NCBI RefSeq assembly: GCF_000027005.1
Contig: NC_012965.1
Span: 1,103,001-1,167,000 of the forward strand
Direction: 5' to 3'
Origin: Komagataella phaffii GS115
Lineage: Eukaryota > Ascomycota > Pichiomycetes > Pichiales > Pichiaceae
DNA: 64,000 bases
The translations under genes and the position numbers were made by a program. Positions 1 to 64,000 of the stretch are shown piece after piece. The notes under the pieces were generated by a model. That model saw only the letters and a program-made list of their open reading frames with translations. It made no database searches and was not told the DNA's origin. Positions within the stretch are counted from its first letter, which is position 1. Each line of letters opens with the position of its first letter.

Positions 1-197
1 TTCTTGAGCATCTCTTCTCGTGAAGGCATGTTCTCTACCGTGGTCTTGAAACTTGGAAACTTGTTCACGTACTTCTCATTCTCATTCAGCAACTGAGTCT
101 TGGGAAAGGCTACCTCGTAGGTAACATAGGCCGACGCAACCGCAGCACCCGCTAAAAACGAGGCCTTGGAGAATCTTCTAATCTGCTGACGAAACAT
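1..197 (-). CDS. GUT2: Mitochondrial FAD-dependent glycerol-3-phosphate dehydrogenase, N-terminal fragment
   Basis: Only the first 65 codons lie inside the window; the gene continues past the left edge. The start is the ATG at 197-195. The N-terminus is basic (RQQIRR, residues 3-8) and is followed by an Ala/Gly-rich hydrophobic stretch at about 13-28, as in a mitochondrial presequence plus inner-membrane anchor. The visible part ends in PSREEMLK (58-65), which resembles the segment just before the FAD-binding GGGATG motif of Gut2 proteins. In that family the enzyme oxidises glycerol-3-phosphate to dihydroxyacetone phosphate and passes electrons to ubiquinone. The catalytic domain itself is off-window, so the call rests on this short N-terminal resemblance. 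A 900-bp gene-free region with clustered AGGGG motifs lies upstream. Confidence 0.6.
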   Translation of the reverse strand, partial: MFRQQIRRFSKASFLAGAAVASAYVTYEVAFPKTQLLNENEKYVNKFPSFKTTVENMPSREEMLK

Positions 198-374
198 GGA
201 TTGAAGTCGCTAGAAAGAAGAAAGAAGAAGCAGGAGAAGTTGGATCTAAATGCATGGAGGTCCTGCAATTGTCAAGCTAAGAATTTCGCGCCTCATACTG
301 GATCTAGTGGACTGGTCATGAAAACCCTGTTAGAACTGGATTGAGAAATTAGCATACAGGGGTTGCGTTGGTTG

Positions 375-441
375 GCCGGGGTGCTTCCTGCGTGGAGATG
401 GTCTGATGTAGCTACCAAGTCGATTGTTACGCCGGGGTGCT
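375..441. repeat. Two copies of an 11-bp direct repeat GCCGGGGTGCT upstream of GUT2
   Basis: GCCGGGGTGCT occurs exactly at 375-385 and 431-441, with starts 56 bp apart. The core CCGGGG fits the SYGGGG half of the Mig1 consensus, although the A/T flank of that consensus is poor in both copies. A glucose-repression role at GUT2 is an inference. Confidence 0.5.
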
Positions 442-803
442 ATTTTCTGATTAGACTAAGTATAGAACGTGAACTAGGCATCACCTTGGGAGACTCAATG
501 GGGGGGAACATCCTAACCTCTCCCTCCACCATGTGACATTTCTTTCAACGGTTGCTTTATTCACCCCACCACGATTTCAGCCAACCCCAAACAATTTGGT
601 ATAGCCCCATAAAAAAAATTGCATCCATCGGCTAGACAACCAATTATCAGCAGAATAACGGTATATCCAATCAATTTCTGGGGAGAACCAGTATGGGAAA
701 TGCCGTCGCAAACAACCCTTGCTTTCCGGAAAATACTCCGAGTAAATTATCCGCGGATTAAAAGCAGGATTCTTTCAACTCCGAAATTGTGCCTCCCCGA
801 AAT

Positions 804-995
804 CCCCTCAAAAAAAATCATGCTCTCCAGAAAGTGTCGTTTCAGGCTTCCCCTCCACTGCTGTCAAATTAATCAGGTATCCCCTCCAGTTCCCCTCTAG
901 TTTGCCTAATATCCCCTCTAACTCTCCTCCAATTGTTGCCTAAATTCCACTTTCTTGTAGCCTTCCCCCCTGACTCCCCTCTGTCTTACCCCCCT
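804..995 (-). promoter_or_regulatory. Cluster of eight AGGGG (STRE-type) cores upstream of GUT2
   Basis: On the plus strand CCCCT starts at 804, 850, 881, 892, 913, 967, 976 and 991, so the GUT2 coding strand carries eight AGGGG cores in 192 bp. AGGGG is the core of the stress response element bound by Msn2/4-type zinc fingers, and the related C-rich CYCC core is reported for Mxr1 of Komagataella. Part of this block may also be the RRP4 3' UTR. Confidence 0.5.
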
Positions 996-1101
996 GTTCT
1001 AACTCTATCCCTCCTTTTTAGATTACCTAATCATTTTACTGCACATGTTGCTCCTATTAATCGATACATAATCACATTCACATGGCGCGACTGCGCGGTT
1101 G

Positions 1102-2148
1102 CTAGCCTCTCATCCTTTCCCTATTTAGCACATCTTCTCCAATGCTCTTCATGGTCTCCTCATCCAATAACAACCCCGCATTCTCGTAAACCATACTGGC
1201 TTCATATGCTGCAATGATTCGAGTTTCAGTAATTCCGATATCGCATTTGGCCAGCGCTTTCACGCAGTTGGCGTACCTCGCAATAGTGTCCTTCGTGGCA
1301 ACTGATATAGGCTCGTTTTTGTCACTGTAGATTTCCCAGGAGGATTCCTCCTCCAGTCTGGTTATAGATACTGATCCCTGTCCTGGTGTGTAACTGTTGC
1401 TCTTGGCTGCAGCTGAAGAAACAGTGGAGTCTAATGCGTTGTTTCCTGTGGTAGACGGCAGAGATTTTTGATGCTGGTACAATGTCTTGGAGATCCAGAT
1501 GTACCCGTTCACTCCAATGATAATCGTAATGCTTCCGGGAAGCTCATGAAGATGATTTTTCTGTCTGATAATCAGAGATGAAGGAACCTTGACGAAATAT
1601 CCGTTTCTAAGTTTACCGTATTTGAGAGATCTCGTATGCAAAGAAGCTGATCCATCTTGAAAAATCGATTGAACTTCTGCGTTCAACAAATCACCTTCTT
1701 TCAAGAAATTCCTCATTTGTAACTCATCACTTTCAGATTTTCTTCTCAGAACTCCTCCAGGTAGGTTCACAGAGCCTAGCATCAATGCAGCATCTTGTCT
1801 AGCTCCAATATCTACCTTCCATCTCTTTGGTCCAACTTCTGTGATTCTCCCAACGACGTGATCTCCCGTTTCAGGCTGATACCTTCCTCTCAAAGGGACC
1901 ACACTCAGAAGCTTGTTGACTTTGGAAATGGTCCCAGCTACGGAACTATATGTTTTTTCGTTCAAATAGTAGGTACCATGGCCTCTCATCCATATGGGAT
2001 CCTCTGTTATCAGTTCTCCTGGAGTCACAATTGATTGATTATTATTCTTAGGTGCCAAAGATGCTTCGAGCATCTCTTCATCAGAAGACTCCACGTCTGA
2101 ATCAGCATTCGGATTCAAGGGTTTTCTTATACTTATTATCTCTGTCAT
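1102..2148 (-). CDS. RRP4: Exosome RNA-binding cap subunit Rrp4
   Basis: A 348-residue protein matching yeast Rrp4, one of the three S1/KH cap proteins of the RNA exosome, which feeds RNA into the nine-subunit ring for 3'-5' decay and rRNA processing. Visible features: the conserved N-terminal block VTPGELITEDPIWMRGHGTY (41-60), an S1 domain at about 94-170 (GDHVVGRI, then GSASLHTRSLKYGKLRNG), and a KH-like region with GVNGYIW at 212-218. The C-terminal RLEEESSW block is also shared with the Saccharomyces protein. The frame stays open upstream to 2241, but homology begins at the ATG at 2148, so that start is chosen. Divergent from RDS3 across 133 bp that contain a long T-run near 2190. Confidence 0.95.
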   Translation of the reverse strand: MTEIISIRKPLNPNADSDVESSDEEMLEASLAPKNNNQSIVTPGELITEDPIWMRGHGTYYLNEKTYSSVAGTISKVNKLLSVVPLRGRYQPETGDHVVGRITEVGPKRWKVDIGARQDAALMLGSVNLPGGVLRRKSESDELQMRNFLKEGDLLNAEVQSIFQDGSASLHTRSLKYGKLRNGYFVKVPSSLIIRQKNHLHELPGSITIIIGVNGYIWISKTLYQHQKSLPSTTGNNALDSTVSSAAAKSNSYTPGQGSVSITRLEEESSWEIYSDKNEPISVATKDTIARYANCVKALAKCDIGITETRIIAAYEASMVYENAGLLLDEETMKSIGEDVLNRERMRG

Positions 2149-2281
2149 GCTAGTTCCTAGGTGTGAGTGTGAGCCTTCGTTTTTTTTTTTTTTGTACTTT
2201 TTGATATACCCGATTATATAAGCATAGTCTACCATCCTCATTAAACAGAAATAATCACTCCAGTTCCCTCCCTCTGTGTAA

Positions 2282-2608
2282 ATGTCAAGACATCAGTATG
2301 ATTTGGTCCAATGTTTTAAACAGCCAGGGACAACGATAGCTCGGCTATGTGATAAATGCGATGGGAGATGTCCCTCATGTGACTCCTATGTGAACCAAGC
2401 CGAACTTGCGTACATATGTGATGAGTGTTCGTTCGTCAGTAATAAAGGTGAGGGAAAATGTATATTATGTGGCAGCAAGAGCACCACGGATGCCTACTAT
2501 TGCTCAGAATGTGTTATGACTGAAAAAGACAGAGATGGCTGTCCTCGGATCTTGAACATAGGTACAACCAGAAGTGATTTGTTTTATGAAAAAAGAAAAA
2601 AGAACTAA
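2282..2608 (+). CDS. RDS3: SF3b splicing factor subunit Rds3 (PHF5A)
   Basis: A 108-residue, very cysteine-rich protein of the PHF5/Rds3 family, a structural subunit of the U2 snRNP SF3b complex that helps recognise the branch site. The paired cysteine motifs CDKCDGRCPSC, CDECSF, CILCG and YYCSEC are spaced as in the knotted zinc-binding fold, and the C-terminal GCPRILNIG motif is typical. Length equals the usual family size (about 107-110). The ATG at 2282 lies close to the divergent RRP4 start, so the two RNA-processing genes share a short promoter. Confidence 0.95.
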   Translation: MSRHQYDLVQCFKQPGTTIARLCDKCDGRCPSCDSYVNQAELAYICDECSFVSNKGEGKCILCGSKSTTDAYYCSECVMTEKDRDGCPRILNIGTTRSDLFYEKRKKN

Positions 2609-2830
2609 GAACGAGCAATAAAGTAGATCTGTATTATAGACAGCTGGCGTGATGCTTCAGATGCAGAGACCCTGTTGTAGCAGGGCAAAGGCTTAGTATG
2701 GCGTGTCTTTGAATGTATATAGGATATCAGGATTATGTAATGAACATCACAGCGCATCATCTCTCGCTTTTACGGGCTTCAACAATCATCGTACTCTCTG
2801 AGATACGCCAATTCCGTCCCTTTCAGCCCC

Positions 2831-5800
2831 ATGTTTAGTCCTACTCAGGAACATTACCTGAAGAAAGAGCTTCTGGAGAAAGAGCTTCTCAGGGAGATTC
2901 AAGCAATGAGTCCTAACTACGGAGATGTCACTGGATTGCGTAAGTTTGGCCCTCCATTTGCTCCATACGACCCCATCAATGCTCCTGACTCGAAGAACCT
3001 GTCAGAATTGTTGCAGGTGCATTATCAGAACGTCGAAATTTACAACGAAGAGTTCCCTCTGTTGAGATTCTTTTTTACCAATTTCTTACAAAAGTTTCCC
3101 TTTCTCCAATACTACGAGAACCACAATGTTGCTAAGAAAAGCACTATCCAAGAGCAATTATGGATCAACAAAGTTCAGCAGTTTTACGAAATTTGGAAAA
3201 GTAAGAGGATCAGTACATCCAATGACAGAGGGTCTCTATCAAAGAGGAAGTTACTGATTTATAAGATTGTCAAGATGATGTTGATGATGTACAATACTGC
3301 TATTTTGGTATCGGGAGATGATGAATACTTCAAAAACCCTTCGGAATCTGAAACATCAGATGGCCGTTTAATGAAAAATGCCTACAAAGATATTGAGAAG
3401 ATCTTGCCCAACGAATTGATAAACGTTGAAGAAATCTTGCACAATAGGGAGAATTACATTAATGGTTTATATATCAATGTCTGCGGGGTTGTCAAGGACA
3501 AGATGAAAAGTAAGATTAAAAGTATAAACCCGTTGTCATACTGGTACTCTGATACAGCTCCCACCATGAAGTCAATCTACCTGTTCATTATCTTAGTAAA
3601 AGATGAGACTACTGGAGAGACATATTACGTTAAGCGAAGGTACTCTGATTTTAAGAACTTAGATAGCCAATTATTGCGCCATTTTCCTGGAAAACAACTT
3701 CCCTCTGCGCCCTCCAAAATCAAGATGAGCTCGGAGTTAAACGAAGAAATGGACGACACAAATGCGGATGACGTTGATGTAACATCCCTGGAATCGAATG
3801 ACCCTGTTCAAAATGTCACCAAGAAACTTTCTGACTTCAAAGATTCTGTTTCCAAAAGTGCCCAATCTGGTAATCTTTTCAATTTAAATGGAAACACTTC
3901 TAAACAAGAGATCTTGCAGAGCTTCCCCAGAGAGAAACTTAGACTTGCACTTAGAGGTTATGTTCAGAATTTGATACGAATCCCAGAGGTTAGAAGCTGC
4001 AGTATATTGAAAGAGTTTTTGAAAAAAGACTGCTATCATGAGCTATCGAACAAGGAGGAGGAAGAGATTAAGAATAGGATGAAACTGGATGACTTGTTAA
4101 TCATACAGCAAGTGAAATTTCAACAGGAAATTGTCAATTCCGTTAACAATCTCCAAGTGAATATAAATCAGTTGAAAGAACAAATTTTTGGCAATGGTGA
4201 AACTGGTGAACAGGGACTCCTGTTCTTGTTCAAAGAGATCGAAATGAACACCAAAGTGGTTGAGTTGTCTCCACAATTGCAGAGTTTTATTGAACTGTTC
4301 AAGTTAGAAGTTGCATCTACTATTTATGATTTTTTTGTATCTTCAGATTCATCTATTGAAAATTTTACACTGTTAACCAAGATTCACCAGTTCTTCCCGT
4401 ACAAGATTGTTCAAACCATTCTGAGGTTCACTAACCCAATGACAATAATGAAAAAAATGATAGACTTGTTCTTGTATCAGCCGTTAGGAAGTGGGAAATC
4501 TCTGATGCAGTTCGTCTTTACACATATCCTCAACGATGACTTGAAACGGTTAGAAAAGGAACTATTGTTCCTGAACAAGAACATCACCAGTAAGTATACC
4601 GGAGGTGACGTTTTGGTCGCCAAAATTGATGAGTACATGGAGGAGGAGGATAACAATGTTATTATTGATATCAAAGCAACTTGCCACAAGTACAATATTG
4701 ATTTAGTGTTGGCTTTGCTGTTGAACAGTAACCAATTGAAAACGAAGATTGATCAGAAAGTATTGGTAGAAGTTCTTGCTAGTTATAAGAAATGGAGTAA
4801 TGACGATCTGGGATCTGATGAAGCTAAACTTTATATTGATTTGAGAACGCTATTTGAAACAAAACTTCGGAGAAGAGACAAGGACTTATCAAAAGAGTTG
4901 TGGGATTCACCATATTTGATCCAACTAATAAAAGAGCTGATTGCCATTTTTTTCCAACCATTGATTGTCATATTCACTAAAGCCAATCTCCACAAGTATA
5001 TTCCTATCTTTAAATCTTTCATCGAAGATTTAATTGACCTAATAAAAAGATACCATAACGATTACAACTCCATGATCAACGAAAATGGTTCGGTTGTTTT
5101 AGATTTTGTTGCTGTATTGACCAAGTACCAAGACTATTTGTTAGAGTTTATCCACAATTTGTACATGAATGATGGGAAAGGTGACGATGAACAGGTTTTC
5201 ATGCAACTGATCCAATGGTTCAACAGTTTCATCAAGTTACTGACTTTTGTGAAAACTCAGCGTCCTGATTTAAAAATTGATCTAAATGCAGAACTTGACC
5301 AATTTGTAAGCCTTCACAACTCTCAAGTTGAAGATGATAGTCAAAAAATAAATCTGGACAAACTGCGATTGGAAATTGATAGAAAGATTCAAGAGATTAA
5401 TCGGCGTAAAGAAGCGTATCAAAATATTCTGGTCAGTAAGGACAACGGAGAAAATAACCCTGCCAATCTTGTGGAACAGGACCTTTTGGCACAGAACCGT
5501 AATAAAATGTTGACTAAAAATTGGAATGAGATACATGGCAAACTATTTAGTGAACTGGATAAAGGTGATAGCAAGAACAGTTTTGTTCAGGATGTTTTGG
5601 GGATTCATCAGGGAGAAATGGATGAGCTCAACTTGGAGTTTCTGGAATGGGAGGAACATGAGCGTGAGGACCCTTCAAACTCCATTGTTTTTGCTAGGAC
5701 TGAAGAAGAAGCATTGTCTGCAATCGACCAAGAATATCTTAAACATGGCAAAGAGACATTCAAGAACTTCATTGAAGCCGATGAATTTGAAAACGTCACT

Positions 5801-5899
5801 AGCCATGTGAAGACAGAGTTGAATAAACTTTTCAGTATCAACAGAGGAGAATTTATACGCCGGTTAAGTTGGAAAGTTCTTAGTTGCTACGTAGAGTAG
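2831..5899 (+). CDS. PX-domain protein of the YPR097W (Lec1) type
   Basis: A 1022-residue protein with a fungal PX-associated N-terminal region and a PX phosphoinositide-binding domain beginning at about residue 200. The PX signature RRYSDF is at 269-274 and the proline loop QLPSAPSK at 289-296. An acidic insertion (about 305-325) interrupts the PX fold before its closing helices near 375-402. The rest is a long helical region, including a weak coiled coil near 860-885, and resembles the C-terminal part of S. cerevisiae YPR097W (1073 aa), a PX protein linked to lipid and sterol handling. No transmembrane segment is evident. The orthology call is from architecture and length; the membrane target is not visible from sequence. 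Confidence 0.7.
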   Translation: MFSPTQEHYLKKELLEKELLREIQAMSPNYGDVTGLRKFGPPFAPYDPINAPDSKNLSELLQVHYQNVEIYNEEFPLLRFFFTNFLQKFPFLQYYENHNVAKKSTIQEQLWINKVQQFYEIWKSKRISTSNDRGSLSKRKLLIYKIVKMMLMMYNTAILVSGDDEYFKNPSESETSDGRLMKNAYKDIEKILPNELINVEEILHNRENYINGLYINVCGVVKDKMKSKIKSINPLSYWYSDTAPTMKSIYLFIILVKDETTGETYYVKRRYSDFKNLDSQLLRHFPGKQLPSAPSKIKMSSELNEEMDDTNADDVDVTSLESNDPVQNVTKKLSDFKDSVSKSAQSGNLFNLNGNTSKQEILQSFPREKLRLALRGYVQNLIRIPEVRSCSILKEFLKKDCYHELSNKEEEEIKNRMKLDDLLIIQQVKFQQEIVNSVNNLQVNINQLKEQIFGNGETGEQGLLFLFKEIEMNTKVVELSPQLQSFIELFKLEVASTIYDFFVSSDSSIENFTLLTKIHQFFPYKIVQTILRFTNPMTIMKKMIDLFLYQPLGSGKSLMQFVFTHILNDDLKRLEKELLFLNKNITSKYTGGDVLVAKIDEYMEEEDNNVIIDIKATCHKYNIDLVLALLLNSNQLKTKIDQKVLVEVLASYKKWSNDDLGSDEAKLYIDLRTLFETKLRRRDKDLSKELWDSPYLIQLIKELIAIFFQPLIVIFTKANLHKYIPIFKSFIEDLIDLIKRYHNDYNSMINENGSVVLDFVAVLTKYQDYLLEFIHNLYMNDGKGDDEQVFMQLIQWFNSFIKLLTFVKTQRPDLKIDLNAELDQFVSLHNSQVEDDSQKINLDKLRLEIDRKIQEINRRKEAYQNILVSKDNGENNPANLVEQDLLAQNRNKMLTKNWNEIHGKLFSELDKGDSKNSFVQDVLGIHQGEMDELNLEFLEWEEHEREDPSNSIVFARTEEEALSAIDQEYLKHGKETFKNFIEADEFENVTSHVKTELNKLFSINRGEFIRRLSWKVLSCYVE

Positions 5900-5981
5900 A
5901 TTGCAATACTTATGTACAGAGATATCAAAATCTAAAAAAAAAAGGAAGTAACTACTAAACAGGAAACAACATCAATTCTCT

Positions 5982-6494
5982 CTACTCGACATCATCGCCG
6001 TGAGATGACTGGAGTGAAGACTCACCTAAAATGTTCACCACGGCCTGCGGGGGTTGAATTGCGATCAACATAACAACAAGCTCATAAATGTCCTCACGAA
6101 CGGATTTCTGGTAGATGTTCAAGATGGAAGTTGGGTTTGGGTAGGTAGAAAGAGCCTTGTAGAACTCGATAGCGGCATCAATCTCTTTATTGGGGACGCT
6201 TGAGAGTTGCTCACCGAGAGTGATGTGTTTGTAAAAGTATTGTTCCTTCTCAGCGACGTCGCTCAAAACCGGTTCCTCCTTCAAAGCTTGCTCTAAACGT
6301 TTTCTCAGAAGAACTAAAGTTTGCTTTTTGGATTGTTCTTTGTCCTTTTGCAACTTTTTCTGGTAACTTTTGGAGTTCTTCTTCAAAGTTTTACGAAAGG
6401 AGACATTGTTTCTTCTTTGGTAATCGAAATAGATTGCGTAGCCGACGGTGGCTCCCAATGCGGCTAAGGCGGTAATTGTGAAAGTCTTTGACAT
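5982..6494 (-). CDS. TOM20: Mitochondrial import receptor subunit Tom20
   Basis: A 170-residue protein with an N-terminal membrane anchor (residues 5-23, TFTITALAALGATVGYAIY) followed by a basic, Lys/Gln-rich linker and a helical receptor domain ending in an acidic tail (DDVE). This is the layout of Tom20, which sits in the outer mitochondrial membrane and binds amphipathic presequences. The block EEPVLSDVAEKEQYFYKHITLGEQL resembles the TPR-like groove of fungal Tom20, quoted here only in part: EQYFYKHITLGEQL. The frame extends upstream to 6569, but the ATG at 6494 places the anchor at the N-terminus and is preferred. Convergent with the PX gene and divergent from SLX9 across 132 bp. Confidence 0.85.
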   Translation of the reverse strand: MSKTFTITALAALGATVGYAIYFDYQRRNNVSFRKTLKKNSKSYQKKLQKDKEQSKKQTLVLLRKRLEQALKEEPVLSDVAEKEQYFYKHITLGEQLSSVPNKEIDAAIEFYKALSTYPNPTSILNIYQKSVREDIYELVVMLIAIQPPQAVVNILGESSLQSSHGDDVE

Positions 6495-6626
6495 GGAGGG
6501 CACTTGATGGAAAAGGATGAAGAAGACAGAGAAATGTTGAAAAAATTCGAGGCTTCTTGCGAAAATCATTCATTACGTAATGGCATCTTAATGGAAAAAA
6601 ATTAGCCCTTACATTTAACACTTCAA

Positions 6627-7169
6627 ATGGCAGGACACAAGAGAACAACTTTGAGAAATAAGGTTGAGTCTAGGCAGACTAGTAGGGTGGTTGGAGCCAC
6701 TAGAAAGGTTCAAAAGAGTTCTCTTTTAAACGATCATAATGCTTTTTTGCGAAGGAATAAAACTACCAAGGTTCAGAAAAGATTAGATAAAACATTAGGC
6801 TTTGTACAGAAAATGAAACAAAAGGCCGACTATGACAAAATTGCAAACAGAAACAGTTATAATGACAGGTTAAAACCCAAACTGGAGGAATTATTAGATG
6901 TGCTGCCCGGAGGTGATGAGATAAGAGGTACTCAACCGGGTCATGGCTTCACGGGAGAAAGTGCTCAGTTCATACAGGCTCCAGCAAGAAAGGGACCAAA
7001 CCCAACAGGGTCTCTGAAAAGCAGAAGAGCAGTCACCGATGCAGAAACACAGCGTTTCAGAAAAATCCTTCAAGATGAACAGTTCAAAAAGAGCCCATTT
7101 GAGGCATTACGTAACCAGATTTCGGGAAATATGACACAGGAAGAGAGAACCACCAAAGAAAGAAAATAG
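6627..7169 (+). CDS. SLX9: Ribosome biogenesis factor Slx9
   Basis: A 180-residue, very basic protein. The N-terminus (KRTTLRNKVESR) and especially the C-terminal block ETQRFRKILQDEQF followed by KKSPFEALRNQI match the Slx9/FAM207 family, where a similar RF..VL.D..F..SPF.AL signature closes the protein. Slx9 acts in pre-40S maturation and export from the nucleolus. Low sequence complexity outside the C-terminal signature means the call depends mainly on that block. The stop lies 17 bp from the stop of the convergent NUKM gene. Confidence 0.75.
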   Translation: MAGHKRTTLRNKVESRQTSRVVGATRKVQKSSLLNDHNAFLRRNKTTKVQKRLDKTLGFVQKMKQKADYDKIANRNSYNDRLKPKLEELLDVLPGGDEIRGTQPGHGFTGESAQFIQAPARKGPNPTGSLKSRRAVTDAETQRFRKILQDEQFKKSPFEALRNQISGNMTQEERTTKERK

Positions 7170-7186
7170 ATAAATAAAATAAATGG

Positions 7187-7801
7187 CTAATAAGATCTAT
7201 ACCACATTCTGTGTGTCTGCCCGTCCATCATTTTCTTTTGTAACTGGAACACTCCGTACATCAGAGCTTCCGAAGTTGGGGGGCAGCCTGGGACATAAAT
7301 ATCCACGGGAACAATACGGTCCACACCACGAACGACACTGTAAGAATAGTGGTAATAACCACCACCATTGGCACATGAACCCATGGAAATGACCCATCTA
7401 GGATATGGCATTTGGTCATAGACTTGTCTGAGAGCTGGGGCCATCTTATTGGTGACGGTACCAGCAACAATCATAATATCCGATTGTCTTGGAGAGGCTC
7501 TGAAAATAATACCCAATCTATCTTGGTCGTATCTTGGTGCGGAGACGTGCATCATCTCGACGGCACAGCATGCCAGACCGAATGTCATTGGCCAGAATGA
7601 CGATTTTCTAGCCCAGTTTTTCATCTTGTCGAAGGTTGTGAATGTATAGTCCAGAAGGTTTGTATGAGGACGTTTAGAGAGCACGGGGATGTCGGTGGGA
7701 AGGTCTGACGAGTAACTATGCGAAGTGGCCACCTGCTTTGAGGCGTACCTAACTGAGTGTGCCAAAGATCGGGAGATCTGGGTTCTGCATGGCACAAACA
7801 T
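7187..7801 (-). CDS. NUKM: Complex I 20-kDa (PSST/NuoB) iron-sulfur subunit
   Basis: A 204-residue precursor of the NuoB/NDUFS7 subunit of mitochondrial NADH:ubiquinone oxidoreductase, which carries cluster N2 next to the quinone site. The four cluster ligands are visible: C78 and C79 (in [12 protein letters not shown]), C143 ([13 protein letters not shown]) and C173 ([11 protein letters not shown]). The first 20-30 residues are basic and Ser-rich, as in a matrix-targeting presequence. Complex I is absent from Saccharomyces, so this gene separates the organism from that lineage. Upstream (7899-7906) is an exact HAP-complex site. Confidence 0.96.
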
Positions 7802-8513
7802 TGTGGTATATTAGTATGAACGGGTGATGATGTTGGTGTAGTGAGAGAGAGAAGAGGTTTAGTGAGAATGATTTTGATAATCAAAAAATTGCAGAGCGTG
7901 ATTGGTTGGATATTGAGTGGGGTACGATATTTTGTGGAGGAAGTAGTCTGGGGAGGTTGTCGGGGGAGGAGCAAACGGAGGCGGAAGGGCTCCCAGCTCG
8001 CCCAGCAATTACCGGCTTCCGTCTAGCACGTGATTGCTCCCAATTAATGGCATGCCCAAACTGGAAAAACCCATCCATGACATATTTCTCCGTACTAATT
8101 GTCAAACACCAGCCTTCTCTTCGCTTCTGACGTCTTTCACCTCTAATTTTGGTCTACTATCAAGTTCTCACACGCTAATCCTCGTAAATCTTGAATTGCA
8201 TTTAGCATAACCATTTTAACCACCGTTTTCAGGTAACAGTGCATCGAACGACTCACCGCTTCGCTTAAAAAACCGGGCAGAAAAAAAAAAATTCTTCGCA
8301 CAAAACCTACAATCAATATCTTCGAACCCAAACATCCAATATCAAGTGTTGCTCCCTCAATTATTTCTTTTCAGTTTTTCAAAACTTCGTGTAAATTCTT
8401 CTTTAAAGGTGAACGGCGGTCCAACAATTTCGAATTAGGACCTTAACAGCTGTGTTTTTGTGTCATTTCTTCATTTCTTTCCGTACCCACAAAAAGACTC
8501 ATTACCCATCGAT
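7802..8513. promoter_or_regulatory. Divergent promoter region of NUKM and MRS6
   Basis: 712 bp without a credible gene. It holds TGATTGGT at 7899-7906, an exact fit to the HAP2/3/4/5 consensus TNATTGGT about 100 bp from the NUKM start, and CACGTGAT at 8027-8034, which reads ATCACGTG on the other strand and fits the Cbf1 consensus RTCACRTG. An A-rich tract lies at 8281-8291. The frame upstream of MRS6 is open to 8460 but has no in-frame ATG before 8514. Confidence 0.6.
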
Positions 8514-10430
8514 ATGAGTGCTTCTGCCCAGTCGAAGCAGAAACCTACCGTCGCTGAACGCAGGCCGTCTGTGGTCGAGAGACGCTACTCCCAGAGCATT
8601 TCTGATCGTCGAAGAGGGTCTATCATCCCAGAACTGGCTGGTTTAGAGAAACCGCTGGAAACCAATATTGCTTCGGAGTTCGACGTCGTAATCGTGGGAA
8701 CCGGTCTAGTTGAAGGTATCTTGGCTGCCGCTTTGGCATGGCAAGGCTCTAGTGTACTTCATGTGGATAGTAACGCGTACTATGGTGACAATTGTGCTAC
8801 TTTAACTATTGACCAGCTCAAAGTATGGGTCGACCAGGTTAACGACCACAAAATCCCCGGATTCTCAACTGCTTCATTGTATATTCCCAGACCCAATGTG
8901 ATTGTTTCCCGTAATTATGGAATCGATCTAACACCAAAGATTTTGTTTGCCAAATCCGATTTGCTTGATTTGTTGATTAAATCAAGAGTTCATCGATACT
9001 TGGAGTTCCAACCGCTGTCAAACTTCCATACCTATGAAGATGACTCGTTTGGAAAGATGCAGACTTCGAAGCAGGAAATATTTACCGACCAATCGTTATC
9101 GTTGATATCGAAAAAGCGGTTAATGAAGTTTCTCAAATTTGTATTCGAATTTGACCAAAATGAAGAAAGTCTCTCAGTTTGGACTTCTTATGCCGACAAA
9201 CCTCTAACAGAATTCACTAATGAAACGTTCAAGCTGGAAAGCCAACAAATTTCAGAGTTGGTCTTCACATTAGGACTGGCACCTATTCCCAACATTCCCA
9301 CTAAAGAAGGTTTATCAAGAATAAGAAGATACCTTACCTCCTTCAACATCTACGGAAAGTTCCCTGTACTCTACTCTAAGTTTGGTGGACCTGGAGAGGT
9401 TTCTCAGGGATTTTGTAGATCTGCTGCAGTGGCTGGTACCACTTACAAGTTGAACACTAGGTTACGCAAGTTCGATCCAAATACCAAGACGGCTACTTTC
9501 TCTGATGGCTCTCAAATCAAAGTGAAAGAGAAACTGATTTGTTCTCCTACTCAGGCTCCAGAAAATGCTAAAAACATTCCTCTCAAACGCAATTATGCAA
9601 TCACTAGATTGATTGCTGGTGTTACTAAAGATTGTAAAGAGTGGTTTTCGGAGGGTGAGAGTGCTGCTATCGTTGTTTTTCCAGCCAACTGCTTACCAAC
9701 TAACAATGCTTATCCGGTACAAGCGGTGATTTTAGGTGCTGGCGCTGGAGTATGTCCTGAAGGTCAGTGTCTGTGGTACCTTTCCACCTTGGCTCCTGAG
9801 GAGTCAGCAGGCAAAGACCTCGAGGCTGCGCTGAATAAAATGGAAGAATCTATACTCAGAGAAAGTGAGTTTGATGTTGATGAGTCTGAATTTCAGTTTG
9901 ATGATAAAGGAGTTCCCGTTCTGAACTCTGTAAAACTTGGAAAGTCGTTCATGGGTTTCGTTCCGTCTAAGAAACTTCAGTACGTTTTCAAGTTGCGATT
10001 CGTTCAATTCACAGATGTCGTACCGTTTGGTGTCGTACACAAGGAATACTTTGACACTGAATCGCCATCCTCCAAATACGATCCAGACGCTCCAGATAAT
10101 GGTATTTTCTACTCCAATATGCCTTCTTCCGAACTTTCCTACGATGGTGCTGTCACTGAGGCCACACTCTTGTATTCGAAGATAGTTGGTGCAGATGATG
10201 ACTTTTTTGACGTAGATTTTGAAGACGAAGATGAAGTTGCAGCTGAAAGAGAAGCAGCTGGCAATGCAACTTCTACGACTACTTCCAACTCTCTCCCCAC
10301 ATCAAGGCCTGAATTTAGAGGAACGTCTGTGGGTTCTGAGTTTGCCATTGTAGACGAAGAAGATGACGATGATGAAGAGATGGGTGACGCGGGCGAAAAG
10401 TTCAATGACGAGATGGATTTTGTACTTTGA
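8514..10430 (+). CDS. MRS6: Rab escort protein Mrs6
   Basis: A 638-residue protein of the Rab escort/GDI family. Mrs6 presents newly made Rab GTPases (Ypt1, Sec4) to the geranylgeranyl transferase Bet2-Bet4. The N-terminal GDI-like dinucleotide fold shows VGTGLVEGILAAALAWQGS and the aligned YYGDNCATLT motif; the middle carries FAKSDLLDLLIKSRVHRYLE, YLTSFNIYG and the GGPGEVSQGFCRSAAVAG block typical of REP. The C-terminus is highly acidic, with DDDFFDVDFEDEDE and a final DEEDDDDEEMGD run, as in the Saccharomyces protein. The open frame starts earlier, but the first ATG is 8514, giving an N-terminus rich in AERRPSVVERR-like arginine motifs also seen in the orthologue. Confidence 0.95.
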   Translation: MSASAQSKQKPTVAERRPSVVERRYSQSISDRRRGSIIPELAGLEKPLETNIASEFDVVIVGTGLVEGILAAALAWQGSSVLHVDSNAYYGDNCATLTIDQLKVWVDQVNDHKIPGFSTASLYIPRPNVIVSRNYGIDLTPKILFAKSDLLDLLIKSRVHRYLEFQPLSNFHTYEDDSFGKMQTSKQEIFTDQSLSLISKKRLMKFLKFVFEFDQNEESLSVWTSYADKPLTEFTNETFKLESQQISELVFTLGLAPIPNIPTKEGLSRIRRYLTSFNIYGKFPVLYSKFGGPGEVSQGFCRSAAVAGTTYKLNTRLRKFDPNTKTATFSDGSQIKVKEKLICSPTQAPENAKNIPLKRNYAITRLIAGVTKDCKEWFSEGESAAIVVFPANCLPTNNAYPVQAVILGAGAGVCPEGQCLWYLSTLAPEESAGKDLEAALNKMEESILRESEFDVDESEFQFDDKGVPVLNSVKLGKSFMGFVPSKKLQYVFKLRFVQFTDVVPFGVVHKEYFDTESPSSKYDPDAPDNGIFYSNMPSSELSYDGAVTEATLLYSKIVGADDDFFDVDFEDEDEVAAEREAAGNATSTTTSNSLPTSRPEFRGTSVGSEFAIVDEEDDDDEEMGDAGEKFNDEMDFVL

Positions 10431-10743
10431 GGCACCCGATAGATGTTCTGTACTGTAAATGTTTCTAATATTATAGATACTCAATGTGAGTAATACCTGT
10501 GCGGCGCTCGTTCAGTGCGGCGTTAATGCTGCCAACAGCTGACGTTCCTAACGTTCCTAACTCTTTTTTCGCACTCCATCAAGGAACACCTGAAGCTGTT
10601 CATCATGTGATCAGGGCTAATGCCCTACCGCGACACTAAAGTATTTTTTTTCCACCGTTGGTTCATCTTCTTTTATTCATTCATAGTACTGACCGGATTA
10701 CATCTGTGGAAGAAGTCTACTACTCGAAACAATCATAGAAAAC
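10431..10743 (+). promoter_or_regulatory. RPS12 promoter region
   Basis: 313 bp between MRS6 and RPS12. It contains a 9-bp tandem repeat (ACGTTCCTA at 10542-10550 and 10551-10559), a Cbf1-type site CATGTGAT at 10604-10611 (ATCACATG on the other strand), and immediately after it an inverted repeat AGGGC-TAAT-GCCCT at 10613-10626. A T-tract lies at about 10643-10651. The inverted repeat resembles, but does not exactly match, the Tbf1 motif. Confidence 0.5.
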
Positions 10744-11178
10744 ATGTCTGACGTTGAACAACAAGTCGTTGAAGAGGTTGAGGTTGCCGTTGAGGAAACC
10801 TCAGCATCCATCTCCATTGAAGATGCCGTCAAGAAGGTCTTGAGAATTTCTTTGGTCCACGATGGTTTGGCCAGAGGTTTGAGAGAGGCTTCCAAGGCTC
10901 TGTCTTCTGGTGCTGCCCAACTGTGTGTCCTGTGTGACTCTGTCACTGACGAGGCCATCATCAAGCTGGTTGAAGCTCTTTGTAACGAGCCAGAGGAGAA
11001 GATCCCTCTGATCAAGGTCTCTGACGCCAAGCAGTTAGGTGAATGGGCTGGTCTATGTACTTTAGACCGTGAGGGTAACGCCAGAAAGGTTGTTGGTGCT
11101 TCTTGTGTTGTCATCAAGGACTGGGGTCAAGACTCCGAGGAGCGTCACGTTCTTTTGGACTACTTTTCCAGCAACTAA
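10744..11178 (+). CDS. RPS12: 40S ribosomal protein eS12
   Basis: A 144-residue protein of the eS12 family, located on the 40S beak. The N-terminus is acidic ([10 protein letters not shown]), as in yeast Rps12, and the core has the conserved blocks [14 protein letters not shown] (residues 40-53), [12 protein letters not shown] and [14 protein letters not shown], followed by [14 protein letters not shown]. Length matches the Saccharomyces protein (143). Codon use is strongly biased to the preferred set of highly expressed genes (for example GTT, GTC, AAG, TTG, AGA). Its stop is 56 bp from the stop of convergent RAD17. Confidence 0.97.
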
Positions 11179-11234
11179 TTTTTTTCTGGATTTAATTAGT
11201 CTTTATAGTTTTTTTTCTCTAATGACATTTTAAA

Positions 11235-12518
11235 TTATAGAAATAACGGTATGTCAATTGTAGATGGTGCAGGTGTTCTTCTTGTGGTGCTGGGCTCAGG
11301 TTCTTTGTGGGAGTTGTCATCTAAGATTATGAATGGTGTTTCAGTGGCTTGAGGTCTGGCATGAGATCTGGTCTCTCTTCTCTTGAGATAATCATCTAGC
11401 GTTATCTGGTTTGGATCTAAATTATTGGACAAGGCGTATTGGATGATTTTGATGTTTTGATCATCCTCCACTAACTGCTCCACATGGGTATTATTGTAAC
11501 AATACTCCCAATTCAGGTTATCAATCTCTTCATCATTGACGTTTTCCCAAAATCGAAAATCGATGACGGAACCAGTATAAGACTGATCATGGGGGTTACG
11601 TACAAGAAGACTCGTGGAGGTCAATCCAGAGATACTTTTCTGCAACTTAATACGATTCGATATTTTAAAACTTCTGAAAATCTTGGCCCAAGTTTCAAAC
11701 CGGTAATAACATGTTAGTGAGTCGGAGATCGTCTGATTAAACTCAAGGTTATCATTCATCTTTTGCGGTTTCCAAACAGAAAGATCTTGCAGGTAAATTT
11801 TTTGGCTTGGGTATTGATGTTTAGAATGGCCGATTTCACTTTGAGAAATAAAAACCAACTTTCTATTAGAAGGTATGGGATTATCTTTGACATAGACAAT
11901 TAGAGCGTCAGTGTTAACATCCTTTAGATCTTTCATGACATCATAAAGGAGAGAGCCGCTCAGCAAAGTACTCAATACAAGTTCGGTTTCATCAAGACTG
12001 AACCTTTCTTCGAAATCTTCTTGGTCAGCGTAAGTTTGGAATTCGACTCTCTCTAAGATGGCATTATCTTCAAAGATTACCGCAAAGGGGTGGCCATCTC
12101 CTTGATAAGAGAATGTGCACTCTATTTCGTTTTTATCTGTGTTAGTTGAGGCGTTGTTACCGCCGAAGGTAGTTTGATGAGAAGTATGGATGTTGACACT
12201 CTCCACAAACAGCTGCACATCCAATGAGAGGCTGATTTCTGACTCTTCCAGCTGGTCAGAATCTTGGGTCACTGAAATTTGGGTATTTGACTCCTGAGCA
12301 TTATGGTCTGCATTCAGAATGAAGCTGGTAAATAAGGACTTGGCTAACGTTAAGGCCACTCTAATTGTTTGATTATCGTTGTACGCCGTGAAATGGACCC
12401 CGTGAGAGTTGATCGTGACTTTGGCGGTGGTGCCAATTGAGGCGATGCATCCAAGGACCGAGGAGATATGGCTCAATGCATTAGTAGTGGCCAAAAACAC
12501 TAGATCATGTGAGCTCAT
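11235..12518 (-). CDS. RAD17: 9-1-1 checkpoint clamp subunit Rad17 (Rad1 family)
   Basis: A 427-residue protein matching S. cerevisiae Rad17, the Rad1-type PCNA-like subunit of the Ddc1-Rad17-Mec3 clamp loaded at DNA damage to activate Mec1 signalling. Shared blocks are ECTFSYQGDGHPFAVIFEDN with a following ERVEFQTY, the PCNA-like start ALSHISSVLGC, and the C-terminal DIPLFL, close to DIPIFF in Saccharomyces. The frame is open to 12569 but begins there with TTG; the first in-frame ATG is 12518-12516 and is used. The residues just upstream (LRINS) resemble the MRINS start of the Saccharomyces protein, so a lost or altered upstream start is possible. Confidence 0.85.
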   Translation of the reverse strand: MSSHDLVFLATTNALSHISSVLGCIASIGTTAKVTINSHGVHFTAYNDNQTIRVALTLAKSLFTSFILNADHNAQESNTQISVTQDSDQLEESEISLSLDVQLFVESVNIHTSHQTTFGGNNASTNTDKNEIECTFSYQGDGHPFAVIFEDNAILERVEFQTYADQEDFEERFSLDETELVLSTLLSGSLLYDVMKDLKDVNTDALIVYVKDNPIPSNRKLVFISQSEIGHSKHQYPSQKIYLQDLSVWKPQKMNDNLEFNQTISDSLTCYYRFETWAKIFRSFKISNRIKLQKSISGLTSTSLLVRNPHDQSYTGSVIDFRFWENVNDEEIDNLNWEYCYNNTHVEQLVEDDQNIKIIQYALSNNLDPNQITLDDYLKRRETRSHARPQATETPFIILDDNSHKEPEPSTTRRTPAPSTIDIPLFL

Positions 12519-12728
12519 TGAGTTGATCCTTAGTACAAGGAGATCCGGAATATATTGGCTTACCCACAACGGAAATCATAGCCTGGAAGGAGAAGGCTGG
12601 GGGGAGTCTGGCAGAGGAGATATCTCGAAATTGGACGGACTTCCACAGGACACCAAGTTATCATATGCACTATTACATGATACCTCTTTCTACAGCTCTC
12701 CTCTCCTCAATACTCTCCCTTCTTCAAC

Positions 12729-13292
12729 ATGAAATCCACAAAGAGAAACACTTTTTTTGGCTTGGCAGCCCTTGGGGCACTAGGACTGGGGTACTCTGTT
12801 TACAAGAGTTTTATAACGTCCGACAAATCCTCATCTCTTATCAACCTAGGCATCAACCAAGAGAGGAAATCATATACGAGGCAAAAAGTCGCCATCATCG
12901 TCTCAGAGAGTATACTAGCAATACAATTACCTATACAGGAGATCCTCAAAAATACCAAAGACGTCGTGTTTGTGCTGGCGCCGACAATAGCCAAGGACGA
13001 ATTTCTACGAGAGAACGAGGTGGACTCTGGTCTCTCCTTCAAAGTCATTGAGACAGGCACTGCAATAGGTTGTTTCCACGTATTGAAGCACATTAAAGCT
13101 ACTTATAACATTTTCAACTTGCACGATTTCTTGCCGAGTTCAACGAAGACTTCAAGTGATAATGAACAGTTGACTTTTGACTTGGAAGAATATGTCAATC
13201 TCCATCTCAATAACTTTCTTCAAAACGTAGTTGAACTACCAAGTGACTCAACTTCTATTCAAGAAACAGTGAATCAATATATATACAATTAG
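12729..13292 (+). CDS. PEX22: Peroxisomal membrane protein Pex22, anchor for Pex4
   Basis: A 187-residue protein that matches my recollection of Pichia pastoris Pex22 in length and N-terminal sequence. Pex22 is an integral peroxisomal membrane protein that recruits the ubiquitin-conjugating enzyme Pex4 to the cytosolic face, where it mono-ubiquitinates the import receptor Pex5 for recycling. A short basic N-terminus (KSTKR) precedes one membrane segment at about 9-27 (FFGLAALGALGLGYSVY); the rest is a cytosolic alpha/beta domain. Its stop codon overlaps that of the convergent SCP1 gene. It is divergent from RAD17 across 210 bp. Confidence 0.92.
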   Translation: MKSTKRNTFFGLAALGALGLGYSVYKSFITSDKSSSLINLGINQERKSYTRQKVAIIVSESILAIQLPIQEILKNTKDVVFVLAPTIAKDEFLRENEVDSGLSFKVIETGTAIGCFHVLKHIKATYNIFNLHDFLPSSTKTSSDNEQLTFDLEEYVNLHLNNFLQNVVELPSDSTSIQETVNQYIYN

Positions 13293-13915
13293 CGGCGTCC
13301 GGTGATGTCTCTCTTGCCACTGAAAACAACATTCTCCACATCTTTATTGATGTAGCCATATTCATGTTTACTCCAGCCAGCCAAATGGGTAGGTTTTGTC
13401 GGTACAGGCGGTTTGCGTTTCTCAACTAATTCGGGGCCTATTGAATTGGGAAATCTCTCTTTATCCTTGATTGTCAACTGTCTAGAAAGTGCTTGAATTG
13501 TCATCGCAACTTGGTAAGGATCCTTACCCTCATAAAGATCAACAGTTTGAAACAATTCGTTTTCTGGAACCCCAATCACTTCTCTCGCATACTGAAGAAA
13601 ATTTGCGATATTTTCCATCTGCACAAATGGCATCTTTGATGCCTTATACTTGATCTTTCCAGGGTCTATAACATCAATCAATTGGCACAAGTACACACCG
13701 TCTCTCAGTAACTCTATCAAATCAGTCTTGTCTATAAATTCTTCATCCGGTATGGACTTGCCTGACGGCCGTAGCATCTGGCCAAAAAGCCATTTTTTGA
13801 TGTCCGAAATCAGCTTGGGGTTGTTATACCTTGCCAAACGAGAACTTTGAAGATCATCATCCAGGGAGGGTACATCCTTTGGCAAATCTGAATAAAGCTC
13901 TTGCCTGAATGACAT
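13289..13915 (-). CDS. SCP1: Calponin/transgelin-family actin-bundling protein Scp1
   Basis: A 208-residue protein with a single calponin-homology domain at about 33-150 (IKKWLFGQML, DLIELLRDGVYLCQLIDVI, MENIANFLQYAREVIGV, LYEGKDPYQVAMTIQALSRQ) and a short C-terminal tail with a PPVPTKP proline motif, then GYINKDVENVVFSGKRDITGRR-like calponin tail residues (quoted in part: SGKRDITGRR). This is the layout of yeast Scp1, a transgelin homologue that bundles actin in cortical patches. Its TAA stop at 13289-13291 overlaps the PEX22 TAG by two bases. Confidence 0.9.
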   Translation of the reverse strand: MSFRQELYSDLPKDVPSLDDDLQSSRLARYNNPKLISDIKKWLFGQMLRPSGKSIPDEEFIDKTDLIELLRDGVYLCQLIDVIDPGKIKYKASKMPFVQMENIANFLQYAREVIGVPENELFQTVDLYEGKDPYQVAMTIQALSRQLTIKDKERFPNSIGPELVEKRKPPVPTKPTHLAGWSKHEYGYINKDVENVVFSGKRDITGRR

Positions 13916-15491
13916 TTTTGACAGGAAGGGACCGTGCTTCTTCCCTGGAGGATGGTGTCAAAGGTACGGAGCGGGGCCCAGTTTCCTGATCAGACAGAAA
14001 TAAAGTGGGATGGCCCGACTTGTGGCTTAGACATATGTGGTAGTGCGAACTCCAATTAACAAGTGGAGGCAGGTGGGGAACGGTGGAGATCTCTCAATCA
14101 ATTAACCATAAAATAATAGCAAATAGGATGAGGAGCCGACAGATTGGAAACAAGAAATTGAAATTGGTGCATCTGTCCCTTTAGGGTTGTGATAGTGATT
14201 ATGCACGACGGCACGCCACGCAAGCTTACTAATTTGTGAAACGACGACACTGACAACAGGAAAAAGATCAAGCATTGGCCCGTAGGCGGCAGCAGTTTCT
14301 TGTTTTCGTATTATTTAGCCGCACTTGTTGGAAGCTTGGAAGCAAGATTGTGGAATGCTAAGATATATGCAGCAAGAAAATTTACTTCTGACGTTATTAA
14401 GGGGGTGTTTACATCATCAGCTGAAATTTTTCAAACGGGTAGCGAGATGCTTGACGTTGACTTGTAGCATACATGGAGCATGTAATCAGAAATGAGGTCC
14501 AGATTGCTAATCAGCTGCAGTAATTTATTCGATGGACGTTTATGTTGTGTCATCAAAAAATTTCATTCAGAAAAATGACGCAGGTCGTGTCCACACAAAC
14601 AGATGGCACATTTGTAGGAGTCCGCTGATAGGCTAGAGTGGGTCGCTACGAAGCCGACTTTTCGGCGAATGCCAAGCACACCGAGAAAAATGTGTGGCAA
14701 TTGGATCCAAAATGTTTTGACTGTGCATAAACAGCTTCGAAGGGATCACTACATACACAAGAACTTGTGAAGAGAAGGATTTCATCAGTATCTTTAATAA
14801 TTATATCAGATACGGCCCGATCGGCCCAATGAAATCTGCAATCATTTATGCGAGAGCGAAAAAGGCAACCACCGTGCGCGGTTCGATCCATCACCTAGAC
14901 CTCTACAACTGACATGTGCGTTTGGGACGTTTCTTGTCAAATGTGTCCTTTTGAGACACGATGAAACCTCCCCAAGAAGAAAAAGAAATGTTCAAAAGTG
15001 GAGGAGCAATGTAGGGGCTGAAACGATCAAAACATGAAGGGGAAAGGCGAGAAACATCTTGACATTGGATGGGATGAAATGCATGACATGAACAACACTA
15101 CTTAACCTATTTCAGATAATGTTATTGGTCAACGGTGGGCCCACTTAATAAAATTTTCATCCGAGGACGAAACGGGGTGTGGAAAATCCCCACTCCTTCA
15201 ATTAGGTAGATAACCAGGTATTCCACTTTTACTCACACGTCTCGAAATTAGTAATATAGCTACTGGAAAGAGTTCTGTTCCCTACTATAAACGCTATGTA
15301 GTGCCAGCCGCGCGTTATCGGTGACAACCAATTTAGGAAATTACCTGTGGACAGGTGCTGTGATATCATCACTTACGGCACATTCAAGTTTTCAAACAGG
15401 CTTTGACGTGAAAATTGGATCTTTCATGCATTAATATAAAATGGGGAATTCGCACTTTTTCTCGTATAAATTTATTAAAGGCAAGTAGAAG
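13916..15491. promoter_or_regulatory. Long regulatory region upstream of the TALE homeodomain gene
   Basis: 1,576 bp without a supportable gene, between the divergent SCP1 and homeodomain genes. Seen: AGGGG cores at 14400-14404, 15013-15017 and 15038-15042; an inverted repeat ACCTGT-GG-ACAGGT at 15343-15356; and a TATA-like element TATAAAA at 15435-15441, 51 bp before the downstream ATG. An 82-codon minus-strand open frame (14646-14894) has no recognisable features and is not called. Long upstream regions are common for yeast regulatory genes. Confidence 0.5.
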
Positions 15492-16226
15492 ATGGAGATA
15501 TCAAGTTTGGTCAGCCGCCCAGCAACGAAAACTACCTACCAGTTGCCCCTAAGACCTGCCAGCGTGGAACCAAAGGGTGCTGTCTCTGAACCTAGTGCCG
15601 AGGCCAATGTGAAGCTTCCCTCCATTCATGACATGCTGAGCGATGTGCAATTGGGAATGCAACCATCTTATTTTCAGCCACGTACCTACACTCCCTCGCC
15701 TGTTATACTTCCAGCTCCATCCACAAGCTCTCCGATGGTAGTTCTACAGCCTGTGGGCGCTTATTCGTACCAGCAACATGTGTTTCCAGCAAGCCCTCAG
15801 CCGCAATCATCTCTTTGCCGAACCAGCACCGTCAATTCTCCATTGGAACGGTCTGTGGTGGCATCACTACCCTCCCCTCCCCCCTCTTCCACTTCCACTT
15901 CCATTTCGTCCACTGCAACTGCTAGACGACCCGTATCACCTGGCCCAAGAACGGAGAAAAAGATAGCCAAGCCCGGTCTTGTCGGATCCACTGTGTCAGA
16001 CAGTAAGAAACGCAGGTCAAACCTGCCAAAAAGAACCACAACCATCCTTTCAGACTGGCTGGTCAACAACCTGAACCATCCATACCCCAACCCAAGACAA
16101 AAACTAGAGCTGATTGAGCAGACGGGTCTGACCAGTCAACAGTTGAGCAACTGGTTCATAAACGCTAGAAGGAGAAAAATCAACATTCTTAGAGAGGTGC
16201 AGAACAATACTCGTGAAACGGTCTGA
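15492..16226 (+). CDS. TALE-class homeodomain transcription factor (Tos8/Cup9-like)
   Basis: A 244-residue protein with a three-amino-acid-loop-extension homeodomain at about 172-234. Visible are the basic arm KKRRSNLPKRTT, the TALE loop PYP (197-199), and recognition helix WFINARRRK (221-229) with the TALE-type isoleucine after WF. Upstream, the motif LPSIHDML (42-49) and the long Ser/Thr/Pro-rich stretch are also found in Saccharomyces Tos8 and Cup9 and their relatives, which are repressors binding TGACA-type sites. I cannot separate Tos8 from Cup9 on sequence alone. The unusually long upstream region suggests complex control. Confidence 0.85.
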   Translation: MEISSLVSRPATKTTYQLPLRPASVEPKGAVSEPSAEANVKLPSIHDMLSDVQLGMQPSYFQPRTYTPSPVILPAPSTSSPMVVLQPVGAYSYQQHVFPASPQPQSSLCRTSTVNSPLERSVVASLPSPPPSSTSTSISSTATARRPVSPGPRTEKKIAKPGLVGSTVSDSKKRRSNLPKRTTTILSDWLVNNLNHPYPNPRQKLELIEQTGLTSQQLSNWFINARRRKINILREVQNNTRETV

Positions 16227-16484
16227 ATGTTGTTGTGACAAATGTATTATTATTTAGTTATTACGAGGTATGGGTTATGATTGGTTTGCTGTTCAGTTGG
16301 TTTAGTAAGGTATATAGATATAGAATAAAAACCGTTATTTTTAGAAAAAGGGGGAGAGGTGATGTGATCGCCTTGCCTCACTTGGTCTGGAACTCAGCGA
16401 ACTTAATCGCTATTTAGGTTTTTGTACCTACTTCACATACGCGAACTGAGACTGCGTGCATGAGATTTGGTGGAAAAATACTAA

Positions 16485-17615
16485 CTAGCCTCCGAACGAA
16501 AGCGTTTTGAAGATATCTGCAATCTGTCGGTCCTTCATTGAGGCACCGAGGCACAGTTGTAATAGAATTCGGCTCTTCTGGGGGTTCAGGTATCCGCTAG
16601 CCATACATCCGTCAAACTGCACCGTCTTGCCTTCAATCTCAAGCTCCCTCGGTAAATTGGCGATGGGAACCATTCCGTCCATTGACCTTTTGGAAAAAAC
16701 TATTGGCGTACCAAACTCCTTCCAGGCCTTGTACAACTCTATATTTGTCTCTTTGCTCAAAGACCCAGCCCCCATTGTTGCAAAAACCACGCCTCGAACA
16801 TTTAGTTGTGATGCACAGAGACGCACGATTTGAGGGTCAAACCCCTGATGGGCGTAGAGAACTATGACTTTCGGAAACGGAGCAAGCTCAAAGTACTGTA
16901 TACCAGTTGGCTTCGACGCAGGGAAGAAATAGTGGATTTCGTTGTTGACTATGTTGCCCAAGTATCCTTGAATCACACTCTTGAATGTATCTAGAGAGTT
17001 GGCGTTGGACTTGGTGATGTAGAATCCCGATCCAATCTGATCGTTCAACGCTATGAGCACTCCTCTGTTCCAGCTCTCTTTATTGCATGCAACACATATT
17101 GCTTGGTATAAGTTCATAGGTCCATCTGCGGAGATGGCGGTGGAAGGCCTCATTGATCCAGCCATTACAATAGGTTTGGATGTGTTAACTGTCAATTGCA
17201 GCAAGAATGCAGTCTCCTCCATGGTGTCTGTACCATGGGTGATGACTACGCCATCAAAACTGTCGTCACGTATGCTTCGACTAACAGCTTCGTGCAACAT
17301 CAGTAACTCCTTCTCGCCAAACTCCTTTGAGTCGACATTCAGGATTTGTTCGTATTCCAATTCACATACGTTCGACAAATCCGGAATAGAGCTCAACAAA
17401 TCCTCAATAGTCAAGTCTACATGGTATCCAGCTGTCTGCGATCCGCTCTCTCCCTTCGAAGCAATAGTTCCTCCCGTTCCAATTACCTTGATCCGAGGAG
17501 TCTTTAGCGTCGAAACGGAGCCTCCCAAACTGGACCCCGAGTAAGATCTTGCCGTTCGAATATGGAATACGGTGTGGCAATCGTCACATACGACCTCCTT
17601 AGTATCAGTGGACAT
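16485..17615 (-). CDS. ASP1: L-asparaginase (bacterial type II-like, no signal peptide)
   Basis: A 376-residue enzyme that hydrolyses asparagine to aspartate and ammonia. Both catalytic threonine signatures are present: GTGGTIAS with T50, and HGTDTMEETA with T129 and D130; the substrate-loop tyrosine is Y64 (TAGYHVDL). Further family blocks are SMRPSTAISADGPMNLYQA and SKRSMDGMVPIANLP, and the order and length (381 in Saccharomyces Asp1) agree. There is no N-terminal signal sequence, so a cytosolic enzyme is expected rather than the secreted Asp3 type. The first 20 residues hold a CDDCH motif not seen in the Saccharomyces protein. Convergent with the homeodomain gene and divergent from the next gene. 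Confidence 0.92.
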   Translation of the reverse strand: MSTDTKEVVCDDCHTVFHIRTARSYSGSSLGGSVSTLKTPRIKVIGTGGTIASKGESGSQTAGYHVDLTIEDLLSSIPDLSNVCELEYEQILNVDSKEFGEKELLMLHEAVSRSIRDDSFDGVVITHGTDTMEETAFLLQLTVNTSKPIVMAGSMRPSTAISADGPMNLYQAICVACNKESWNRGVLIALNDQIGSGFYITKSNANSLDTFKSVIQGYLGNIVNNEIHYFFPASKPTGIQYFELAPFPKVIVLYAHQGFDPQIVRLCASQLNVRGVVFATMGAGSLSKETNIELYKAWKEFGTPIVFSKRSMDGMVPIANLPRELEIEGKTVQFDGCMASGYLNPQKSRILLQLCLGASMKDRQIADIFKTLSFGG

Positions 17616-17865
17616 GGGCTCGATTCAGCTGTGTATTGAAGTAAAGACAAATAGTGACTGTGACAGATTTATCGCCAACTTGTTGTCATCTGGATGCCTA
17701 ACGTGTCTCGCGTTTCTTTTTTTTCCGTAAAAAAAAATTAACCCGCCTTCACATCTCATCTCCTCCACCCTATTCATTTGTACCATCCTAAAACTCACTT
17801 GCTCAACTTGTTTGTTCCCTTCTTCAACAACCTCACCTTCTTGTCGTCTCATTTTCTGACTGCCA

Positions 17866-19332
17866 ATGGTCACTGTATCTCTTGGAAAAGCACTCTCAGT
17901 CATTCCTTACCCAAAAGTCCACCTTGACAAGTTTCCTCCCACTCGAAAGCCAGATGACGCTAACAAAACCTACCAGCCCAACCTTGATCGAATCAGAAGG
18001 TCCCAGTACCCTTATTTAAAAGACTTGACTTACCTGGACCATGCAGGTACTACCCTTTATCCTGTTTCATCCCTCCAGCAGACAGTGCGATTGTTGTCTG
18101 GATCGTGCATGGGTAATCCTCATTCCATCTCTCAATGCTCACAGGTAAGCACCCATATCGTGCAAGAGGCAAGAGACGTAGTGTACTCGCTGCTGGACGC
18201 TGACGCTGATGAATACGATGTCATCTTTGTGGCCAACGCTTCCCAGGGAGTAAAGTTGGTGGTAGAAGGTTTCAGAGACACCTTTGAAGATTTTGACTAT
18301 GTCTACAGCATTGACTCGCATACTTCCCTAATTGGACCTAGAACTGTGGCCAAACATTTCAAATGTTTCAAGGATCCTTATTCAGTAGTAGAAGAGTACT
18401 CCTTGGAAACACCTCAACGTCCAGTATTAGTATCATGGACTGGACAATCCAACTTCACTGGTGAAAGGTTTCCAAATTCGCAGTACAATTTGCTCTTCAA
18501 GTCGATAAGTGGTAAAGTTTACACTCTACTTGACGCCGCTTCCTTATCAACATCAAAGCCACCTTCTTTGAGAAATCTTACCTCTCTTGCTAAACCTGAT
18601 TTTGTTGTGCTATCGCTCTACAAGATTCTCGGTTACCCAGACATCGGGGCATTAGTTTGTAAGAAATCAGCCGGCAACTACGTTTTCAGTGGAAAGAAAT
18701 ACTTCTCAGGTGGTACCGTGGAACAGGTAGCTCTGTACACTGATTATGCCAAAAGGAATCTTGAATTACACTCTATTTTAGAAGAGGGCACTCTACCAAT
18801 TCATACTTTAGCTGCTTTAATCTCTTCGTACAAAGCTTTCTTGTCTCTTTACGGGAGTTTCTTTAATATCTCGGACCATGTCAACCACATTACAGCTGAA
18901 GCGTACGCTCAGATGAAGAATCTCGTTCACGACAACGGTGTTGCCTTGGTGAGATTTTATGGAAGTGAAACTTACGGAGATGCTAACTTACATGGTCCTA
19001 TCATTGCATTCAACTTGTTTGACAGCTCGGGCGAACCAATCGGCTACTCCAAAGTTGAGAAGGCCGCTTTCAAAAACAACGTATGTTTGAGAGTGGGAGC
19101 CATGTGTAACTACGGTGGACTAGCACAACACTTGGGGACAAAAGATGCCCAATTTTTCAAAGAAGCTCAAGTTTGTAACTTTATATGTGGTGATGAAAAT
19201 GATATTGTTGACCAGGATAAGAAAAGTCATAGAGGTGTCGTTAGAATAAGTTTTGGCGCAATGACTTCTGAAAAGGATATTCAAATTCTGATAAAAATGC
19301 TAAGTGAGTTTCTAAGCATTACTCTGCCATAG
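17866..19332 (+). CDS. Molybdenum-cofactor sulfurase-like, class V aminotransferase domain only
   Basis: A 488-residue PLP enzyme of the class V aminotransferase/cysteine desulfurase fold, closest to the N-terminal domain of Moco sulfurases. Signatures: LDHAGTTLYP (57-66), the PLP lysine K253 in SLYKILGYPDIGALV, and a cysteine in RVGAMCNYGG (C414) at the place where Moco sulfurases have their persulfide cysteine. In plants and animals the protein continues into a C-terminal MOSC domain of about 300 residues that binds the cofactor; here it ends at the NifS-like domain. Whether it sulfurates Moco, or is a related desulfurase with another acceptor, cannot be told from the window. Divergent from ASP1. 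Confidence 0.75.
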   Translation: MVTVSLGKALSVIPYPKVHLDKFPPTRKPDDANKTYQPNLDRIRRSQYPYLKDLTYLDHAGTTLYPVSSLQQTVRLLSGSCMGNPHSISQCSQVSTHIVQEARDVVYSLLDADADEYDVIFVANASQGVKLVVEGFRDTFEDFDYVYSIDSHTSLIGPRTVAKHFKCFKDPYSVVEEYSLETPQRPVLVSWTGQSNFTGERFPNSQYNLLFKSISGKVYTLLDAASLSTSKPPSLRNLTSLAKPDFVVLSLYKILGYPDIGALVCKKSAGNYVFSGKKYFSGGTVEQVALYTDYAKRNLELHSILEEGTLPIHTLAALISSYKAFLSLYGSFFNISDHVNHITAEAYAQMKNLVHDNGVALVRFYGSETYGDANLHGPIIAFNLFDSSGEPIGYSKVEKAAFKNNVCLRVGAMCNYGGLAQHLGTKDAQFFKEAQVCNFICGDENDIVDQDKKSHRGVVRISFGAMTSEKDIQILIKMLSEFLSITLP

Positions 19333-19430
19333 AATACTATATAACGGGCCATACTCCCAGAGATTAATTGCTAAAAATTTCCTGAGTCTTTAATGTCATA
19401 TAATTTCCAGACACTCTTCTTTCAATATCA

Positions 19431-19502
19431 GGGCGTGTGGTCTAGTGGTATGATTCTCGCTTTGGGTGCGAGAGGCCCTGGGTTCAATTCCCAGCTCGCC
19501 CC
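19431..19502 (+). tRNA. tRNA-Pro (anticodon UGG)
   Basis: 72 nt fold as a tRNA without an intron. The acceptor strands GGGCGTG and CTCGCCC pair apart from one T-T position; the anticodon stem is CTCGC/GCGAG around the loop TTTGGGT, giving anticodon TGG; the T-arm has GGTTCAATTCC and the D-arm GGTCTAGTGGTATGA. It looks essentially identical to the yeast tRNA-Pro(UGG). CCA is not encoded. Confidence 0.97.
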
Positions 19503-19506
19503 TGTA

Positions 19507-19513
19507 TTTTTTT
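19507..19513 (+). terminator. RNA polymerase III terminator of tRNA-Pro
   Basis: A run of seven T residues begins five bases after the tRNA end; a second T-run follows at about 19518-19526. Four or more T residues stop Pol III. Confidence 0.9.
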
Positions 19514-19584
19514 GTAGTTTTTTTTTCCAGAAATTCTAGAGACAATCTACAGAACCCTAACCACTTAATGCCTTACTCTATTTA

Positions 19585-21303
19585 CTATATCAATGAAAGA
19601 ACTGCCACTCCCTCAACATGGTGGGTTTGAGGAAAAAAATCGAACCCTCTGATGCTATCAATCCTGTATTGGAATCCATTGGAGGTATTATTGATGAAAT
19701 ACTCCAAGTCTCTTGCCTGTGAGTGGACATTGCAAGATATGTAGATGATCTTCTTGGGTTTGAACTCTGATAATTGAGTAAGAAAAACGTCATCACACCC
19801 CTTTCTTGGAGGATCCAGAATAATCGAAGTTTGGTCCCTCGGAAGTTGAATATCCGCAAAGATTTTTTCAGCTTTTCCAGTGATAAATTCACAGTTTTCG
19901 ATATTGTTCAACTCGGCATTATGTGTTGCAAACTTGACGCTATCAGCACTAATTTCCACTCCAATAACCTTTTTGACTGAGCTGGCACAAGATATGCTGA
20001 AAAGTCCAGACCCACAGTACGCATCAACTAGGTAGTTCTCTCCGTTGGGATCTAGCTTCAGGTTATCCTGTACGTACTTGATGATATCTGGAAGAATAGA
20101 ATTGTTGTTTTGAAAAAACTCTCCCGCAGAGAATTGGAACTTGTTTCCGTTAATAATTTCGGTGACAATTTGACGAGGTTCGGTGACACATGTTTTTAAC
20201 TGCTTGGAGCCATCAGGTAACTCCACTTCAGCTTTTGATATTTCACCAGTGCCATCCCTTGATCCTTCGCCTGTCTCAACTGGTGGATCTGCTACAGGAG
20301 TTGTGTTTTCTCTCAGAAGGATCGTGGCACCTCTTTTGTAATTGTTGTAGGTAGATTCGAATTTTTTCCTTTCGTTACTAAGTCCAGTGTTGATGATGCT
20401 GGTACCAATAAGACATTCCTCAATATCGACAATAGATGAGTTAACATCTACAATTTCGGGTCTAAACTTAGGACGACCTTTACTTCCGAAACCAAACGAA
20501 GGTTTCTGAAAATCTTGAGTCTTACGTCTTGGAATCTCAAAATGGGGGGTCAGTTTAGTCCTATAGCTGTATTGCAGAGGAGAAGGTACGGTAGAGCCCA
20601 TGTCAGGCAGCTTTCCACTCGCCGTCAGTATAGGAGCAAAGAACTTGTATGCATTAACGATGGTATCTCTTTTCAGTAGTAACTGTTGCGCATATTCTAT
20701 GGGCTGATACTGACACCCAGAACATACCCCAAAATACTTACAATCGACAAGCGAGTCATTCCTCATACTTGATGGGGATAGTATTTTAAGAAGATCACAT
20801 TCAACATGTAAGGGATGAGATTTGAAAACTTTGATGGAAACTACATCTCCAGGCAGGCCAAACGGCACTATAGCGACCTGCTTCTTGGTGTTTGTTTCCG
20901 CAGGCCCATCAATGAGAGCTATACCGTCACCGTTCGAGGTGAGAGATAAGACGTTCACTTCGTCGACGATTCTATGATATTTTTGCTGTATCGAGCTGTC
21001 ATTCAGGATAACATCCATTGGATTGGAAATGTCAGCTAGTGATAAACCATGCTCTTTGCAAAGATGTTCAATTTCAAATCCCAAAACTCCTCCAGGCGAC
21101 GTTGGATCTACATTCTTCTTCTTGTTGTACTTTCTCTTGATTTTCTTGGGGGGTTTTGTGGACTCTGGGCGACCTAACGGTCTCTTCTGGGGTAAACTGA
21201 TAGGTTCAAGTGATGCCGATGACATTGTGTAAAATGATCCCAAAAATGAACTTTGAAAACGGAGGTTATAAATAATGGACACAGATCTTTTCAAAAGGTG
21301 CAT
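19585..21303 (-). CDS. TRM2: tRNA (uracil-54-C5)-methyltransferase Trm2
   Basis: A 572-residue SAM-dependent RNA m5U methyltransferase, making thymine at position 54 of the T-loop. Seen are a TRAM-like N-terminal segment, a cysteine cluster CKYFGVCSGCQYQ, motif I DAYCGSGLFSISCA followed by VIGVEIS, motif IV DPPRKGC, and the catalytic-cysteine motif YISCNVHSQARDL near the C-terminus. The upstream ATG (21303) gives a basic, hydrophobic presequence (HLLKRSVSIIYNLRFQSS) suited to mitochondrial import; an internal ATG at 21225 starts MSSASLEP and gives a 546-residue form with a nuclear-type basic region (KPPKKIKRKYNKKK). The two starts could yield mitochondrial and nuclear/cytosolic forms. Confidence 0.9.
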   Translation of the reverse strand: MHLLKRSVSIIYNLRFQSSFLGSFYTMSSASLEPISLPQKRPLGRPESTKPPKKIKRKYNKKKNVDPTSPGGVLGFEIEHLCKEHGLSLADISNPMDVILNDSSIQQKYHRIVDEVNVLSLTSNGDGIALIDGPAETNTKKQVAIVPFGLPGDVVSIKVFKSHPLHVECDLLKILSPSSMRNDSLVDCKYFGVCSGCQYQPIEYAQQLLLKRDTIVNAYKFFAPILTASGKLPDMGSTVPSPLQYSYRTKLTPHFEIPRRKTQDFQKPSFGFGSKGRPKFRPEIVDVNSSIVDIEECLIGTSIINTGLSNERKKFESTYNNYKRGATILLRENTTPVADPPVETGEGSRDGTGEISKAEVELPDGSKQLKTCVTEPRQIVTEIINGNKFQFSAGEFFQNNNSILPDIIKYVQDNLKLDPNGENYLVDAYCGSGLFSISCASSVKKVIGVEISADSVKFATHNAELNNIENCEFITGKAEKIFADIQLPRDQTSIILDPPRKGCDDVFLTQLSEFKPKKIIYISCNVHSQARDLEYFINNTSNGFQYRIDSIRGFDFFPQTHHVEGVAVLSLI

Positions 21304-21973
21304 CAAGCGGGAAATTTCCTCCGTCTGATTTCAACTGCAAAGGAGTTTTATGTATATACAGAAAATCTGCGTATCTGGGATATTTTTTTCTTAGTTTATA
21401 AAATTTCTCTTTCCAAAATAGAAAAATAATGTTCAACGTGATCTACCATGTGACTAAATCACGTGCCAGGTGACTTTCTGGAAAGGGAACGCGAACTGCT
21501 GTGGGTGCTGCATATTTCAGACTCCGGTGGGTGGAGGTTACGCCATATTATCAAGGATTCGCAAACTTTTGGCATCCTATGCCATAACGGCGGATCTTTT
21601 TTTCCGAAAGAAGCATGGGTTCAGCAATGGTTGAATTTAAAGTTTTTCGGCAACCCTCCGGAGTACAGCCACGTTTAGAGTCAGTTGTTATTCAACCAAT
21701 TGGACTCTCTCTCCCATCCAGTCAAGACTACTCAATGCGCCTAGGCGTATCTCCTGGACCCTTTAGGTATTCTCCGCGAATACATAGTACTCTGGAAGGG
21801 CCTGTCGTTTTTTTCCCCAGTCGGGTCGGCTGAGGTCTGGGAAATGAAAAGGAACCTGTACCACTCAATTCTCGAACTGGACGAGCCACAGTCAAGTAAG
21901 ATGTGAACTGTCATTATATAGATTGAACTCTACCTAATCCGCCCCGTTTTTCCTTGTCTACTTCAGTTATACG
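21304..21973. promoter_or_regulatory. Divergent promoter region of TRM2 and MET30
   Basis: 670 bp with no supportable gene. Two Cbf1-type sites lie side by side: CATGTGAC at 21447-21454 (GTCACATG on the other strand) and ATCACGTG at 21458-21465, both exact fits to RTCACRTG, separated by 3 bp. They are about 145-160 bp from the TRM2 start and about 510 bp from the MET30 start. Open frames at 21463-21833 show no recognisable protein features. Confidence 0.6.
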
Positions 21974-23833
21974 ATGAGTGTAAGCGAGGACACCGAGAGG
22001 TGTACAAAGAAACCGAGATTAGACGACAAGGTTGTGTTTCGAATGGCCAATCAATTAGAGGGCAAGGCTGGTTTGGAGCAGAATACTGATCCAAAAGCCG
22101 ACAAGAAGAAGTTATCAAGCAACACAGACAAGAACAACAACGTTACTAACTTTCTGACGCACCATGTTGTTGACCAATCCATGATTCCCAGGGATAACTT
22201 CCACAAGTACTGTTACAGGCATAATCCGGATGTGACGTGTAACAAGAACACTGACCAATGTAAGATGGATGAAATACAAGATGCAATGGAGAAGATTCCT
22301 CCCAGAGATAGGGAAGCAATCACGCATGTATGGTCAATTTTTTCTGCTGCGCCGTACCAACACAGGTCTTTGATTCTCCGTGGGTTGTTGTCACAGTGTT
22401 GTTTTCCTCAATTGTCGATGATCTCAGAAGAGGTTAAATCTTTGATCAGACTGGACTTCATTTCAACTTTACCGACCGAATTATCGCTCAAGATTTTATG
22501 TTATCTAGACTGTGCTTCGCTATGCAATGCAGCACAGGTGTCCAGGAAATGGAAGAGACTGGCAGACGACGATCGAGTTTGGCACTATATGTGTGAACAA
22601 CACATTGATCGTAAATGTCCTCAATGTGGATGGGGATTACCTCTATTGGCTATGAAGCGGGCCAGGCACATTCCCGATGAGGTCAGTAAAGAAATTCCAC
22701 ATACCACTGCTATCGATGTCAAGGACAATAACACCAACAAAGCATCAAAGAACACAAATACCAATACTACTGTTAGTAAAGAAGTCGCCCCCGCTGCTAG
22801 GAAAACGCGACCCTGGAAAGTAGTCTACAGTGAACGTTACAAGGTTGAAAGAAATTGGAGAAAGGGTGTATACAAAGTAAGAACCATTGAAGGCCACACG
22901 GATGGCGTAACATGCATGCAACTGGGTTACAAAATATTAATGACTGGATCGTATGACTCTACTATCAAGATTTGGAATCTAGAAACTGGTGCGTTAATAC
23001 GGTCGTTAGGTGGCCACACCAGAGGCGTACGCACTTTGGCATTTGACGACCAAAAACTGATCACTGGAGGTTTGGATGGCACGATCAAGGTTTTCAATTA
23101 TCATACAGGCGAATGCATCTCCACATACCATGGCCACAATAACCATGTTGTATCTTTAGATTTTATTGGAAAGACTATAGTTTCAGGTTCTGCAGATCAA
23201 ACTGTTAAAGTGTGGCACGTTGAAACAAGGACATGTTACACCCTTCGTGGACACACTGACTGGGTCAATTCTGTCAAGATTCATCCAAAGTCCATGACTT
23301 GCTTCAGTGCCTCTGACGATACCACAATAAGAATGTGGGATTTGAAGACAAACTCATGTATCAAAGTTTTTGGCGGAGAAGAGAATAAGGGACACGTTGG
23401 CCAGGTTCAGTGTGTGATCCCCTTAAATATCAAATATGAAATCGTTGAAGATCTGGAGAAAGATAACTTTGCAGACGAAACAAGGGAAGCCCAGGATTCA
23501 GCCACTCCAGAGACAGAAGAGGAAAAAAACTATCCTACGCATATTCTAACGTCATCGTTGGATACCACCATCAAACTTTGGAACGTCAAGACGGGAAAAT
23601 GTGTAAGGACCCAGTTTGGTCATATCGAGGGAGTGTGGTCGATCGCTGCCGATACTTTCAGAATCGTAAGTGGGGCCCACGACAGGACAATCAAAGTATG
23701 GGACTTACAGAGTGGGAAGTGTATGCATACCTTTGGTAGTAACGACTCAAGTGTATCTTGTGTTTCACTCGGTGATACTAGGTTTGCCAGCGGGCTGGAG
23801 AACGGTAAGATAAAAGTTTATTACTTTGACTAA
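21974..23833 (+). CDS. MET30: F-box/WD40 substrate receptor Met30 of the SCF ubiquitin ligase
   Basis: A 619-residue protein with an F-box at about 163-203 (ISTLPTELSLKILCYLDC) followed by the diagnostic CEQHIDRKCPQCGWGLPLL block and seven to eight WD40 repeats from about residue 300 to the end (for example GSYDSTIKIWNLETG, GGLDGTIKVFNYHTG, SASDDTTIRMWDLKT). This is Met30, the SCF receptor that ubiquitinates the activator Met4 and restrains sulfur-amino-acid genes, and also links cadmium stress to the cell cycle. An acidic insertion (about 495-515) interrupts the propeller, as in the Saccharomyces protein. Length is close to its 640. Cbf1-type sites upstream fit sulfur-pathway feedback. Confidence 0.95.
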   Translation: MSVSEDTERCTKKPRLDDKVVFRMANQLEGKAGLEQNTDPKADKKKLSSNTDKNNNVTNFLTHHVVDQSMIPRDNFHKYCYRHNPDVTCNKNTDQCKMDEIQDAMEKIPPRDREAITHVWSIFSAAPYQHRSLILRGLLSQCCFPQLSMISEEVKSLIRLDFISTLPTELSLKILCYLDCASLCNAAQVSRKWKRLADDDRVWHYMCEQHIDRKCPQCGWGLPLLAMKRARHIPDEVSKEIPHTTAIDVKDNNTNKASKNTNTNTTVSKEVAPAARKTRPWKVVYSERYKVERNWRKGVYKVRTIEGHTDGVTCMQLGYKILMTGSYDSTIKIWNLETGALIRSLGGHTRGVRTLAFDDQKLITGGLDGTIKVFNYHTGECISTYHGHNNHVVSLDFIGKTIVSGSADQTVKVWHVETRTCYTLRGHTDWVNSVKIHPKSMTCFSASDDTTIRMWDLKTNSCIKVFGGEENKGHVGQVQCVIPLNIKYEIVEDLEKDNFADETREAQDSATPETEEEKNYPTHILTSSLDTTIKLWNVKTGKCVRTQFGHIEGVWSIAADTFRIVSGAHDRTIKVWDLQSGKCMHTFGSNDSSVSCVSLGDTRFASGLENGKIKVYYFD

Positions 23834-23906
23834 GTATATAACAAAATAAGAGACACGTAGCAAGACATAATATCATTGCATTGGAAAATTTTTAAAAGAC
23901 AAGAAT

Positions 23907-25118
23907 CTAAGACTCATTAACTTCCTCAGTCTCAAACAAGTCAGTGATGGAAGATGGCAACTCGTCGATTTGGGTAGAGTAGAACTTCTCGATCTCCTTC
24001 ATCATCTCAACGTCCTTGCTGGTGACGAAGTTGATAGCAACACCCTTTCTACCGAAACGACCACCTCTACCGATTCTGTGGATGTAGTTTTCCTTGTTAG
24101 ATGGTAAGTCGTAGTTGATAACCAATGAGACTTGTTGGACATCGATACCTCTGGCCAGCAAGTCGGTGGAGATTAAGATTCTGGAAGAACCGGTTCTGAA
24201 CTCTTGCATGATGGTGTCTCTCTCGGTTTGTGACAGCTCAGAGTGGATAGCAGAGACGGTGAACTTCTGGGCGGTCAAACGCTCAGTCAACTCCTCGACC
24301 TTTCGTCTGGTGTTACAGAAGATAACGGCCTGGGTGACGGAGATGGAGTCGTACAGATCACACAGACAGTCGAACTTGTATTGTTCTTCACCGACGTCGA
24401 CGTAGAATTGCTTAATACCTTCCAAGGTCAATTGGTCCTTCTTGACCAAGATACGAATAGGGTTGTTCATGAACTTGGTGGTAACCTCCAACACCTCTTG
24501 AGGCATGGTGGCGGATAGAAGAACAACCTGTGTAGTGGATGGTAACAATGTGAACAAGGTGTAGATTTGCTCCTTGAATCCAGTGGACAACATCTCATCG
24601 GCCTCATCCAAAATGACCATCTTGACGTTCTCAGTTCTGAAAGCTCCACGTTCGATCATGTCTTGGACTCTACCTGGGGTACCAACGACGATTTGAACAC
24701 CGGAGTTGAAGGCCTTGACATCCAAAGCTGGGTCAACACCACCGATACAGGCATGGACAGAGATGTTCAAGTGCATACCGAGGGCCAAAACAACCTTCTT
24801 GATCTGCAGGGCCAACTCTCTGGTTGGGGCCAAGATCAAAACTTGGGCAGCCTTCAGCTTCTCATCCAATCTCTGCAAAGCGGAGATGGCAAAGGTAGCA
24901 GTCTTACCGGTACCGGACTGGGCTTGGGCCAAGACATCACGACCAGCAACAATTGGCAAAATGGCACGAGATTGAATGGCAGATGGGAACTCGTAACCGT
25001 AAGCAAAAACGGCTCTCAGGATTTGCTCCTTCAGGTTCAGCTCATCGAAGGTGCTGACAACCTGGTCGTAGTTGGTCTCGATTAAGTTAGTGTCGATTTC
25101 AATAATACCTTCAGACAT
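23907..25118 (-). CDS. TIF1: Translation initiation factor eIF4A (DEAD-box helicase)
   Basis: A 403-residue eIF4A, the ATP-dependent helicase of eIF4F that unwinds 5' UTRs. All DEAD-box motifs are visible in order: the Q motif region ([12 protein letters not shown]), AQSGTGKT (I), PTRELALQ (Ia), GTPGR (Ib), DEAD (II), SAT (III), ARGIDVQQV (V) and [13 protein letters not shown] (VI). The minus-strand frame is open far upstream to 25367, but conservation begins at the ATG at 25118 (MSEGIIEI), so the longer reading is not used. Codon use is strongly biased, as for RPS12. The upstream 300 bp are very C-rich on the coding strand. Confidence 0.96.
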
Positions 25119-25440
25119 AATGGGTAAGTAAAAAGGTGATTTGTTGGGAACAAAAGTTGTAGAAAAACTTTTGATTTTTGAGCGCCTTGCAACAAGGCAA
25201 GGAAAATTTTTTTGAGGAGGTAGTGTGCATGCCAGATTTTGAGCAAGGTTCCACAATCTCTGATCTCCAAGGTGGCAAGAAGTGCAAAAGGGGGGGGGCG
25301 AGTTGGGGGCGGCAGTTGAGAAAACACCCAGGAGGAGGCGCGCAAATACTACGGTGTATGGATGCATTTTACAACCTGGTGTAATACACTAATAATGTTG
25401 ACGGGCTAAATTAAAGGTACAAAAACATCTTTTTGAGTGC
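25119..25440 (-). promoter_or_regulatory. TIF1 promoter/leader region and RPS21 3' end
   Basis: 322 bp between two same-strand, highly expressed genes. The plus strand carries a G9 run at about 25290-25298 and a G5 run at 25304-25308, so the TIF1 coding strand has long C-runs about 170-190 bp upstream of the start. No gene is supported; the long frame overlapping this region is an upstream extension of TIF1. Confidence 0.5.
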
Positions 25441-25839
25441 TTAACGGGAGTAGGACCAGACGTTCTTCAACAGACCCGCTTGTTGAGCCAATCTGTTCAA
25501 AGAGTCGTCAGCCTCACCTCTGGATCTAACGTAACCGGAGAGAGCGAAAGTGGTGTTGTCTCCTCTGATGGCACGTCCTTCCTCATCAACGTTAGCAATG
25601 TTAATTTGAACGGAGGCGTGGTCTTTAGCCTTGATAATTCTGTTGGTGGCAGAGCACTTGCGTGGAACGTAAAGTTCAACCTTGAAATGTTAGTATTTTT
25701 CGAACTTGACCAACTAACAACGCAAATGGCCGTATAACTTCACTGTGGCTACAGATTTTCTGAGCTTCATTTTATGCTACACATCACCATTTCTCGTGTA
25801 GTTCGGGATACATACCAATTCACCGTTGTCGTTTTCCAT
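25441..25839 (-). CDS. RPS21: 40S ribosomal protein eS21, spliced gene
   Basis: Two exons give an 87-residue protein, the same length as yeast Rps21. Exon 1 (25839-25816) encodes MENDNGEL; exon 2 (25680-25441) continues [17 protein letters not shown] and ends NVWSYSR, as in Saccharomyces. The join falls between codons. The intron (25815-25681) begins GTATGT, has TACTAAC at 25695-25689 and ends in TTTCAAG. Rps21 sits on the 40S body near Rps0 and is needed for late 20S pre-rRNA processing. A Cbf1-type site GTCACGTG lies about 205 bp upstream (26043-26050). Confidence 0.95.
25681..25815 (-). other. Spliceosomal intron of RPS21 (135 bp)
   Basis: The 5' splice site GTATGT follows the eighth codon, the branch point is a perfect TACTAAC (25695-25689 on the minus strand) and the acceptor is CAAG at 25684-25681. 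The branch is only 8 bp from the acceptor AG, which is close. Early 5' introns are typical of yeast ribosomal protein genes. Confidence 0.93.
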
Positions 25840-26081
25840 TTTGTATAGTTGTAGTTGAAGCTAACAGGTTGAAGATAGGTTAAATTTTTCAGACGTTTTG
25901 CGAGCTCGAAGAATTGTGGTGTTAGGTGGTCACTGCTTCGCGAAGGCTCTGTGCCCGTATATTTCCGCGTAGATGCTACAAGGTCCCTCCGAAAGGCTCG
26001 AATCCATTTGGAGCAATGCTCTGTGACTGCGGAAAGTCCACTGTCACGTGATAGAGAACTGATAAGTTGTACAATTATTTC

Positions 26082-27320
26082 TCAAGTATATTTATCTAGA
26101 GGGCCGGATAGAGAAGAGTCCAGTCCAAAAAGGGTAAACAATACGTTCATCCAAACCGTGAGTGTGGAAATTCCAGCATACACAGCTAGCCGAACGAAAA
26201 TATACACGTGTGTTCGGGATTGTAATGCTTTGCAATGGTGTGAAGCGCGGTGCGGCGTGATGGGAGACAACAGCCGCGTGAGAAGCGGCTTAGATATCGC
26301 TTTCCAGATGACAATTGTGGAAACACCGATAACTAACCGAGCCAAAGTGAAAAATGGGCCTAGATGAGTCCAGCTGAAGGGGACGATTACATTGTATCGG
26401 AAATCAAAATCCTCAATTGTAATTGCGTTTGAAGTCTGAAACAATGCCCATTGTCCTAATTCCATTCCCGTTAAAACTCCCACAAAGGCAACACTATCCT
26501 CAAAGCATGGGCAATCATCTATAGGTTTAACATGAAAATAGATAAGTGAGTAGTAGAACACTAACACTAAAACCGGACTAAACCAACCTGTTTGAAAGAC
26601 TATGTGATCCCATATATCAGAAGTCAGATGCCTTATCAGAAAACATGATATGCCGATTACGAGTCCCGACCCGACATCGACAAAACCGTGCATACCACAG
26701 TATAACCTTCCCAGGACCAATGAAACAAGGTAAATCAACCCGAATATAATGCTGACTGTATTGAACAGTGTGCTGTAAGTGTAACTATAATGGTACCAAT
26801 ATGTTGCCAACGTTAGAGTCACAGAAATGGCGTTGGCACTGTGACTTGAGGGACAGCCGTACTCTTGAGCAGTATAATGGCTGCGTGTGATTCGATGTAG
26901 CGGAGGAGATTTGGGTCTTGGTAGACATAAGTAATCTTTCAGTAGGCCTGAAAAATATATACCGAATCCTAATATGAACACCAGATCCCGAGCCAACTTG
27001 AAATAGCCAAACCAGACAGGTATCGGCAGCATTAACACATAAAAGGTGTGACTCCCAAGCGTTGCCGTAAGAGAAAAATATGCGTCCAACAGAGGGGTCC
27101 TAACTTTTGCCTGCCATCTTCCTAAGGGTTCTGTCTCTTTCTCGACTAGAGATAGAATCAGTTGACGGGAAGCAAATCGCACGGGGGACAACCGGGAACG
27201 GTAGTACTCAGATGGACGACACCCGGCATCGACAGAACTCGTATGAGAGAGATCTTTAGCAGCGGGAACCGGTAACGTCTCTAGATGAGTCTGTGGGATG
27301 TTGTGTGCTCTCACTTGCAT
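26082..27320 (-). CDS. LCB3: Dihydrosphingosine-1-phosphate phosphatase (PAP2 family)
   Basis: A 412-residue multi-pass membrane phosphatase. The three PAP2 motifs are present: KDYLCLPRP (KxxxxxxRP), PSSHSAN (PSxH) and GRLYCGMHGFVDV (RxxxxxHxxxD). About eight or nine hydrophobic segments follow a polar 85-residue N-terminus. Order, spacing and length match yeast Lcb3 and Ysr3, ER enzymes that dephosphorylate long-chain base phosphates and allow exogenous bases to enter ceramide synthesis. Only one such gene is in the window, so Lcb3 versus Ysr3 cannot be resolved. The frame begins with GTG at 27329; the first ATG is 27320. Divergent from RHO4. Confidence 0.85.
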   Translation of the reverse strand: MQVRAHNIPQTHLETLPVPAAKDLSHTSSVDAGCRPSEYYRSRLSPVRFASRQLILSLVEKETEPLGRWQAKVRTPLLDAYFSLTATLGSHTFYVLMLPIPVWFGYFKLARDLVFILGFGIYFSGLLKDYLCLPRPKSPPLHRITRSHYTAQEYGCPSSHSANAISVTLTLATYWYHYSYTYSTLFNTVSIIFGLIYLVSLVLGRLYCGMHGFVDVGSGLVIGISCFLIRHLTSDIWDHIVFQTGWFSPVLVLVFYYSLIYFHVKPIDDCPCFEDSVAFVGVLTGMELGQWALFQTSNAITIEDFDFRYNVIVPFSWTHLGPFFTLARLVIGVSTIVIWKAISKPLLTRLLSPITPHRASHHCKALQSRTHVYIFVRLAVYAGISTLTVWMNVLFTLFGLDSSLSGPLDKYT

Positions 27321-27548
27321 TAGAGGCACACAGATAAAGAGATCAAGGTGATGTTTTGTATACAGTATTTGATAATAAACATCACATCACAACCAGCGGA
27401 CGGAAGTCGCGATCTGGGCCGTAGGCTCCCTTGCGAGTTCCGCCCAGGAATTCCTGTTGCCGCGATCTTTTTTTGCCCTTTTCCAATAATAGCACACCAG
27501 ATAAACATTGTCACCAGCATACTCCAAAACACATCCCCTCAATTTTCA

Positions 27549-28373
27549 ATGTCGTCTGATGCTGTGGAGCAACTTGAAAACTTCCAGTTGATCAAGTTCG
27601 ACAGATTCGATCCTTCAACGCAATCGACTATCAGAATAGCGCGATCTCCCAAACCAATTCCAGTCAAGGTTGTGATAGTGGGAGATGGTGGATGTGGAAA
27701 GACATGTCTTCTCAATGTCTTTGCCACTGGAACGTTTCCTGAGGCGTATGTCCCCACAATCATAGAAAATGTGGTTATTACATTGGTGACCCCAACTGGC
27801 CAGATAGCTGCCGTTACTCTGTGGGATACTGCAGGGCAAGAAGAGTACGACAGATTGAGACCCCTAAGCTACTCCGACGTTGACGTGGTCTTGCTGTGCT
27901 ACAGCATAGACAATCTGTCCACCTTTCATAATGTGGCCGACAAATGGTACCCAGAAGTGGCACATTTTTGTCCAAACACACCGATCATCTTGGTAGGTAC
28001 CAAATCTGATATGCGGCGTCATCAGAAGAGTCAGCCGCACTTTGTATCTCCCCAGGATTCGTCGCAGTTGGCAAGGCAGATGGGGGCAGTGATGAACATC
28101 GAGTGTTCTGCGAAGGAGGTTTCAAACGTCAATATCGTTTTTGATGCTGCTGTGTCGTACTGTTTGAGTAACAGCAGGCCCAAGACCAGAGGGGATAATG
28201 ACAACAATAGGAGTAACAGACGGCTAAGTAGAGCCAAGCGAGCCAGCATGTTTATAAGGGGTAAGGATGTTAGCTCAACGTCAGGAAACTCTCGGGAAGA
28301 ACTTGTTGAATACGATCAAGATGGGTTGGCAATAATACCGGACAGAAAGAAACGCAAATGTAGCATTATTTGA
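27549..28373 (+). CDS. RHO4: Rho-family GTPase, Rho4-like
   Basis: A 274-residue small GTPase with a 38-residue N-terminal extension. G1 is GDGGCGKT (45-52), the effector loop is around YVPTIIEN (67-74), G3 is WDTAGQEEYDRLRPLSY, G4 is GTKSD and G5 ECSAK. The C-terminus has a basic RKKRK stretch and the CAAX box CSII for prenylation. The N-terminal extension and the block EVAHFCPNTPIILVGTKSD resemble Rho4, which supports polarised growth and formin-driven actin cables. An unusual basic, Ser-rich linker (about 215-240) precedes the CAAX region. The open frame is longer upstream, but the ATG at 27549 gives the expected GTPase length. Confidence 0.7.
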   Translation: MSSDAVEQLENFQLIKFDRFDPSTQSTIRIARSPKPIPVKVVIVGDGGCGKTCLLNVFATGTFPEAYVPTIIENVVITLVTPTGQIAAVTLWDTAGQEEYDRLRPLSYSDVDVVLLCYSIDNLSTFHNVADKWYPEVAHFCPNTPIILVGTKSDMRRHQKSQPHFVSPQDSSQLARQMGAVMNIECSAKEVSNVNIVFDAAVSYCLSNSRPKTRGDNDNNRSNRRLSRAKRASMFIRGKDVSSTSGNSREELVEYDQDGLAIIPDRKKRKCSII

Positions 28374-28477
28374 GAGTGGGTGGGCTGAACAGCTGGAATT
28401 GTGGAGTTCAAGTTTTGAACTCTTAATGATGATTAGGTAATTACTATTTCGAGTTTAATTAAAAACGATCTGAATAA

Positions 28478-28493
28478 TTTCCTCTTTCGGAAT
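28478..28493 (+). promoter_or_regulatory. ECB/Mcm1-like site upstream of CDC6
   Basis: TTTCCTCTTTCGGAAT fits the Mcm1/early-cell-cycle-box pattern TTNCCNNNTNNGGNAA in all fixed positions but the last. It lies about 130 bp before the CDC6 ATG. Saccharomyces CDC6 is controlled by ECB elements at M/G1. Confidence 0.5.
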
Positions 28494-28620
28494 TTTCAAG
28501 TAGAATGGAACGCGGTCTGCTACTTAATCTTTTTTCTACCGTGTTTCTCTAAGGTGAAGAAGAGCAAGGGCTTGTATTATTCTCTCTTCCTACTCTTAAC
28601 GCTCAATTTTTCATCTCGTC

Positions 28621-30006
28621 ATGAATAGTCCTCCAGTGACTCCACAGAAGAAGCGTATTCTTACTGAGATCAATGGTCTTCCCACGCCAAAGAGAACGAA
28701 GGTCAAAGAGCGACATGCCACTACTGTCTACTCTCAGGTCAAAACCGTTTTCCAGAGAGGGTCCTTACCAGACATCGACACCGACGGATATTCTCTCCAT
28801 GGCAGATCAAAAGAGGCCAATATTCTAAAGAGCTTCTTGGAGAAAGGCCTTGCGGACTTGGAAAGCAATTCCTTGTACATCTCCGGACCTCCAGGAACGG
28901 GTAAGACAGCTCAACTCAATGCCGTGCTAGCCTATCTTTTCCCAAAGAAATCCGGAACCTTCAACACGTATCAAATTGAAAAGAACGGGCAATCGATCAG
29001 CAGATTACTGTCTGTCTCCAAAATAAACTGCATGACTATCAACAGACCAGACGAAATCTACCACAGCATTTACCGACAAATTCAGAGTTGCAACATTTTC
29101 CATGACGCTAAATGTTCATCCGAGCAACTTGAGAAGATCCTAAGTGATGAGGATGTCGCCGATATGCATATCATTGTTCTGGATGAACTTGATAACTTGA
29201 TCGCTAAGAATCAACGGGTCTTATTTCAACTATTCTCCTGGGCTTCTCACTTAACGGGTGCAGGTGGTCCCAGGTTGATTCTAATAGGGATAGCAAACGC
29301 GTTGGACCTGACTGACAGATTTATACCGAGGTTGAAGACTAACGGCATCAGTCCAAACTTATTACAATTTCACCCATATAATGGTGACCAGATAAAGACG
29401 ATCATCACCAAAAAAATACAATGTCTACCTCACAGAAACACAAACCAGATTATACATCCTGCTGCACTGCAATTATGTGCACGTAAGGCCTCTTCAAGCA
29501 CAGGTGATTTGAGAAAAGCCTTCGATGTCCTCTACCAATCGATAGAGTTAGCAGAGGCTTCAGCAAAAAGAAAGATGGATCCCATAAAGTTTGCCAACCT
29601 CCAACTGCATGAAATTCCTCCCATAACAGTTGCGGAGATAGCCAAGGCCTTCAATGCCTCAAACTTGGGAAAAGGTAAGCAGTTTCTGGCCAAACTAAAC
29701 ATACAACAGAAAACTATTCTATGTGCTCTGAGCAAATGCTCTGGGAACAAAAGCATCACGATTAACTCTTTATACGAGTTCTACAAGACAAAAATTGATT
29801 TTGATCCATTGACTGGGTCGTTGAAGAAGACTGAGTTCATCGACATCCTATCGATGTTGGAAAGTCATGGAGTTATCTCCATGGGGAACAATTCCTCTAG
29901 ATTATCTAATGTTGGAAACTCAAAAGTTGCTTGTATAACTGCAGAGCATGAGATCCGATCCAGTATCCAGAATTTGCCTCTTTTGGAGAAGATAATGAAT
30001 GGATAG
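28621..30006 (+). CDS. CDC6: Replication licensing ATPase Cdc6
   Basis: A 461-residue AAA+ ATPase that loads the MCM helicase on origin-bound ORC in G1. The Walker A motif GPPGTGKT is at 89-96, Walker B LDELD at about 187-191, sensor 1 LIGIANALDLTDRF follows, and a winged-helix domain occupies the C-terminal 110 residues. The N-terminus has two full CDK sites, TPQK (T7) and TPKR (T22), the second next to a basic patch suited to nuclear import; CDK sites at this place drive SCF-dependent destruction of Cdc6 in yeast. The promoter contains an ECB-like element. Confidence 0.92.
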   Translation: MNSPPVTPQKKRILTEINGLPTPKRTKVKERHATTVYSQVKTVFQRGSLPDIDTDGYSLHGRSKEANILKSFLEKGLADLESNSLYISGPPGTGKTAQLNAVLAYLFPKKSGTFNTYQIEKNGQSISRLLSVSKINCMTINRPDEIYHSIYRQIQSCNIFHDAKCSSEQLEKILSDEDVADMHIIVLDELDNLIAKNQRVLFQLFSWASHLTGAGGPRLILIGIANALDLTDRFIPRLKTNGISPNLLQFHPYNGDQIKTIITKKIQCLPHRNTNQIIHPAALQLCARKASSSTGDLRKAFDVLYQSIELAEASAKRKMDPIKFANLQLHEIPPITVAEIAKAFNASNLGKGKQFLAKLNIQQKTILCALSKCSGNKSITINSLYEFYKTKIDFDPLTGSLKKTEFIDILSMLESHGVISMGNNSSRLSNVGNSKVACITAEHEIRSSIQNLPLLEKIMNG

Positions 30007-30082
30007 AAAGTAATAGGCAATAATAGACTTTTAATATAACAATCCAATACGACCTCGAACCTGGTACGGTGTGGGTCTTACG

Positions 30083-30107
30083 CCCGTCCCCGTCCCCCCA
30101 CCCCCCC
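30083..30107 (-). other. G-quadruplex-forming sequence between CDC6 and SNT1
   Basis: On the minus strand four G-runs (7, 6, 4 and 3 bases) are separated by loops of 1, 2 and 2 bases, an ideal G3+N1-7 pattern. On the plus strand the same 25 bp could form an i-motif. It lies about 200 bp before SNT1, on the SNT1 template strand. Confidence 0.6.
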
Positions 30108-30136
30108 AACCAGGGTAAAAAGTTCCCAACGAATAC

Positions 30137-30144
30137 CGGGTAAC
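30137..30144 (+). promoter_or_regulatory. Reb1-type site upstream of SNT1
   Basis: CGGGTAAC is an exact match to the yeast Reb1 core (TTACCCG on the other strand) and lies 160 bp before the SNT1 ATG, 30 bp from the G-quadruplex motif. Reb1 is a general regulatory factor that keeps promoters nucleosome-free and can also stop read-through transcription from upstream genes. Confidence 0.5.
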
Positions 30145-30304
30145 CCCATCTTCTCTGTTTCAATGGTCTTTTGTAACAACCACCAACCTTAAAATCTAGC
30201 CTGTATCCCCGTTTTGAACACCAAGGAGAAGTTTTTTTATCCACTTCACGAGCACTCGTATTCTGCTATCAGTGGAGAACTCTTCAGATATCATTTCTTC
30301 TCAT

Positions 30305-32896
30305 ATGCCTCCGCTGGATTCCAACCGTGGGAACAACAACCCACCTCGTGATTACAGGCGAAAATATGAAAGTGAGCCAGTCAGTTCAAATGGGCCCAGA
30401 AAGCATTCTGGCTCTAGTTACGTAGAAAGGGATAGTCATGGCTACCACAGAGGAAGTGGGAGTAATGGATATTACCCCTCAAAGAAGGATTTCAGACCCA
30501 CCAGCAACGGCTCAAGCCAAGGGTACTCTGGTTACAATAATGGTTACTACGGGTCATACAACAACAGATACAGGGAACCCTTACCAGAGAGGAGGTCTAT
30601 TGGAGAGTCTTATAAACCCCGTTCTAATGATCGCATACCCAAGGACTCCAGATATAGACAACAACCGATGATAAGGGATTATCGTGATAGCAGGCCCTAC
30701 TGGAACAACAGAGCCGGCTCTACTGAGAGAATATCTTCATCGGTGCCTTCGTCTTCTAGGTATTATAATGAGGATTCTGGATATGGTGCGTTGAAAAAGC
30801 CACAATCTTCTTACGCTGAAAGGAATAACAGGTCATCAGACAGTCCCAGTTATGGAGCTTACTCGGGCAAGTTGAACACATTAACAAACAAGAATTTGGA
30901 GTCACCCATATCCTCTGAAGTTTCTACACCAAGACTATCTACCCGTCCATCATTTGCAAGCGCTTCCGAACTTGAGACCAAAGAAGAATCGAAGGTTACT
31001 AGGAAAGAGGCGATAAAAGAGGAACAAGAAAAGACAGTGATACCCACAACCGAGGAAGAAACTGAAAAACCTTCTCTGGAGAAGGTTAGATCAACAGAGC
31101 ATGCTAACGAGAAGTCACCTGTTTCCAAGGCTGTAGAAGAACCAGTAAAAATGGATGAAAAGGCAGAGATCGATAATCCTATTCTAGAGCAGGTTAAACT
31201 TGAGGTCAATCCGGATGTTAAACCTGATATCCCACAAACAGATACCACCAAAGAGGATCAATTAATAAAACCATCAGAGCACATTTGTCAGAAGACTTTG
31301 GACCAAATAGATATTACTCAGCCGACGGATACTACTTCTGCTCAAACAGAGACTCTCCAGCCCAAGGTTGATAGCATTACTTCCGAATTGAAAATCGACA
31401 TCAAGATCGACAACACCAACATAAACAAAGAACCTGAAACACAGCCTGAAACACTTTACCGAATCCCCAAAATCGAGGGATGTATATTCCCAATGAACAA
31501 ACTAGAAGATAAATTCTGGAGCTTACAAACAAGGCCCAAAGCCAAGGTCTTAGAGCATCAATGGTACTTGAATGATAAGAAAATTGAAAACTTTACAGAG
31601 TATCCCTTTTATATTGACAACTTGCTACTTCACATTAACGTACTCAGTCCAACTATCGAAAAGTTTCTACAAATTAAAGACAAATCAGTTCTGAAGAAAA
31701 GAGCTCGATTAACCGAGGAGTTCTTTTCAAGGGCAAGGCAATGGCGCCAAAGACGTCATAAGATGGACGAACAGCTTAATAAACTACATTCCAAAGAAGC
31801 TGCTCCTCCTATACAAAGAGAAGAAGAACCGGATACATCAAGAGAGCTGAAACCCTCGAGGAGATCCCGTCATGGAGATTTTGTTGGTACAGAGGCCGAA
31901 TTCCAAGAGATTTTAGAAAGCCTGGAGAGAGAAAAAGAAAAAGATCCTTTGTATGTGGCTCAAAAAGGTGCTGCAGTCATACCTGAGATGATATTGGATC
32001 CAATTGAAAGAGAAACGTTACGGTTCATAAATACAAATAATCTGATAACAGATAAAGATCGTTGGGCCCAGAGAATAAAGACAGACCCAATTGATACTTT
32101 TACTGAGAAGGAGCATGAAATGTTTGTGGAAGCTTATATTCACCATCCTAAGAAGTTTGGACGTATATCTGCTGCTTTGGGTGGTTTGCGAACCCCAGAA
32201 GAATGTGTTTTACATTATTACCGAACAAAGAAAACTAAAACTAATTTCAAACAAGTATTGGCTAGTAGGAAAAAAGGAAGAGGCAAACCTCCTCGTCGAA
32301 ATAAAGTTGTGCTTGAAAAGAAAGCAAAGACATTTCAAGAAGATAGTGATGTGAAGCTAACACCTGAACCCATGAAACGTAAAAGAATTTCATCATCTGC
32401 GTCGTTGAATGGTTCAGAGGTGAAGAAGCCTCGTGGCAACCGAGCACAAGAGCAAACAACCACTTCAGAAGAACTTCAAAGGAAGAAGCCACATTTATCA
32501 AGCTATTGGAGTGTTCAAGAAGTAAAGATGTTCAAGGTTTTGTTTGGAGAACACGGCGAGAAGTGGGATACGATATCGTCCATAATGAAAAGCAAATCTT
32601 CTACCATGGTGAAAAATTTCTATCAGAAAAAGATGAGAGAGGATACCAAGAAGGACGACGAATATCAAACTGTTACCGATAATTTGGAAACTATAGAGAA
32701 TACGAAGACACCTGATCAAGTTGAAATAACTACTCCCAAGGTGGAGAGCCCAGAAAATGAAACTCCAACTTATGATTTGCCACACATCAGCACATTTTAC
32801 ACCGGCAACGTTGACCAAAAGAAGCAAGTGCAGGAAGCTGAAGAGACTATTCCACATTCAAAGGTACCTTCCATTATGAACTTATTAAACGATTGA
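30305..32896 (+). CDS. SNT1: Set3 deacetylase complex SANT-domain subunit Snt1
   Basis: An 863-residue protein with two SANT domains: DTFTEKEHEMFVEAYIHHP with GLRTPEECVLHYY (about 605-655), and SYWSVQEVKMFKVLFGEHG with WDTISSIM (about 737-785). The NCoR/SMRT-like block between about 540 and 600 (AAVIPEMILDPIERE) precedes SANT1. The N-terminal 250 residues are rich in Tyr, Asn, Gly and Arg and look disordered. This is the architecture of Snt1, scaffold of the Set3 histone deacetylase complex that is recruited by H3K4 methylation. The upstream frame starts with GTG at 30272; the first ATG is 30305. The last 23 bp overlap the end of the convergent gene. Confidence 0.8.
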   Translation: MPPLDSNRGNNNPPRDYRRKYESEPVSSNGPRKHSGSSYVERDSHGYHRGSGSNGYYPSKKDFRPTSNGSSQGYSGYNNGYYGSYNNRYREPLPERRSIGESYKPRSNDRIPKDSRYRQQPMIRDYRDSRPYWNNRAGSTERISSSVPSSSRYYNEDSGYGALKKPQSSYAERNNRSSDSPSYGAYSGKLNTLTNKNLESPISSEVSTPRLSTRPSFASASELETKEESKVTRKEAIKEEQEKTVIPTTEEETEKPSLEKVRSTEHANEKSPVSKAVEEPVKMDEKAEIDNPILEQVKLEVNPDVKPDIPQTDTTKEDQLIKPSEHICQKTLDQIDITQPTDTTSAQTETLQPKVDSITSELKIDIKIDNTNINKEPETQPETLYRIPKIEGCIFPMNKLEDKFWSLQTRPKAKVLEHQWYLNDKKIENFTEYPFYIDNLLLHINVLSPTIEKFLQIKDKSVLKKRARLTEEFFSRARQWRQRRHKMDEQLNKLHSKEAAPPIQREEEPDTSRELKPSRRSRHGDFVGTEAEFQEILESLEREKEKDPLYVAQKGAAVIPEMILDPIERETLRFINTNNLITDKDRWAQRIKTDPIDTFTEKEHEMFVEAYIHHPKKFGRISAALGGLRTPEECVLHYYRTKKTKTNFKQVLASRKKGRGKPPRRNKVVLEKKAKTFQEDSDVKLTPEPMKRKRISSSASLNGSEVKKPRGNRAQEQTTTSEELQRKKPHLSSYWSVQEVKMFKVLFGEHGEKWDTISSIMKSKSSTMVKNFYQKKMREDTKKDDEYQTVTDNLETIENTKTPDQVEITTPKVESPENETPTYDLPHISTFYTGNVDQKKQVQEAEETIPHSKVPSIMNLLND

Positions 32897-33887
32897 ACTT
32901 TAGCTGCCATGATTTAAGTTCATAATCTATGAGCAATATGTTATCCGAGAGGGGATTACTGTCTTTTCCGCATATTGAATCATCTTCGCTCGTTTGACAG
33001 GTGAGTTGCACATCGTTTTCGTCAAATGTGAAAAACAGTTTACGAGGTTGACTCCAATCTTCTTCAATACGAGGGAATAGGTCGCAGTTATTGAAGTACA
33101 CTGTTTTTTTCCTTACAATTGCGACAACTCGCTTGATTACTGCAGTGGATGATCCGAACGGAGTTTGAGGTGTGATAGGACATTTGATCTTGATCTTTTT
33201 GGAAGAAGACAATCGTGGAGACAACCGGAATTCGTCTTGAATAAGGTCTTGTATAATAGTGGAATCATATGTTGAAGGTACTACAGCATCTTCATACATC
33301 TCTAATCTTCCAACAACGTATTGCTCTTTGTGAAAGAATCTACCATATTGGTATTTGGTACACGGGGATATTGTGGTTTCCACAATTTCTTTGGCTTCCA
33401 GAATTTCGTACTCTGTCTGCCTCCGAAACATGCAATACCTCAGGACTTTGTTCAATTCATCTTCGAAAAAGTCCCGCACCTCCTGAATACTTTGAAGATC
33501 CACGGGAGCGGAGCTTCCATCTGGCATAAACACGACACTGTCCTTGAACATCAATTGCTTTTCAAAAACAACTGGGCCATTATGGTTATTCAAGAGCCAT
33601 TTCCAAATTTTACCTAGCTTGGTAGATTGAGAATTTACCTCAGTCAGCTCTTTGAGTGGAAGTACAGATCTTGCGAAAACATCATCTCCTAATAAAGATT
33701 TGATGTGGATCTTTTGATCTTCAGTCAAGATTATCGATTGGTGTGTTTGTGACGCAGTGTACTCTATCTGTGGTTTTTGTCCCGTAGCATTGAGACCAAC
33801 GGTCTTATTATCTTGCGTTTCAGCCCCAACAAAAGCGGCACTCACAGACACTGCACAGATAAAAAGGACATGTTTGAGCACTCCCAT
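32874..33887 (-). CDS. Unrecognised secretory-pathway protein
   Basis: I do not recognise this 337-residue protein. It begins with a clear signal peptide (VLFICAVSVSAAFVGA, residues 7-22), followed by two N-glycosylation sequons (N27-K-T and N33-A-T) and a soluble alpha/beta-looking body with several cysteines (RYCMFRR, SPCTKYQYG, IKCPITP, NNCDLFP, LTCQTSEDDSICG) that could form disulfides. No transmembrane helix, GPI signal or HDEL-type retention signal is visible, so secretion or a lumenal or vacuolar location are all possible. Its last codons overlap those of SNT1 by 23 bp on the opposite strand. The frame is uninterrupted over 1 kb with ordinary codon use, so it is very likely a real gene. 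Confidence 0.8.
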   Translation of the reverse strand: MGVLKHVLFICAVSVSAAFVGAETQDNKTVGLNATGQKPQIEYTASQTHQSIILTEDQKIHIKSLLGDDVFARSVLPLKELTEVNSQSTKLGKIWKWLLNNHNGPVVFEKQLMFKDSVVFMPDGSSAPVDLQSIQEVRDFFEDELNKVLRYCMFRRQTEYEILEAKEIVETTISPCTKYQYGRFFHKEQYVVGRLEMYEDAVVPSTYDSTIIQDLIQDEFRLSPRLSSSKKIKIKCPITPQTPFGSSTAVIKRVVAIVRKKTVYFNNCDLFPRIEEDWSQPRKLFFTFDENDVQLTCQTSEDDSICGKDSNPLSDNILLIDYELKSWQLKFNRLISS

Positions 33888-34216
33888 TGTTTTTGACTCA
33901 GAAACTATTTGCTGCCAGCCTAAGATTTATTTTTCTGTGAGGCCTTTCCTTTATACTGTCGTAGATAGAATAGACCTCAGATAATGAAATAGCACTATTA
34001 GATAATCTGGATCTACCAAATCGGATTAACACACCTTTACACCACATATAGCTGCATGAATTTTTGAGTCCGCCTGCTCAAGCGCATGTGGAAAGGGAAG
34101 AACAGAACATTATCTACGTGGGACGTTTTCCGAAAATTTAATTATCGTGTTTTCCCCTCCCGACAACAACAACAAGCCAAGTACCATTCTTTCCTTTTAG
34201 TACACCAACTATCAAG
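33888..34216. promoter_or_regulatory. Divergent promoter between the secretory protein gene and the elongase
   Basis: 329 bp without a gene. A TGACTCA (Gcn4/AP-1 type) match at 33894-33900 lies only a few bases before the minus-strand start, so it is probably within the leader rather than a functional site. I see no other strong motif. Confidence 0.4.
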
Positions 34217-35221
34217 ATGTCCATTCTCTCATTTGATAAGCCCTTTGGCATCGAACTATGGCCCATTTTCGATACTTTTGCCTCTAAAGCCACCCACGGT
34301 GCTTTTGTTCCTTCCGAGTTTGAGTTTGTTGCTGGAAAACTGCCTTTATCCACTCTGGAACCAGTATTGTACAGCATTGCCGCGTACTACTTTATCGTCT
34401 TCGGTGGCTATTATTTTATTAAGAAGCTGGAGCTAAAGCCACTAGTTTTAAATGCGTTGTTTTCTGCTCACAACTTGTTTTTAACTACTGCTTCTTTGGT
34501 GCTGTTAACTTTGATGGTTGAACAGCTCGTTCCTATTATTTACCACCATGGACTTTTCTATGCTATTTGCAACACTAGGGCTTGGACTCAAGAGCTTGTC
34601 ACTTTGTACTACCTGAATTACCTGATCAAGTTCGTAGAGTTTATTGACACATTCTTTTTGGTTGTCAAACAGAAAAAGCTGACATTTTTACACACTTACC
34701 ACCACGGTGCTACTGCTTTGCTATGTTACACTCAGTTGGTTGGTGTCACTTCCATCTCTTGGGTCCCAATCTCCCTGAATCTGGGTGTCCACGTTGTCAT
34801 GTACTGGTATTACTTTCTGGCTTCGAGAGGTATCCGTGTATGGTGGAAGGAATGGGTCACTAGATTTCAAATTATGCAATTTATTTTGGATCTTGGATTT
34901 GTTTATTTTGCCAGTTACCAAAAGTTTGCCTACACTTATTTCAAGGACGTTCTGCCATACTGTGGTGACTGTGCTGGAACCATGGTAGCCGCTGTGTCTG
35001 GTTGTGCCATTCTGTCGTCCTACTTGGTCCTTTTCATTGCCTTCTACATTGAAGTCTACAGAAAACAAGGTAAAAAGTCCAGATACGTTAAAAAGGTCAG
35101 AGGTGGTGTTGCTGCCAAGGTCAACGAGTATGTTCTTTTGGAAGACAAACAGTTGGCATCCGGTGCTTCCTCTCGTTCCAGCTCCCCTGTGACCAGAAAT
35201 TTGCGCTCTCGCAAGGCCTGA
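34217..35221 (+). CDS. ELO-family very-long-chain fatty acid elongase (Elo2/Elo3-like)
   Basis: A 334-residue ER multi-pass condensing enzyme that adds two-carbon units to acyl-CoA for sphingolipid very-long-chain acids. The catalytic histidine box HTYHH is at 159-163, preceded by KFVEFIDTFFLVVKQKKLTF and followed by the conserved LGVHVVMYWYYFLASRGIRV segment. Six to seven hydrophobic helices are seen, and the C-terminal tail is basic (RNLRSRKA). Sequence blocks such as MVEQLVPII and the RGGVAAKVNEYV tail are shared with Saccharomyces Fen1/Elo2 and Sur4/Elo3; I cannot tell which of the two it replaces. Confidence 0.9.
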   Translation: MSILSFDKPFGIELWPIFDTFASKATHGAFVPSEFEFVAGKLPLSTLEPVLYSIAAYYFIVFGGYYFIKKLELKPLVLNALFSAHNLFLTTASLVLLTLMVEQLVPIIYHHGLFYAICNTRAWTQELVTLYYLNYLIKFVEFIDTFFLVVKQKKLTFLHTYHHGATALLCYTQLVGVTSISWVPISLNLGVHVVMYWYYFLASRGIRVWWKEWVTRFQIMQFILDLGFVYFASYQKFAYTYFKDVLPYCGDCAGTMVAAVSGCAILSSYLVLFIAFYIEVYRKQGKKSRYVKKVRGGVAAKVNEYVLLEDKQLASGASSRSSSPVTRNLRSRKA

Positions 35222-35348
35222 TTGTGCTGGCCTAAGGACAAAATTTTTAACGATCAAGAATATGAACTAAGAGAAAAGACGAGCAGTGAGGAGGAAGATA
35301 ACAGAAAAAAGAATACCCCAAATATTTATGATTCAACCTTTGCATTTA

Positions 35349-36455
35349 TTATATACTAGATAGGTGTAATGAACGCTGATGTGCTAAATCTATCGATTTT
35401 TTGATAAAGTCTTTGGTTATGCGAGATCCATTTCCTCCAGCCTTTGAACCCCCGTGGATGGTAAGTGAAGTTAACTTATCTCCCGCTACCACCACATGCA
35501 CGAGGGATGTAGATGCGCTCTCTTCTGATTCGCCTTCTATATCAGCCAGTAGAATTTCTTGGGACTTCTCTCCATCTGGAATCGTGACCAGTCCGAAAGT
35601 TGAAGAATAACCTATTTTTTTCTCTTCGAGCTTAATCGGATAATTCAAAACCGGATCGCAAATCAACTGAGATCTTTCAATTGTAGCGTTAGCCCCTGAC
35701 CGAGACTTAACTGTTCTGGAACTTGTGGTGTCTTCGTCTAGGAATGTATATGGTAGCTTGGTATTTTTCAGAGCCTTTATTAACGCTGTCCAACATATGT
35801 CAAAGGGAGGTCCAGTACGCGAGAACACTTGCAAATTAGCGTATAGAACGAATGAGTATTGTTTATCTTCGAAGGGTATTGTTTCTGCTGTGTTTCCATC
35901 TGCCATCACCTGATCATTATCGTCATTAGTACCATCTGTTTGTGGACCGTTGCGTGGAAATATGACTTCAACTTTATCATCACTCGTTCGATGTTTATAT
36001 CCATACCTGATCTTTAGCGCTGATTTGCGAATAATGCCTGAGCTTTTGAGTGTTTCATATAACTTTTGAGCTATAATCATCTCTTCATCGGTGCATGCAC
36101 CCGATCTACCTCTTGCAATCTCCACCAATGGATATACAGTAGCAAACGGATTAGAAGACGTAGTGGCCTGATCCAAAATATCGTCATCAGATACTATTCC
36201 TCCTGTTATGGCGCATATTACTGTGGTCTTACCGACCTTGACCACCGAAGAACCGAGAACGGATGACTTGGTAGGATTTGACTCGTCATATCTTCCAAAC
36301 CCTTTATTATTAACTTGAACGCTTCTGAACTCTTCGTACTTTCTCAGATTCGGCCTGATCCCCTCTTTCAAATTTCTTTCCAGGTAGATATCAGGCGCAA
36401 TTCTGGAAAAAACATTGGGGGTAAACTGGATGAATTCTGGTTGTTCTTCCTCCAT
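35349..36455 (-). CDS. RRP43: Exosome RNase PH-like ring subunit Rrp43
   Basis: A 368-residue non-catalytic RNase PH-fold protein of the exosome ring. Diagnostic blocks shared with Saccharomyces Rrp43 are IRPNLRKYEEFRSV, VVKVGKTTVICAITGGI, YPLVEIARGRSGACTDEEM, FSRTGPPFDICWTALIKAL and the C-terminal IHGGSKAGGNGSRIT. Length is close to the 394 of the Saccharomyces protein. It is the second exosome subunit in the window after RRP4, but 33 kb apart, so no operon-like meaning is implied. It shares a 145-bp promoter with RBK1. Confidence 0.92.
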   Translation of the reverse strand: MEEEQPEFIQFTPNVFSRIAPDIYLERNLKEGIRPNLRKYEEFRSVQVNNKGFGRYDESNPTKSSVLGSSVVKVGKTTVICAITGGIVSDDDILDQATTSSNPFATVYPLVEIARGRSGACTDEEMIIAQKLYETLKSSGIIRKSALKIRYGYKHRTSDDKVEVIFPRNGPQTDGTNDDNDQVMADGNTAETIPFEDKQYSFVLYANLQVFSRTGPPFDICWTALIKALKNTKLPYTFLDEDTTSSRTVKSRSGANATIERSQLICDPVLNYPIKLEEKKIGYSSTFGLVTIPDGEKSQEILLADIEGESEESASTSLVHVVVAGDKLTSLTIHGGSKAGGNGSRITKDFIKKSIDLAHQRSLHLSSI

Positions 36456-36600
36456 TCTTGAGTGCTAGAAATAATTTTCGTTCCTAACAAACTCGCATTT
36501 ATGATTTAACTTCTACTCGTCCTAGTAGGAAAGTTCGCGCAAACAAGGTACAATATTTCACACCACTTCTAATCTCTCTCACTAACTGATTACCGTTAGA

Positions 36601-37626
36601 ATGTCGAATTCCATCACAATTATAGGTTCGCTGAACTACGATATGGTTACATACACTTACGTTTTGCCAGAGGCTGGACAGACTGTGTTGTCAAATCACT
36701 TTGAGTGTCACTACGGAGGAAAAGGACTCAACCAAGCCATATCAGCGGGAAAGCTTTTGGCGCCAGATTCTCAGACAATTGTGAGAATGGTAGGCAAAAT
36801 TGGCAATGATAGTTTCGGTAAAGAACTGAAGCAGTACCTAGAGGATAATAGAGTGTCCGCCAGTCATGTTTCAACCGAGAAGGATGTATGTACTGGAATT
36901 GCCACGATTATTGTTGAGCAGGAGTCTGGAGAAAATAGAATTCTTTGCACTCCAGGAGCCAATGGAAAACTAATTCTTACTGACAATGAGCTTGAAACCG
37001 TTTTTGAAGACGAAAAAGACCGAGACTATCCTGGTTTTGTTATTCTTCAAAATGAGCAACCCGATCCTGTTAGCTGTATCAGCTGGATAAAAAGTCATAG
37101 GCCAAACCTCATCATTACTTACAACCCGTCCCCATTCAACGAGGAGATTTTGCTGGACAAAAGGATTTGGAGTTGTGTGAACGTTCTTGTTGTTAACGAG
37201 GGTGAAGCCCTGACTTGTGTAAAACAATTGAACTCGTTTTCCGTCAGCGAGATCAAGGATAAGATCAACTCAAATTTAGTACATGGATACACAATTCTTG
37301 CAAAAGAATTAAACAGAGTATTGAACCCAGAATCGGGATATAGTTTAGTTGTGATAACTCTTGGATCCCAAGGCTCAGTGTACGCAACCGATATTGAGAG
37401 CCAGTACATCCCTTCCCTCCAAGTTGAACCTTCCAAGATCGTAGACACCACAGGTGCTGGAGATACTTTCCTCGGAGCGTTGGTAGTGAAATTGGCACAG
37501 AAAGAACCAATTGAGGAGGCTATAAGATTTGCTACCGCAGCATCATCTTTGACCGTTCAGAGACGGGGAGCGGCTGAATCGATTCCCCAATATGAAGACG
37601 TGATATCGTTGTTGGAAAGTCATTGA
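36601..37626 (+). CDS. RBK1: Ribokinase
   Basis: A 341-residue PfkB-family sugar kinase that phosphorylates ribose to ribose-5-phosphate. The N-terminal IIGSLNYDMV, the substrate motif YGGKGLNQAISAGKL, and the C-terminal anion-hole/catalytic motif DTTGAGDTFLGAL (catalytic Asp in GAGD) are all present, and length matches yeast Rbk1 (333). The last 7 bp overlap the end of the convergent UBP12 gene. Confidence 0.93.
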   Translation: MSNSITIIGSLNYDMVTYTYVLPEAGQTVLSNHFECHYGGKGLNQAISAGKLLAPDSQTIVRMVGKIGNDSFGKELKQYLEDNRVSASHVSTEKDVCTGIATIIVEQESGENRILCTPGANGKLILTDNELETVFEDEKDRDYPGFVILQNEQPDPVSCISWIKSHRPNLIITYNPSPFNEEILLDKRIWSCVNVLVVNEGEALTCVKQLNSFSVSEIKDKINSNLVHGYTILAKELNRVLNPESGYSLVVITLGSQGSVYATDIESQYIPSLQVEPSKIVDTTGAGDTFLGALVVKLAQKEPIEEAIRFATAASSLTVQRRGAAESIPQYEDVISLLESH

Positions 37627-40600
37627 TTTTCAGGTGAACCACAAGAGCTGTCGTTATTATTATTGGGCACTCCAACGGAAGAGCTGTAAGAAGAGCACCT
37701 ATCGTCATCAGAAATTGGCGACCCCAAAATAGAGTCATCAGCATACTCTAAAACAGGAGAATTTTGAAGGTCTTTGGAATCCAAGTATTGCTTACGACGA
37801 CTCATTAACAAATTGTTTTGTTGTTTCTTCCTCCTTTTAGCCCCATTTGCTGAAGATACCATTGATGAGGGCTCATTTTGGTCTTTCTCTACCTGATTGA
37901 TCGACTGACTAGATTCTGCGTCTGCCTCAACGTTGCCAGCATTTTCTAATTCTCTATCGGAATCACATTCCAGTTGTTGTTCATCCAGAGTACTCTCAAC
38001 TGCCTCGCTAACCTGCACTTGTTGACATTTCTCTTCATAAGCGGTTATAGCATCCTGCATTTCTTTTAATTTGACATAATCTCTAAGGATTTCATTCTCC
38101 ATTTCTCTATGAACCTCTTCCTGTTCTCTCACTTGTGTCATCATCTGACGAAGGTATTCCCCTCCTAATGGAGTTGAAGACCTTCTTCTGTAAAACAATA
38201 GATATGCTGATCCTTTAATAGCCTGCTCAGGTTCTGCAGCTGATACTCTCGCATCATCAAAATAGTACCATTTATGGTCAATATGATTCTTAACGTATGA
38301 AGTGTAGTGGCCACCTCCCAATCCCCCAAAATGATTATCAACAGCAAATAAATCATAAATTTCATCACCAGTCTCTGGGTTCACCACATATTCTGACATA
38401 TCCAATGCTTCAATGGGGAAATCCACTACAGCGTCAATTTTATCACTAAAGCTACGCTGATTTTCAAATCTCTTGAGGTGGATCGTTAGGATATCTGGTG
38501 TTTTCCAGATTTCAATAGTCTTGGTGGCTTGCCTGTGATCTTTACAATTTGGACAATACCATAGATCGTTTTCGCCTAATAATTCTGGTTTGGAAAATAT
38601 GTCTAAACATTCTTGTAAGGCTATGTTCTTGTTCAATTTCTCTTCAATTAGCTTCTTATTTTGAATAAGTTCTTCGTTTGGAATTACTTCCGGAGTTTCC
38701 CAAGTTTGAGTACCACTTTTATCGTCATCATCTCCTAAACCAACAAAAAACTTGCCAAAGGAATCTTGCTCCCACTCGCAGACTAAGGCTTGCCTTGTTT
38801 TTATCAAAGGCTCAAAAGCATTTGACTCTGTATTAGTAGCAACCTCAGAACAGGGAGGTGAAACGGGAGCTGAATTTTTTGACTCTTCAAACATACCGCC
38901 CATCATAGATTCATCATTGGACTCGTCTTGTTGCGTATCTAAGTTGTTGTCGTTTTCGTCGACCTCTTCAACGTTGACATTAACACTTTCCGAGTCATCT
39001 TCATCTGCAAGTTCTTCCTCAGCCTCAAATTTTTTATACGTGTAAAAAGCTCTTTTCTTTTCACACAATTTGTCAAGCAAAATAGGTAGGTTGCCAAAGC
39101 TGTTATTGGTTTGTGGAAGCCACAAGCTATCGTCTTCATTCTCATCTATATCAATGTGCCTGGCACCAAGGTTATACCTTGGTTTGAACTCCCTGCTTGA
39201 ATCGAACAGTTTGATATTAAAAGCAAAATCTCCAGAGATCTTAGGATTGGCAAACGATATGTCCGAAGTGCAATCAACATCGGATAAAGAGTTATCCTCG
39301 TTGGGTGAATCATTTTGGTATTTCTTGTTTAACGTGGGAAAATCAGCGAGCTTGTGTATTTCCTTACTCTCCTGCTTGATTTGGTCGAAGTAATTAAGCG
39401 TTGATAACTGGTCATATTTTCTCTCCAATTTGTCTCTGATAGATCCAAAGGAAAATGATTCATCCTCGGAAATTGTGATAAGAAATGGAAGGCCAAAAGG
39501 CTTTGCATAGCGGCCACCATCATCAGAAAGAGTGTTAAAGACTGGAACCACCAAGTCTCCTGGCTTATGCTTTACTTGATAAAATACTGTCTTATCACCT
39601 GAAGAGATTAAGTCACTGATTGGAAGATAATTCAGATCTGGATCATTGGCCTCAAAGTTCTTATAAAATTGACTGTTAAATATATCAGCACCAATTAGGT
39701 CGTTGATTGGGACTTGCAGCTTGGATGAAACGTAATTTTTCAGATGATCGAAAGTAGATGACTTATCCAGTTCAACATCCAACGCCTTGGGGTAACCTGT
39801 CTCTGGAAAAAATATAATTTGATGATACCACTTCTTATCTACAGGAAGAGGTAGTGTGAGATCATTGAATGGGTCAAATGTAATACTAATTTTTTGGCAT
39901 ACTGGACATACCAAAGTGGATTTGTATAATCCAACGAATAAGTCTGTAATTATGGAGTCATTTCTCATTTTGTGTTGACTCCAGCAGTCTTCAGCAAGTT
40001 GTCGGACAGCTTCTTTATCTTGGACTAGGTGGTCTTTCAATTCTGGCTTATCCAAATAAGGTTTCTTTAAAATTCTGTTCAGATCTTCGTGTAATCCATC
40101 GAGAAGGAATGCGAGCAGTTCTTGAGAATCTTGCTGATGATAGCCTAAAAACATTGAGTTGAACCGACCCAGCGTGAGCTTGAAGTCCTTAGGAGTTGCA
40201 TAGGTAACAATTTGCTTCTTTGGACCTAGGGTTGTATGAATCAAGCTTCCAAATGCAATTGCCAAGCGCCCTCCGTTACCCAATGGGTTATCGACGTTGA
40301 TCTCCTCTTTGTAAAAATCATAGAGAAAATAATTCGAAAGTTCAGGTATATGCATCAAACATTGAAGTGCTGAATTCATATAACATGTGTTACCCAAATT
40401 GGTTAACCCCACTAAACCGGTACTCAATTTTGCAGGTTTACAGGTTATGTCGGACGGCCATTCTGAATCTTTCTTCAGCTTATATTCCACAACAAGATGA
40501 CAACTGTTCAGTCCGGCTTCTTCTAAAGTCTTGTCAAAGTCTTCTATTTTCTCTACTAGTAGCTTTTTGAATTTGATCTTCTCAAAGGAGGACACCGTAA

Positions 40601-41228
40601 TTGTCAAGGGTAGATTGGAGATATTAGGATCGTCTACCAACCACAAACGAGAGTGATAGAACTCGGTGTTGAATCTTTCTGTGGCATGATATTTGAGATC
40701 ACGTATAGTGGAGTATCTTGATAGGATGAAGTTGTTGATGTCCAGGGAGTTGCGCTCGTTATCCATCAAATGCAAACGGAAATAGCAAGGATACACTTCT
40801 AATTCCAACTCTCCGTCTTTACGGGCTATCACTATCCTCTGAATTGGTTGAAGACCAGAGAACAACCCGTACCAAGAGACCAACTGTTGAAAGACTGTGT
40901 AAGGGAGGATCTCATACTCCACAAAATCTTCGCCGTCAGGCTTCTTTACTAACCCATTAGCATCTAGCAATTCGGCAATATTAATGATCCCAATTTTGAG
41001 AAAGATTTCGTTGTCGGTTGGATCATAAGTGAACGTGAAAAACCTTTGATACCAATCTTTAGGCACTAAGCAAAAAACGTCACCTTCTTTCATCGTGTAA
41101 GTGTCCAACATCTTCTGCACAACTTGACGTTGCAATATTATACTTTCATATTGAGATTTTTGAGCTCCGGAATTAAGATCCGAGTCTGTCTCATCAATAT
41201 TTCTCTCCTGTGAGACACCCGTACTCAT
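37620..41228 (-). CDS. UBP12: Ubiquitin-specific protease Ubp12 (USP4/11/15 type)
   Basis: A 1202-residue deubiquitinase. An N-terminal DUSP domain (about 30-150; GDVFCLVPKDWYQRFFTF) precedes the catalytic core, whose Cys box is GLTNLGNTCYMNSALQCL (C282) and whose His box is GGLGGGHYTSYVKN near residue 970. Two zinc-binding CxxC pairs are visible (CPVCQ near 450 and CPNCK near 890). The insertion between the two halves is long and acidic, and the C-terminus is Ser/Asn/Gln-rich and coiled. This is the architecture of Saccharomyces Ubp12 (1254 aa). The upstream codon is TTG; the first ATG is 41228. Divergent from BPH1. Confidence 0.9.
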   Translation of the reverse strand: MSTGVSQERNIDETDSDLNSGAQKSQYESIILQRQVVQKMLDTYTMKEGDVFCLVPKDWYQRFFTFTYDPTDNEIFLKIGIINIAELLDANGLVKKPDGEDFVEYEILPYTVFQQLVSWYGLFSGLQPIQRIVIARKDGELELEVYPCYFRLHLMDNERNSLDINNFILSRYSTIRDLKYHATERFNTEFYHSRLWLVDDPNISNLPLTITVSSFEKIKFKKLLVEKIEDFDKTLEEAGLNSCHLVVEYKLKKDSEWPSDITCKPAKLSTGLVGLTNLGNTCYMNSALQCLMHIPELSNYFLYDFYKEEINVDNPLGNGGRLAIAFGSLIHTTLGPKKQIVTYATPKDFKLTLGRFNSMFLGYHQQDSQELLAFLLDGLHEDLNRILKKPYLDKPELKDHLVQDKEAVRQLAEDCWSQHKMRNDSIITDLFVGLYKSTLVCPVCQKISITFDPFNDLTLPLPVDKKWYHQIIFFPETGYPKALDVELDKSSTFDHLKNYVSSKLQVPINDLIGADIFNSQFYKNFEANDPDLNYLPISDLISSGDKTVFYQVKHKPGDLVVPVFNTLSDDGGRYAKPFGLPFLITISEDESFSFGSIRDKLERKYDQLSTLNYFDQIKQESKEIHKLADFPTLNKKYQNDSPNEDNSLSDVDCTSDISFANPKISGDFAFNIKLFDSSREFKPRYNLGARHIDIDENEDDSLWLPQTNNSFGNLPILLDKLCEKKRAFYTYKKFEAEEELADEDDSESVNVNVEEVDENDNNLDTQQDESNDESMMGGMFEESKNSAPVSPPCSEVATNTESNAFEPLIKTRQALVCEWEQDSFGKFFVGLGDDDDKSGTQTWETPEVIPNEELIQNKKLIEEKLNKNIALQECLDIFSKPELLGENDLWYCPNCKDHRQATKTIEIWKTPDILTIHLKRFENQRSFSDKIDAVVDFPIEALDMSEYVVNPETGDEIYDLFAVDNHFGGLGGGHYTSYVKNHIDHKWYYFDDARVSAAEPEQAIKGSAYLLFYRRRSSTPLGGEYLRQMMTQVREQEEVHREMENEILRDYVKLKEMQDAITAYEEKCQQVQVSEAVESTLDEQQLECDSDRELENAGNVEADAESSQSINQVEKDQNEPSSMVSSANGAKRRKKQQNNLLMSRRKQYLDSKDLQNSPVLEYADDSILGSPISDDDRCSSYSSSVGVPNNNNDSSCGSPENQ

Positions 41229-41482
41229 CAAAGGTTTAATTGCCTAATCTATAGCCTCTTGTTCAATAACAGTAGAGAGATGACGGAAGAAAATAGACAG
41301 GAAAGCAGATGTCAGATGGACGTAAAATACCTGGAGGGGGGAATTTTTTCCCCTATCTCCACTCAGCGGCTCCTCCCGCGTTATTCGGCTTAGCAATAGG
41401 GAGAATTATCTATCAGCCTTCAAACTAAACGAACCGCTGCCTAAAGGGTACAAACTTTGTTACCTTGCAAGAGTCTTCACAC

Positions 41483-43552
41483 ATGAGTTGGTGTGACCAA
41501 TTGGCAGATATAATAGATCGAAAACGAGATCAAGATGCTTTCCATGTTGCGCAATTGATTATCAAAAGTGCTCAATTCGAAGAAAACAGGCTATTAACTC
41601 TCCTGGTTTTATATAGAAGGAGTGTTTCACAGGTGGAAGAGCTGGCTGAGAGTTTGGACACGCTTGCTTTAAGCGACTCTAACGTATTACCCAATATCAA
41701 TGACGATTCAAATTCAGGCGCCACCTGTTTGTCTAGAGAGCAGGCCTCTTTATTTGCTGTATTACTCCATTTGATACTGATCCAAGATTGGACGGGCGAT
41801 GATGCTAGGTTTCCGACCATGATCCTACAATATACTTACAATCTGATGCATAACTATCCAATCAACAAAGTGCTCATTTGCTCGGAGTCTTTGAATCGGC
41901 AATTCAGGAGGGCCAGGAGGGATGATATTCCTAGTCACTTACTGGATGATTGTCTAATAGAGTCGACAGATTCGGATATTGACATGAAGTGGGTGTCTCA
42001 ATATCATAAAGATGTTATTTTCTCCAACAAAGACTCTTCTCTATTACTGAAATATCTGAAACGGGACCAGTTACCTCAGCTGGTACTCCCTATGGAATCT
42101 CAGATTAGCGTCAATGAGCTTTCCCTTGAGAATCCAAATCATGGATTTACTTTTCAAGCTTGGATATCTATATCAGATGGAAGAACTAACATAACCTCTA
42201 TTTTAGGAGCAGAATCCATCTCCTTATTTCAAATAAGCACAGCGGACAGAGAATTATTTCAGATTGGACTAGTTGGAGAAAGACTATTTATCAAACCGAG
42301 AAACGATGACGATTGTATTTTTGAATCTTTCGTTTTTGAACTCAACAAATTGTACCACATAACCATAGTAAATCAAGGCGACAATAAGGGTCGCCCTACC
42401 AAAGCGGAGTTATATGTCGATGGTGATTTTGCCCAGACTATTTACATTCCGAACCTTTTCCATCATCCACCAGACAGTTTTCAATTAACTATCTCAAACA
42501 TTGAAACTTTTAGAACGATCAGCCTTTCAAGCCTTCTGCTGATAAATAATGTTCAACCTTATGAATGGATCCAATTATCTTATTGGCTTGGTCCCAAGTA
42601 TGCTGGATTTTTCCAAGATAGACAGGTGACCAAACTGCTTTCACTCCGTAACAGGGCATTTTTCGAAATCAAACTTAGGAAATATTACAACCAAGATAGG
42701 CTGAAAGTTACCAAACTACACGAGAATGGCTCTAAGAAAACAAATAATTTAATTCACTTGGCGACAAAAAGAGGTCTTTTCAAGTTACCTCCTAATTCCA
42801 TCATTTTAGCTATACACTCAACTACGATTTTCAAAGTTGGAGACAGAATGTTTGCGCCAAAAACTTGCTCAACCAATCAACTCACTGATGGTGATATACC
42901 CGATGAAAACTGGACTTTGAGTTCAAATGGTGCTTGCTTGCTCTATCAACCTTCATCTATTCACAAGCTTGTATATGCAGTAGGGGGAGGGCTCATGCTG
43001 CTAAGGTTTGTCGAGTCTTCCAGCACAGAAGAGCAGCTGATTTATAATCTCAGCATCCTTTTTGAAATTCTAGAGAGTAGCTGGCTTTATAACTACGAGT
43101 TCACCATTAAGAATGGGTATGATATTCTTGCTACAATTTTGAAAACGAAAAGAAATATGATTGGCATTAAAACTTTGGATTCAGTGCTTCATTTTGTGGG
43201 CTACGATCACCAATCTCCCTTCAAATCGATTTTAGTCAACGTGCAGGCGTACAAAAGTCTTATCGTTGACTTTGAGATTTGGAAATCATCCAAGAATAAT
43301 AACGAATCGTTCAAGTTTCTTCTCTTTCAATTCACCGTTTTCGGACAAGACAGCAAGTACCACGACTTCAATATCAAACAACTTTCCAAAATGAAGATAA
43401 TCAAACGATTTATCCAGGCCTTGAAATTTGGCTCATTTGAATCCAGTATACTTCCAATTCTTCACAATTCGTTATTAGTGCTAATAAAAGCCAATCCCGC
43501 CGCTGATATTTTGGAGGGCCTTGTCCCTTTACGTTGTTTATTCTTTGAATAA
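41483..43552 (+). CDS. BPH1: BEACH-family protein Bph1, N-terminal part (reading frame broken)
   Basis: 689 codons from the first ATG (41483) to a stop at 43550-43552. This part is helical with a concanavalin-like lectin segment (NPNHGFTFQAWISI, then KAELYVDGDF) often found in the N-terminal half of BEACH proteins. It has no BEACH or WD40 domain of its own; those are in the next frame, which begins before this one stops. The two together give the size expected for Saccharomyces Bph1 (2167 aa), an orthologue of LYST-type proteins acting in membrane trafficking and cell-wall integrity. The break is discussed as a finding. Confidence 0.75.
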   Translation: MSWCDQLADIIDRKRDQDAFHVAQLIIKSAQFEENRLLTLLVLYRRSVSQVEELAESLDTLALSDSNVLPNINDDSNSGATCLSREQASLFAVLLHLILIQDWTGDDARFPTMILQYTYNLMHNYPINKVLICSESLNRQFRRARRDDIPSHLLDDCLIESTDSDIDMKWVSQYHKDVIFSNKDSSLLLKYLKRDQLPQLVLPMESQISVNELSLENPNHGFTFQAWISISDGRTNITSILGAESISLFQISTADRELFQIGLVGERLFIKPRNDDDCIFESFVFELNKLYHITIVNQGDNKGRPTKAELYVDGDFAQTIYIPNLFHHPPDSFQLTISNIETFRTISLSSLLLINNVQPYEWIQLSYWLGPKYAGFFQDRQVTKLLSLRNRAFFEIKLRKYYNQDRLKVTKLHENGSKKTNNLIHLATKRGLFKLPPNSIILAIHSTTIFKVGDRMFAPKTCSTNQLTDGDIPDENWTLSSNGACLLYQPSSIHKLVYAVGGGLMLLRFVESSSTEEQLIYNLSILFEILESSWLYNYEFTIKNGYDILATILKTKRNMIGIKTLDSVLHFVGYDHQSPFKSILVNVQAYKSLIVDFEIWKSSKNNNESFKFLLFQFTVFGQDSKYHDFNIKQLSKMKIIKRFIQALKFGSFESSILPILHNSLLVLIKANPAADILEGLVPLRCLFFE

Positions 43553-46500
43553 CAATTTGAGTTCTTCTCAAAAATTGATTCAAAGAAGCGCAGGTGCTTG
43601 TGTCTTAGATGCACTAACAACCGTTGTATGCGATACATCAACGTCAGCAACGTCCCTTGATCCTCCCCTATTCTACAGAAGAGTAGTCAAATCTTTAAGT
43701 GTGAAATGGGCATTGTTAATTTTAACAGATGAAGAAATTAAAGTTTCAATAAATGCATTGAAAATTCTAATAAGATTATTTACTATGCTTCGAGTCACAC
43801 AGTATGAGAAGTTTATCTCTCATGCCGGATTAGATATCCTGACCTCTTTTTTACAATCAAAGTCTTATGACAATGAGCTTATTTCTACGATATTCTGTGG
43901 AACATTTGGGTTTCCTCAAACACGAGACTTTGGAAGTAATCTAAGAGACATCGTCAACAATTTAGCTCCTAAAGGAACCAAGCTTCGCATTTCAATGCCG
44001 GAATTCTTGTTTCTTCTTGCAAATTTATTCAAAGCATCTGCTATCAAAACAATTGAAACCCTTTCAAGAGATTTATCTGCATCTACATCCATGCAATCAC
44101 TCAATTTCTTAGCCTTTGCCAATTCATTCATTTATATGATAGTTACAACATACGGGAAACCGTCATCTTTGGAATCTTTCTTTCTAAATGATAAAAAATG
44201 GCTGGCGATGCTGTTGAACATACTTTTGCTTTTTGAGCTGTCTACCGAATTCAAAGCAATACCAGAAATGGATGAGATAAGAATCTCTATTGAGAAGCTG
44301 CTGAGTGAAATATTTATTAAGAAAATTTTTGACAAAAAGGCGACTGCCTTTTCTTCTTTCATGGGTTCTGTTACTGCTGATTCTAGAACATTTACTATTG
44401 TCCATGCTTTTATTTTTCCGCACGTTCTTGAACACTTGGAGGAATTTTGCATCTATTTACAAGAATTAACCACCAAACCATCATCTACTTTGACCAATGT
44501 GTTTAGGTTTTACGAGAGCTGCTTAAATGAAGAAAGGTTTAGCAAATGGACAGGACCTCAAGCTATAACCTTTATTGAAAGTAGTTCAAACTATCTTGAA
44601 ATCTTCAGACTGCATTGCGATGATAAAGGGAGGTGGAAAAATGATCTACAAAACATCGGTGATTCTTTGTGCTCTCTGCTGATCAGAGAACTTCTACAGG
44701 CTACAGTTTCTTTGATGGAATCTAATAACCAAGACTCCCAGTCAAACATAAAAAGAATTGCAACAAACTTCATTTTTCACCAAGAGTTATATCTACTCAA
44801 GACCATGCTGGATAATGAAAAACTGGCAACATTCTGTGTTATCCTTTTCAAGAATATTTTCATCAACGACCCTGAAATAAGCAATCTCTGTATCAACTGT
44901 TTGAAAACTTGCTTTTTGGTTAGGCAACCAGACTTCGAACATATCGCTGAGCTAATTGCCGATGATGCAGGCGTCGTCATTCATTTTTTCACTGGCATGC
45001 TTAGTATCACTGACGACGAACTGAGATCTGAAGCTTCTGTTCCATCTGTACGGACGGCATTTTTGAAGAATTTCACCCTTAAAATGAATATTTTGAAACA
45101 TCTAAACAATTCGACTCCAGATAGCACGTCCACTCTACTTAAATTGGTTGATAAAAGTGTCCTTCAAAAGCGGTCTGCTGTTGAATCTTTCAAATCAGAA
45201 TGCAGTTACTGGACAAAAATTATAGTTTCGTCAGAATTGGCTAAGTATCATCGACATAATCAAGATCATAGAGATGATGTTCTTTACTACATTAACATGT
45301 ACAATAAGTTAAAGATAAGAACGTCTGTTTCCTTAAAAGTTGGTAACATAAAGCCTGTAATGATGCTGGATTTGTCAGAAGGGATGGATAGAATGAGAAA
45401 ACGTATCTTACCTGACTATAATTCATTGGCAAAGAAGCTGAACACAGATTATGCCAAAACATCGGGTGATGACAAGACAGAATTAGTTAAAGAAGATACG
45501 CCTGATATCAAAAACTTTGATGATACTGATAGTATTTCAAGTCAAGATGGGGAAACTTTTGAATTTGTTGAAGAACCTGGTGATATTGAAGCGCAACAGG
45601 AGGATAAGAACCGAAAAGTATTACGAAGTTTAAATCCAGGAGACAAAGTGAACGCAATATGGAATGTTTGCCAGGTCCATGGTCTAGAAGCGACAGAATC
45701 GGTAATGATCCTTGGTGCCTCTCATATATATCTCATTGAAAACTATTACCACTCTCCCAAGGGAGAGATTATTGATATCGAAGATGCTGACCTAGAAGAT
45801 AGAGACCCATACATGCAACTTTTAACAGGTCAAAAACGTCCTGATAATTTTGAGAAGGACCTCAAGTCACATTCAACTACCAACTGGAAACTCAACATAT
45901 TAGCTTCGGTGTCTAAGAGACAATTCCTATTCCGAGATGTTGGTTTGGAATTATTTTTTGCCGATGGGAGTAGCTTTCTGATAACATGTATTTCCCCTTC
46001 GGTGAGGGACTACATCCACTTCAAGCTAAAAGGTTACACAACTCAATTGCTCGATCAAGACTTGAGTCAAGCTTTTAGTTTAGCAGCTACAAGCACTGCC
46101 CACTTAGATAATAACTCGTTTACCTTCAAGCTTACAAGTGCTTTTAGTGGTACCAATCTGAACAATTTAACAATTACCAAGAAGTGGCGAAGGGGAGAGA
46201 TTTCTAATTTTTATTATCTCATGATAGTTAACACGTTAGCGGGCAGGACATATAAAGACCTGACTCAGTATCCTGTATTCCCGTGGGTGTTGTCCGATTA
46301 TACGAGCGATACACTAGACTTGGATGATCCCAAGGTTTATCGAGACCTAACAAAGCCTATGGGTGCTCAGACTGAAAAGCGATTGAACTTGTTCAAAGAA
46401 AGATATGAGGCTCTGCAAAGTTTGGAAGATTCAAATGCCCCACCCTTTCATTACGGTACTCACTATTCCTCTTCAATGATAGTAACATCTTTTTTGATTC

Positions 46501-47981
46501 GGCTAGAACCTTTTGTTCAATCCTATTTACTACTTCAAGGTGGAAAGTTTGATCATGCCGATCGGATGTTTTATTCCATCAATAAAGCTTGGAATTCTTC
46601 TTCAGCGGATAATACTTCGGATGTGAGAGAGCTAATTCCTGAGTTTTTCTACTTGCCTGAATTTTTAATGAACTCAAACAAATTTGATCTTGGAACTTTG
46701 CAAAGTGGGAGTAAGGTCGATAACGTTGAATTACCTCCTTGGGCCAAAGGAGATCCAAAACTATTCATCGAAAAAAATAGAGAAGCATTAGAAAGTCCAT
46801 ACGTATCTGCGCACTTGCATGAATGGATTGATCTTGTGTTTGGTTTCAAGCAAAGAGGAAAGCCCGCAGTCGAAGCTTTTAACGTTTTCCATCATCTCAG
46901 TTACTCTGGAGCGGTAGATCTAGATAAAATTGAAGAAGAGGTTGAGAAGAAGGCTATGACCGGTATAATCCATAACTTTGGCCAAACGCCACTACAAGTA
47001 TTTACAAAACCTCATCCACCAAGAGACTTACGTGAAAACATTCACATTAGCAGAGCCGACTTGGAAGCATTGGACAATGGTTTGGTTAGCCAGTTAAAGC
47101 GAATAAAGCCCATCAAATGCATTGTAAAGACGAATCTCCAAAATAGTAGGAAGTTCATAGGATACCCTACTTCAGTCTGCAGCGATAGATTGCATTATGT
47201 TATGCCACTTCCACGAAATGGATCTCTATTGATCAATGAAGAGATTGTTGAGGGGTTACAGAACGACTCAATAACCTGCTTAGTGATGGTTGGTGACTCC
47301 AGTATCGCAGTTGGAGATGTGAGTGGTGTGATACATATTTGGAAGATTGTTTCAACTGATTTTTCGAAAACTCTAGAACCATTAGAGCTGAAAGAAGTTC
47401 TTAGAGGCCATGAAAGCGCAATAAAAGATCTTAAAGTCTCCCAGATTTTTAACACTCTTATAAGCCTAGACGAGGAGGGGAATTGTTTTATGTGGGACTT
47501 GCTCAAGTTTGAATATATGAGATCAATATGTGAGGAGCTTCCCGTATCCCTAATTGATATTGATAACCATGCCGGCTTTGTGGGTTGTTTGTCGGGAAAT
47601 GAGCTGCTACTATACACAATCAATGGTGAGTCAATTTCAAGTAGCCTCATAGGAAGCGGAAACGTTGGAAGTATATCCTTTGCTCGCAGGAATGACGATC
47701 TATTCAACTTAGAGGGGCAAATCAACCACGAGTACTGGATTCCTGGTTGCGTACTTGCCGTTGGATTCGTTTCTGAGGCCAAATTATACGGACTATTCCA
47801 TACAGAGAATAGATATGACATAAGGCTATTGAAAACCATTAGCATGGATGAAGCAAATAAAATATGCTGTATTCGGTTTGGACTTTCAAGTGAGTATAAA
47901 GAGAATACTAGACTTCATACTAAGCCCAAACTGCTATGTGGTGATGACGAAGGCCGACTTTTTGTTGTCGAACAAATCTAA
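43521..47981 (+). CDS. BPH1: BEACH-family protein Bph1, C-terminal part with PH-BEACH and WD40 domains
   Basis: An open frame of about 1486 codons in the +1 frame relative to the preceding one; it has no ATG at its start, and the first open codon after the last stop in this frame is at 43488. Contents in order: an armadillo-like helical region, a PH-like domain (about 700-830), the BEACH domain at about 885-1170 (YPVFPWVLSDY, PPFHYGTHYSSS, FVQSYLLLQGGKFDHADRMF, DLVFGFKQRGKPAVEAFNVF), and C-terminal WD40 repeats (from about 1230; GDVSGVIHIWK, DEEGNCFMWDL). These are the hallmark domains of Bph1/LYST proteins. Its stop is 7 bp from the EMC7 stop. Confidence 0.85.
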   Translation: MSLYVVYSLNNNLSSSQKLIQRSAGACVLDALTTVVCDTSTSATSLDPPLFYRRVVKSLSVKWALLILTDEEIKVSINALKILIRLFTMLRVTQYEKFISHAGLDILTSFLQSKSYDNELISTIFCGTFGFPQTRDFGSNLRDIVNNLAPKGTKLRISMPEFLFLLANLFKASAIKTIETLSRDLSASTSMQSLNFLAFANSFIYMIVTTYGKPSSLESFFLNDKKWLAMLLNILLLFELSTEFKAIPEMDEIRISIEKLLSEIFIKKIFDKKATAFSSFMGSVTADSRTFTIVHAFIFPHVLEHLEEFCIYLQELTTKPSSTLTNVFRFYESCLNEERFSKWTGPQAITFIESSSNYLEIFRLHCDDKGRWKNDLQNIGDSLCSLLIRELLQATVSLMESNNQDSQSNIKRIATNFIFHQELYLLKTMLDNEKLATFCVILFKNIFINDPEISNLCINCLKTCFLVRQPDFEHIAELIADDAGVVIHFFTGMLSITDDELRSEASVPSVRTAFLKNFTLKMNILKHLNNSTPDSTSTLLKLVDKSVLQKRSAVESFKSECSYWTKIIVSSELAKYHRHNQDHRDDVLYYINMYNKLKIRTSVSLKVGNIKPVMMLDLSEGMDRMRKRILPDYNSLAKKLNTDYAKTSGDDKTELVKEDTPDIKNFDDTDSISSQDGETFEFVEEPGDIEAQQEDKNRKVLRSLNPGDKVNAIWNVCQVHGLEATESVMILGASHIYLIENYYHSPKGEIIDIEDADLEDRDPYMQLLTGQKRPDNFEKDLKSHSTTNWKLNILASVSKRQFLFRDVGLELFFADGSSFLITCISPSVRDYIHFKLKGYTTQLLDQDLSQAFSLAATSTAHLDNNSFTFKLTSAFSGTNLNNLTITKKWRRGEISNFYYLMIVNTLAGRTYKDLTQYPVFPWVLSDYTSDTLDLDDPKVYRDLTKPMGAQTEKRLNLFKERYEALQSLEDSNAPPFHYGTHYSSSMIVTSFLIRLEPFVQSYLLLQGGKFDHADRMFYSINKAWNSSSADNTSDVRELIPEFFYLPEFLMNSNKFDLGTLQSGSKVDNVELPPWAKGDPKLFIEKNREALESPYVSAHLHEWIDLVFGFKQRGKPAVEAFNVFHHLSYSGAVDLDKIEEEVEKKAMTGIIHNFGQTPLQVFTKPHPPRDLRENIHISRADLEALDNGLVSQLKRIKPIKCIVKTNLQNSRKFIGYPTSVCSDRLHYVMPLPRNGSLLINEEIVEGLQNDSITCLVMVGDSSIAVGDVSGVIHIWKIVSTDFSKTLEPLELKEVLRGHESAIKDLKVSQIFNTLISLDEEGNCFMWDLLKFEYMRSICEELPVSLIDIDNHAGFVGCLSGNELLLYTINGESISSSLIGSGNVGSISFARRNDDLFNLEGQINHEYWIPGCVLAVGFVSEAKLYGLFHTENRYDIRLLKTISMDEANKICCIRFGLSSEYKENTRLHTKPKLLCGDDEGRLFVVEQI

Positions 47982-47988
47982 ATTTTGG

Positions 47989-48633
47989 TTACTTCCTTTT
48001 TCGAATCGGCTTTTGGGAGCTTCCCCTTGCAGTAGTCGTTGACTCATTGCTGTTGGAACTAATACTCCTGTTTGCATCTTCTGGTGATTCCGGTTTTGGT
48101 TGGACAGTCTCCTCCAAGATTCGCTTGGTAAAGCCAGGATCAAAGTAATTCATCACATGAGGGAACAACCCTATTGCGGCTGTAACCAAGACTCCTAGGG
48201 CCATCAGCGGGTTCTGCTGAGCCCATATAATCCAACTATTATTAGCTAGTATACCACCACTGGATATTTCAATGTATTTTCTGGCAACCACGTTTTCAAA
48301 GGGGACGAATAGGGGCAACTCGACCAACGAGCCTGACTCAGTCCAATTCTGATTCGTAACGTATTTGTGGGCAGTGATGTTCTCATTTGTAACTTCAACG
48401 CGATACCGATCATTTTTTAGAGCGTAATCTTGCAATTGCAGACTAAGTTTGTAGGTTCCGGTCGGAGGATCTGAAATGGAAAATGACCCGTCATGGAGAA
48501 TTCTGGTTGTGATAGTTACGTTCGGGCTATAGAGCTCAACTTTTGTTCTAGAAGAATCGACATCATCTATTTCAATTCTCCCGCTAAGTTGATGGGCAAA
48601 AGCTGCTGGTAAAAGCAACCACAAAAACAACAT
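47989..48633 (-). CDS. SOP4: ER membrane complex subunit 7 (Sop4)
   Basis: A 214-residue ER membrane protein. The signal peptide (LFLWLLLPAAFA) is followed by a beta-sandwich lumenal domain starting HQLSGRIEI with three to four N-glycosylation sequons, one transmembrane helix at about 142-162 (PLMALGVLVTAAIGLFP), and a basic cytosolic tail ending RKRK. This is the EMC7/DUF2012 layout; Saccharomyces Sop4 is its EMC7 counterpart and was found as a suppressor of a plasma-membrane ATPase export defect. Convergent with BPH1 with only 7 bp between the stops. Confidence 0.85.
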   Translation of the reverse strand: MLFLWLLLPAAFAHQLSGRIEIDDVDSSRTKVELYSPNVTITTRILHDGSFSISDPPTGTYKLSLQLQDYALKNDRYRVEVTNENITAHKYVTNQNWTESGSLVELPLFVPFENVVARKYIEISSGGILANNSWIIWAQQNPLMALGVLVTAAIGLFPHVMNYFDPGFTKRILEETVQPKPESPEDANRSISSNSNESTTTARGSSQKPIRKRK

Positions 48634-49180
48634 TGGGGAACGGAAATCTATATGAGTAAAATGGGATAGTTTAAGTACTATTGAAACCGTTGGTGGGTTC
48701 CACTATATTACGTAATCAAAAGGGAAACAGTACAGACGAAAATTCGACGAAGGAAACAGTCGATGATGTACAGAAATATTTGCTTGGTCGTTCAACACTG
48801 GGGTAATTCGTTTTGCTGGATTGAAACAACAGGCCCAGTACTATCTCATTTTTCATAAACTAATACGCCTTACAGAGAGACCTGCTTCATATAAACCAGT
48901 CCCGACACCCCAACACCACAAAGATCTTTATATAAGACCAGCATCGTTCCAATTTTTTTCCTCTCTTTGTTGTATTCAGGTTACGTATTATTGTAGGGTG
49001 TTGATGACGTTTTTAGATCGCCACTCTCTACAACTTAACCGAGAAAAAATAGGCCTCCTAGCTGGAGCTTTCATCTAGGTACTGAAGATTTGACGCTATG
49101 AATCACTGCTACCATTGGTGAAGGATTTCCTTACCAGGACGCATACATTAATGTAATATTAAGGTGCTATGTAACGTAGA
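48634..49180. other. Gene-free region between EMC7/SOP4 and PPT1
   Basis: 547 bp between two minus-strand genes: the EMC7 promoter and the PPT1 3' region. A plus-strand TATA-like TATATAAG is present near 48930-48937, with a pyrimidine-rich stretch after it, and a TTGATGA / CTGA pair near 49001-49086 vaguely recalls C/D boxes, but no terminal stem supports a snoRNA. An 85-codon plus-strand frame at 48821-49078 shows no domain and lacks conservation clues. I call no gene. Confidence 0.4.
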
Positions 49181-50686
49181 TTAAAATCCTCCAGAGTTTG
49201 TGTATGCCATTGGTTTTATGTCGGGATGAGGAACCTCTTTGAAAGTCTTGAAATCTATTCTGTACTCTTTCTTTTCATCTGATGTCAAGTTGACGACTGC
49301 ACCTAGATTACCTTGAGTGTCACAGTAGTTAGGAGCACTAAACACGGTAATTAATTTACCGTCATGTTCTTCCTCATAACCACCCATTCTGACTTCATGT
49401 GATCTGATGATAGCTTTCAGATTGTTGCTCCTACAGAATCTGTAAGTGATGTCAGGTCCAAATTGAATTCCAACACCTCTTTTAGATGGCGAACGTCCAG
49501 GCATAACCTGAGGGTCTGTCCATAGTAGTTCCATTTCCACTCCTTCATTTGGTGGCTGTCTATTAGGGACCCTTTTAATGTTTCTTATGTCCTGAAGGGT
49601 CTTCTTGTCATCGCTGAATAGTCCTCCATGCATTACCAGATACTCTTGACCTATCAAAGTAGCATAAGGCAAGGAGTTGAAGGCTTCAGAAAAACAGGTG
49701 AAAAGGCGTTCACCGTACTTATATTTACACTCGTCTTCAAATCCATAGACTTTGTTCATACTGTTGGTTTCATGGTTACCTCGGTTCAAGTAGAAAAACT
49801 TGGGGTATAAAAGTTTGAGTGTGAAAAGAAGGAATGCGACTTCACAAGACCAACTTCCTCTGTCGACAAAATCTCCATTGAATAGATAAACATGATTAGG
49901 ACCGACATTACCGAAGGACTCGAATATGTTCAAAACATCGTAAAACTGACCATGGGTATCTCCACATATTGTGATTGTCTTCACAGTGTCTGGTAGTGCT
50001 TCTTCTTGGCTATTATTTCTGTCAAATCCAAACTCTACCAAAGAATGTTCATTCTTGAAAACTTCATTAGCGGCAGCTACTATTGCAAATGCGTGTTTCT
50101 TTGGAAGCTTTTTACCATTCTTGAATCTTTGAATCATTTGCTTGAGATATTCTTGGGTAATATTAACGGACAAGTTTCTGTCTTGTCCCTTGCCTGTAAC
50201 TTCGATCTCCAAAGGAGCTCCATCATAATCATTTTCCAACTGTATTGCGTTGAAATCCAATTCTTGAATGACTGACTCTTTCTCGTCTACAGCAATAGCC
50301 TTTTCAAAAGCTATTCTCTTGATAATCTGATCAATCTCTGCAGCCAACTTTTTCGAGTTAGGATCATTTGGCACCTTACTGAGCACCATCTTCACGTCAA
50401 GTTTGGCCTTCCTGTAGTCCAGAATAGCAAACGTCGCCACTGCTCTTCGATAGTAAGCTTTAAGATAAGATGGATCCAGTTCTATGGCACTTGTAGCATC
50501 AGCAATAGCCAAACCATAATTTTCCAACTTGATTTGGGCCTGGGCTCGATTGGAATAATAGATTGGATTTGGCTTCAGACTGATGGCTTCGGTATAAAAC
50601 TCGACGGCCTTTTCGAAATGGTTTTGCTTGAGCTCTTGGTTTCCCTTATCTTTCAAGGCATCTGCTTTGCTTTTCAAGTCAGTCAT
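49181..50686 (-). CDS. PPT1: Serine/threonine protein phosphatase Ppt1 (PP5, TPR-containing)
   Basis: A 501-residue phosphatase with an N-terminal TPR domain (about 5-110; GNQELKQNHFEKAVEFYTEA, YYSNRAQAQIKLENYG) that binds the C-terminal tail of Hsp90, followed by a PPP catalytic core: GDTHGQ (about 243-248), GDFVDRGSWS (about 270-280) and LNRGNHE (about 299-305), with the RSHEVRMGGYEE loop near 435-446. Ppt1 dephosphorylates Hsp90 itself. The frame extends upstream to 50824, but conservation and the TPR start at the ATG at 50686. Divergent from CET1. Confidence 0.95.
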   Translation of the reverse strand: MTDLKSKADALKDKGNQELKQNHFEKAVEFYTEAISLKPNPIYYSNRAQAQIKLENYGLAIADATSAIELDPSYLKAYYRRAVATFAILDYRKAKLDVKMVLSKVPNDPNSKKLAAEIDQIIKRIAFEKAIAVDEKESVIQELDFNAIQLENDYDGAPLEIEVTGKGQDRNLSVNITQEYLKQMIQRFKNGKKLPKKHAFAIVAAANEVFKNEHSLVEFGFDRNNSQEEALPDTVKTITICGDTHGQFYDVLNIFESFGNVGPNHVYLFNGDFVDRGSWSCEVAFLLFTLKLLYPKFFYLNRGNHETNSMNKVYGFEDECKYKYGERLFTCFSEAFNSLPYATLIGQEYLVMHGGLFSDDKKTLQDIRNIKRVPNRQPPNEGVEMELLWTDPQVMPGRSPSKRGVGIQFGPDITYRFCRSNNLKAIIRSHEVRMGGYEEEHDGKLITVFSAPNYCDTQGNLGAVVNLTSDEKKEYRIDFKTFKEVPHPDIKPMAYTNSGGF

Positions 50687-50944
50687 TGCGTTTTTTGAAT
50701 TTGCAACAGTAGAATACAGCACGGAATGGAGATGAAAAAGGGAAAAGAAAAGAGAGAATCTGGAGAAACCAAAAAAAAGCTTCGAGAAGTTTTCTTGGGG
50801 ACAGATATCACTGTATTGTCTCAACGCAGATTCTGGCGCGTGAGAGTACTTTTGCGCGAATACTATCTGATGGAGATGGGAGTGTGCGAAAACGATTTGC
50901 TTCGATAATTCTTCACTTGAAGTATAAGCTGCTGGGTTGTTGAT

Positions 50945-52216
50945 ATGAACTTGGTAGATTTGGATAATCCAGCCGATGGATTATCTGAGCAGCCGAGAGA
51001 GAGGACTGAAAGTGTGATCTCGACGAAATCGCGAGTTTCAGTGACTGATCTGATCAATCCAACTAAGAGTTCAGAGCTTCCTGCACTGAAATCAAGGAAT
51101 AGCGTTCTTGATCTCTGCAACCCAAAAGACGTGGACATAAGCAGTAGCTCCACTCCAGATTTATCTAGAAGAGTTTCTGAAACGTCAAACGGAGAGATCA
51201 CAGTAGCAAAACCCAAAGTAACGGAAGCAATCCAGAATGCCAACTCCGATACTTCGAACTACACAAAAAAATCGAAACCAAGAAGATATAAAGTCAAACC
51301 GGTCTGGGCCAGAGACTTTGTCCCCAAAGTCAATTTAAAAGTTCAAAACGAAAGGCGGACTCAAGATAACCATTCCAAGGCTTTCTCCAATTTGGTTAAT
51401 AATGGTCCTACCACCTCAAGTTCCCGGTTTTCAACTTTCACTGGTGTGATACCTTATGACGATTTAACGAGATCAGTAACTACCTGGTTATATGCTAATT
51501 TGAATAGTCTTTCTGAAAAGCATCCCAATCTTGAGGATATCTTGGAGTTGGAAATCAAGGTGGGAGAGGTTGTCAGCAAGGCAACAGATAAAAGAATACA
51601 ATTACCAGTAATCACAGAGACAACATTGAACAATAATTTTTTCTTGCAAGAGTGCTACTTTAATATTAATTTGGAACCAGTTGATCATCAAAGTGTGGAG
51701 GACTTTTTCAAACAACTCCTCAAGGAGAGCAAAGTAACAGCCTTACGAACCGATACTATTGATCGGTTCTTTTCGCATACAGGAGCTAGAGGCAAAAAGA
51801 CTCGTTTAAGAGTAACACAGGACACAACGACAAAACGCGGTGATATCGTTATTGAAAAGGACAAGAAATCAAGCTTAGTGATACATCTTCCGAAATGCAG
51901 ATACGATCTGAAACTGACCATCGCACTGGAACTGCCACAGAATATACCGAAAGACGAGTTGATACCTGAAGGATCATTTTCTAGGAGGAAACACAGGACC
52001 AGCTATATTCATAAACCCTCCGCAACTCAAGTTGATTTGACCAAAGTCTATGAGGGAACCTCGAAACAAGAGAATTTTGAAATGGAGCTTGAAATTGATT
52101 CTAAACAATTATTAGACGCTTTTAAAGGTATTGGAGGAAATAATGATTATGAATCATTAATAGGAACATTTCTTGATAATGCGAAGATTTTGATGAGAGA
52201 GTTGTCCAAAAAGTAA
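50945..52216 (+). CDS. CET1: mRNA 5'-triphosphatase Cet1
   Basis: A 423-residue RNA triphosphatase of the fungal metal-dependent tunnel family, the first enzyme of mRNA capping. The two glutamate-rich metal-binding strands are visible: LELEIKVGEV (about 199-208) and the C-terminal EMELEID (about 380-386); between them are CYFNINLEPVDH, TDTIDRFFSHTGARGKKTRLRV and RRKHRTSYIH, all conserved blocks of the catalytic core. The first 160 residues are polar and Ser-rich and presumably hold the Ceg1-binding segment. Length is a little below Saccharomyces Cet1 (549). Confidence 0.9.
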   Translation: MNLVDLDNPADGLSEQPRERTESVISTKSRVSVTDLINPTKSSELPALKSRNSVLDLCNPKDVDISSSSTPDLSRRVSETSNGEITVAKPKVTEAIQNANSDTSNYTKKSKPRRYKVKPVWARDFVPKVNLKVQNERRTQDNHSKAFSNLVNNGPTTSSSRFSTFTGVIPYDDLTRSVTTWLYANLNSLSEKHPNLEDILELEIKVGEVVSKATDKRIQLPVITETTLNNNFFLQECYFNINLEPVDHQSVEDFFKQLLKESKVTALRTDTIDRFFSHTGARGKKTRLRVTQDTTTKRGDIVIEKDKKSSLVIHLPKCRYDLKLTIALELPQNIPKDELIPEGSFSRRKHRTSYIHKPSATQVDLTKVYEGTSKQENFEMELEIDSKQLLDAFKGIGGNNDYESLIGTFLDNAKILMRELSKK

Positions 52217-52300
52217 ATTGGAATCCTGGGGTTGATTGATATAGCGAAAAAGTAATTTAATGATTTTCTCTTCTTTACTCTCTTGGACATCGTCTGAAAA

Positions 52301-52987
52301 ATGATCTTTTTATGGTGGCTGCTGGGAGTTATCCATCTTGTGAACGCTAATACTGAGACGTTATTGGTATATGCTGATCCTGCGTATGAAGTATATGATT
52401 ATGGGGATCTGAATTCTCATGAAAGGACGACAATTCCATGTTCCCTAAACTTGAGCCAAGTTTATGGAGGTGACGTCTACTTGCACCGTCCTGGAAACCC
52501 TTGTCCAATTGAGTTGCATAATTCTTGGACTCTTCCGCCAATCAAGACGATACATCGGTTAAACGTTGAAAAGGGGTCAACTTATTTTGTTTCTCTTTGC
52601 TGGAGTGCAATTTTTCCTGTTGATTTTAGTCTTAGCTATGTGGTGGAAAAGAGCGAGGCATCCAACGATAATGACATACGACAAAACTTCACAGTGGACA
52701 CCCCAATTGAAGAGTTGCAAGGAGCGATTCCTGGGATATATCTCATTGTTGAGGCCAAACCTAACTTCTTTGCCCTGAGAAACTCTAACTTTAAACAATA
52801 TCTCGATGAGATACAGTATCAAATCAACGTGGAGCAATGTATTCTTGTGCCTGGATTGACCGAAAGAATACTCAAACTAGCGGGTAAGATTATGCTAGTT
52901 GCAGTGATAGCATTGTTTATAGCGACCAAGATGAGTCTATGGTTAAAGCAGCTGGCCTTAACTCCAGCGAAGATCAAATTGCGTTAA
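52301..52987 (+). CDS. PGA1: Probable GPI-mannosyltransferase II accessory subunit, Pga1-like
   Basis: A 228-residue predicted ER membrane protein: signal peptide (IFLWWLLGVIHLVNA) ending before NTETLLV, a lumenal domain with two cysteine pairs and two or three N-glycosylation sequons (NLS, NFT), and a single C-terminal membrane helix at about 195-213 (IMLVAVIALFIATKMSLWL) with a short basic tail KIKLR. Size and topology, and the NTE start after the signal peptide, resemble yeast Pga1, which with Gpi18 adds the second mannose to GPI precursors. The primary sequence match is weak, so the name is tentative. Its stop overlaps that of the next, convergent gene. Confidence 0.55.
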   Translation: MIFLWWLLGVIHLVNANTETLLVYADPAYEVYDYGDLNSHERTTIPCSLNLSQVYGGDVYLHRPGNPCPIELHNSWTLPPIKTIHRLNVEKGSTYFVSLCWSAIFPVDFSLSYVVEKSEASNDNDIRQNFTVDTPIEELQGAIPGIYLIVEAKPNFFALRNSNFKQYLDEIQYQINVEQCILVPGLTERILKLAGKIMLVAVIALFIATKMSLWLKQLALTPAKIKLR

Positions 52988-53307
52988 ATGTGCCTTCCCA
53001 ATGCAAATCCAAAAGTGAAACTGAAACTCACAATGATGACTCCTGCACAACTCAAATGAAAGGCCATATCCGACGAGCTAGGCTGTTCAGGGTCCTTCCT
53101 GAACGGATAAGGGGGGAATTGAACCATGTCTTCTTGTTCACTGTCTGTTAATGGGTTAGACAAGGAGCCTTCAGTTGTTGGAATTGGACTATGTTCCCCG
53201 CTGTCAAGAATATCAGCAGTTGCAACGGATGACAGGTCCACCCAAGAGTGACCTAGCAGATGCTGTGGATGGTGGTAGGCATACTGCAATTTGTCAGTAA
53301 ACGTCAT
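52984..53307 (-). CDS. Small predicted tail-anchored protein, function unknown
   Basis: 107 residues from the ATG at 53307; I do not recognise it. The N-terminus is aromatic and His-rich (DKLQYAYHHPQHLLGHSW), the middle is acidic and Ser/Pro-rich, and residues about 86-105 form one hydrophobic helix (CAGVIIVSFSFTFGFALG) ending two or three residues from the C-terminus (RHI). That is a tail-anchored or mitochondrial outer-membrane/ER topology. The TAA stop (52984-52986) overlaps the PGA1-like stop. The open frame continues upstream only with a TTG codon. Because it is short, it could be spurious, but the terminal TM helix and sharp frame favour a gene. Confidence 0.55.
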   Translation of the reverse strand: MTFTDKLQYAYHHPQHLLGHSWVDLSSVATADILDSGEHSPIPTTEGSLSNPLTDSEQEDMVQFPPYPFRKDPEQPSSSDMAFHLSCAGVIIVSFSFTFGFALGRHI

Positions 53308-53428
53308 ACTAGGTGTAGGAAGAATACAAGTGAAAACAATGCAAGGAAAAAAATATTTACAATACAAGAGAAGTCGGTGCTTATCACTCTGTTCACATTA
53401 AAAAGGCTTGCTAATCTACAATGATATC

Positions 53429-54010
53429 TTATAAAGCCATGAGCGCAGCACCGCCGACGAGTCCAACTAGTCCCCATTGAGCAGAGGCAACTTGACCACC
53501 ATTCAAATAAAGTGTGGTTGTTGTAGGGTCAGGAGTGTTATCGAATCTACCCCAAGTACGAGTGGTGGTAGTTTCGGAAGTTGTGCTAGGCGTGGTCTTA
53601 TCAAACCTTCCCCAAACATGAGTGCCGCTAGAAGTAGTCGTCACGCTGGGTGTAGTCTTATCGAACCTACCCCACGTTGTTGTTGTGGAGAGAGTTCGTG
53701 TGGTGGTCGTCGGTGTGGTTTTATCAAATCGACCCCATTGATGCGTCCCCGAGGAAGTTGTTGTTGAAGAAGGCGTAGTCTTGTCGAATCTACCCCAGGT
53801 ACTGGTGCTAGTAGAGCCAGAACTTCCCACAGTATTGTAGTAGTAAGAGTAAGGTGTAGTCTTGTCAAATCTTCCCCAGGGTGTAAAGATGGACACCGAC
53901 ATGTCGGTTATGGTAATTGTGACTACATGGGCATCGGTGGCTGTTGAATCGGCGGTCGGAGTGACGGTGTTGATTGCAAACAAGCTCACCAAGAAACTGG
54001 CAAATTGCAT
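53429..54010 (-). CDS. GPI-type cell-wall protein with six WGRFDKT repeats
   Basis: 193 residues: signal peptide (QFASFLVSLFAINTV), a Ser/Thr-rich stalk, and a C-terminal GPI signal (small residues around N170-G172, then hydrophobic 178-193). Embedded in the stalk are five exact WGRFDKT copies (45-51, 72-78, 92-98, 113-119, 133-139) and a sixth, WGRFDNT (153-159). Spacing is 27 residues once and then 20-21. Codons differ between copies: F is TTT or TTC, R is AGA, AGG or CGA, D is GAC or GAT. So the peptide is being kept while the DNA drifts. A mannosylated wall protein is expected; the role of the heptapeptide is unknown. The next gene is a paralogue. Confidence 0.8.
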   Translation of the reverse strand: MQFASFLVSLFAINTVTPTADSTATDAHVVTITITDMSVSIFTPWGRFDKTTPYSYYYNTVGSSGSTSTSTWGRFDKTTPSSTTTSSGTHQWGRFDKTTPTTTTRTLSTTTTWGRFDKTTPSVTTTSSGTHVWGRFDKTTPSTTSETTTTRTWGRFDNTPDPTTTTLYLNGGQVASAQWGLVGLVGGAALMAL

Positions 54011-54168
54011 CTTGTGTTGTTTGATGTTTTAAGTCAGAATTCGGTGGAAACTTAAGGGTCCGCATAATAAATAATACAGAAAAAAAAAGAAAGCAACCAG
54101 AAAGGGAAATAAAGTTCAAAAAATTCTAAGTGTTAACAGGAATATATTAATGAGTCTATGGTATCTCT

Positions 54169-54567
54169 CTACAAGACCATCAGTAAACCGAGGCCAGCAG
54201 CACCAACTAAACCGAACTGGGCACCAACCGAGGCAGCCAAACCTTCATAACTGGAAGTGGTAGTGTTGGAGTGGTTAGAGCTGTTCGAACCGTTAATAAC
54301 AACTTCTCTGTGAACAACACCGTCGTACGAGAATATGGTGGTAGTGGTAGGATCTGGAGTTTTGTTAAATCTTCCCCATCTGTGAGTACCTGAAGAAGTG
54401 GAAGTTGTAGAAGGAGAAGTCTTGTCGAATCTTCCCCATCTGTGAGTCTCAGTGGAAGCGGTGGTCACAGTTGTGGTGACAACGTGAGCATCGGTAGCCT
54501 CGTCCTGAGCAACAATGGACACAGCATTTAGGGCAACAAAGCCAGCAAACGCAGTGGAAAACTTCAT
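54169..54567 (-). CDS. GPI-type cell-wall protein with two WGRF(D/N)KT repeats
   Basis: 132 residues from the ATG at 54567 (the open frame extends upstream to 54675, but the signal peptide begins here: KFSTAFAGFVALNAVSIVA). It shares with its neighbour the ATDAHVVT start of the mature chain and the heptapeptide, at 44-50 (WGRFDKT) and 64-70 (WGRFNKT, itself a glycosylation sequon). Four more N-glycosylation sequons cluster at 92-103, before a short GPI signal (GLAASVGAQFGLVGAAGLGLLMVL in the last 25 residues, quoted in part: AQFGLVGAAGLGLL). A tandem duplication with later loss or gain of repeats is the simplest origin. Confidence 0.8.
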   Translation of the reverse strand: MKFSTAFAGFVALNAVSIVAQDEATDAHVVTTTVTTASTETHRWGRFDKTSPSTTSTSSGTHRWGRFNKTPDPTTTTIFSYDGVVHREVVINGSNSSNHSNTTTSSYEGLAASVGAQFGLVGAAGLGLLMVL

Positions 54568-54984
54568 TCTTGATGTTGTAGTAGAAGGAAGGAAATTAAA
54601 GTTGATGGTATTTTTTTTGTAGCGGCCAGTTTGCCTTGAAATTCTGCCCGGAAGAAACGAGACACGAGCATCCAATCCGGCTCGCTTCGGAGACTTAAAT
54701 GGCGCGGATTTGCCTTGGGTGGCACAGTTATTGGTTGCGGAAATGGGAAGGTCGTGTCCTCAAGTGCGTTATTTTGGAACTGCTTTCTCGATTGGGTTTG
54801 TTTTGTTCCCAATTAGGTTAGAATTAGGCAATCCATGTGCGAAATGCCGAGGTGGTAAAGAGGTCGATGGCGGTTGTCTCGTTAAGTAAGTTAGTTGGAT
54901 GATATATATATATTACATATTACGTAAGAATGGGATGGCAGGTATGGGGATCAATTTGAGAGGAGGAGCGTTTGGTCACTTAGA
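54568..54984 (-). promoter_or_regulatory. Promoter of the short WGRFDKT gene and SRP1 3' region
   Basis: 417 bp without a gene. It contains an alternating AT run near 54902-54913 and an A-tract opposite the T-run at about 54612-54620. No other clear motif is seen. Confidence 0.4.
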
Positions 54985-56631
54985 CTAGTTAAAGTTAAAG
55001 CTTTGCTGTTGCGATGGATCAGCGGAATTTACTCCAAATGTAAAAGCGTCACCAGAGGCTTCTGGCTGTAACCCAGTATCCTCCAAGTCACCATCATCCT
55101 CACCAAAATACTGCTCGATCATCTGGTATGCCTTCTTATAGATCTTCTCATTCTCGTTATTTTGACAGTCAAAGATTTTCTCCATGCCACCAGCTTCTTC
55201 AATATACATAGCATTCTCGTTGTAGGGAGCTCCACGAGCTTCCTTATCCAACTCTCCCATCTTCAAAATGTTCTCCAGGGCATCAAGTGTGACTTCGATA
55301 ATTTTGTTGTCTGCTACAGCGAGCAGATCACACAATGGTTTGATACACCCCTGGCTAACAAGGTATCGGATCTGATCAGGGCGAACAAGCCCTCCGGAAG
55401 ATGCATTAGAAATAGCCCAGCATGCTTCCTTTTTTGTTTTGTAATCGGCAGTGACCAAGAGACGAATAATCTGTGGGATCAAGTTGCAATCAATGACTGC
55501 TTGGATCTGATCTGGGTTTCCTGCAGTAATGTTGGAAATAGTCCAGCATGCTTCCTTCTTTATAGTCTCCTTTGGAGAGTCTAGTAGTGGTAACAGTGCA
55601 GGCAATACACCAGCGTTGATCACTACTTGGGTTTGTAGGTCGTTACCAGTGACGATGTTACCAACAGCACGAAGCGCTGGAGTTTGTACATCTGTAGATT
55701 CATGGCCTAACAACTCAACCAATCTTCTAGGAATACGAGCGTCAACAACTGCCTGGATGGCATCTGAAGACCCATCCGATAGATATGAAATGGCCCAACA
55801 AGCGTCAATCAAGGTTTCAATATCAGTGGAATAGATCAACTTGGCCAGTGTAGGAAGTGCTGCAGAAACAACGTTCCAGTCAGGTTGTGGTTTCTTACCA
55901 CGACATAAATTGGACAATGTCCAAGTCGCCGTGCGAATCAAAGAAATCTTTGAGGAATTGAATAGCTCGAGTACAGGACCCATGACGTTACAGCTCAGCA
56001 CGTAATCTCTGAAGGCAGATGAATCACCAGAAACATTACCCAAAGCCCAAATGGCTTGCTCACGTACTTCAATGGAAGGAGATTTGAGCAGTTGAACAAA
56101 CAATGGAACTGCGCCAGCCTCAATGACAACCTTAGTTTGGTCGGAGGAACCCGAAGCAATGTTAGTCAAAGCCCATGCAGCCTCCAATTGTAGAATTTCC
56201 TGTTGATCTTTCATGAATTCAACTAGTCTTGGGACTACTCCACTCTGGATCACAAGTTCGATGGGAGGATTATACTCGCGCGATAAAATCTGTCGAAACT
56301 TCATGGTTGCCTCCACCTGACTCTCCATGTCGTTTGAGTTAATCTTCTCCATCATACGAGGCAGCTCTTTCTGTAGCTCCAAATAAAACTGGTTGTCCTC
56401 CACATTAATTTCATCTTCGTTCTCGGAGTCATCTTCTTGTGGGACGGATCCTTCTCCAGGATTCACAAGAAAACGTCTCTTGGCTAGGGTTTCATCTCTC
56501 TTGGCCTTACGAAGCTCAACTTGTTGGGTTTCACGACGCCTTCTTAGCTCATCTTGCTGGAACCGTCCCTTGTTCTTGAAGTTGGTTCTTCTGTACTCGG
56601 GAACAAATCTAGAAGTGGTATCTGAGTCCAT
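54985..56631 (-). CDS. SRP1: Importin alpha (karyopherin alpha) Srp1
   Basis: A 548-residue importin alpha, the adaptor that binds classical nuclear localisation signals and importin beta. The N-terminal IBB domain is basic ([37 protein letters not shown]), followed by ten armadillo repeats carrying the NLS-contacting W-x-x-x-N arrays, seen as [67 protein letters not shown] and [11 protein letters not shown]. The C-terminus is acidic and ends SFNFN. Length matches Saccharomyces Srp1 (542). Confidence 0.97.
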
Positions 56632-57085
56632 TTGGTGGCGTTTTAAAGAAGGAGAAGAAGCCTAAGCGCGAGGAGAGGTCTAGTTATTTTTTTTTGTGAT
56701 TGGGGTTGCGTGGAAGACAATCTATCGCGAAGGGATTATACCTTGCCCTTAGGTTGACGTGCTGGAAGGATATCTTTGACTCATGTAGGCGGGGACATTC
56801 TCGTTTTGTTACGATATACATGGGTCAGCTAGAAGAACCTGATACCAAATTGAGTGATGGCATTACTAAATCCGAAATGTCATACCAAAACAAGGAAGCC
56901 CCAGGTGGGAGGCCTGTGGTTTTTTGGCAGCAACTTTTCACCTCCAGGTAAACATCACCTGCGCAGGCTATCCGTCTTTCACTGTCGTTAGGTGGATATG
57001 ACGTAACCAATTTTGCGCGCCAGGTCTGCCCTATAAACACGTTCAAGACCTCCAGTAATCTATTCTTTCTACCCCAACCACTACA
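56632..57085. promoter_or_regulatory. Divergent promoter region of SRP1 and PYP1
   Basis: 454 bp without a gene. TGACTCA at 56777-56783 is an exact Gcn4-type site about 150 bp from SRP1 and 300 bp from the PYP1-like gene. An 83-codon plus-strand frame at 56700-56951 has no recognisable features. Confidence 0.45.
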
Positions 57086-57826
57086 ATGTCATCTCCTAAG
57101 GCCGTCGTTTTCACCGATTGGGATGGAACTGTCACTCTTTTAGATTCCAATGACTACCTCACAGACAACTTGGGTATGGGTAAAGAGTCCCGTGTTGCTA
57201 TTGGAAATCAGATTCTCAATGGCGAAGTGGACTTCAGGACTGGTTTTGCTGAAGAGTTACAATCAGTAAAACTGCCATTCGACGAATGTATCGATTTTCT
57301 GCTCAAGAACATTGAGCTCGATCCAGGCTTCAAAGACACCTATGAATGGTGTTATGCCAATAATGTTCCCATCTATGTGATTTCATCAGGAATGAAGCCC
57401 ATCATCGAAACTTTGTTGGTGAAATTGGTTGGCCAGGATGCTATGGACAACATTACTATTATCTCCAACGATGTCAAGATCAACGATGATGGCTCTTGGG
57501 ATATTGTCTATAGAGATGACACATCTTTTGGTCACGATAAGGCCCTATCTATCTTGGAAGTACTTGACAAGCACAACCTCGATAAGAATGCTGATAATAG
57601 GTCGATCCCTCTATTCTACTGTGGAGACGGTGTCTCTGATCTTTCAGCAGCAAGAGAGACTGATTTGCTGTTTGCCAGAAAGGGTAGAGAACTGATCACC
57701 TATTGCGAAAAAGAGAAAGTTCCATATACCGAATTTGAGTCCTTTGATGAGATTCTGAAATCTATTCAAGCAATCTTGAGTGGTGAGAAAAAGTTGGCCG
57801 ATTTCATTCAAAATAAATTAGAATAG
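57086..57826 (+). CDS. PYP1: HAD-family phosphatase of the Pyp1 (YNL010W) type
   Basis: A 246-residue haloacid-dehalogenase hydrolase. Motif I is FTDWDGTVTLLDSNDYL with nucleophile D11 and D13, motif II is the ISSGM region at about 99-103, and the motif III/IV metal site is YCGDGVSDLSAA at about 186-197. The block PYTEFESFDEI near the C-terminus and overall length (241 in Saccharomyces) match YNL010W/Pyp1, a polyol/sugar phosphatase; bacterial-like phosphoserine phosphatases are the nearest broad family. The substrate is not readable from sequence. Confidence 0.75.
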   Translation: MSSPKAVVFTDWDGTVTLLDSNDYLTDNLGMGKESRVAIGNQILNGEVDFRTGFAEELQSVKLPFDECIDFLLKNIELDPGFKDTYEWCYANNVPIYVISSGMKPIIETLLVKLVGQDAMDNITIISNDVKINDDGSWDIVYRDDTSFGHDKALSILEVLDKHNLDKNADNRSIPLFYCGDGVSDLSAARETDLLFARKGRELITYCEKEKVPYTEFESFDEILKSIQAILSGEKKLADFIQNKLE

Positions 57827-58007
57827 AATAGATACAAGTTCCCTTCATAAAACTTCATTCTAGCCTAGACATTTAGCCGTCTTGCAGAATATTCCCTTTG
57901 TTTTCACTGTTCCTTGTTAATGGGAGTTTTCGGACTTATAATCTTGAATCTCTTGCTAGTCCTTTTCAGATCTTCTCGAACTACTTTGACCGTTTGCTCC
58001 TCTTCCT

Positions 58008-59666
58008 ATGGCTTATCATGAGGCAGCTGCGGGGGACGGTACTACTCGGGAAGAGCAGTTCTTGAAAGGTCAAAAACTAGTTCTTTGCATTTGTTCCTTG
58101 ATGCTGATATTGTTCTTGGTTGCTTTGGATCAAACTATTGTTTCCACGACGTTCACGGAAGTTGGTAAGGACTTTGGCTCCTTTGACAAGATTAGTTGGT
58201 TGGTATCGGGATACATGCTGGCAAGCGCAAGTGTGGTAACTGTCTACGGTAAACTCTCCATTGTGTTTGGAAGGAAATACTCCCTATTGCTGGCTATTTT
58301 TCTATTTGAGCTGGGGTCACTGCTGTGTGCTGTGTCTCAAAACATGACAATGCTCATAGTGGCCAGAGTTATTGCTGGTATTGGAGGAGGAGGAATCCAG
58401 AGCTTAACGACGGTTGTTGCCAGTGAAGTGGTTCATATGAACAAAAGGCCTGCAATCATGTCCTTGTTTGGGATAGTGTTTGCAATCTCCTCAGTTTTGG
58501 GCCCATTGGTGGGGGGCGTATTTACTACAGAGGTCACTTGGAGATGGTGCTACTACATTAATCTTCCGGTAGGTGGATTTGCTACAGCGTTGCTACTATA
58601 TGCATTCAACCCCCCTAGACCTAAATTTACCTGGTCAAAAATCAGAGAGATCGATTACATTGGAATCTCCAGCTTTATGGCTGGAATCGTCCTGATTTTA
58701 TTAGCAATGTCCTTAGGTGGCATAAACTACCCATGGAATTCGGCTGCTGTGATCTGCTGTTTTGTATTGGGAGGGTTATCATTGATTGTGTTCTCTATTT
58801 GGAATTTCAAATTTTCGTCAAACCCTTTGATTCCATATTTTGTCATCAAAGTTCCAGGCGTATTTGTTTGTACTTTGGTCTACTTCTTCACATTTTGTAA
58901 CTTTATGACCTTAGTCATATACGGAACGTTATACTTCCAAACCATTTTGAACAGATCAGCTTTTCAATCCGGTATTGATACCCTAGCTTTGATCATTCCC
59001 CTCATGGTTGCAACATTAATAAGTACAGGATTGGTTCAAGGATCGAAACAGGTGAAACCTGTAATTATTATTGGGACAATATTGGGACCAATAGGTGGAG
59101 GCTTAATGACTCTGCTAGATGTTGATTCACCTTTGTCCAAGCGTATTGGTCTGTTTATTATTTCCGGTGTCTCTCTTGGTATACAGATGCAGACAGTGCT
59201 TATTTCTGCTCAACTGGCAGCGCCAAAGCAAGCTTCTGGCCTTATTTTGACTACTGTAGTGGTCAATTTTTCAAGGTCAATAGGTGGTGCAATTGGTGCC
59301 AATTTGGCTAACACTATTTATTCTGTTACTTTCAGCAAGAAAATCCGACCATACACAGAGAACTCCATCATCAGAATTCCTGATTCAGTACTTCTAAATT
59401 CCCCCGAAGCGATACTTTCCCTCCCAGAGAATCTTCAGGAACTGGTAACAGAGAAACTGATGGAGAGTCTTCGAGCAACTTTTTACTTTGGTTTGGGATG
59501 CGCCAGCGTGGCTTTCATTATCAGTTTATTTGTGAGCAACGATAAACTCCCCAAGAAGGAGAAGAAGCCAGAAGTTACAGAAACCCCTGACCAGTCTCAA
59601 GATGACAATAAATCTCCTTCCCTAGACAAGTCCCTCGAGTTCATTAATGTACATAGTAAAAACTAA
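58008..59666 (+). CDS. DHA2-family (14-TM) major facilitator drug/proton antiporter
   Basis: A 552-residue membrane transporter with about 14 hydrophobic helices, the hallmark of the DHA2 drug:H+ antiporter group. Motif D-like LVALDQTIVSTTF in helix 1, motif A GKLSIVFGRKYSL, and motif C SSVLGPLVGGVF are present; WRWCYYINLPVGG follows helix 5. The N-terminus and the C-terminal 45 residues are polar and cytosolic. Relatives in Saccharomyces include Azr1, Sge1 and the vacuolar basic-amino-acid transporters (Vba), so drug export and vacuolar amino-acid transport are both open. No evidence of transfer: codon use looks like that of its neighbours. Confidence 0.88.
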   Translation: MAYHEAAAGDGTTREEQFLKGQKLVLCICSLMLILFLVALDQTIVSTTFTEVGKDFGSFDKISWLVSGYMLASASVVTVYGKLSIVFGRKYSLLLAIFLFELGSLLCAVSQNMTMLIVARVIAGIGGGGIQSLTTVVASEVVHMNKRPAIMSLFGIVFAISSVLGPLVGGVFTTEVTWRWCYYINLPVGGFATALLLYAFNPPRPKFTWSKIREIDYIGISSFMAGIVLILLAMSLGGINYPWNSAAVICCFVLGGLSLIVFSIWNFKFSSNPLIPYFVIKVPGVFVCTLVYFFTFCNFMTLVIYGTLYFQTILNRSAFQSGIDTLALIIPLMVATLISTGLVQGSKQVKPVIIIGTILGPIGGGLMTLLDVDSPLSKRIGLFIISGVSLGIQMQTVLISAQLAAPKQASGLILTTVVVNFSRSIGGAIGANLANTIYSVTFSKKIRPYTENSIIRIPDSVLLNSPEAILSLPENLQELVTEKLMESLRATFYFGLGCASVAFIISLFVSNDKLPKKEKKPEVTETPDQSQDDNKSPSLDKSLEFINVHSKN

Positions 59667-59844
59667 ATAGGATAAAAGATGTCGAAGAATCGCGAATATA
59701 TCCTTCCAAAGGGCCCTCGTTGAAGGTGATCTGTCTGTTCCATCACTTTTCAAGGATTATAATCCATCAACACGTTTTGGTGAAGAGAACCCCCCTGTCA
59801 CTTTCTATTCTCCACAGCTCCAATTAACTGTTAAATTCACAATT

Positions 59845-62727
59845 ATGTCTGGAAAGAGAAGAGCGTATCCATCGATGCAATATCCTGCCACCGAACCTGT
59901 GGCCACAGGTGGCAGTTTTGGATATGGTCAACAACCAGGCGCTCAGGCTTATGGACAACAGTTTACTCCAGGAGCTGGAATTGCGGGTCAGCAACTACCG
60001 GGAGCCACTCAACCAAATTTGAATGGACAGGGAGCTCCATATGGTGCACCAGGTGGAGATCAGTTAGCTCAAGGCATGTCCTCTTTGAATATTCAGCCAA
60101 ATCAACAACCCCAACCTGTTCACCAATTCCCTTCGCAACAGCAGGGGTATATCAATCCGGGTGCTGGTTTGGGTGTCCCTCCAACTCAGGCAGCTGGTCC
60201 TTATGGTGTCCCAGCTGCCGTTGCTCCACAACAACAATCAGCCCAACTTGGATACGCAGGTCCTCCATATGGAAACACGTATGATCAACAGCAACCTCAG
60301 CAAGCTGCATTTCCGTTCAATCAACTATATACTGCTGATCTTTTGAAGGAGCTACCTCCACCAATATCAGACTTAGAGTTGCCGCCGCCACCAATTGTCT
60401 TACCTCAAGGAGCTTCCTTGACGGGCAAACCTGAATCTAATGCCAGCCCAGAATACTTCAGGTGCACACTAAATGTAATCCCAAACAACAATTCATTACT
60501 GAAAAAATCGAAGCTGCCCCTTGCCGTTGTTGTAAACCCATATCAATGTCTCAGAGATGAGGATGAGCCAGTTCCTGTTGTCGAAGACACGCTCATATCC
60601 AGATGTCGTCGTTGCCGATCTTATATCAATCCTTTAATCACATTTGTTGATAGAAACACCAAATGGAGATGCAATCTTTGTAATCTAACAAACGATGTTC
60701 CATCAGGATTTGATTTTGACAAGGATACCCAACAACGTGTTGATAGAATGGCCAGAGTCGAATTGAACTATAGCGTTGTGGAATTTGTGGCTCCAAAGGA
60801 GTACATGGTGCGCTTGCCACAGCCATTGGTTTACCTATTTGTTTTGGATGTGAGTACTCATGCCATTCAAAATGGCTACCTTGCCACCGTTGCCAGAACT
60901 ATTTTAGACTCACTTGATCAAATTCCAAACAAAGACGGACGTGCAAGAGTAGGTTTCATTGGTGTGGACTCTTCTTTGCACTTTTTCACAATTCCTCAAG
61001 ATTCAGAGGACGAGAATGATGCGCAAGAAACTTCAATGTTAGTTGTTTCTGACTTGGATGATGTTATAGTTCCTGCAGCAGAGAATCTTCTGGCTCCCTT
61101 GCAGCAATCTCGTCAGAATATTGAGAATTTGCTCAACAATTTTCACAGTTACTTTGAGAATAATGTCAACCCCAACTTTGCACTAGGTCCTGCACTTAAA
61201 GCTGGTCATCGCTTGATTAACAACATCGGAGGAAAAATGATTGTATTCACTTCCACTTTACCTAATAAGGGAATTGGAGCTCTTTCTATCAGAGATGAGG
61301 AAGCTCATAGCGGCAAGGCCAAGGAATCAAGTGCATTACTGTCACCAAATGACTCATTTTATAAGTCCTTCGCTGTTGAGTGTAATAAGTCTCAAGTCAC
61401 CGTGGATATGTTTTTAGCTTCTTCATCATACCAAGATGTGGCCACTCTGTCCAACTTGCCTAGGTATACAGCAGGTCAGACGCACTTTTATCCTGCATGG
61501 ACCGCTGCCAGAGAGGAAGATATTACCAAACTTTCAAAGGAGATATCTAATCATCTGTCAATGAACATCAACTTGGAAGCTGTATTAAGGGTTAGAGGAT
61601 CTGCAGGCTTGAGGATGAATGCTTTCTACGGAAACTTCTTCAACAGGTCTTCTGACTTGTGTTCTTTCCCTACTTTCCCAAGAGATCAGTCCTATTTGAT
61701 TGAGATCAGCATCGATGAGCACATCACTAAACCCTTGGCCGCTTTCCAAGCGGCCGTTTTGCACACTACATCTTTTGGTGAAAGAAGAATCCGTGTGATG
61801 ACTCTGGAGGTTCCTATAGGAAAAGAACTGAATCAGATCTATGCCAGTGCAGACCAACTGGCCATCACAAACTACTTCACCCATAAGGCTGTGGAGAAAG
61901 CTTTATCGTCTTCATTAATTGATGCTCGGGAATACTTAAATAGATCTCTTCTTGATATTTTCCAAGTATTCAAGAAAGAATTAGTTGCAGGAAATCTGGG
62001 TTCCAGCTCCCCTCTTCAATTGTGCAACAACCTGAAAATGTTGCCTTTGCTGTTGCACTCTTTAACAAAGTATATTGCTTTCCGTCCAGGTAAAGTGCCC
62101 AGTGATCATCGTGCTTATGCTTTGAATTTGTTGGCTTCAAGTCCAATTCAAAGACTGATTAAATTTATCTATCCAACGATTTATTCGCTTCACGATATGG
62201 CTGATGAATGCGGATTGCCTGAGGAGCTTGAAGAAACATACGTGAATGAGGCTGGAGAAGAGGTAACTGAACCCATCGATGGAGACATTGTTCTACCTGA
62301 GCCTATTAATGACACATCCACGTTGTTAGCTCCTTATGGATTATATCTGATCGATTCAGGCACCGACTTGTTCTTATATGTTGGAGGTGAATCGGTTCCG
62401 CAATTACTATTAGATGTATTTGGTGTTGACAATCCAGGTTACATTAAATATGGAAAGAGTGAGCTACCAGAACTGAACAACGAGTTCAACGAACGTCTTA
62501 GAAATGTTATTAATCGTGTTAGAGAAGGCAAAGATAGGATTACCTACCAGAACTTGCAAATTGTCATCGGTCAAAGTAAGCAAAGAACGGGCGTACCAGA
62601 TAGGATTCAAGAGGACCTCACTCCGTTACGCTTATGGTGTTTCAGCCATCTTGTGGAGGACCGCGTTGGAGGCGGTACTGCTTACAGAGAGTACCTAAAC
62701 CAAATCCGTGAAAAACTGTCTTCTTAA
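59845..62727 (+). CDS. SEC24: COPII coat cargo-binding subunit Sec24
   Basis: A 960-residue Sec24. A disordered Gln/Pro/Gly-rich N-terminus (about 1-155) precedes the conserved core that starts LPPPISDLELPPPPIVLP. The zinc finger is CRRCRSYINPLITFV...CNLC (Cys pairs from about 253 to 278), followed by the trunk (FALGPALKAGHRLI, RYTAGQTHFYPAW), the beta-sandwich block GLRMNAFYGNFFNRSSDLCSF, helical region and the C-terminal gelsolin-like domain (APYGLYLIDSGTDLFLYVGG). Sec24 binds ER export signals while its partner Sec23 activates Sar1. The S. cerevisiae protein has 926 residues. Confidence 0.95.
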   Translation: MSGKRRAYPSMQYPATEPVATGGSFGYGQQPGAQAYGQQFTPGAGIAGQQLPGATQPNLNGQGAPYGAPGGDQLAQGMSSLNIQPNQQPQPVHQFPSQQQGYINPGAGLGVPPTQAAGPYGVPAAVAPQQQSAQLGYAGPPYGNTYDQQQPQQAAFPFNQLYTADLLKELPPPISDLELPPPPIVLPQGASLTGKPESNASPEYFRCTLNVIPNNNSLLKKSKLPLAVVVNPYQCLRDEDEPVPVVEDTLISRCRRCRSYINPLITFVDRNTKWRCNLCNLTNDVPSGFDFDKDTQQRVDRMARVELNYSVVEFVAPKEYMVRLPQPLVYLFVLDVSTHAIQNGYLATVARTILDSLDQIPNKDGRARVGFIGVDSSLHFFTIPQDSEDENDAQETSMLVVSDLDDVIVPAAENLLAPLQQSRQNIENLLNNFHSYFENNVNPNFALGPALKAGHRLINNIGGKMIVFTSTLPNKGIGALSIRDEEAHSGKAKESSALLSPNDSFYKSFAVECNKSQVTVDMFLASSSYQDVATLSNLPRYTAGQTHFYPAWTAAREEDITKLSKEISNHLSMNINLEAVLRVRGSAGLRMNAFYGNFFNRSSDLCSFPTFPRDQSYLIEISIDEHITKPLAAFQAAVLHTTSFGERRIRVMTLEVPIGKELNQIYASADQLAITNYFTHKAVEKALSSSLIDAREYLNRSLLDIFQVFKKELVAGNLGSSSPLQLCNNLKMLPLLLHSLTKYIAFRPGKVPSDHRAYALNLLASSPIQRLIKFIYPTIYSLHDMADECGLPEELEETYVNEAGEEVTEPIDGDIVLPEPINDTSTLLAPYGLYLIDSGTDLFLYVGGESVPQLLLDVFGVDNPGYIKYGKSELPELNNEFNERLRNVINRVREGKDRITYQNLQIVIGQSKQRTGVPDRIQEDLTPLRLWCFSHLVEDRVGGGTAYREYLNQIREKLSS

Positions 62728-63639
62728 AGATGGAAGTAAGATAAGAGAAAAAGTTCAGAAGCGAAGTTTTAGACGGTGCTTTGATTGAGCCTATATAGCT
62801 AGAAAAAGAGTATTGTCTTACCGACTCAATAGTTTGTAGTATGGTTGTACTTAACTACCTAGTTTTATCTACTTAGGGTAGGTGATGCTGGGACAGGTCT
62901 TATCGCTGATCCACAACATTAATCAAAACACGACTAGGTCTTTGGGGTAATGCCCTCGAGGTCCAAATCTTCACCTACCTGTAAACAGTATTCAAGTATC
63001 TGGATCAATATAGTAAGTATTAGAACCCTTTCAATTGGTTGGAAAGAGATTTAAGGGTGTATGTCAATGTTGGAATTCAAATGAAATTTAGTTCAATAAT
63101 TCGACACAAAAGTTGCTAGTTATTTATTATTTCTGGGACGTATGATTGGTTCATTTTGAGGGAAGAAAAGCATTAACGACCCAAAACTGTTCAGTGGTCT
63201 TCCGAGACCTAAAGGGACTCTAATTGGGAATGCAGATAACCAGTGCAATGCCTTACTCTTAACGTCATTCCAAATTGAGCATTTTAAAGCTTATTTTTTT
63301 TTCTCAAAGGTTATTACCTCACATGAACATTAATTGCTCTTATTCAATGCCAATTAAAAGTGCTTCTTCAAAGTTTCCCCAATGTTTAAGGTTTTGGTGC
63401 AATCTCAAAAGATCAGCCTTCCCAATCACTCATCGTCAATTACATTTCCACTACGTTGCTTTGCAGGAATGCTTAACGTGCACCACCCAAGAATAGGTTT
63501 TGGTAGCATGATTTTTTCATTACAACCAATCAACGTACAGTGTTTTTTTTTACTTTCTGGCGATCATGTGACCCAACTCTTCCCAACCAAAGAATTCTTT
63601 CCACACGTAATCGTAGACTAACCACCCTATAGAACACTA
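62728..63639 (+). promoter_or_regulatory. Gene-free region upstream of COX5
   Basis: 912 bp between SEC24 and COX5 with no credible gene. It holds two exact HAP-type CCAAT sites, TGATTGGT at 63143-63150 and ACCAATCA at 63525-63532, and a Cbf1-type site CATGTGAC (GTCACATG reversed) at 63565-63572, the last about 70 bp before the ATG. T-tracts occur at 63294-63302 and 63543-63550. Short frames in the last 400 bp show no domain. Confidence 0.55.
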
Positions 63640-64000
63640 ATGTTGAGACAATCCTTTCGCCAACTAACAGCCAAACCTCTGAGCAGAGCCGTGGGAATCA
63701 GATATGCTTCAGCTTTGTCTAACGCTACTGTCACCAACTTAGAAAAGAGATGGGAAGACCTTCCAGAGACTGACCAGAAAGACATCATCTCACAGCTTAG
63801 TGAGAGACAAAAGTTGCCATGGAAAGATCTGACTTTATCAGAGAAGAAGGCTGCTTGGTACATTTCTTTCGGTGAATGGGGTCCAAGAAGACCAGTGCAC
63901 ACTAAGGAGGACAAGTTATACATCTTTTGGGGTACCGTTATTGGAATTGTTATTTCTGCTACCATCTTCGGTGCGTTCCGTTACAACAGAAACGTTCCAA
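63640..64000 (+). CDS. COX5A: Cytochrome c oxidase subunit 5 (COX IV family), 5' part
   Basis: The gene runs off the right edge after about 120 codons. A presequence with MLRQSFRQLTAKPLSRAVG precedes the mature region, which carries ALSNATVTNLEKRWEDLP, LSERQKLPWKDLTLSEKKA and WYISFGEWGPRRPV, almost identical in order to yeast Cox5a/b (mammalian subunit IV), then the start of the membrane helix (FWGTVIGIVISATIFGAF). This subunit stabilises the catalytic core of respiratory complex IV. Only one form can be seen, so the A/B isoform label is a convenience. Confidence 0.93.
   Translation, partial: MLRQSFRQLTAKPLSRAVGIRYASALSNATVTNLEKRWEDLPETDQKDIISQLSERQKLPWKDLTLSEKKAAWYISFGEWGPRRPVHTKEDKLYIFWGTVIGIVISATIFGAFRYNRNVP

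What the first reader, a model, noticed from the sequence alone, without database searches (positions are those of the whole stretch)
53429..54567. Tandem GPI-type wall genes built on a conserved WGRF(D/N)KT heptapeptide
Two adjacent minus-strand genes share a mature start ATDAHVVT, a Ser/Thr stalk, a GPI signal and a heptapeptide: six copies at a near-constant 20-21-residue period in one, two copies in the other. Between copies the codons differ at nearly every degenerate site (for example GGA/GGT, AGA/AGG/CGA, TTT/TTC, GAC/GAT, AAG/AAA), so the amino acids are constrained while the DNA has drifted. That is not what a young, slipped tandem repeat looks like. A tryptophan-glycine-arginine-phenylalanine module in a mucin-like stalk, unlike the PIR glutamine repeat I know of, suggests an unnamed wall-linking or recognition element. 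I do not recognise the motif.
Basis: partly seen in the sequence, partly recalled or inferred. Interest (0 to 1): 0.8.

Follow-up and report, generated by a model that had tools for sequence, protein, structure and literature searches.

The report
Tandem yeast wall hydrophilin genes (YNL190W/PGA14)
Two neighbouring yeast genes make cell-surface proteins built on a strictly kept short peptide repeat; they belong to a known family of wall proteins called hydrophilins, but what the repeat itself does is still open.

Summary
Genes at 53429-54010(-) (193 aa) and 54169-54567(-) (132 aa) carry 6 and 2 copies of WGRF[DN][KN]T; a degenerate DNA pattern finds no other copy in the 9.2-Mb host genome. Synonymous sites between copies are near saturation while the peptide is fixed: pN/pS 0.034 in the heptapeptide, 0.59 in the linkers. 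It is not an unknown protein. Searches reach a budding-yeast family with H-[KR]-[YW]-G-[RK]-F-[DN]-K-T on a 20-residue pitch; sources name members 'Hydrophilin PGA14', 'Hydrophilin' or 'YNL190W', and a printed Candida albicans Pga14 peptide matches two members exactly. The neighbour is importin alpha, as in one other yeast-like record. Deletion of a Komagataella phaffii 'YNL190W' was published in 2026 (passages). So these are members of a known kind, one a divergent tandem paralogue. Open: the motif has no Pfam model, its strings were found in no yeast-wall paper (by title), and both window proteins miss the hydrophilicity cut-off of hydrophilins yet keep the motif. I read it as a sticky wall-contact site; that is inference.

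The parts
53429..54010 (-). 193-aa gene, 6 copies; divergent tandem paralogue of the YNL190W/PGA14 hydrophilin family
54169..54567 (-). 132-aa gene, 2 copies; closer to the family consensus, 92% identical over 133 to K. pastoris BA75_00651T0 (P0007)
53951..54010 (-). likely signal peptide of the 193-aa protein (residues 1-20)
   Evidence: read by eye; no predictor run
54508..54567 (-). likely signal peptide of the 132-aa protein (residues 1-20)
   Evidence: read by eye; helix 7-14 in a low-confidence model
53918..53941 (-). ATDAHVVT, residues 24-31 of the 193-aa protein
54475..54498 (-). ATDAHVVT, residues 24-31 of the 132-aa protein
53858..53878 (-). copy A1 WGRFDKT
53777..53797 (-). copy A2 WGRFDKT
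53717..53737 (-). copy A3 WGRFDKT
53654..53674 (-). copy A4 WGRFDKT
53594..53614 (-). copy A5 WGRFDKT
53534..53554 (-). copy A6 WGRFDNT; the FDNT form lies in the last copy in 7 of 7 cases among 45 multi-copy proteins
54418..54438 (-). copy B1 WGRFDKT
54358..54378 (-). copy B2 WGRFNKT (N makes an N-x-T sequon; K. pastoris has D)
53432..53503 (-). likely GPI-attachment tail of the 193-aa protein (residues 170-193)
   Evidence: by eye; no predictor run
54172..54243 (-). likely GPI-attachment tail of the 132-aa protein (residues 109-132)
   Evidence: by eye and alignment; no predictor run
54985..56631 (-). importin alpha (SRP1-type), the only Arm_3 match found in the genome; syntenic marker upstream of the pair

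Best explanation
The two genes are a tandem pair of the YNL190W (Saccharomyces cerevisiae) / PGA14 (Candida albicans) family of small, secreted, GPI-type cell-wall proteins called hydrophilins, beside importin alpha, in a Komagataella genome (by inference most likely K. phaffii). Shown by sequence: family membership, tandem pairing, a mostly 20-residue pitch, and strong constraint on the motif. Inferred: the Ser/Thr linkers are O-mannosylated disordered spacers, and each H-[KR]-[YW]-G-[RK]-F-[DN]-K-T unit is a basic-aromatic 'sticker' that makes many weak contacts with wall glucan, phosphomannan or other copies. Held in the wall by the GPI remnant, such multivalent chains would help the wall stay cohesive and less permeable through drying, rehydration and solvent stress. 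My split: family identity about 0.95, sticker mechanism about 0.4.
For: Family: searches listed 8, 24 and 38 entries, 51 distinct (one the window's own). Source names include 'Hydrophilin PGA14' (P0031), 'YNL190W' (P0047) and UniRef 'Hydrophilin' (P0011, P0020, P0021, P0029). The Pga14 peptide in PMC5858828 (passage) is the start, after Met, of P0028 and P0033; PMC8229660 calls Pga14 a hydrophilin (passage). Synteny: residues 1-88 of P0009 match the last 91 of the window's importin alpha at 64% and run straight into family repeats. Motif constraint; 137 of 141 units anchored only on TH[KR] fit xG[RK]F[DN]xT; of 12 invariant columns in a 23-sequence alignment 7 lie in the two nonapeptide copies and 2 more are the Thr just before them. 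Pitch: 82 of 102 spacings are exactly 20. Passages only: YNL190W found among wall proteins in a flor-yeast proteome (PMC5412306); ynl190w deletion lowered survival of drying, 13% against about 35% (PMC3306391); K. phaffii deletion of 'YNL190W' raised secreted antibody more than 2-fold at plate scale, for which the authors suggest wall structure or secretory burden (PMC13343958). The AlphaFold2 model is disordered: mean pLDDT 45.7, 99 of 132 residues under 50.
Against: A strain lacking 8 non-essential hydrophilins, ynl190w included, still dried well (PMC6054528, passage). Expressing YNL190w in its deletion strain brought survival to the reference level and not above it, unlike five other hydrophilins (PMC3306391, passage). 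The antibody gain did not carry over to a second protein, albumin, for the wall knock-outs as a group (PMC13343958, passage). The window proteins miss the hydrophilicity cut-off. No tool tested sugar binding, O-mannosylation or GPI attachment. The passages seen do not say which of the two genes was deleted. The 193-aa paralogue has lost HK/HR before W in 6 of 6 copies, so the full nonapeptide is not needed in every copy; some members carry D, A, K, H or N instead of the aromatic (16 of 154 units), against a strict need for it.
Confidence: 0.6

Rival explanations
1. Generic hydrophilin: the protein works only by its hydrophilic, disordered bulk (water retention, shielding), and the motif is a frozen sequence habit of that bulk.
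For: Family name and drying phenotype in S. cerevisiae (PMC3306391, passage); disordered model; 10 of 15 members pass the hydrophilicity cut-off in their mature part, and the window proteins miss it narrowly there (0.79, 0.94).
Against: Whole-protein hydrophilicity is 0.36 and 0.08 here, and none of 15 members passes whole. Net K+R minus D+E of the mature part ranges from +29 in a relative to +2 and -2 here while the motif stays. Bulk chemistry would not fix Gly, Phe and Thr.
Confidence: 0.22
2. Covalent wall cross-linker, PIR-like: the D/N in the motif is an acyl-linkage site to glucan.
For: D or N stands at that place in 154 of 154 units, a place that the pattern left free.
Against: No Gln in the motif and no PIR-repeat match. 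N there makes an N-x-T sequon (70 of 154 units; the T was fixed by the pattern, but is T in 137 of 141 units), better explained by glycosylation. No biochemical data.
Confidence: 0.1
3. Processed secreted peptide or recognition signal released from a precursor.
For: Repeated short peptide in a secreted protein; some relatives have Lys-Lys after the motif (for example P0002, P0029).
Against: Neither window protein holds a pair of adjacent basic residues (sequence); most full-length members end in a hydrophobic tail of GPI type.
Confidence: 0.03
4. Young slippage repeat with no selection on the peptide.
For: Copy number varies from 1 to 6 across 52 sequences and some members have near-identical units (P0029), so arrays do expand and contract.
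Against: pS 0.85 against pN 0.03 between copies here; the motif is kept across budding yeasts.
Confidence: 0.02

Closest known systems
S. cerevisiae YNL190W (hydrophilin, cell-wall protein)
   Same: Secreted wall protein with internal repeats and N-glycosylation (PMC4508530, passage) and a putative GPI site (PMC4528334, passage); a relative bears its name (P0047). By systematic number it neighbours YNL189W; papers holding both YNL189W and SRP1 are listed, and that SRP1 is importin alpha and adjacent is recalled.
   Different: Its own sequence was returned by no call. From memory its units have Tyr and Lys where the window has Trp and Arg, and by its number it lies upstream of SRP1, whereas the pair here lies downstream.
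Candida albicans PGA14
   Same: P0028 and P0033 begin with the Pga14 peptide printed in PMC5858828; two copies on a 20-residue pitch.
   Different: One YGRFDKT and one YGKFNKT; linkers richer in charged residues than in the window.
K. pastoris BA75_00651T0 (P0007)
   Same: Orthologue of the 132-aa protein, 92% identical over 133.
   Different: Second copy reads WGRFDKT instead of WGRFNKT.
PIR proteins
   Same: Repeats in a wall protein (recalled).
   Different: No PIR repeat found.
C. albicans Pga59/Hwp1-type proteins
   Same: Small GPI wall proteins; a V/T-rich Pga59 octapeptide forms fibrils (PMC9877000, passages).
   Different: The Pga59 paper's main text holds no FDK string; Pga59 itself was not compared.

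Membership tests
YNL190W/PGA14 hydrophilin wall proteins | Sequence homology to named members | tested here: met
YNL190W/PGA14 hydrophilin wall proteins | H-[KR]-[YW]-G-[RK]-F-[DN]-[KN]-T units on a ~20-residue pitch | tested here: met
   the 193-aa paralogue keeps only the heptapeptide core
YNL190W/PGA14 hydrophilin wall proteins | Neighbour is importin alpha (SRP1) | tested here: met
   seen in one other record (P0009); for S. cerevisiae only by nomenclature and recall
YNL190W/PGA14 hydrophilin wall proteins | Signal peptide and GPI attachment | tested here: inconclusive
   by eye and alignment only; no predictor run
Hydrophilins in the compositional sense (Gly above 6%, hydrophilicity above 1, 50-80% coil; as quoted in PMC3306391) | Gly above 6% | tested here: met
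   8.3% and 9.1% whole; mature parts 6.7% and 5.7%, so the 132-aa protein misses it when trimmed
Hydrophilins in the compositional sense | Hydrophilicity index above 1 | tested here: not met
   0.36 and 0.08 whole, 0.79 and 0.94 mature (mean of minus Kyte-Doolittle; mature = minus first 20 and last 24 residues, a crude cut of mine). Of 15 members tested 0 pass whole and 10 pass mature; the other mature failures are P0007, P0016 and P0047, so missing the cut-off is not special to this genome
Hydrophilins in the compositional sense | Mostly coil | tested here: inconclusive
   disordered low-confidence model of the 132-aa protein, pLDDT 45.7; 193-aa protein not modelled
PIR proteins | PIR repeat | tested here: not met
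   no PIR match

The most novel reading that the evidence does not exclude
A nine-residue cell-wall module, H-[KR]-[YW]-G-[RK]-F-[DN]-K-T, kept mostly at 20-residue pitch across budding yeasts and absent from the domain libraries searched (Pfam, NCBIfam), is a specific wall-contact site: a sticker that binds glucan or mannan, or itself. 'Hydrophilin' would then mislabel the family, since composition drifts, as in this Komagataella pair, while the motif is held.
Probability: 0.37. Interest if true: 0.55.

Novelty: new member of a known kind. Interest (0 to 1): 0.33.

Why it matters
It turns an apparently unknown repeat into a placed gene family in what is probably a much-used production yeast, where deletion of a gene named YNL190W raised antibody yield (PMC13343958, passages). 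The motif's constraint gives a direct, testable reason to ask what the repeat binds, rather than treating the family as bulk protectants against drying, a role on which two yeast studies seen here in passages point different ways.

Tried and rejected
Pfam, NCBIfam and PDB sequence searches gave no family or structure for the window proteins (PDB only for the 193-aa protein; the weak matches listed are below cut-offs and look unrelated). Motif strings in papers: WGRFDKT, WGRFNKT, WGRFDK, WGRFNK in 0 papers; GKFDK, GRFDK, YGRFD, WGRFD, GRFNK, GKFNK in 6 papers, none on yeast walls by title, none opened. A link to Pga59/Pga62, my first guess from memory, found no support. The K. phaffii GPI deletion library table (PMC7446130, section 5 read) lists no 193- or 132-aa protein; the nearest lengths are GCW58 (194 aa, but with an SRP1/TIP1 domain) and GCW14 (135 aa), and annotated lengths may differ, so absence from that library is likely but not shown. 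dN/dS between orthologues was not computed, as no K. pastoris DNA was at hand. A four-codon pattern gave 89 hits against 46 in its control and says nothing. A looser pattern for G-[RK...]-F-[DN]-x-T gave 14 hits against 2 in its control, 8 of them in the pair. Of the other 6 I looked at 2: one reads GKFNKT in an open stretch of only 28 codons, the other GRFDQT once in an unrelated 332-codon frame; 4 were not looked at. A Kuraishia member as query found only this pair. No STRE (AGGGG/CCCCT) upstream of either gene. Selections: one search counted 52 sequences (51 entries plus the 132-aa protein); 23 of these, mostly full length and picked by me, went into alignment A3; one search left out 4 fragments by hand (P0005, P0024, P0033, P0048) and then used the 45 with two or more copies; the hydrophilicity test used 15 of 52, picked by me. 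Protein searches score only candidates that share exact words (7,993 and 7,988), so family size is a lower bound.

Full report
What is there. On the minus strand, importin alpha (54985-56631; IBB and Arm domains; the only Arm_3 match found in the genome) is followed by a 132-aa ORF (54169-54567) and a 193-aa ORF (53429-54010). Both start with a hydrophobic leader of about 20 residues, share ATDAHVVT at residues 24-31, go on as a Ser/Thr-rich stretch without cysteine, and end in a short hydrophobic tail of GPI type (leader and tail judged by eye). The 193-aa protein holds six heptapeptides, the 132-aa protein two. The host genome has 9,216,378 bases in 4 contigs. With a 92%-identical K. pastoris orthologue of the 132-aa protein, I infer a Komagataella, most likely K. 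phaffii; the karyotype is recalled.

Is it more than chance? A degenerate pattern for WGRF[DN][KN] finds 8 places in the genome, all in these two genes, and its reversed control none. A looser pattern gives 14 hits against 2 in its control; 8 are the pair, 2 of the other 6 were looked at and are unrelated, 4 were not looked at. Across all 28 pairs of the 8 copies synonymous sites are near saturation (pS 0.848) and nonsynonymous sites nearly unchanged (pN 0.029). In the 6 units with a following copy the heptapeptide shows no amino-acid change, while the linkers have pN 0.425 and pS 0.718. The pairs are not independent, so the ratio is a description and not a test. Linkers carry some constraint too: A2 and A4 are 85% alike in linker protein but 51% in linker DNA, both keeping SSGTH, which recurs through the family.

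What it is. A single-sequence search found 8 entries, a profile of eight sequences 24, and a profile of six distant members 38: 51 distinct entries, one of them the window's own protein. Nineteen carry an organism name. Eighteen of these are budding yeasts (Komagataella, Ogataea, Kuraishia, Wickerhamomyces, Metschnikowia, Suhomyces, Candida, Lachancea, Zygosaccharomyces, Henningerozyma, Monosporozyma, Maudiozyma); one, P0009, is labelled as a basidiomycete and is probably a contaminant. The searches score only candidates that share exact words, so this is a lower bound, and motif presence among hits is partly what found them. Source names tie the family to YNL190W (P0047) and PGA14 (P0031), and UniRef calls four further members Hydrophilin. 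An independent link: the C. albicans Pga14 peptide printed in PMC5858828 (passage) equals the start, after Met, of P0028 and P0033. P0009 is an importin-alpha C-terminus (64% over 91 residues to the window's) read straight into family repeats, so the neighbourhood and order are seen once more. In S. cerevisiae YNL190W and YNL189W (SRP1) are neighbours by systematic number; that is nomenclature and recall, and would place the gene on the other side of SRP1.

Anatomy of the motif. Over 52 sequences and 154 units found with G, R/K, F and T fixed, the free positions read H (146), K or R (141), Y, W or F (138; the other 16 are D, A, K, H or N), then D (84) or N (70), then K (124) or N (28). Of 102 spacings 82 are exactly 20. 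Anchoring only on TH[KR] gives 141 units, of which 137 fit; 1 misfit is a shortened unit (P0016) and 3 are overlapping anchors. In a 23-sequence alignment 12 columns are invariant: 7 lie in the two nonapeptide copies and 2 are the Thr just before them. Where position 7 is N the unit forms an N-x-T sequon (70 of 154 units; the T was fixed in that search). The form FDNT occurs 7 times among 45 multi-copy proteins, always in the last copy; at least two of these seven come from Zygosaccharomyces, so they are not seven independent cases. Copy B2 here is N where K. pastoris has D.

The two paralogues differ. The 132-aa gene keeps the family's THR before WGRF in both copies and uses common codons more than the nine other window genes measured (0.719 against 0.409-0.558, with a preferred-codon list of mine from memory), which hints at strong expression. 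The 193-aa gene is ordinary in codon use (0.503) and has lost HK/HR before W in all six copies while holding the heptapeptide. It reads as a tandem duplicate whose array expanded and then drifted; whether K. pastoris has its counterpart is unknown, as none appeared.

Is it a hydrophilin? By descent, yes. By the compositional definition quoted in PMC3306391, not here: Gly passes in the whole proteins, but hydrophilicity is 0.36 and 0.08 whole and 0.79 and 0.94 mature. Of 15 members tested none passes whole and 10 pass as mature parts; P0007, P0016 and P0047 also fail. The miss is therefore narrow in the mature part and not special to this pair, and the index is my own simple version. Net charge of the mature part runs from +29 in one relative to +2 and -2 here, yet the motif is intact. 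With this is the argument that the motif does something specific.

What is known of function, all from passages. YNL190W is counted as a wall or GPI protein (PMC8783092, PMC4528334, PMC5412306), listed with internal repeats (PMC4508530) and tabled as a wall protein for the desiccation response (PMC11277543). Its deletion lowered survival after drying and expression in that strain restored the reference level (PMC3306391), but a strain lacking eight hydrophilins including it dried well (PMC6054528). It fell in expression in a freeze-thaw-resistant strain (PMC7913288). In K. phaffii, strains with strong YNL190W expression among other wall genes resisted wall dyes, and the authors suppose thicker walls (PMC7003935); deletion raised antibody titre more than 2-fold (PMC13343958), while wall knock-outs as a group did not change albumin secretion. 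C. albicans Pga14 is called a hydrophilin induced in wall regeneration and was detected only in the fluconazole-sensitive strain of that study (PMC8229660). None of these passages deals with the motif. AlphaFold2 gives a disordered chain (mean pLDDT 45.7), as expected of a spacer-and-sticker protein but no proof of one.

Verdict. What is left is a modest but real question: why this nonapeptide at this pitch. The sticker model is my inference; no call tested binding.

Noticed in passing
P0009 (record named Cerrena zonata QCA50_012144, 597-kb contig): A protein filed under a basidiomycete is a fused gene model of yeast-type importin-alpha C-terminus and hydrophilin repeats; the assembly is probably contaminated or mislabelled.
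   Followed up: partly
52301-52987 (+) and 52984-53307 (-): A Pga1-like gene (Pfam GPI-mannosyltransferase II co-activator) overlaps tail to tail by 4 bases with a 107-aa ORF that ends in a hydrophobic stretch and has no Pfam match.
   Followed up: no
family-wide (P0001, P0018, P0023, P0030, P0039, P0041, P0047): The FDNT form of the motif occurs only in the last copy of the array, 7 of 7.
   Followed up: partly
54169-54567: The 132-aa gene has stronger codon bias than the nine other window genes measured, suggesting an abundant wall protein.
   Followed up: partly
G000:C1:1721725-1721741 (-): A lone GKFNKT-coding match elsewhere in the genome lies in an open stretch of only 28 codons and looks like chance.
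   Followed up: yes
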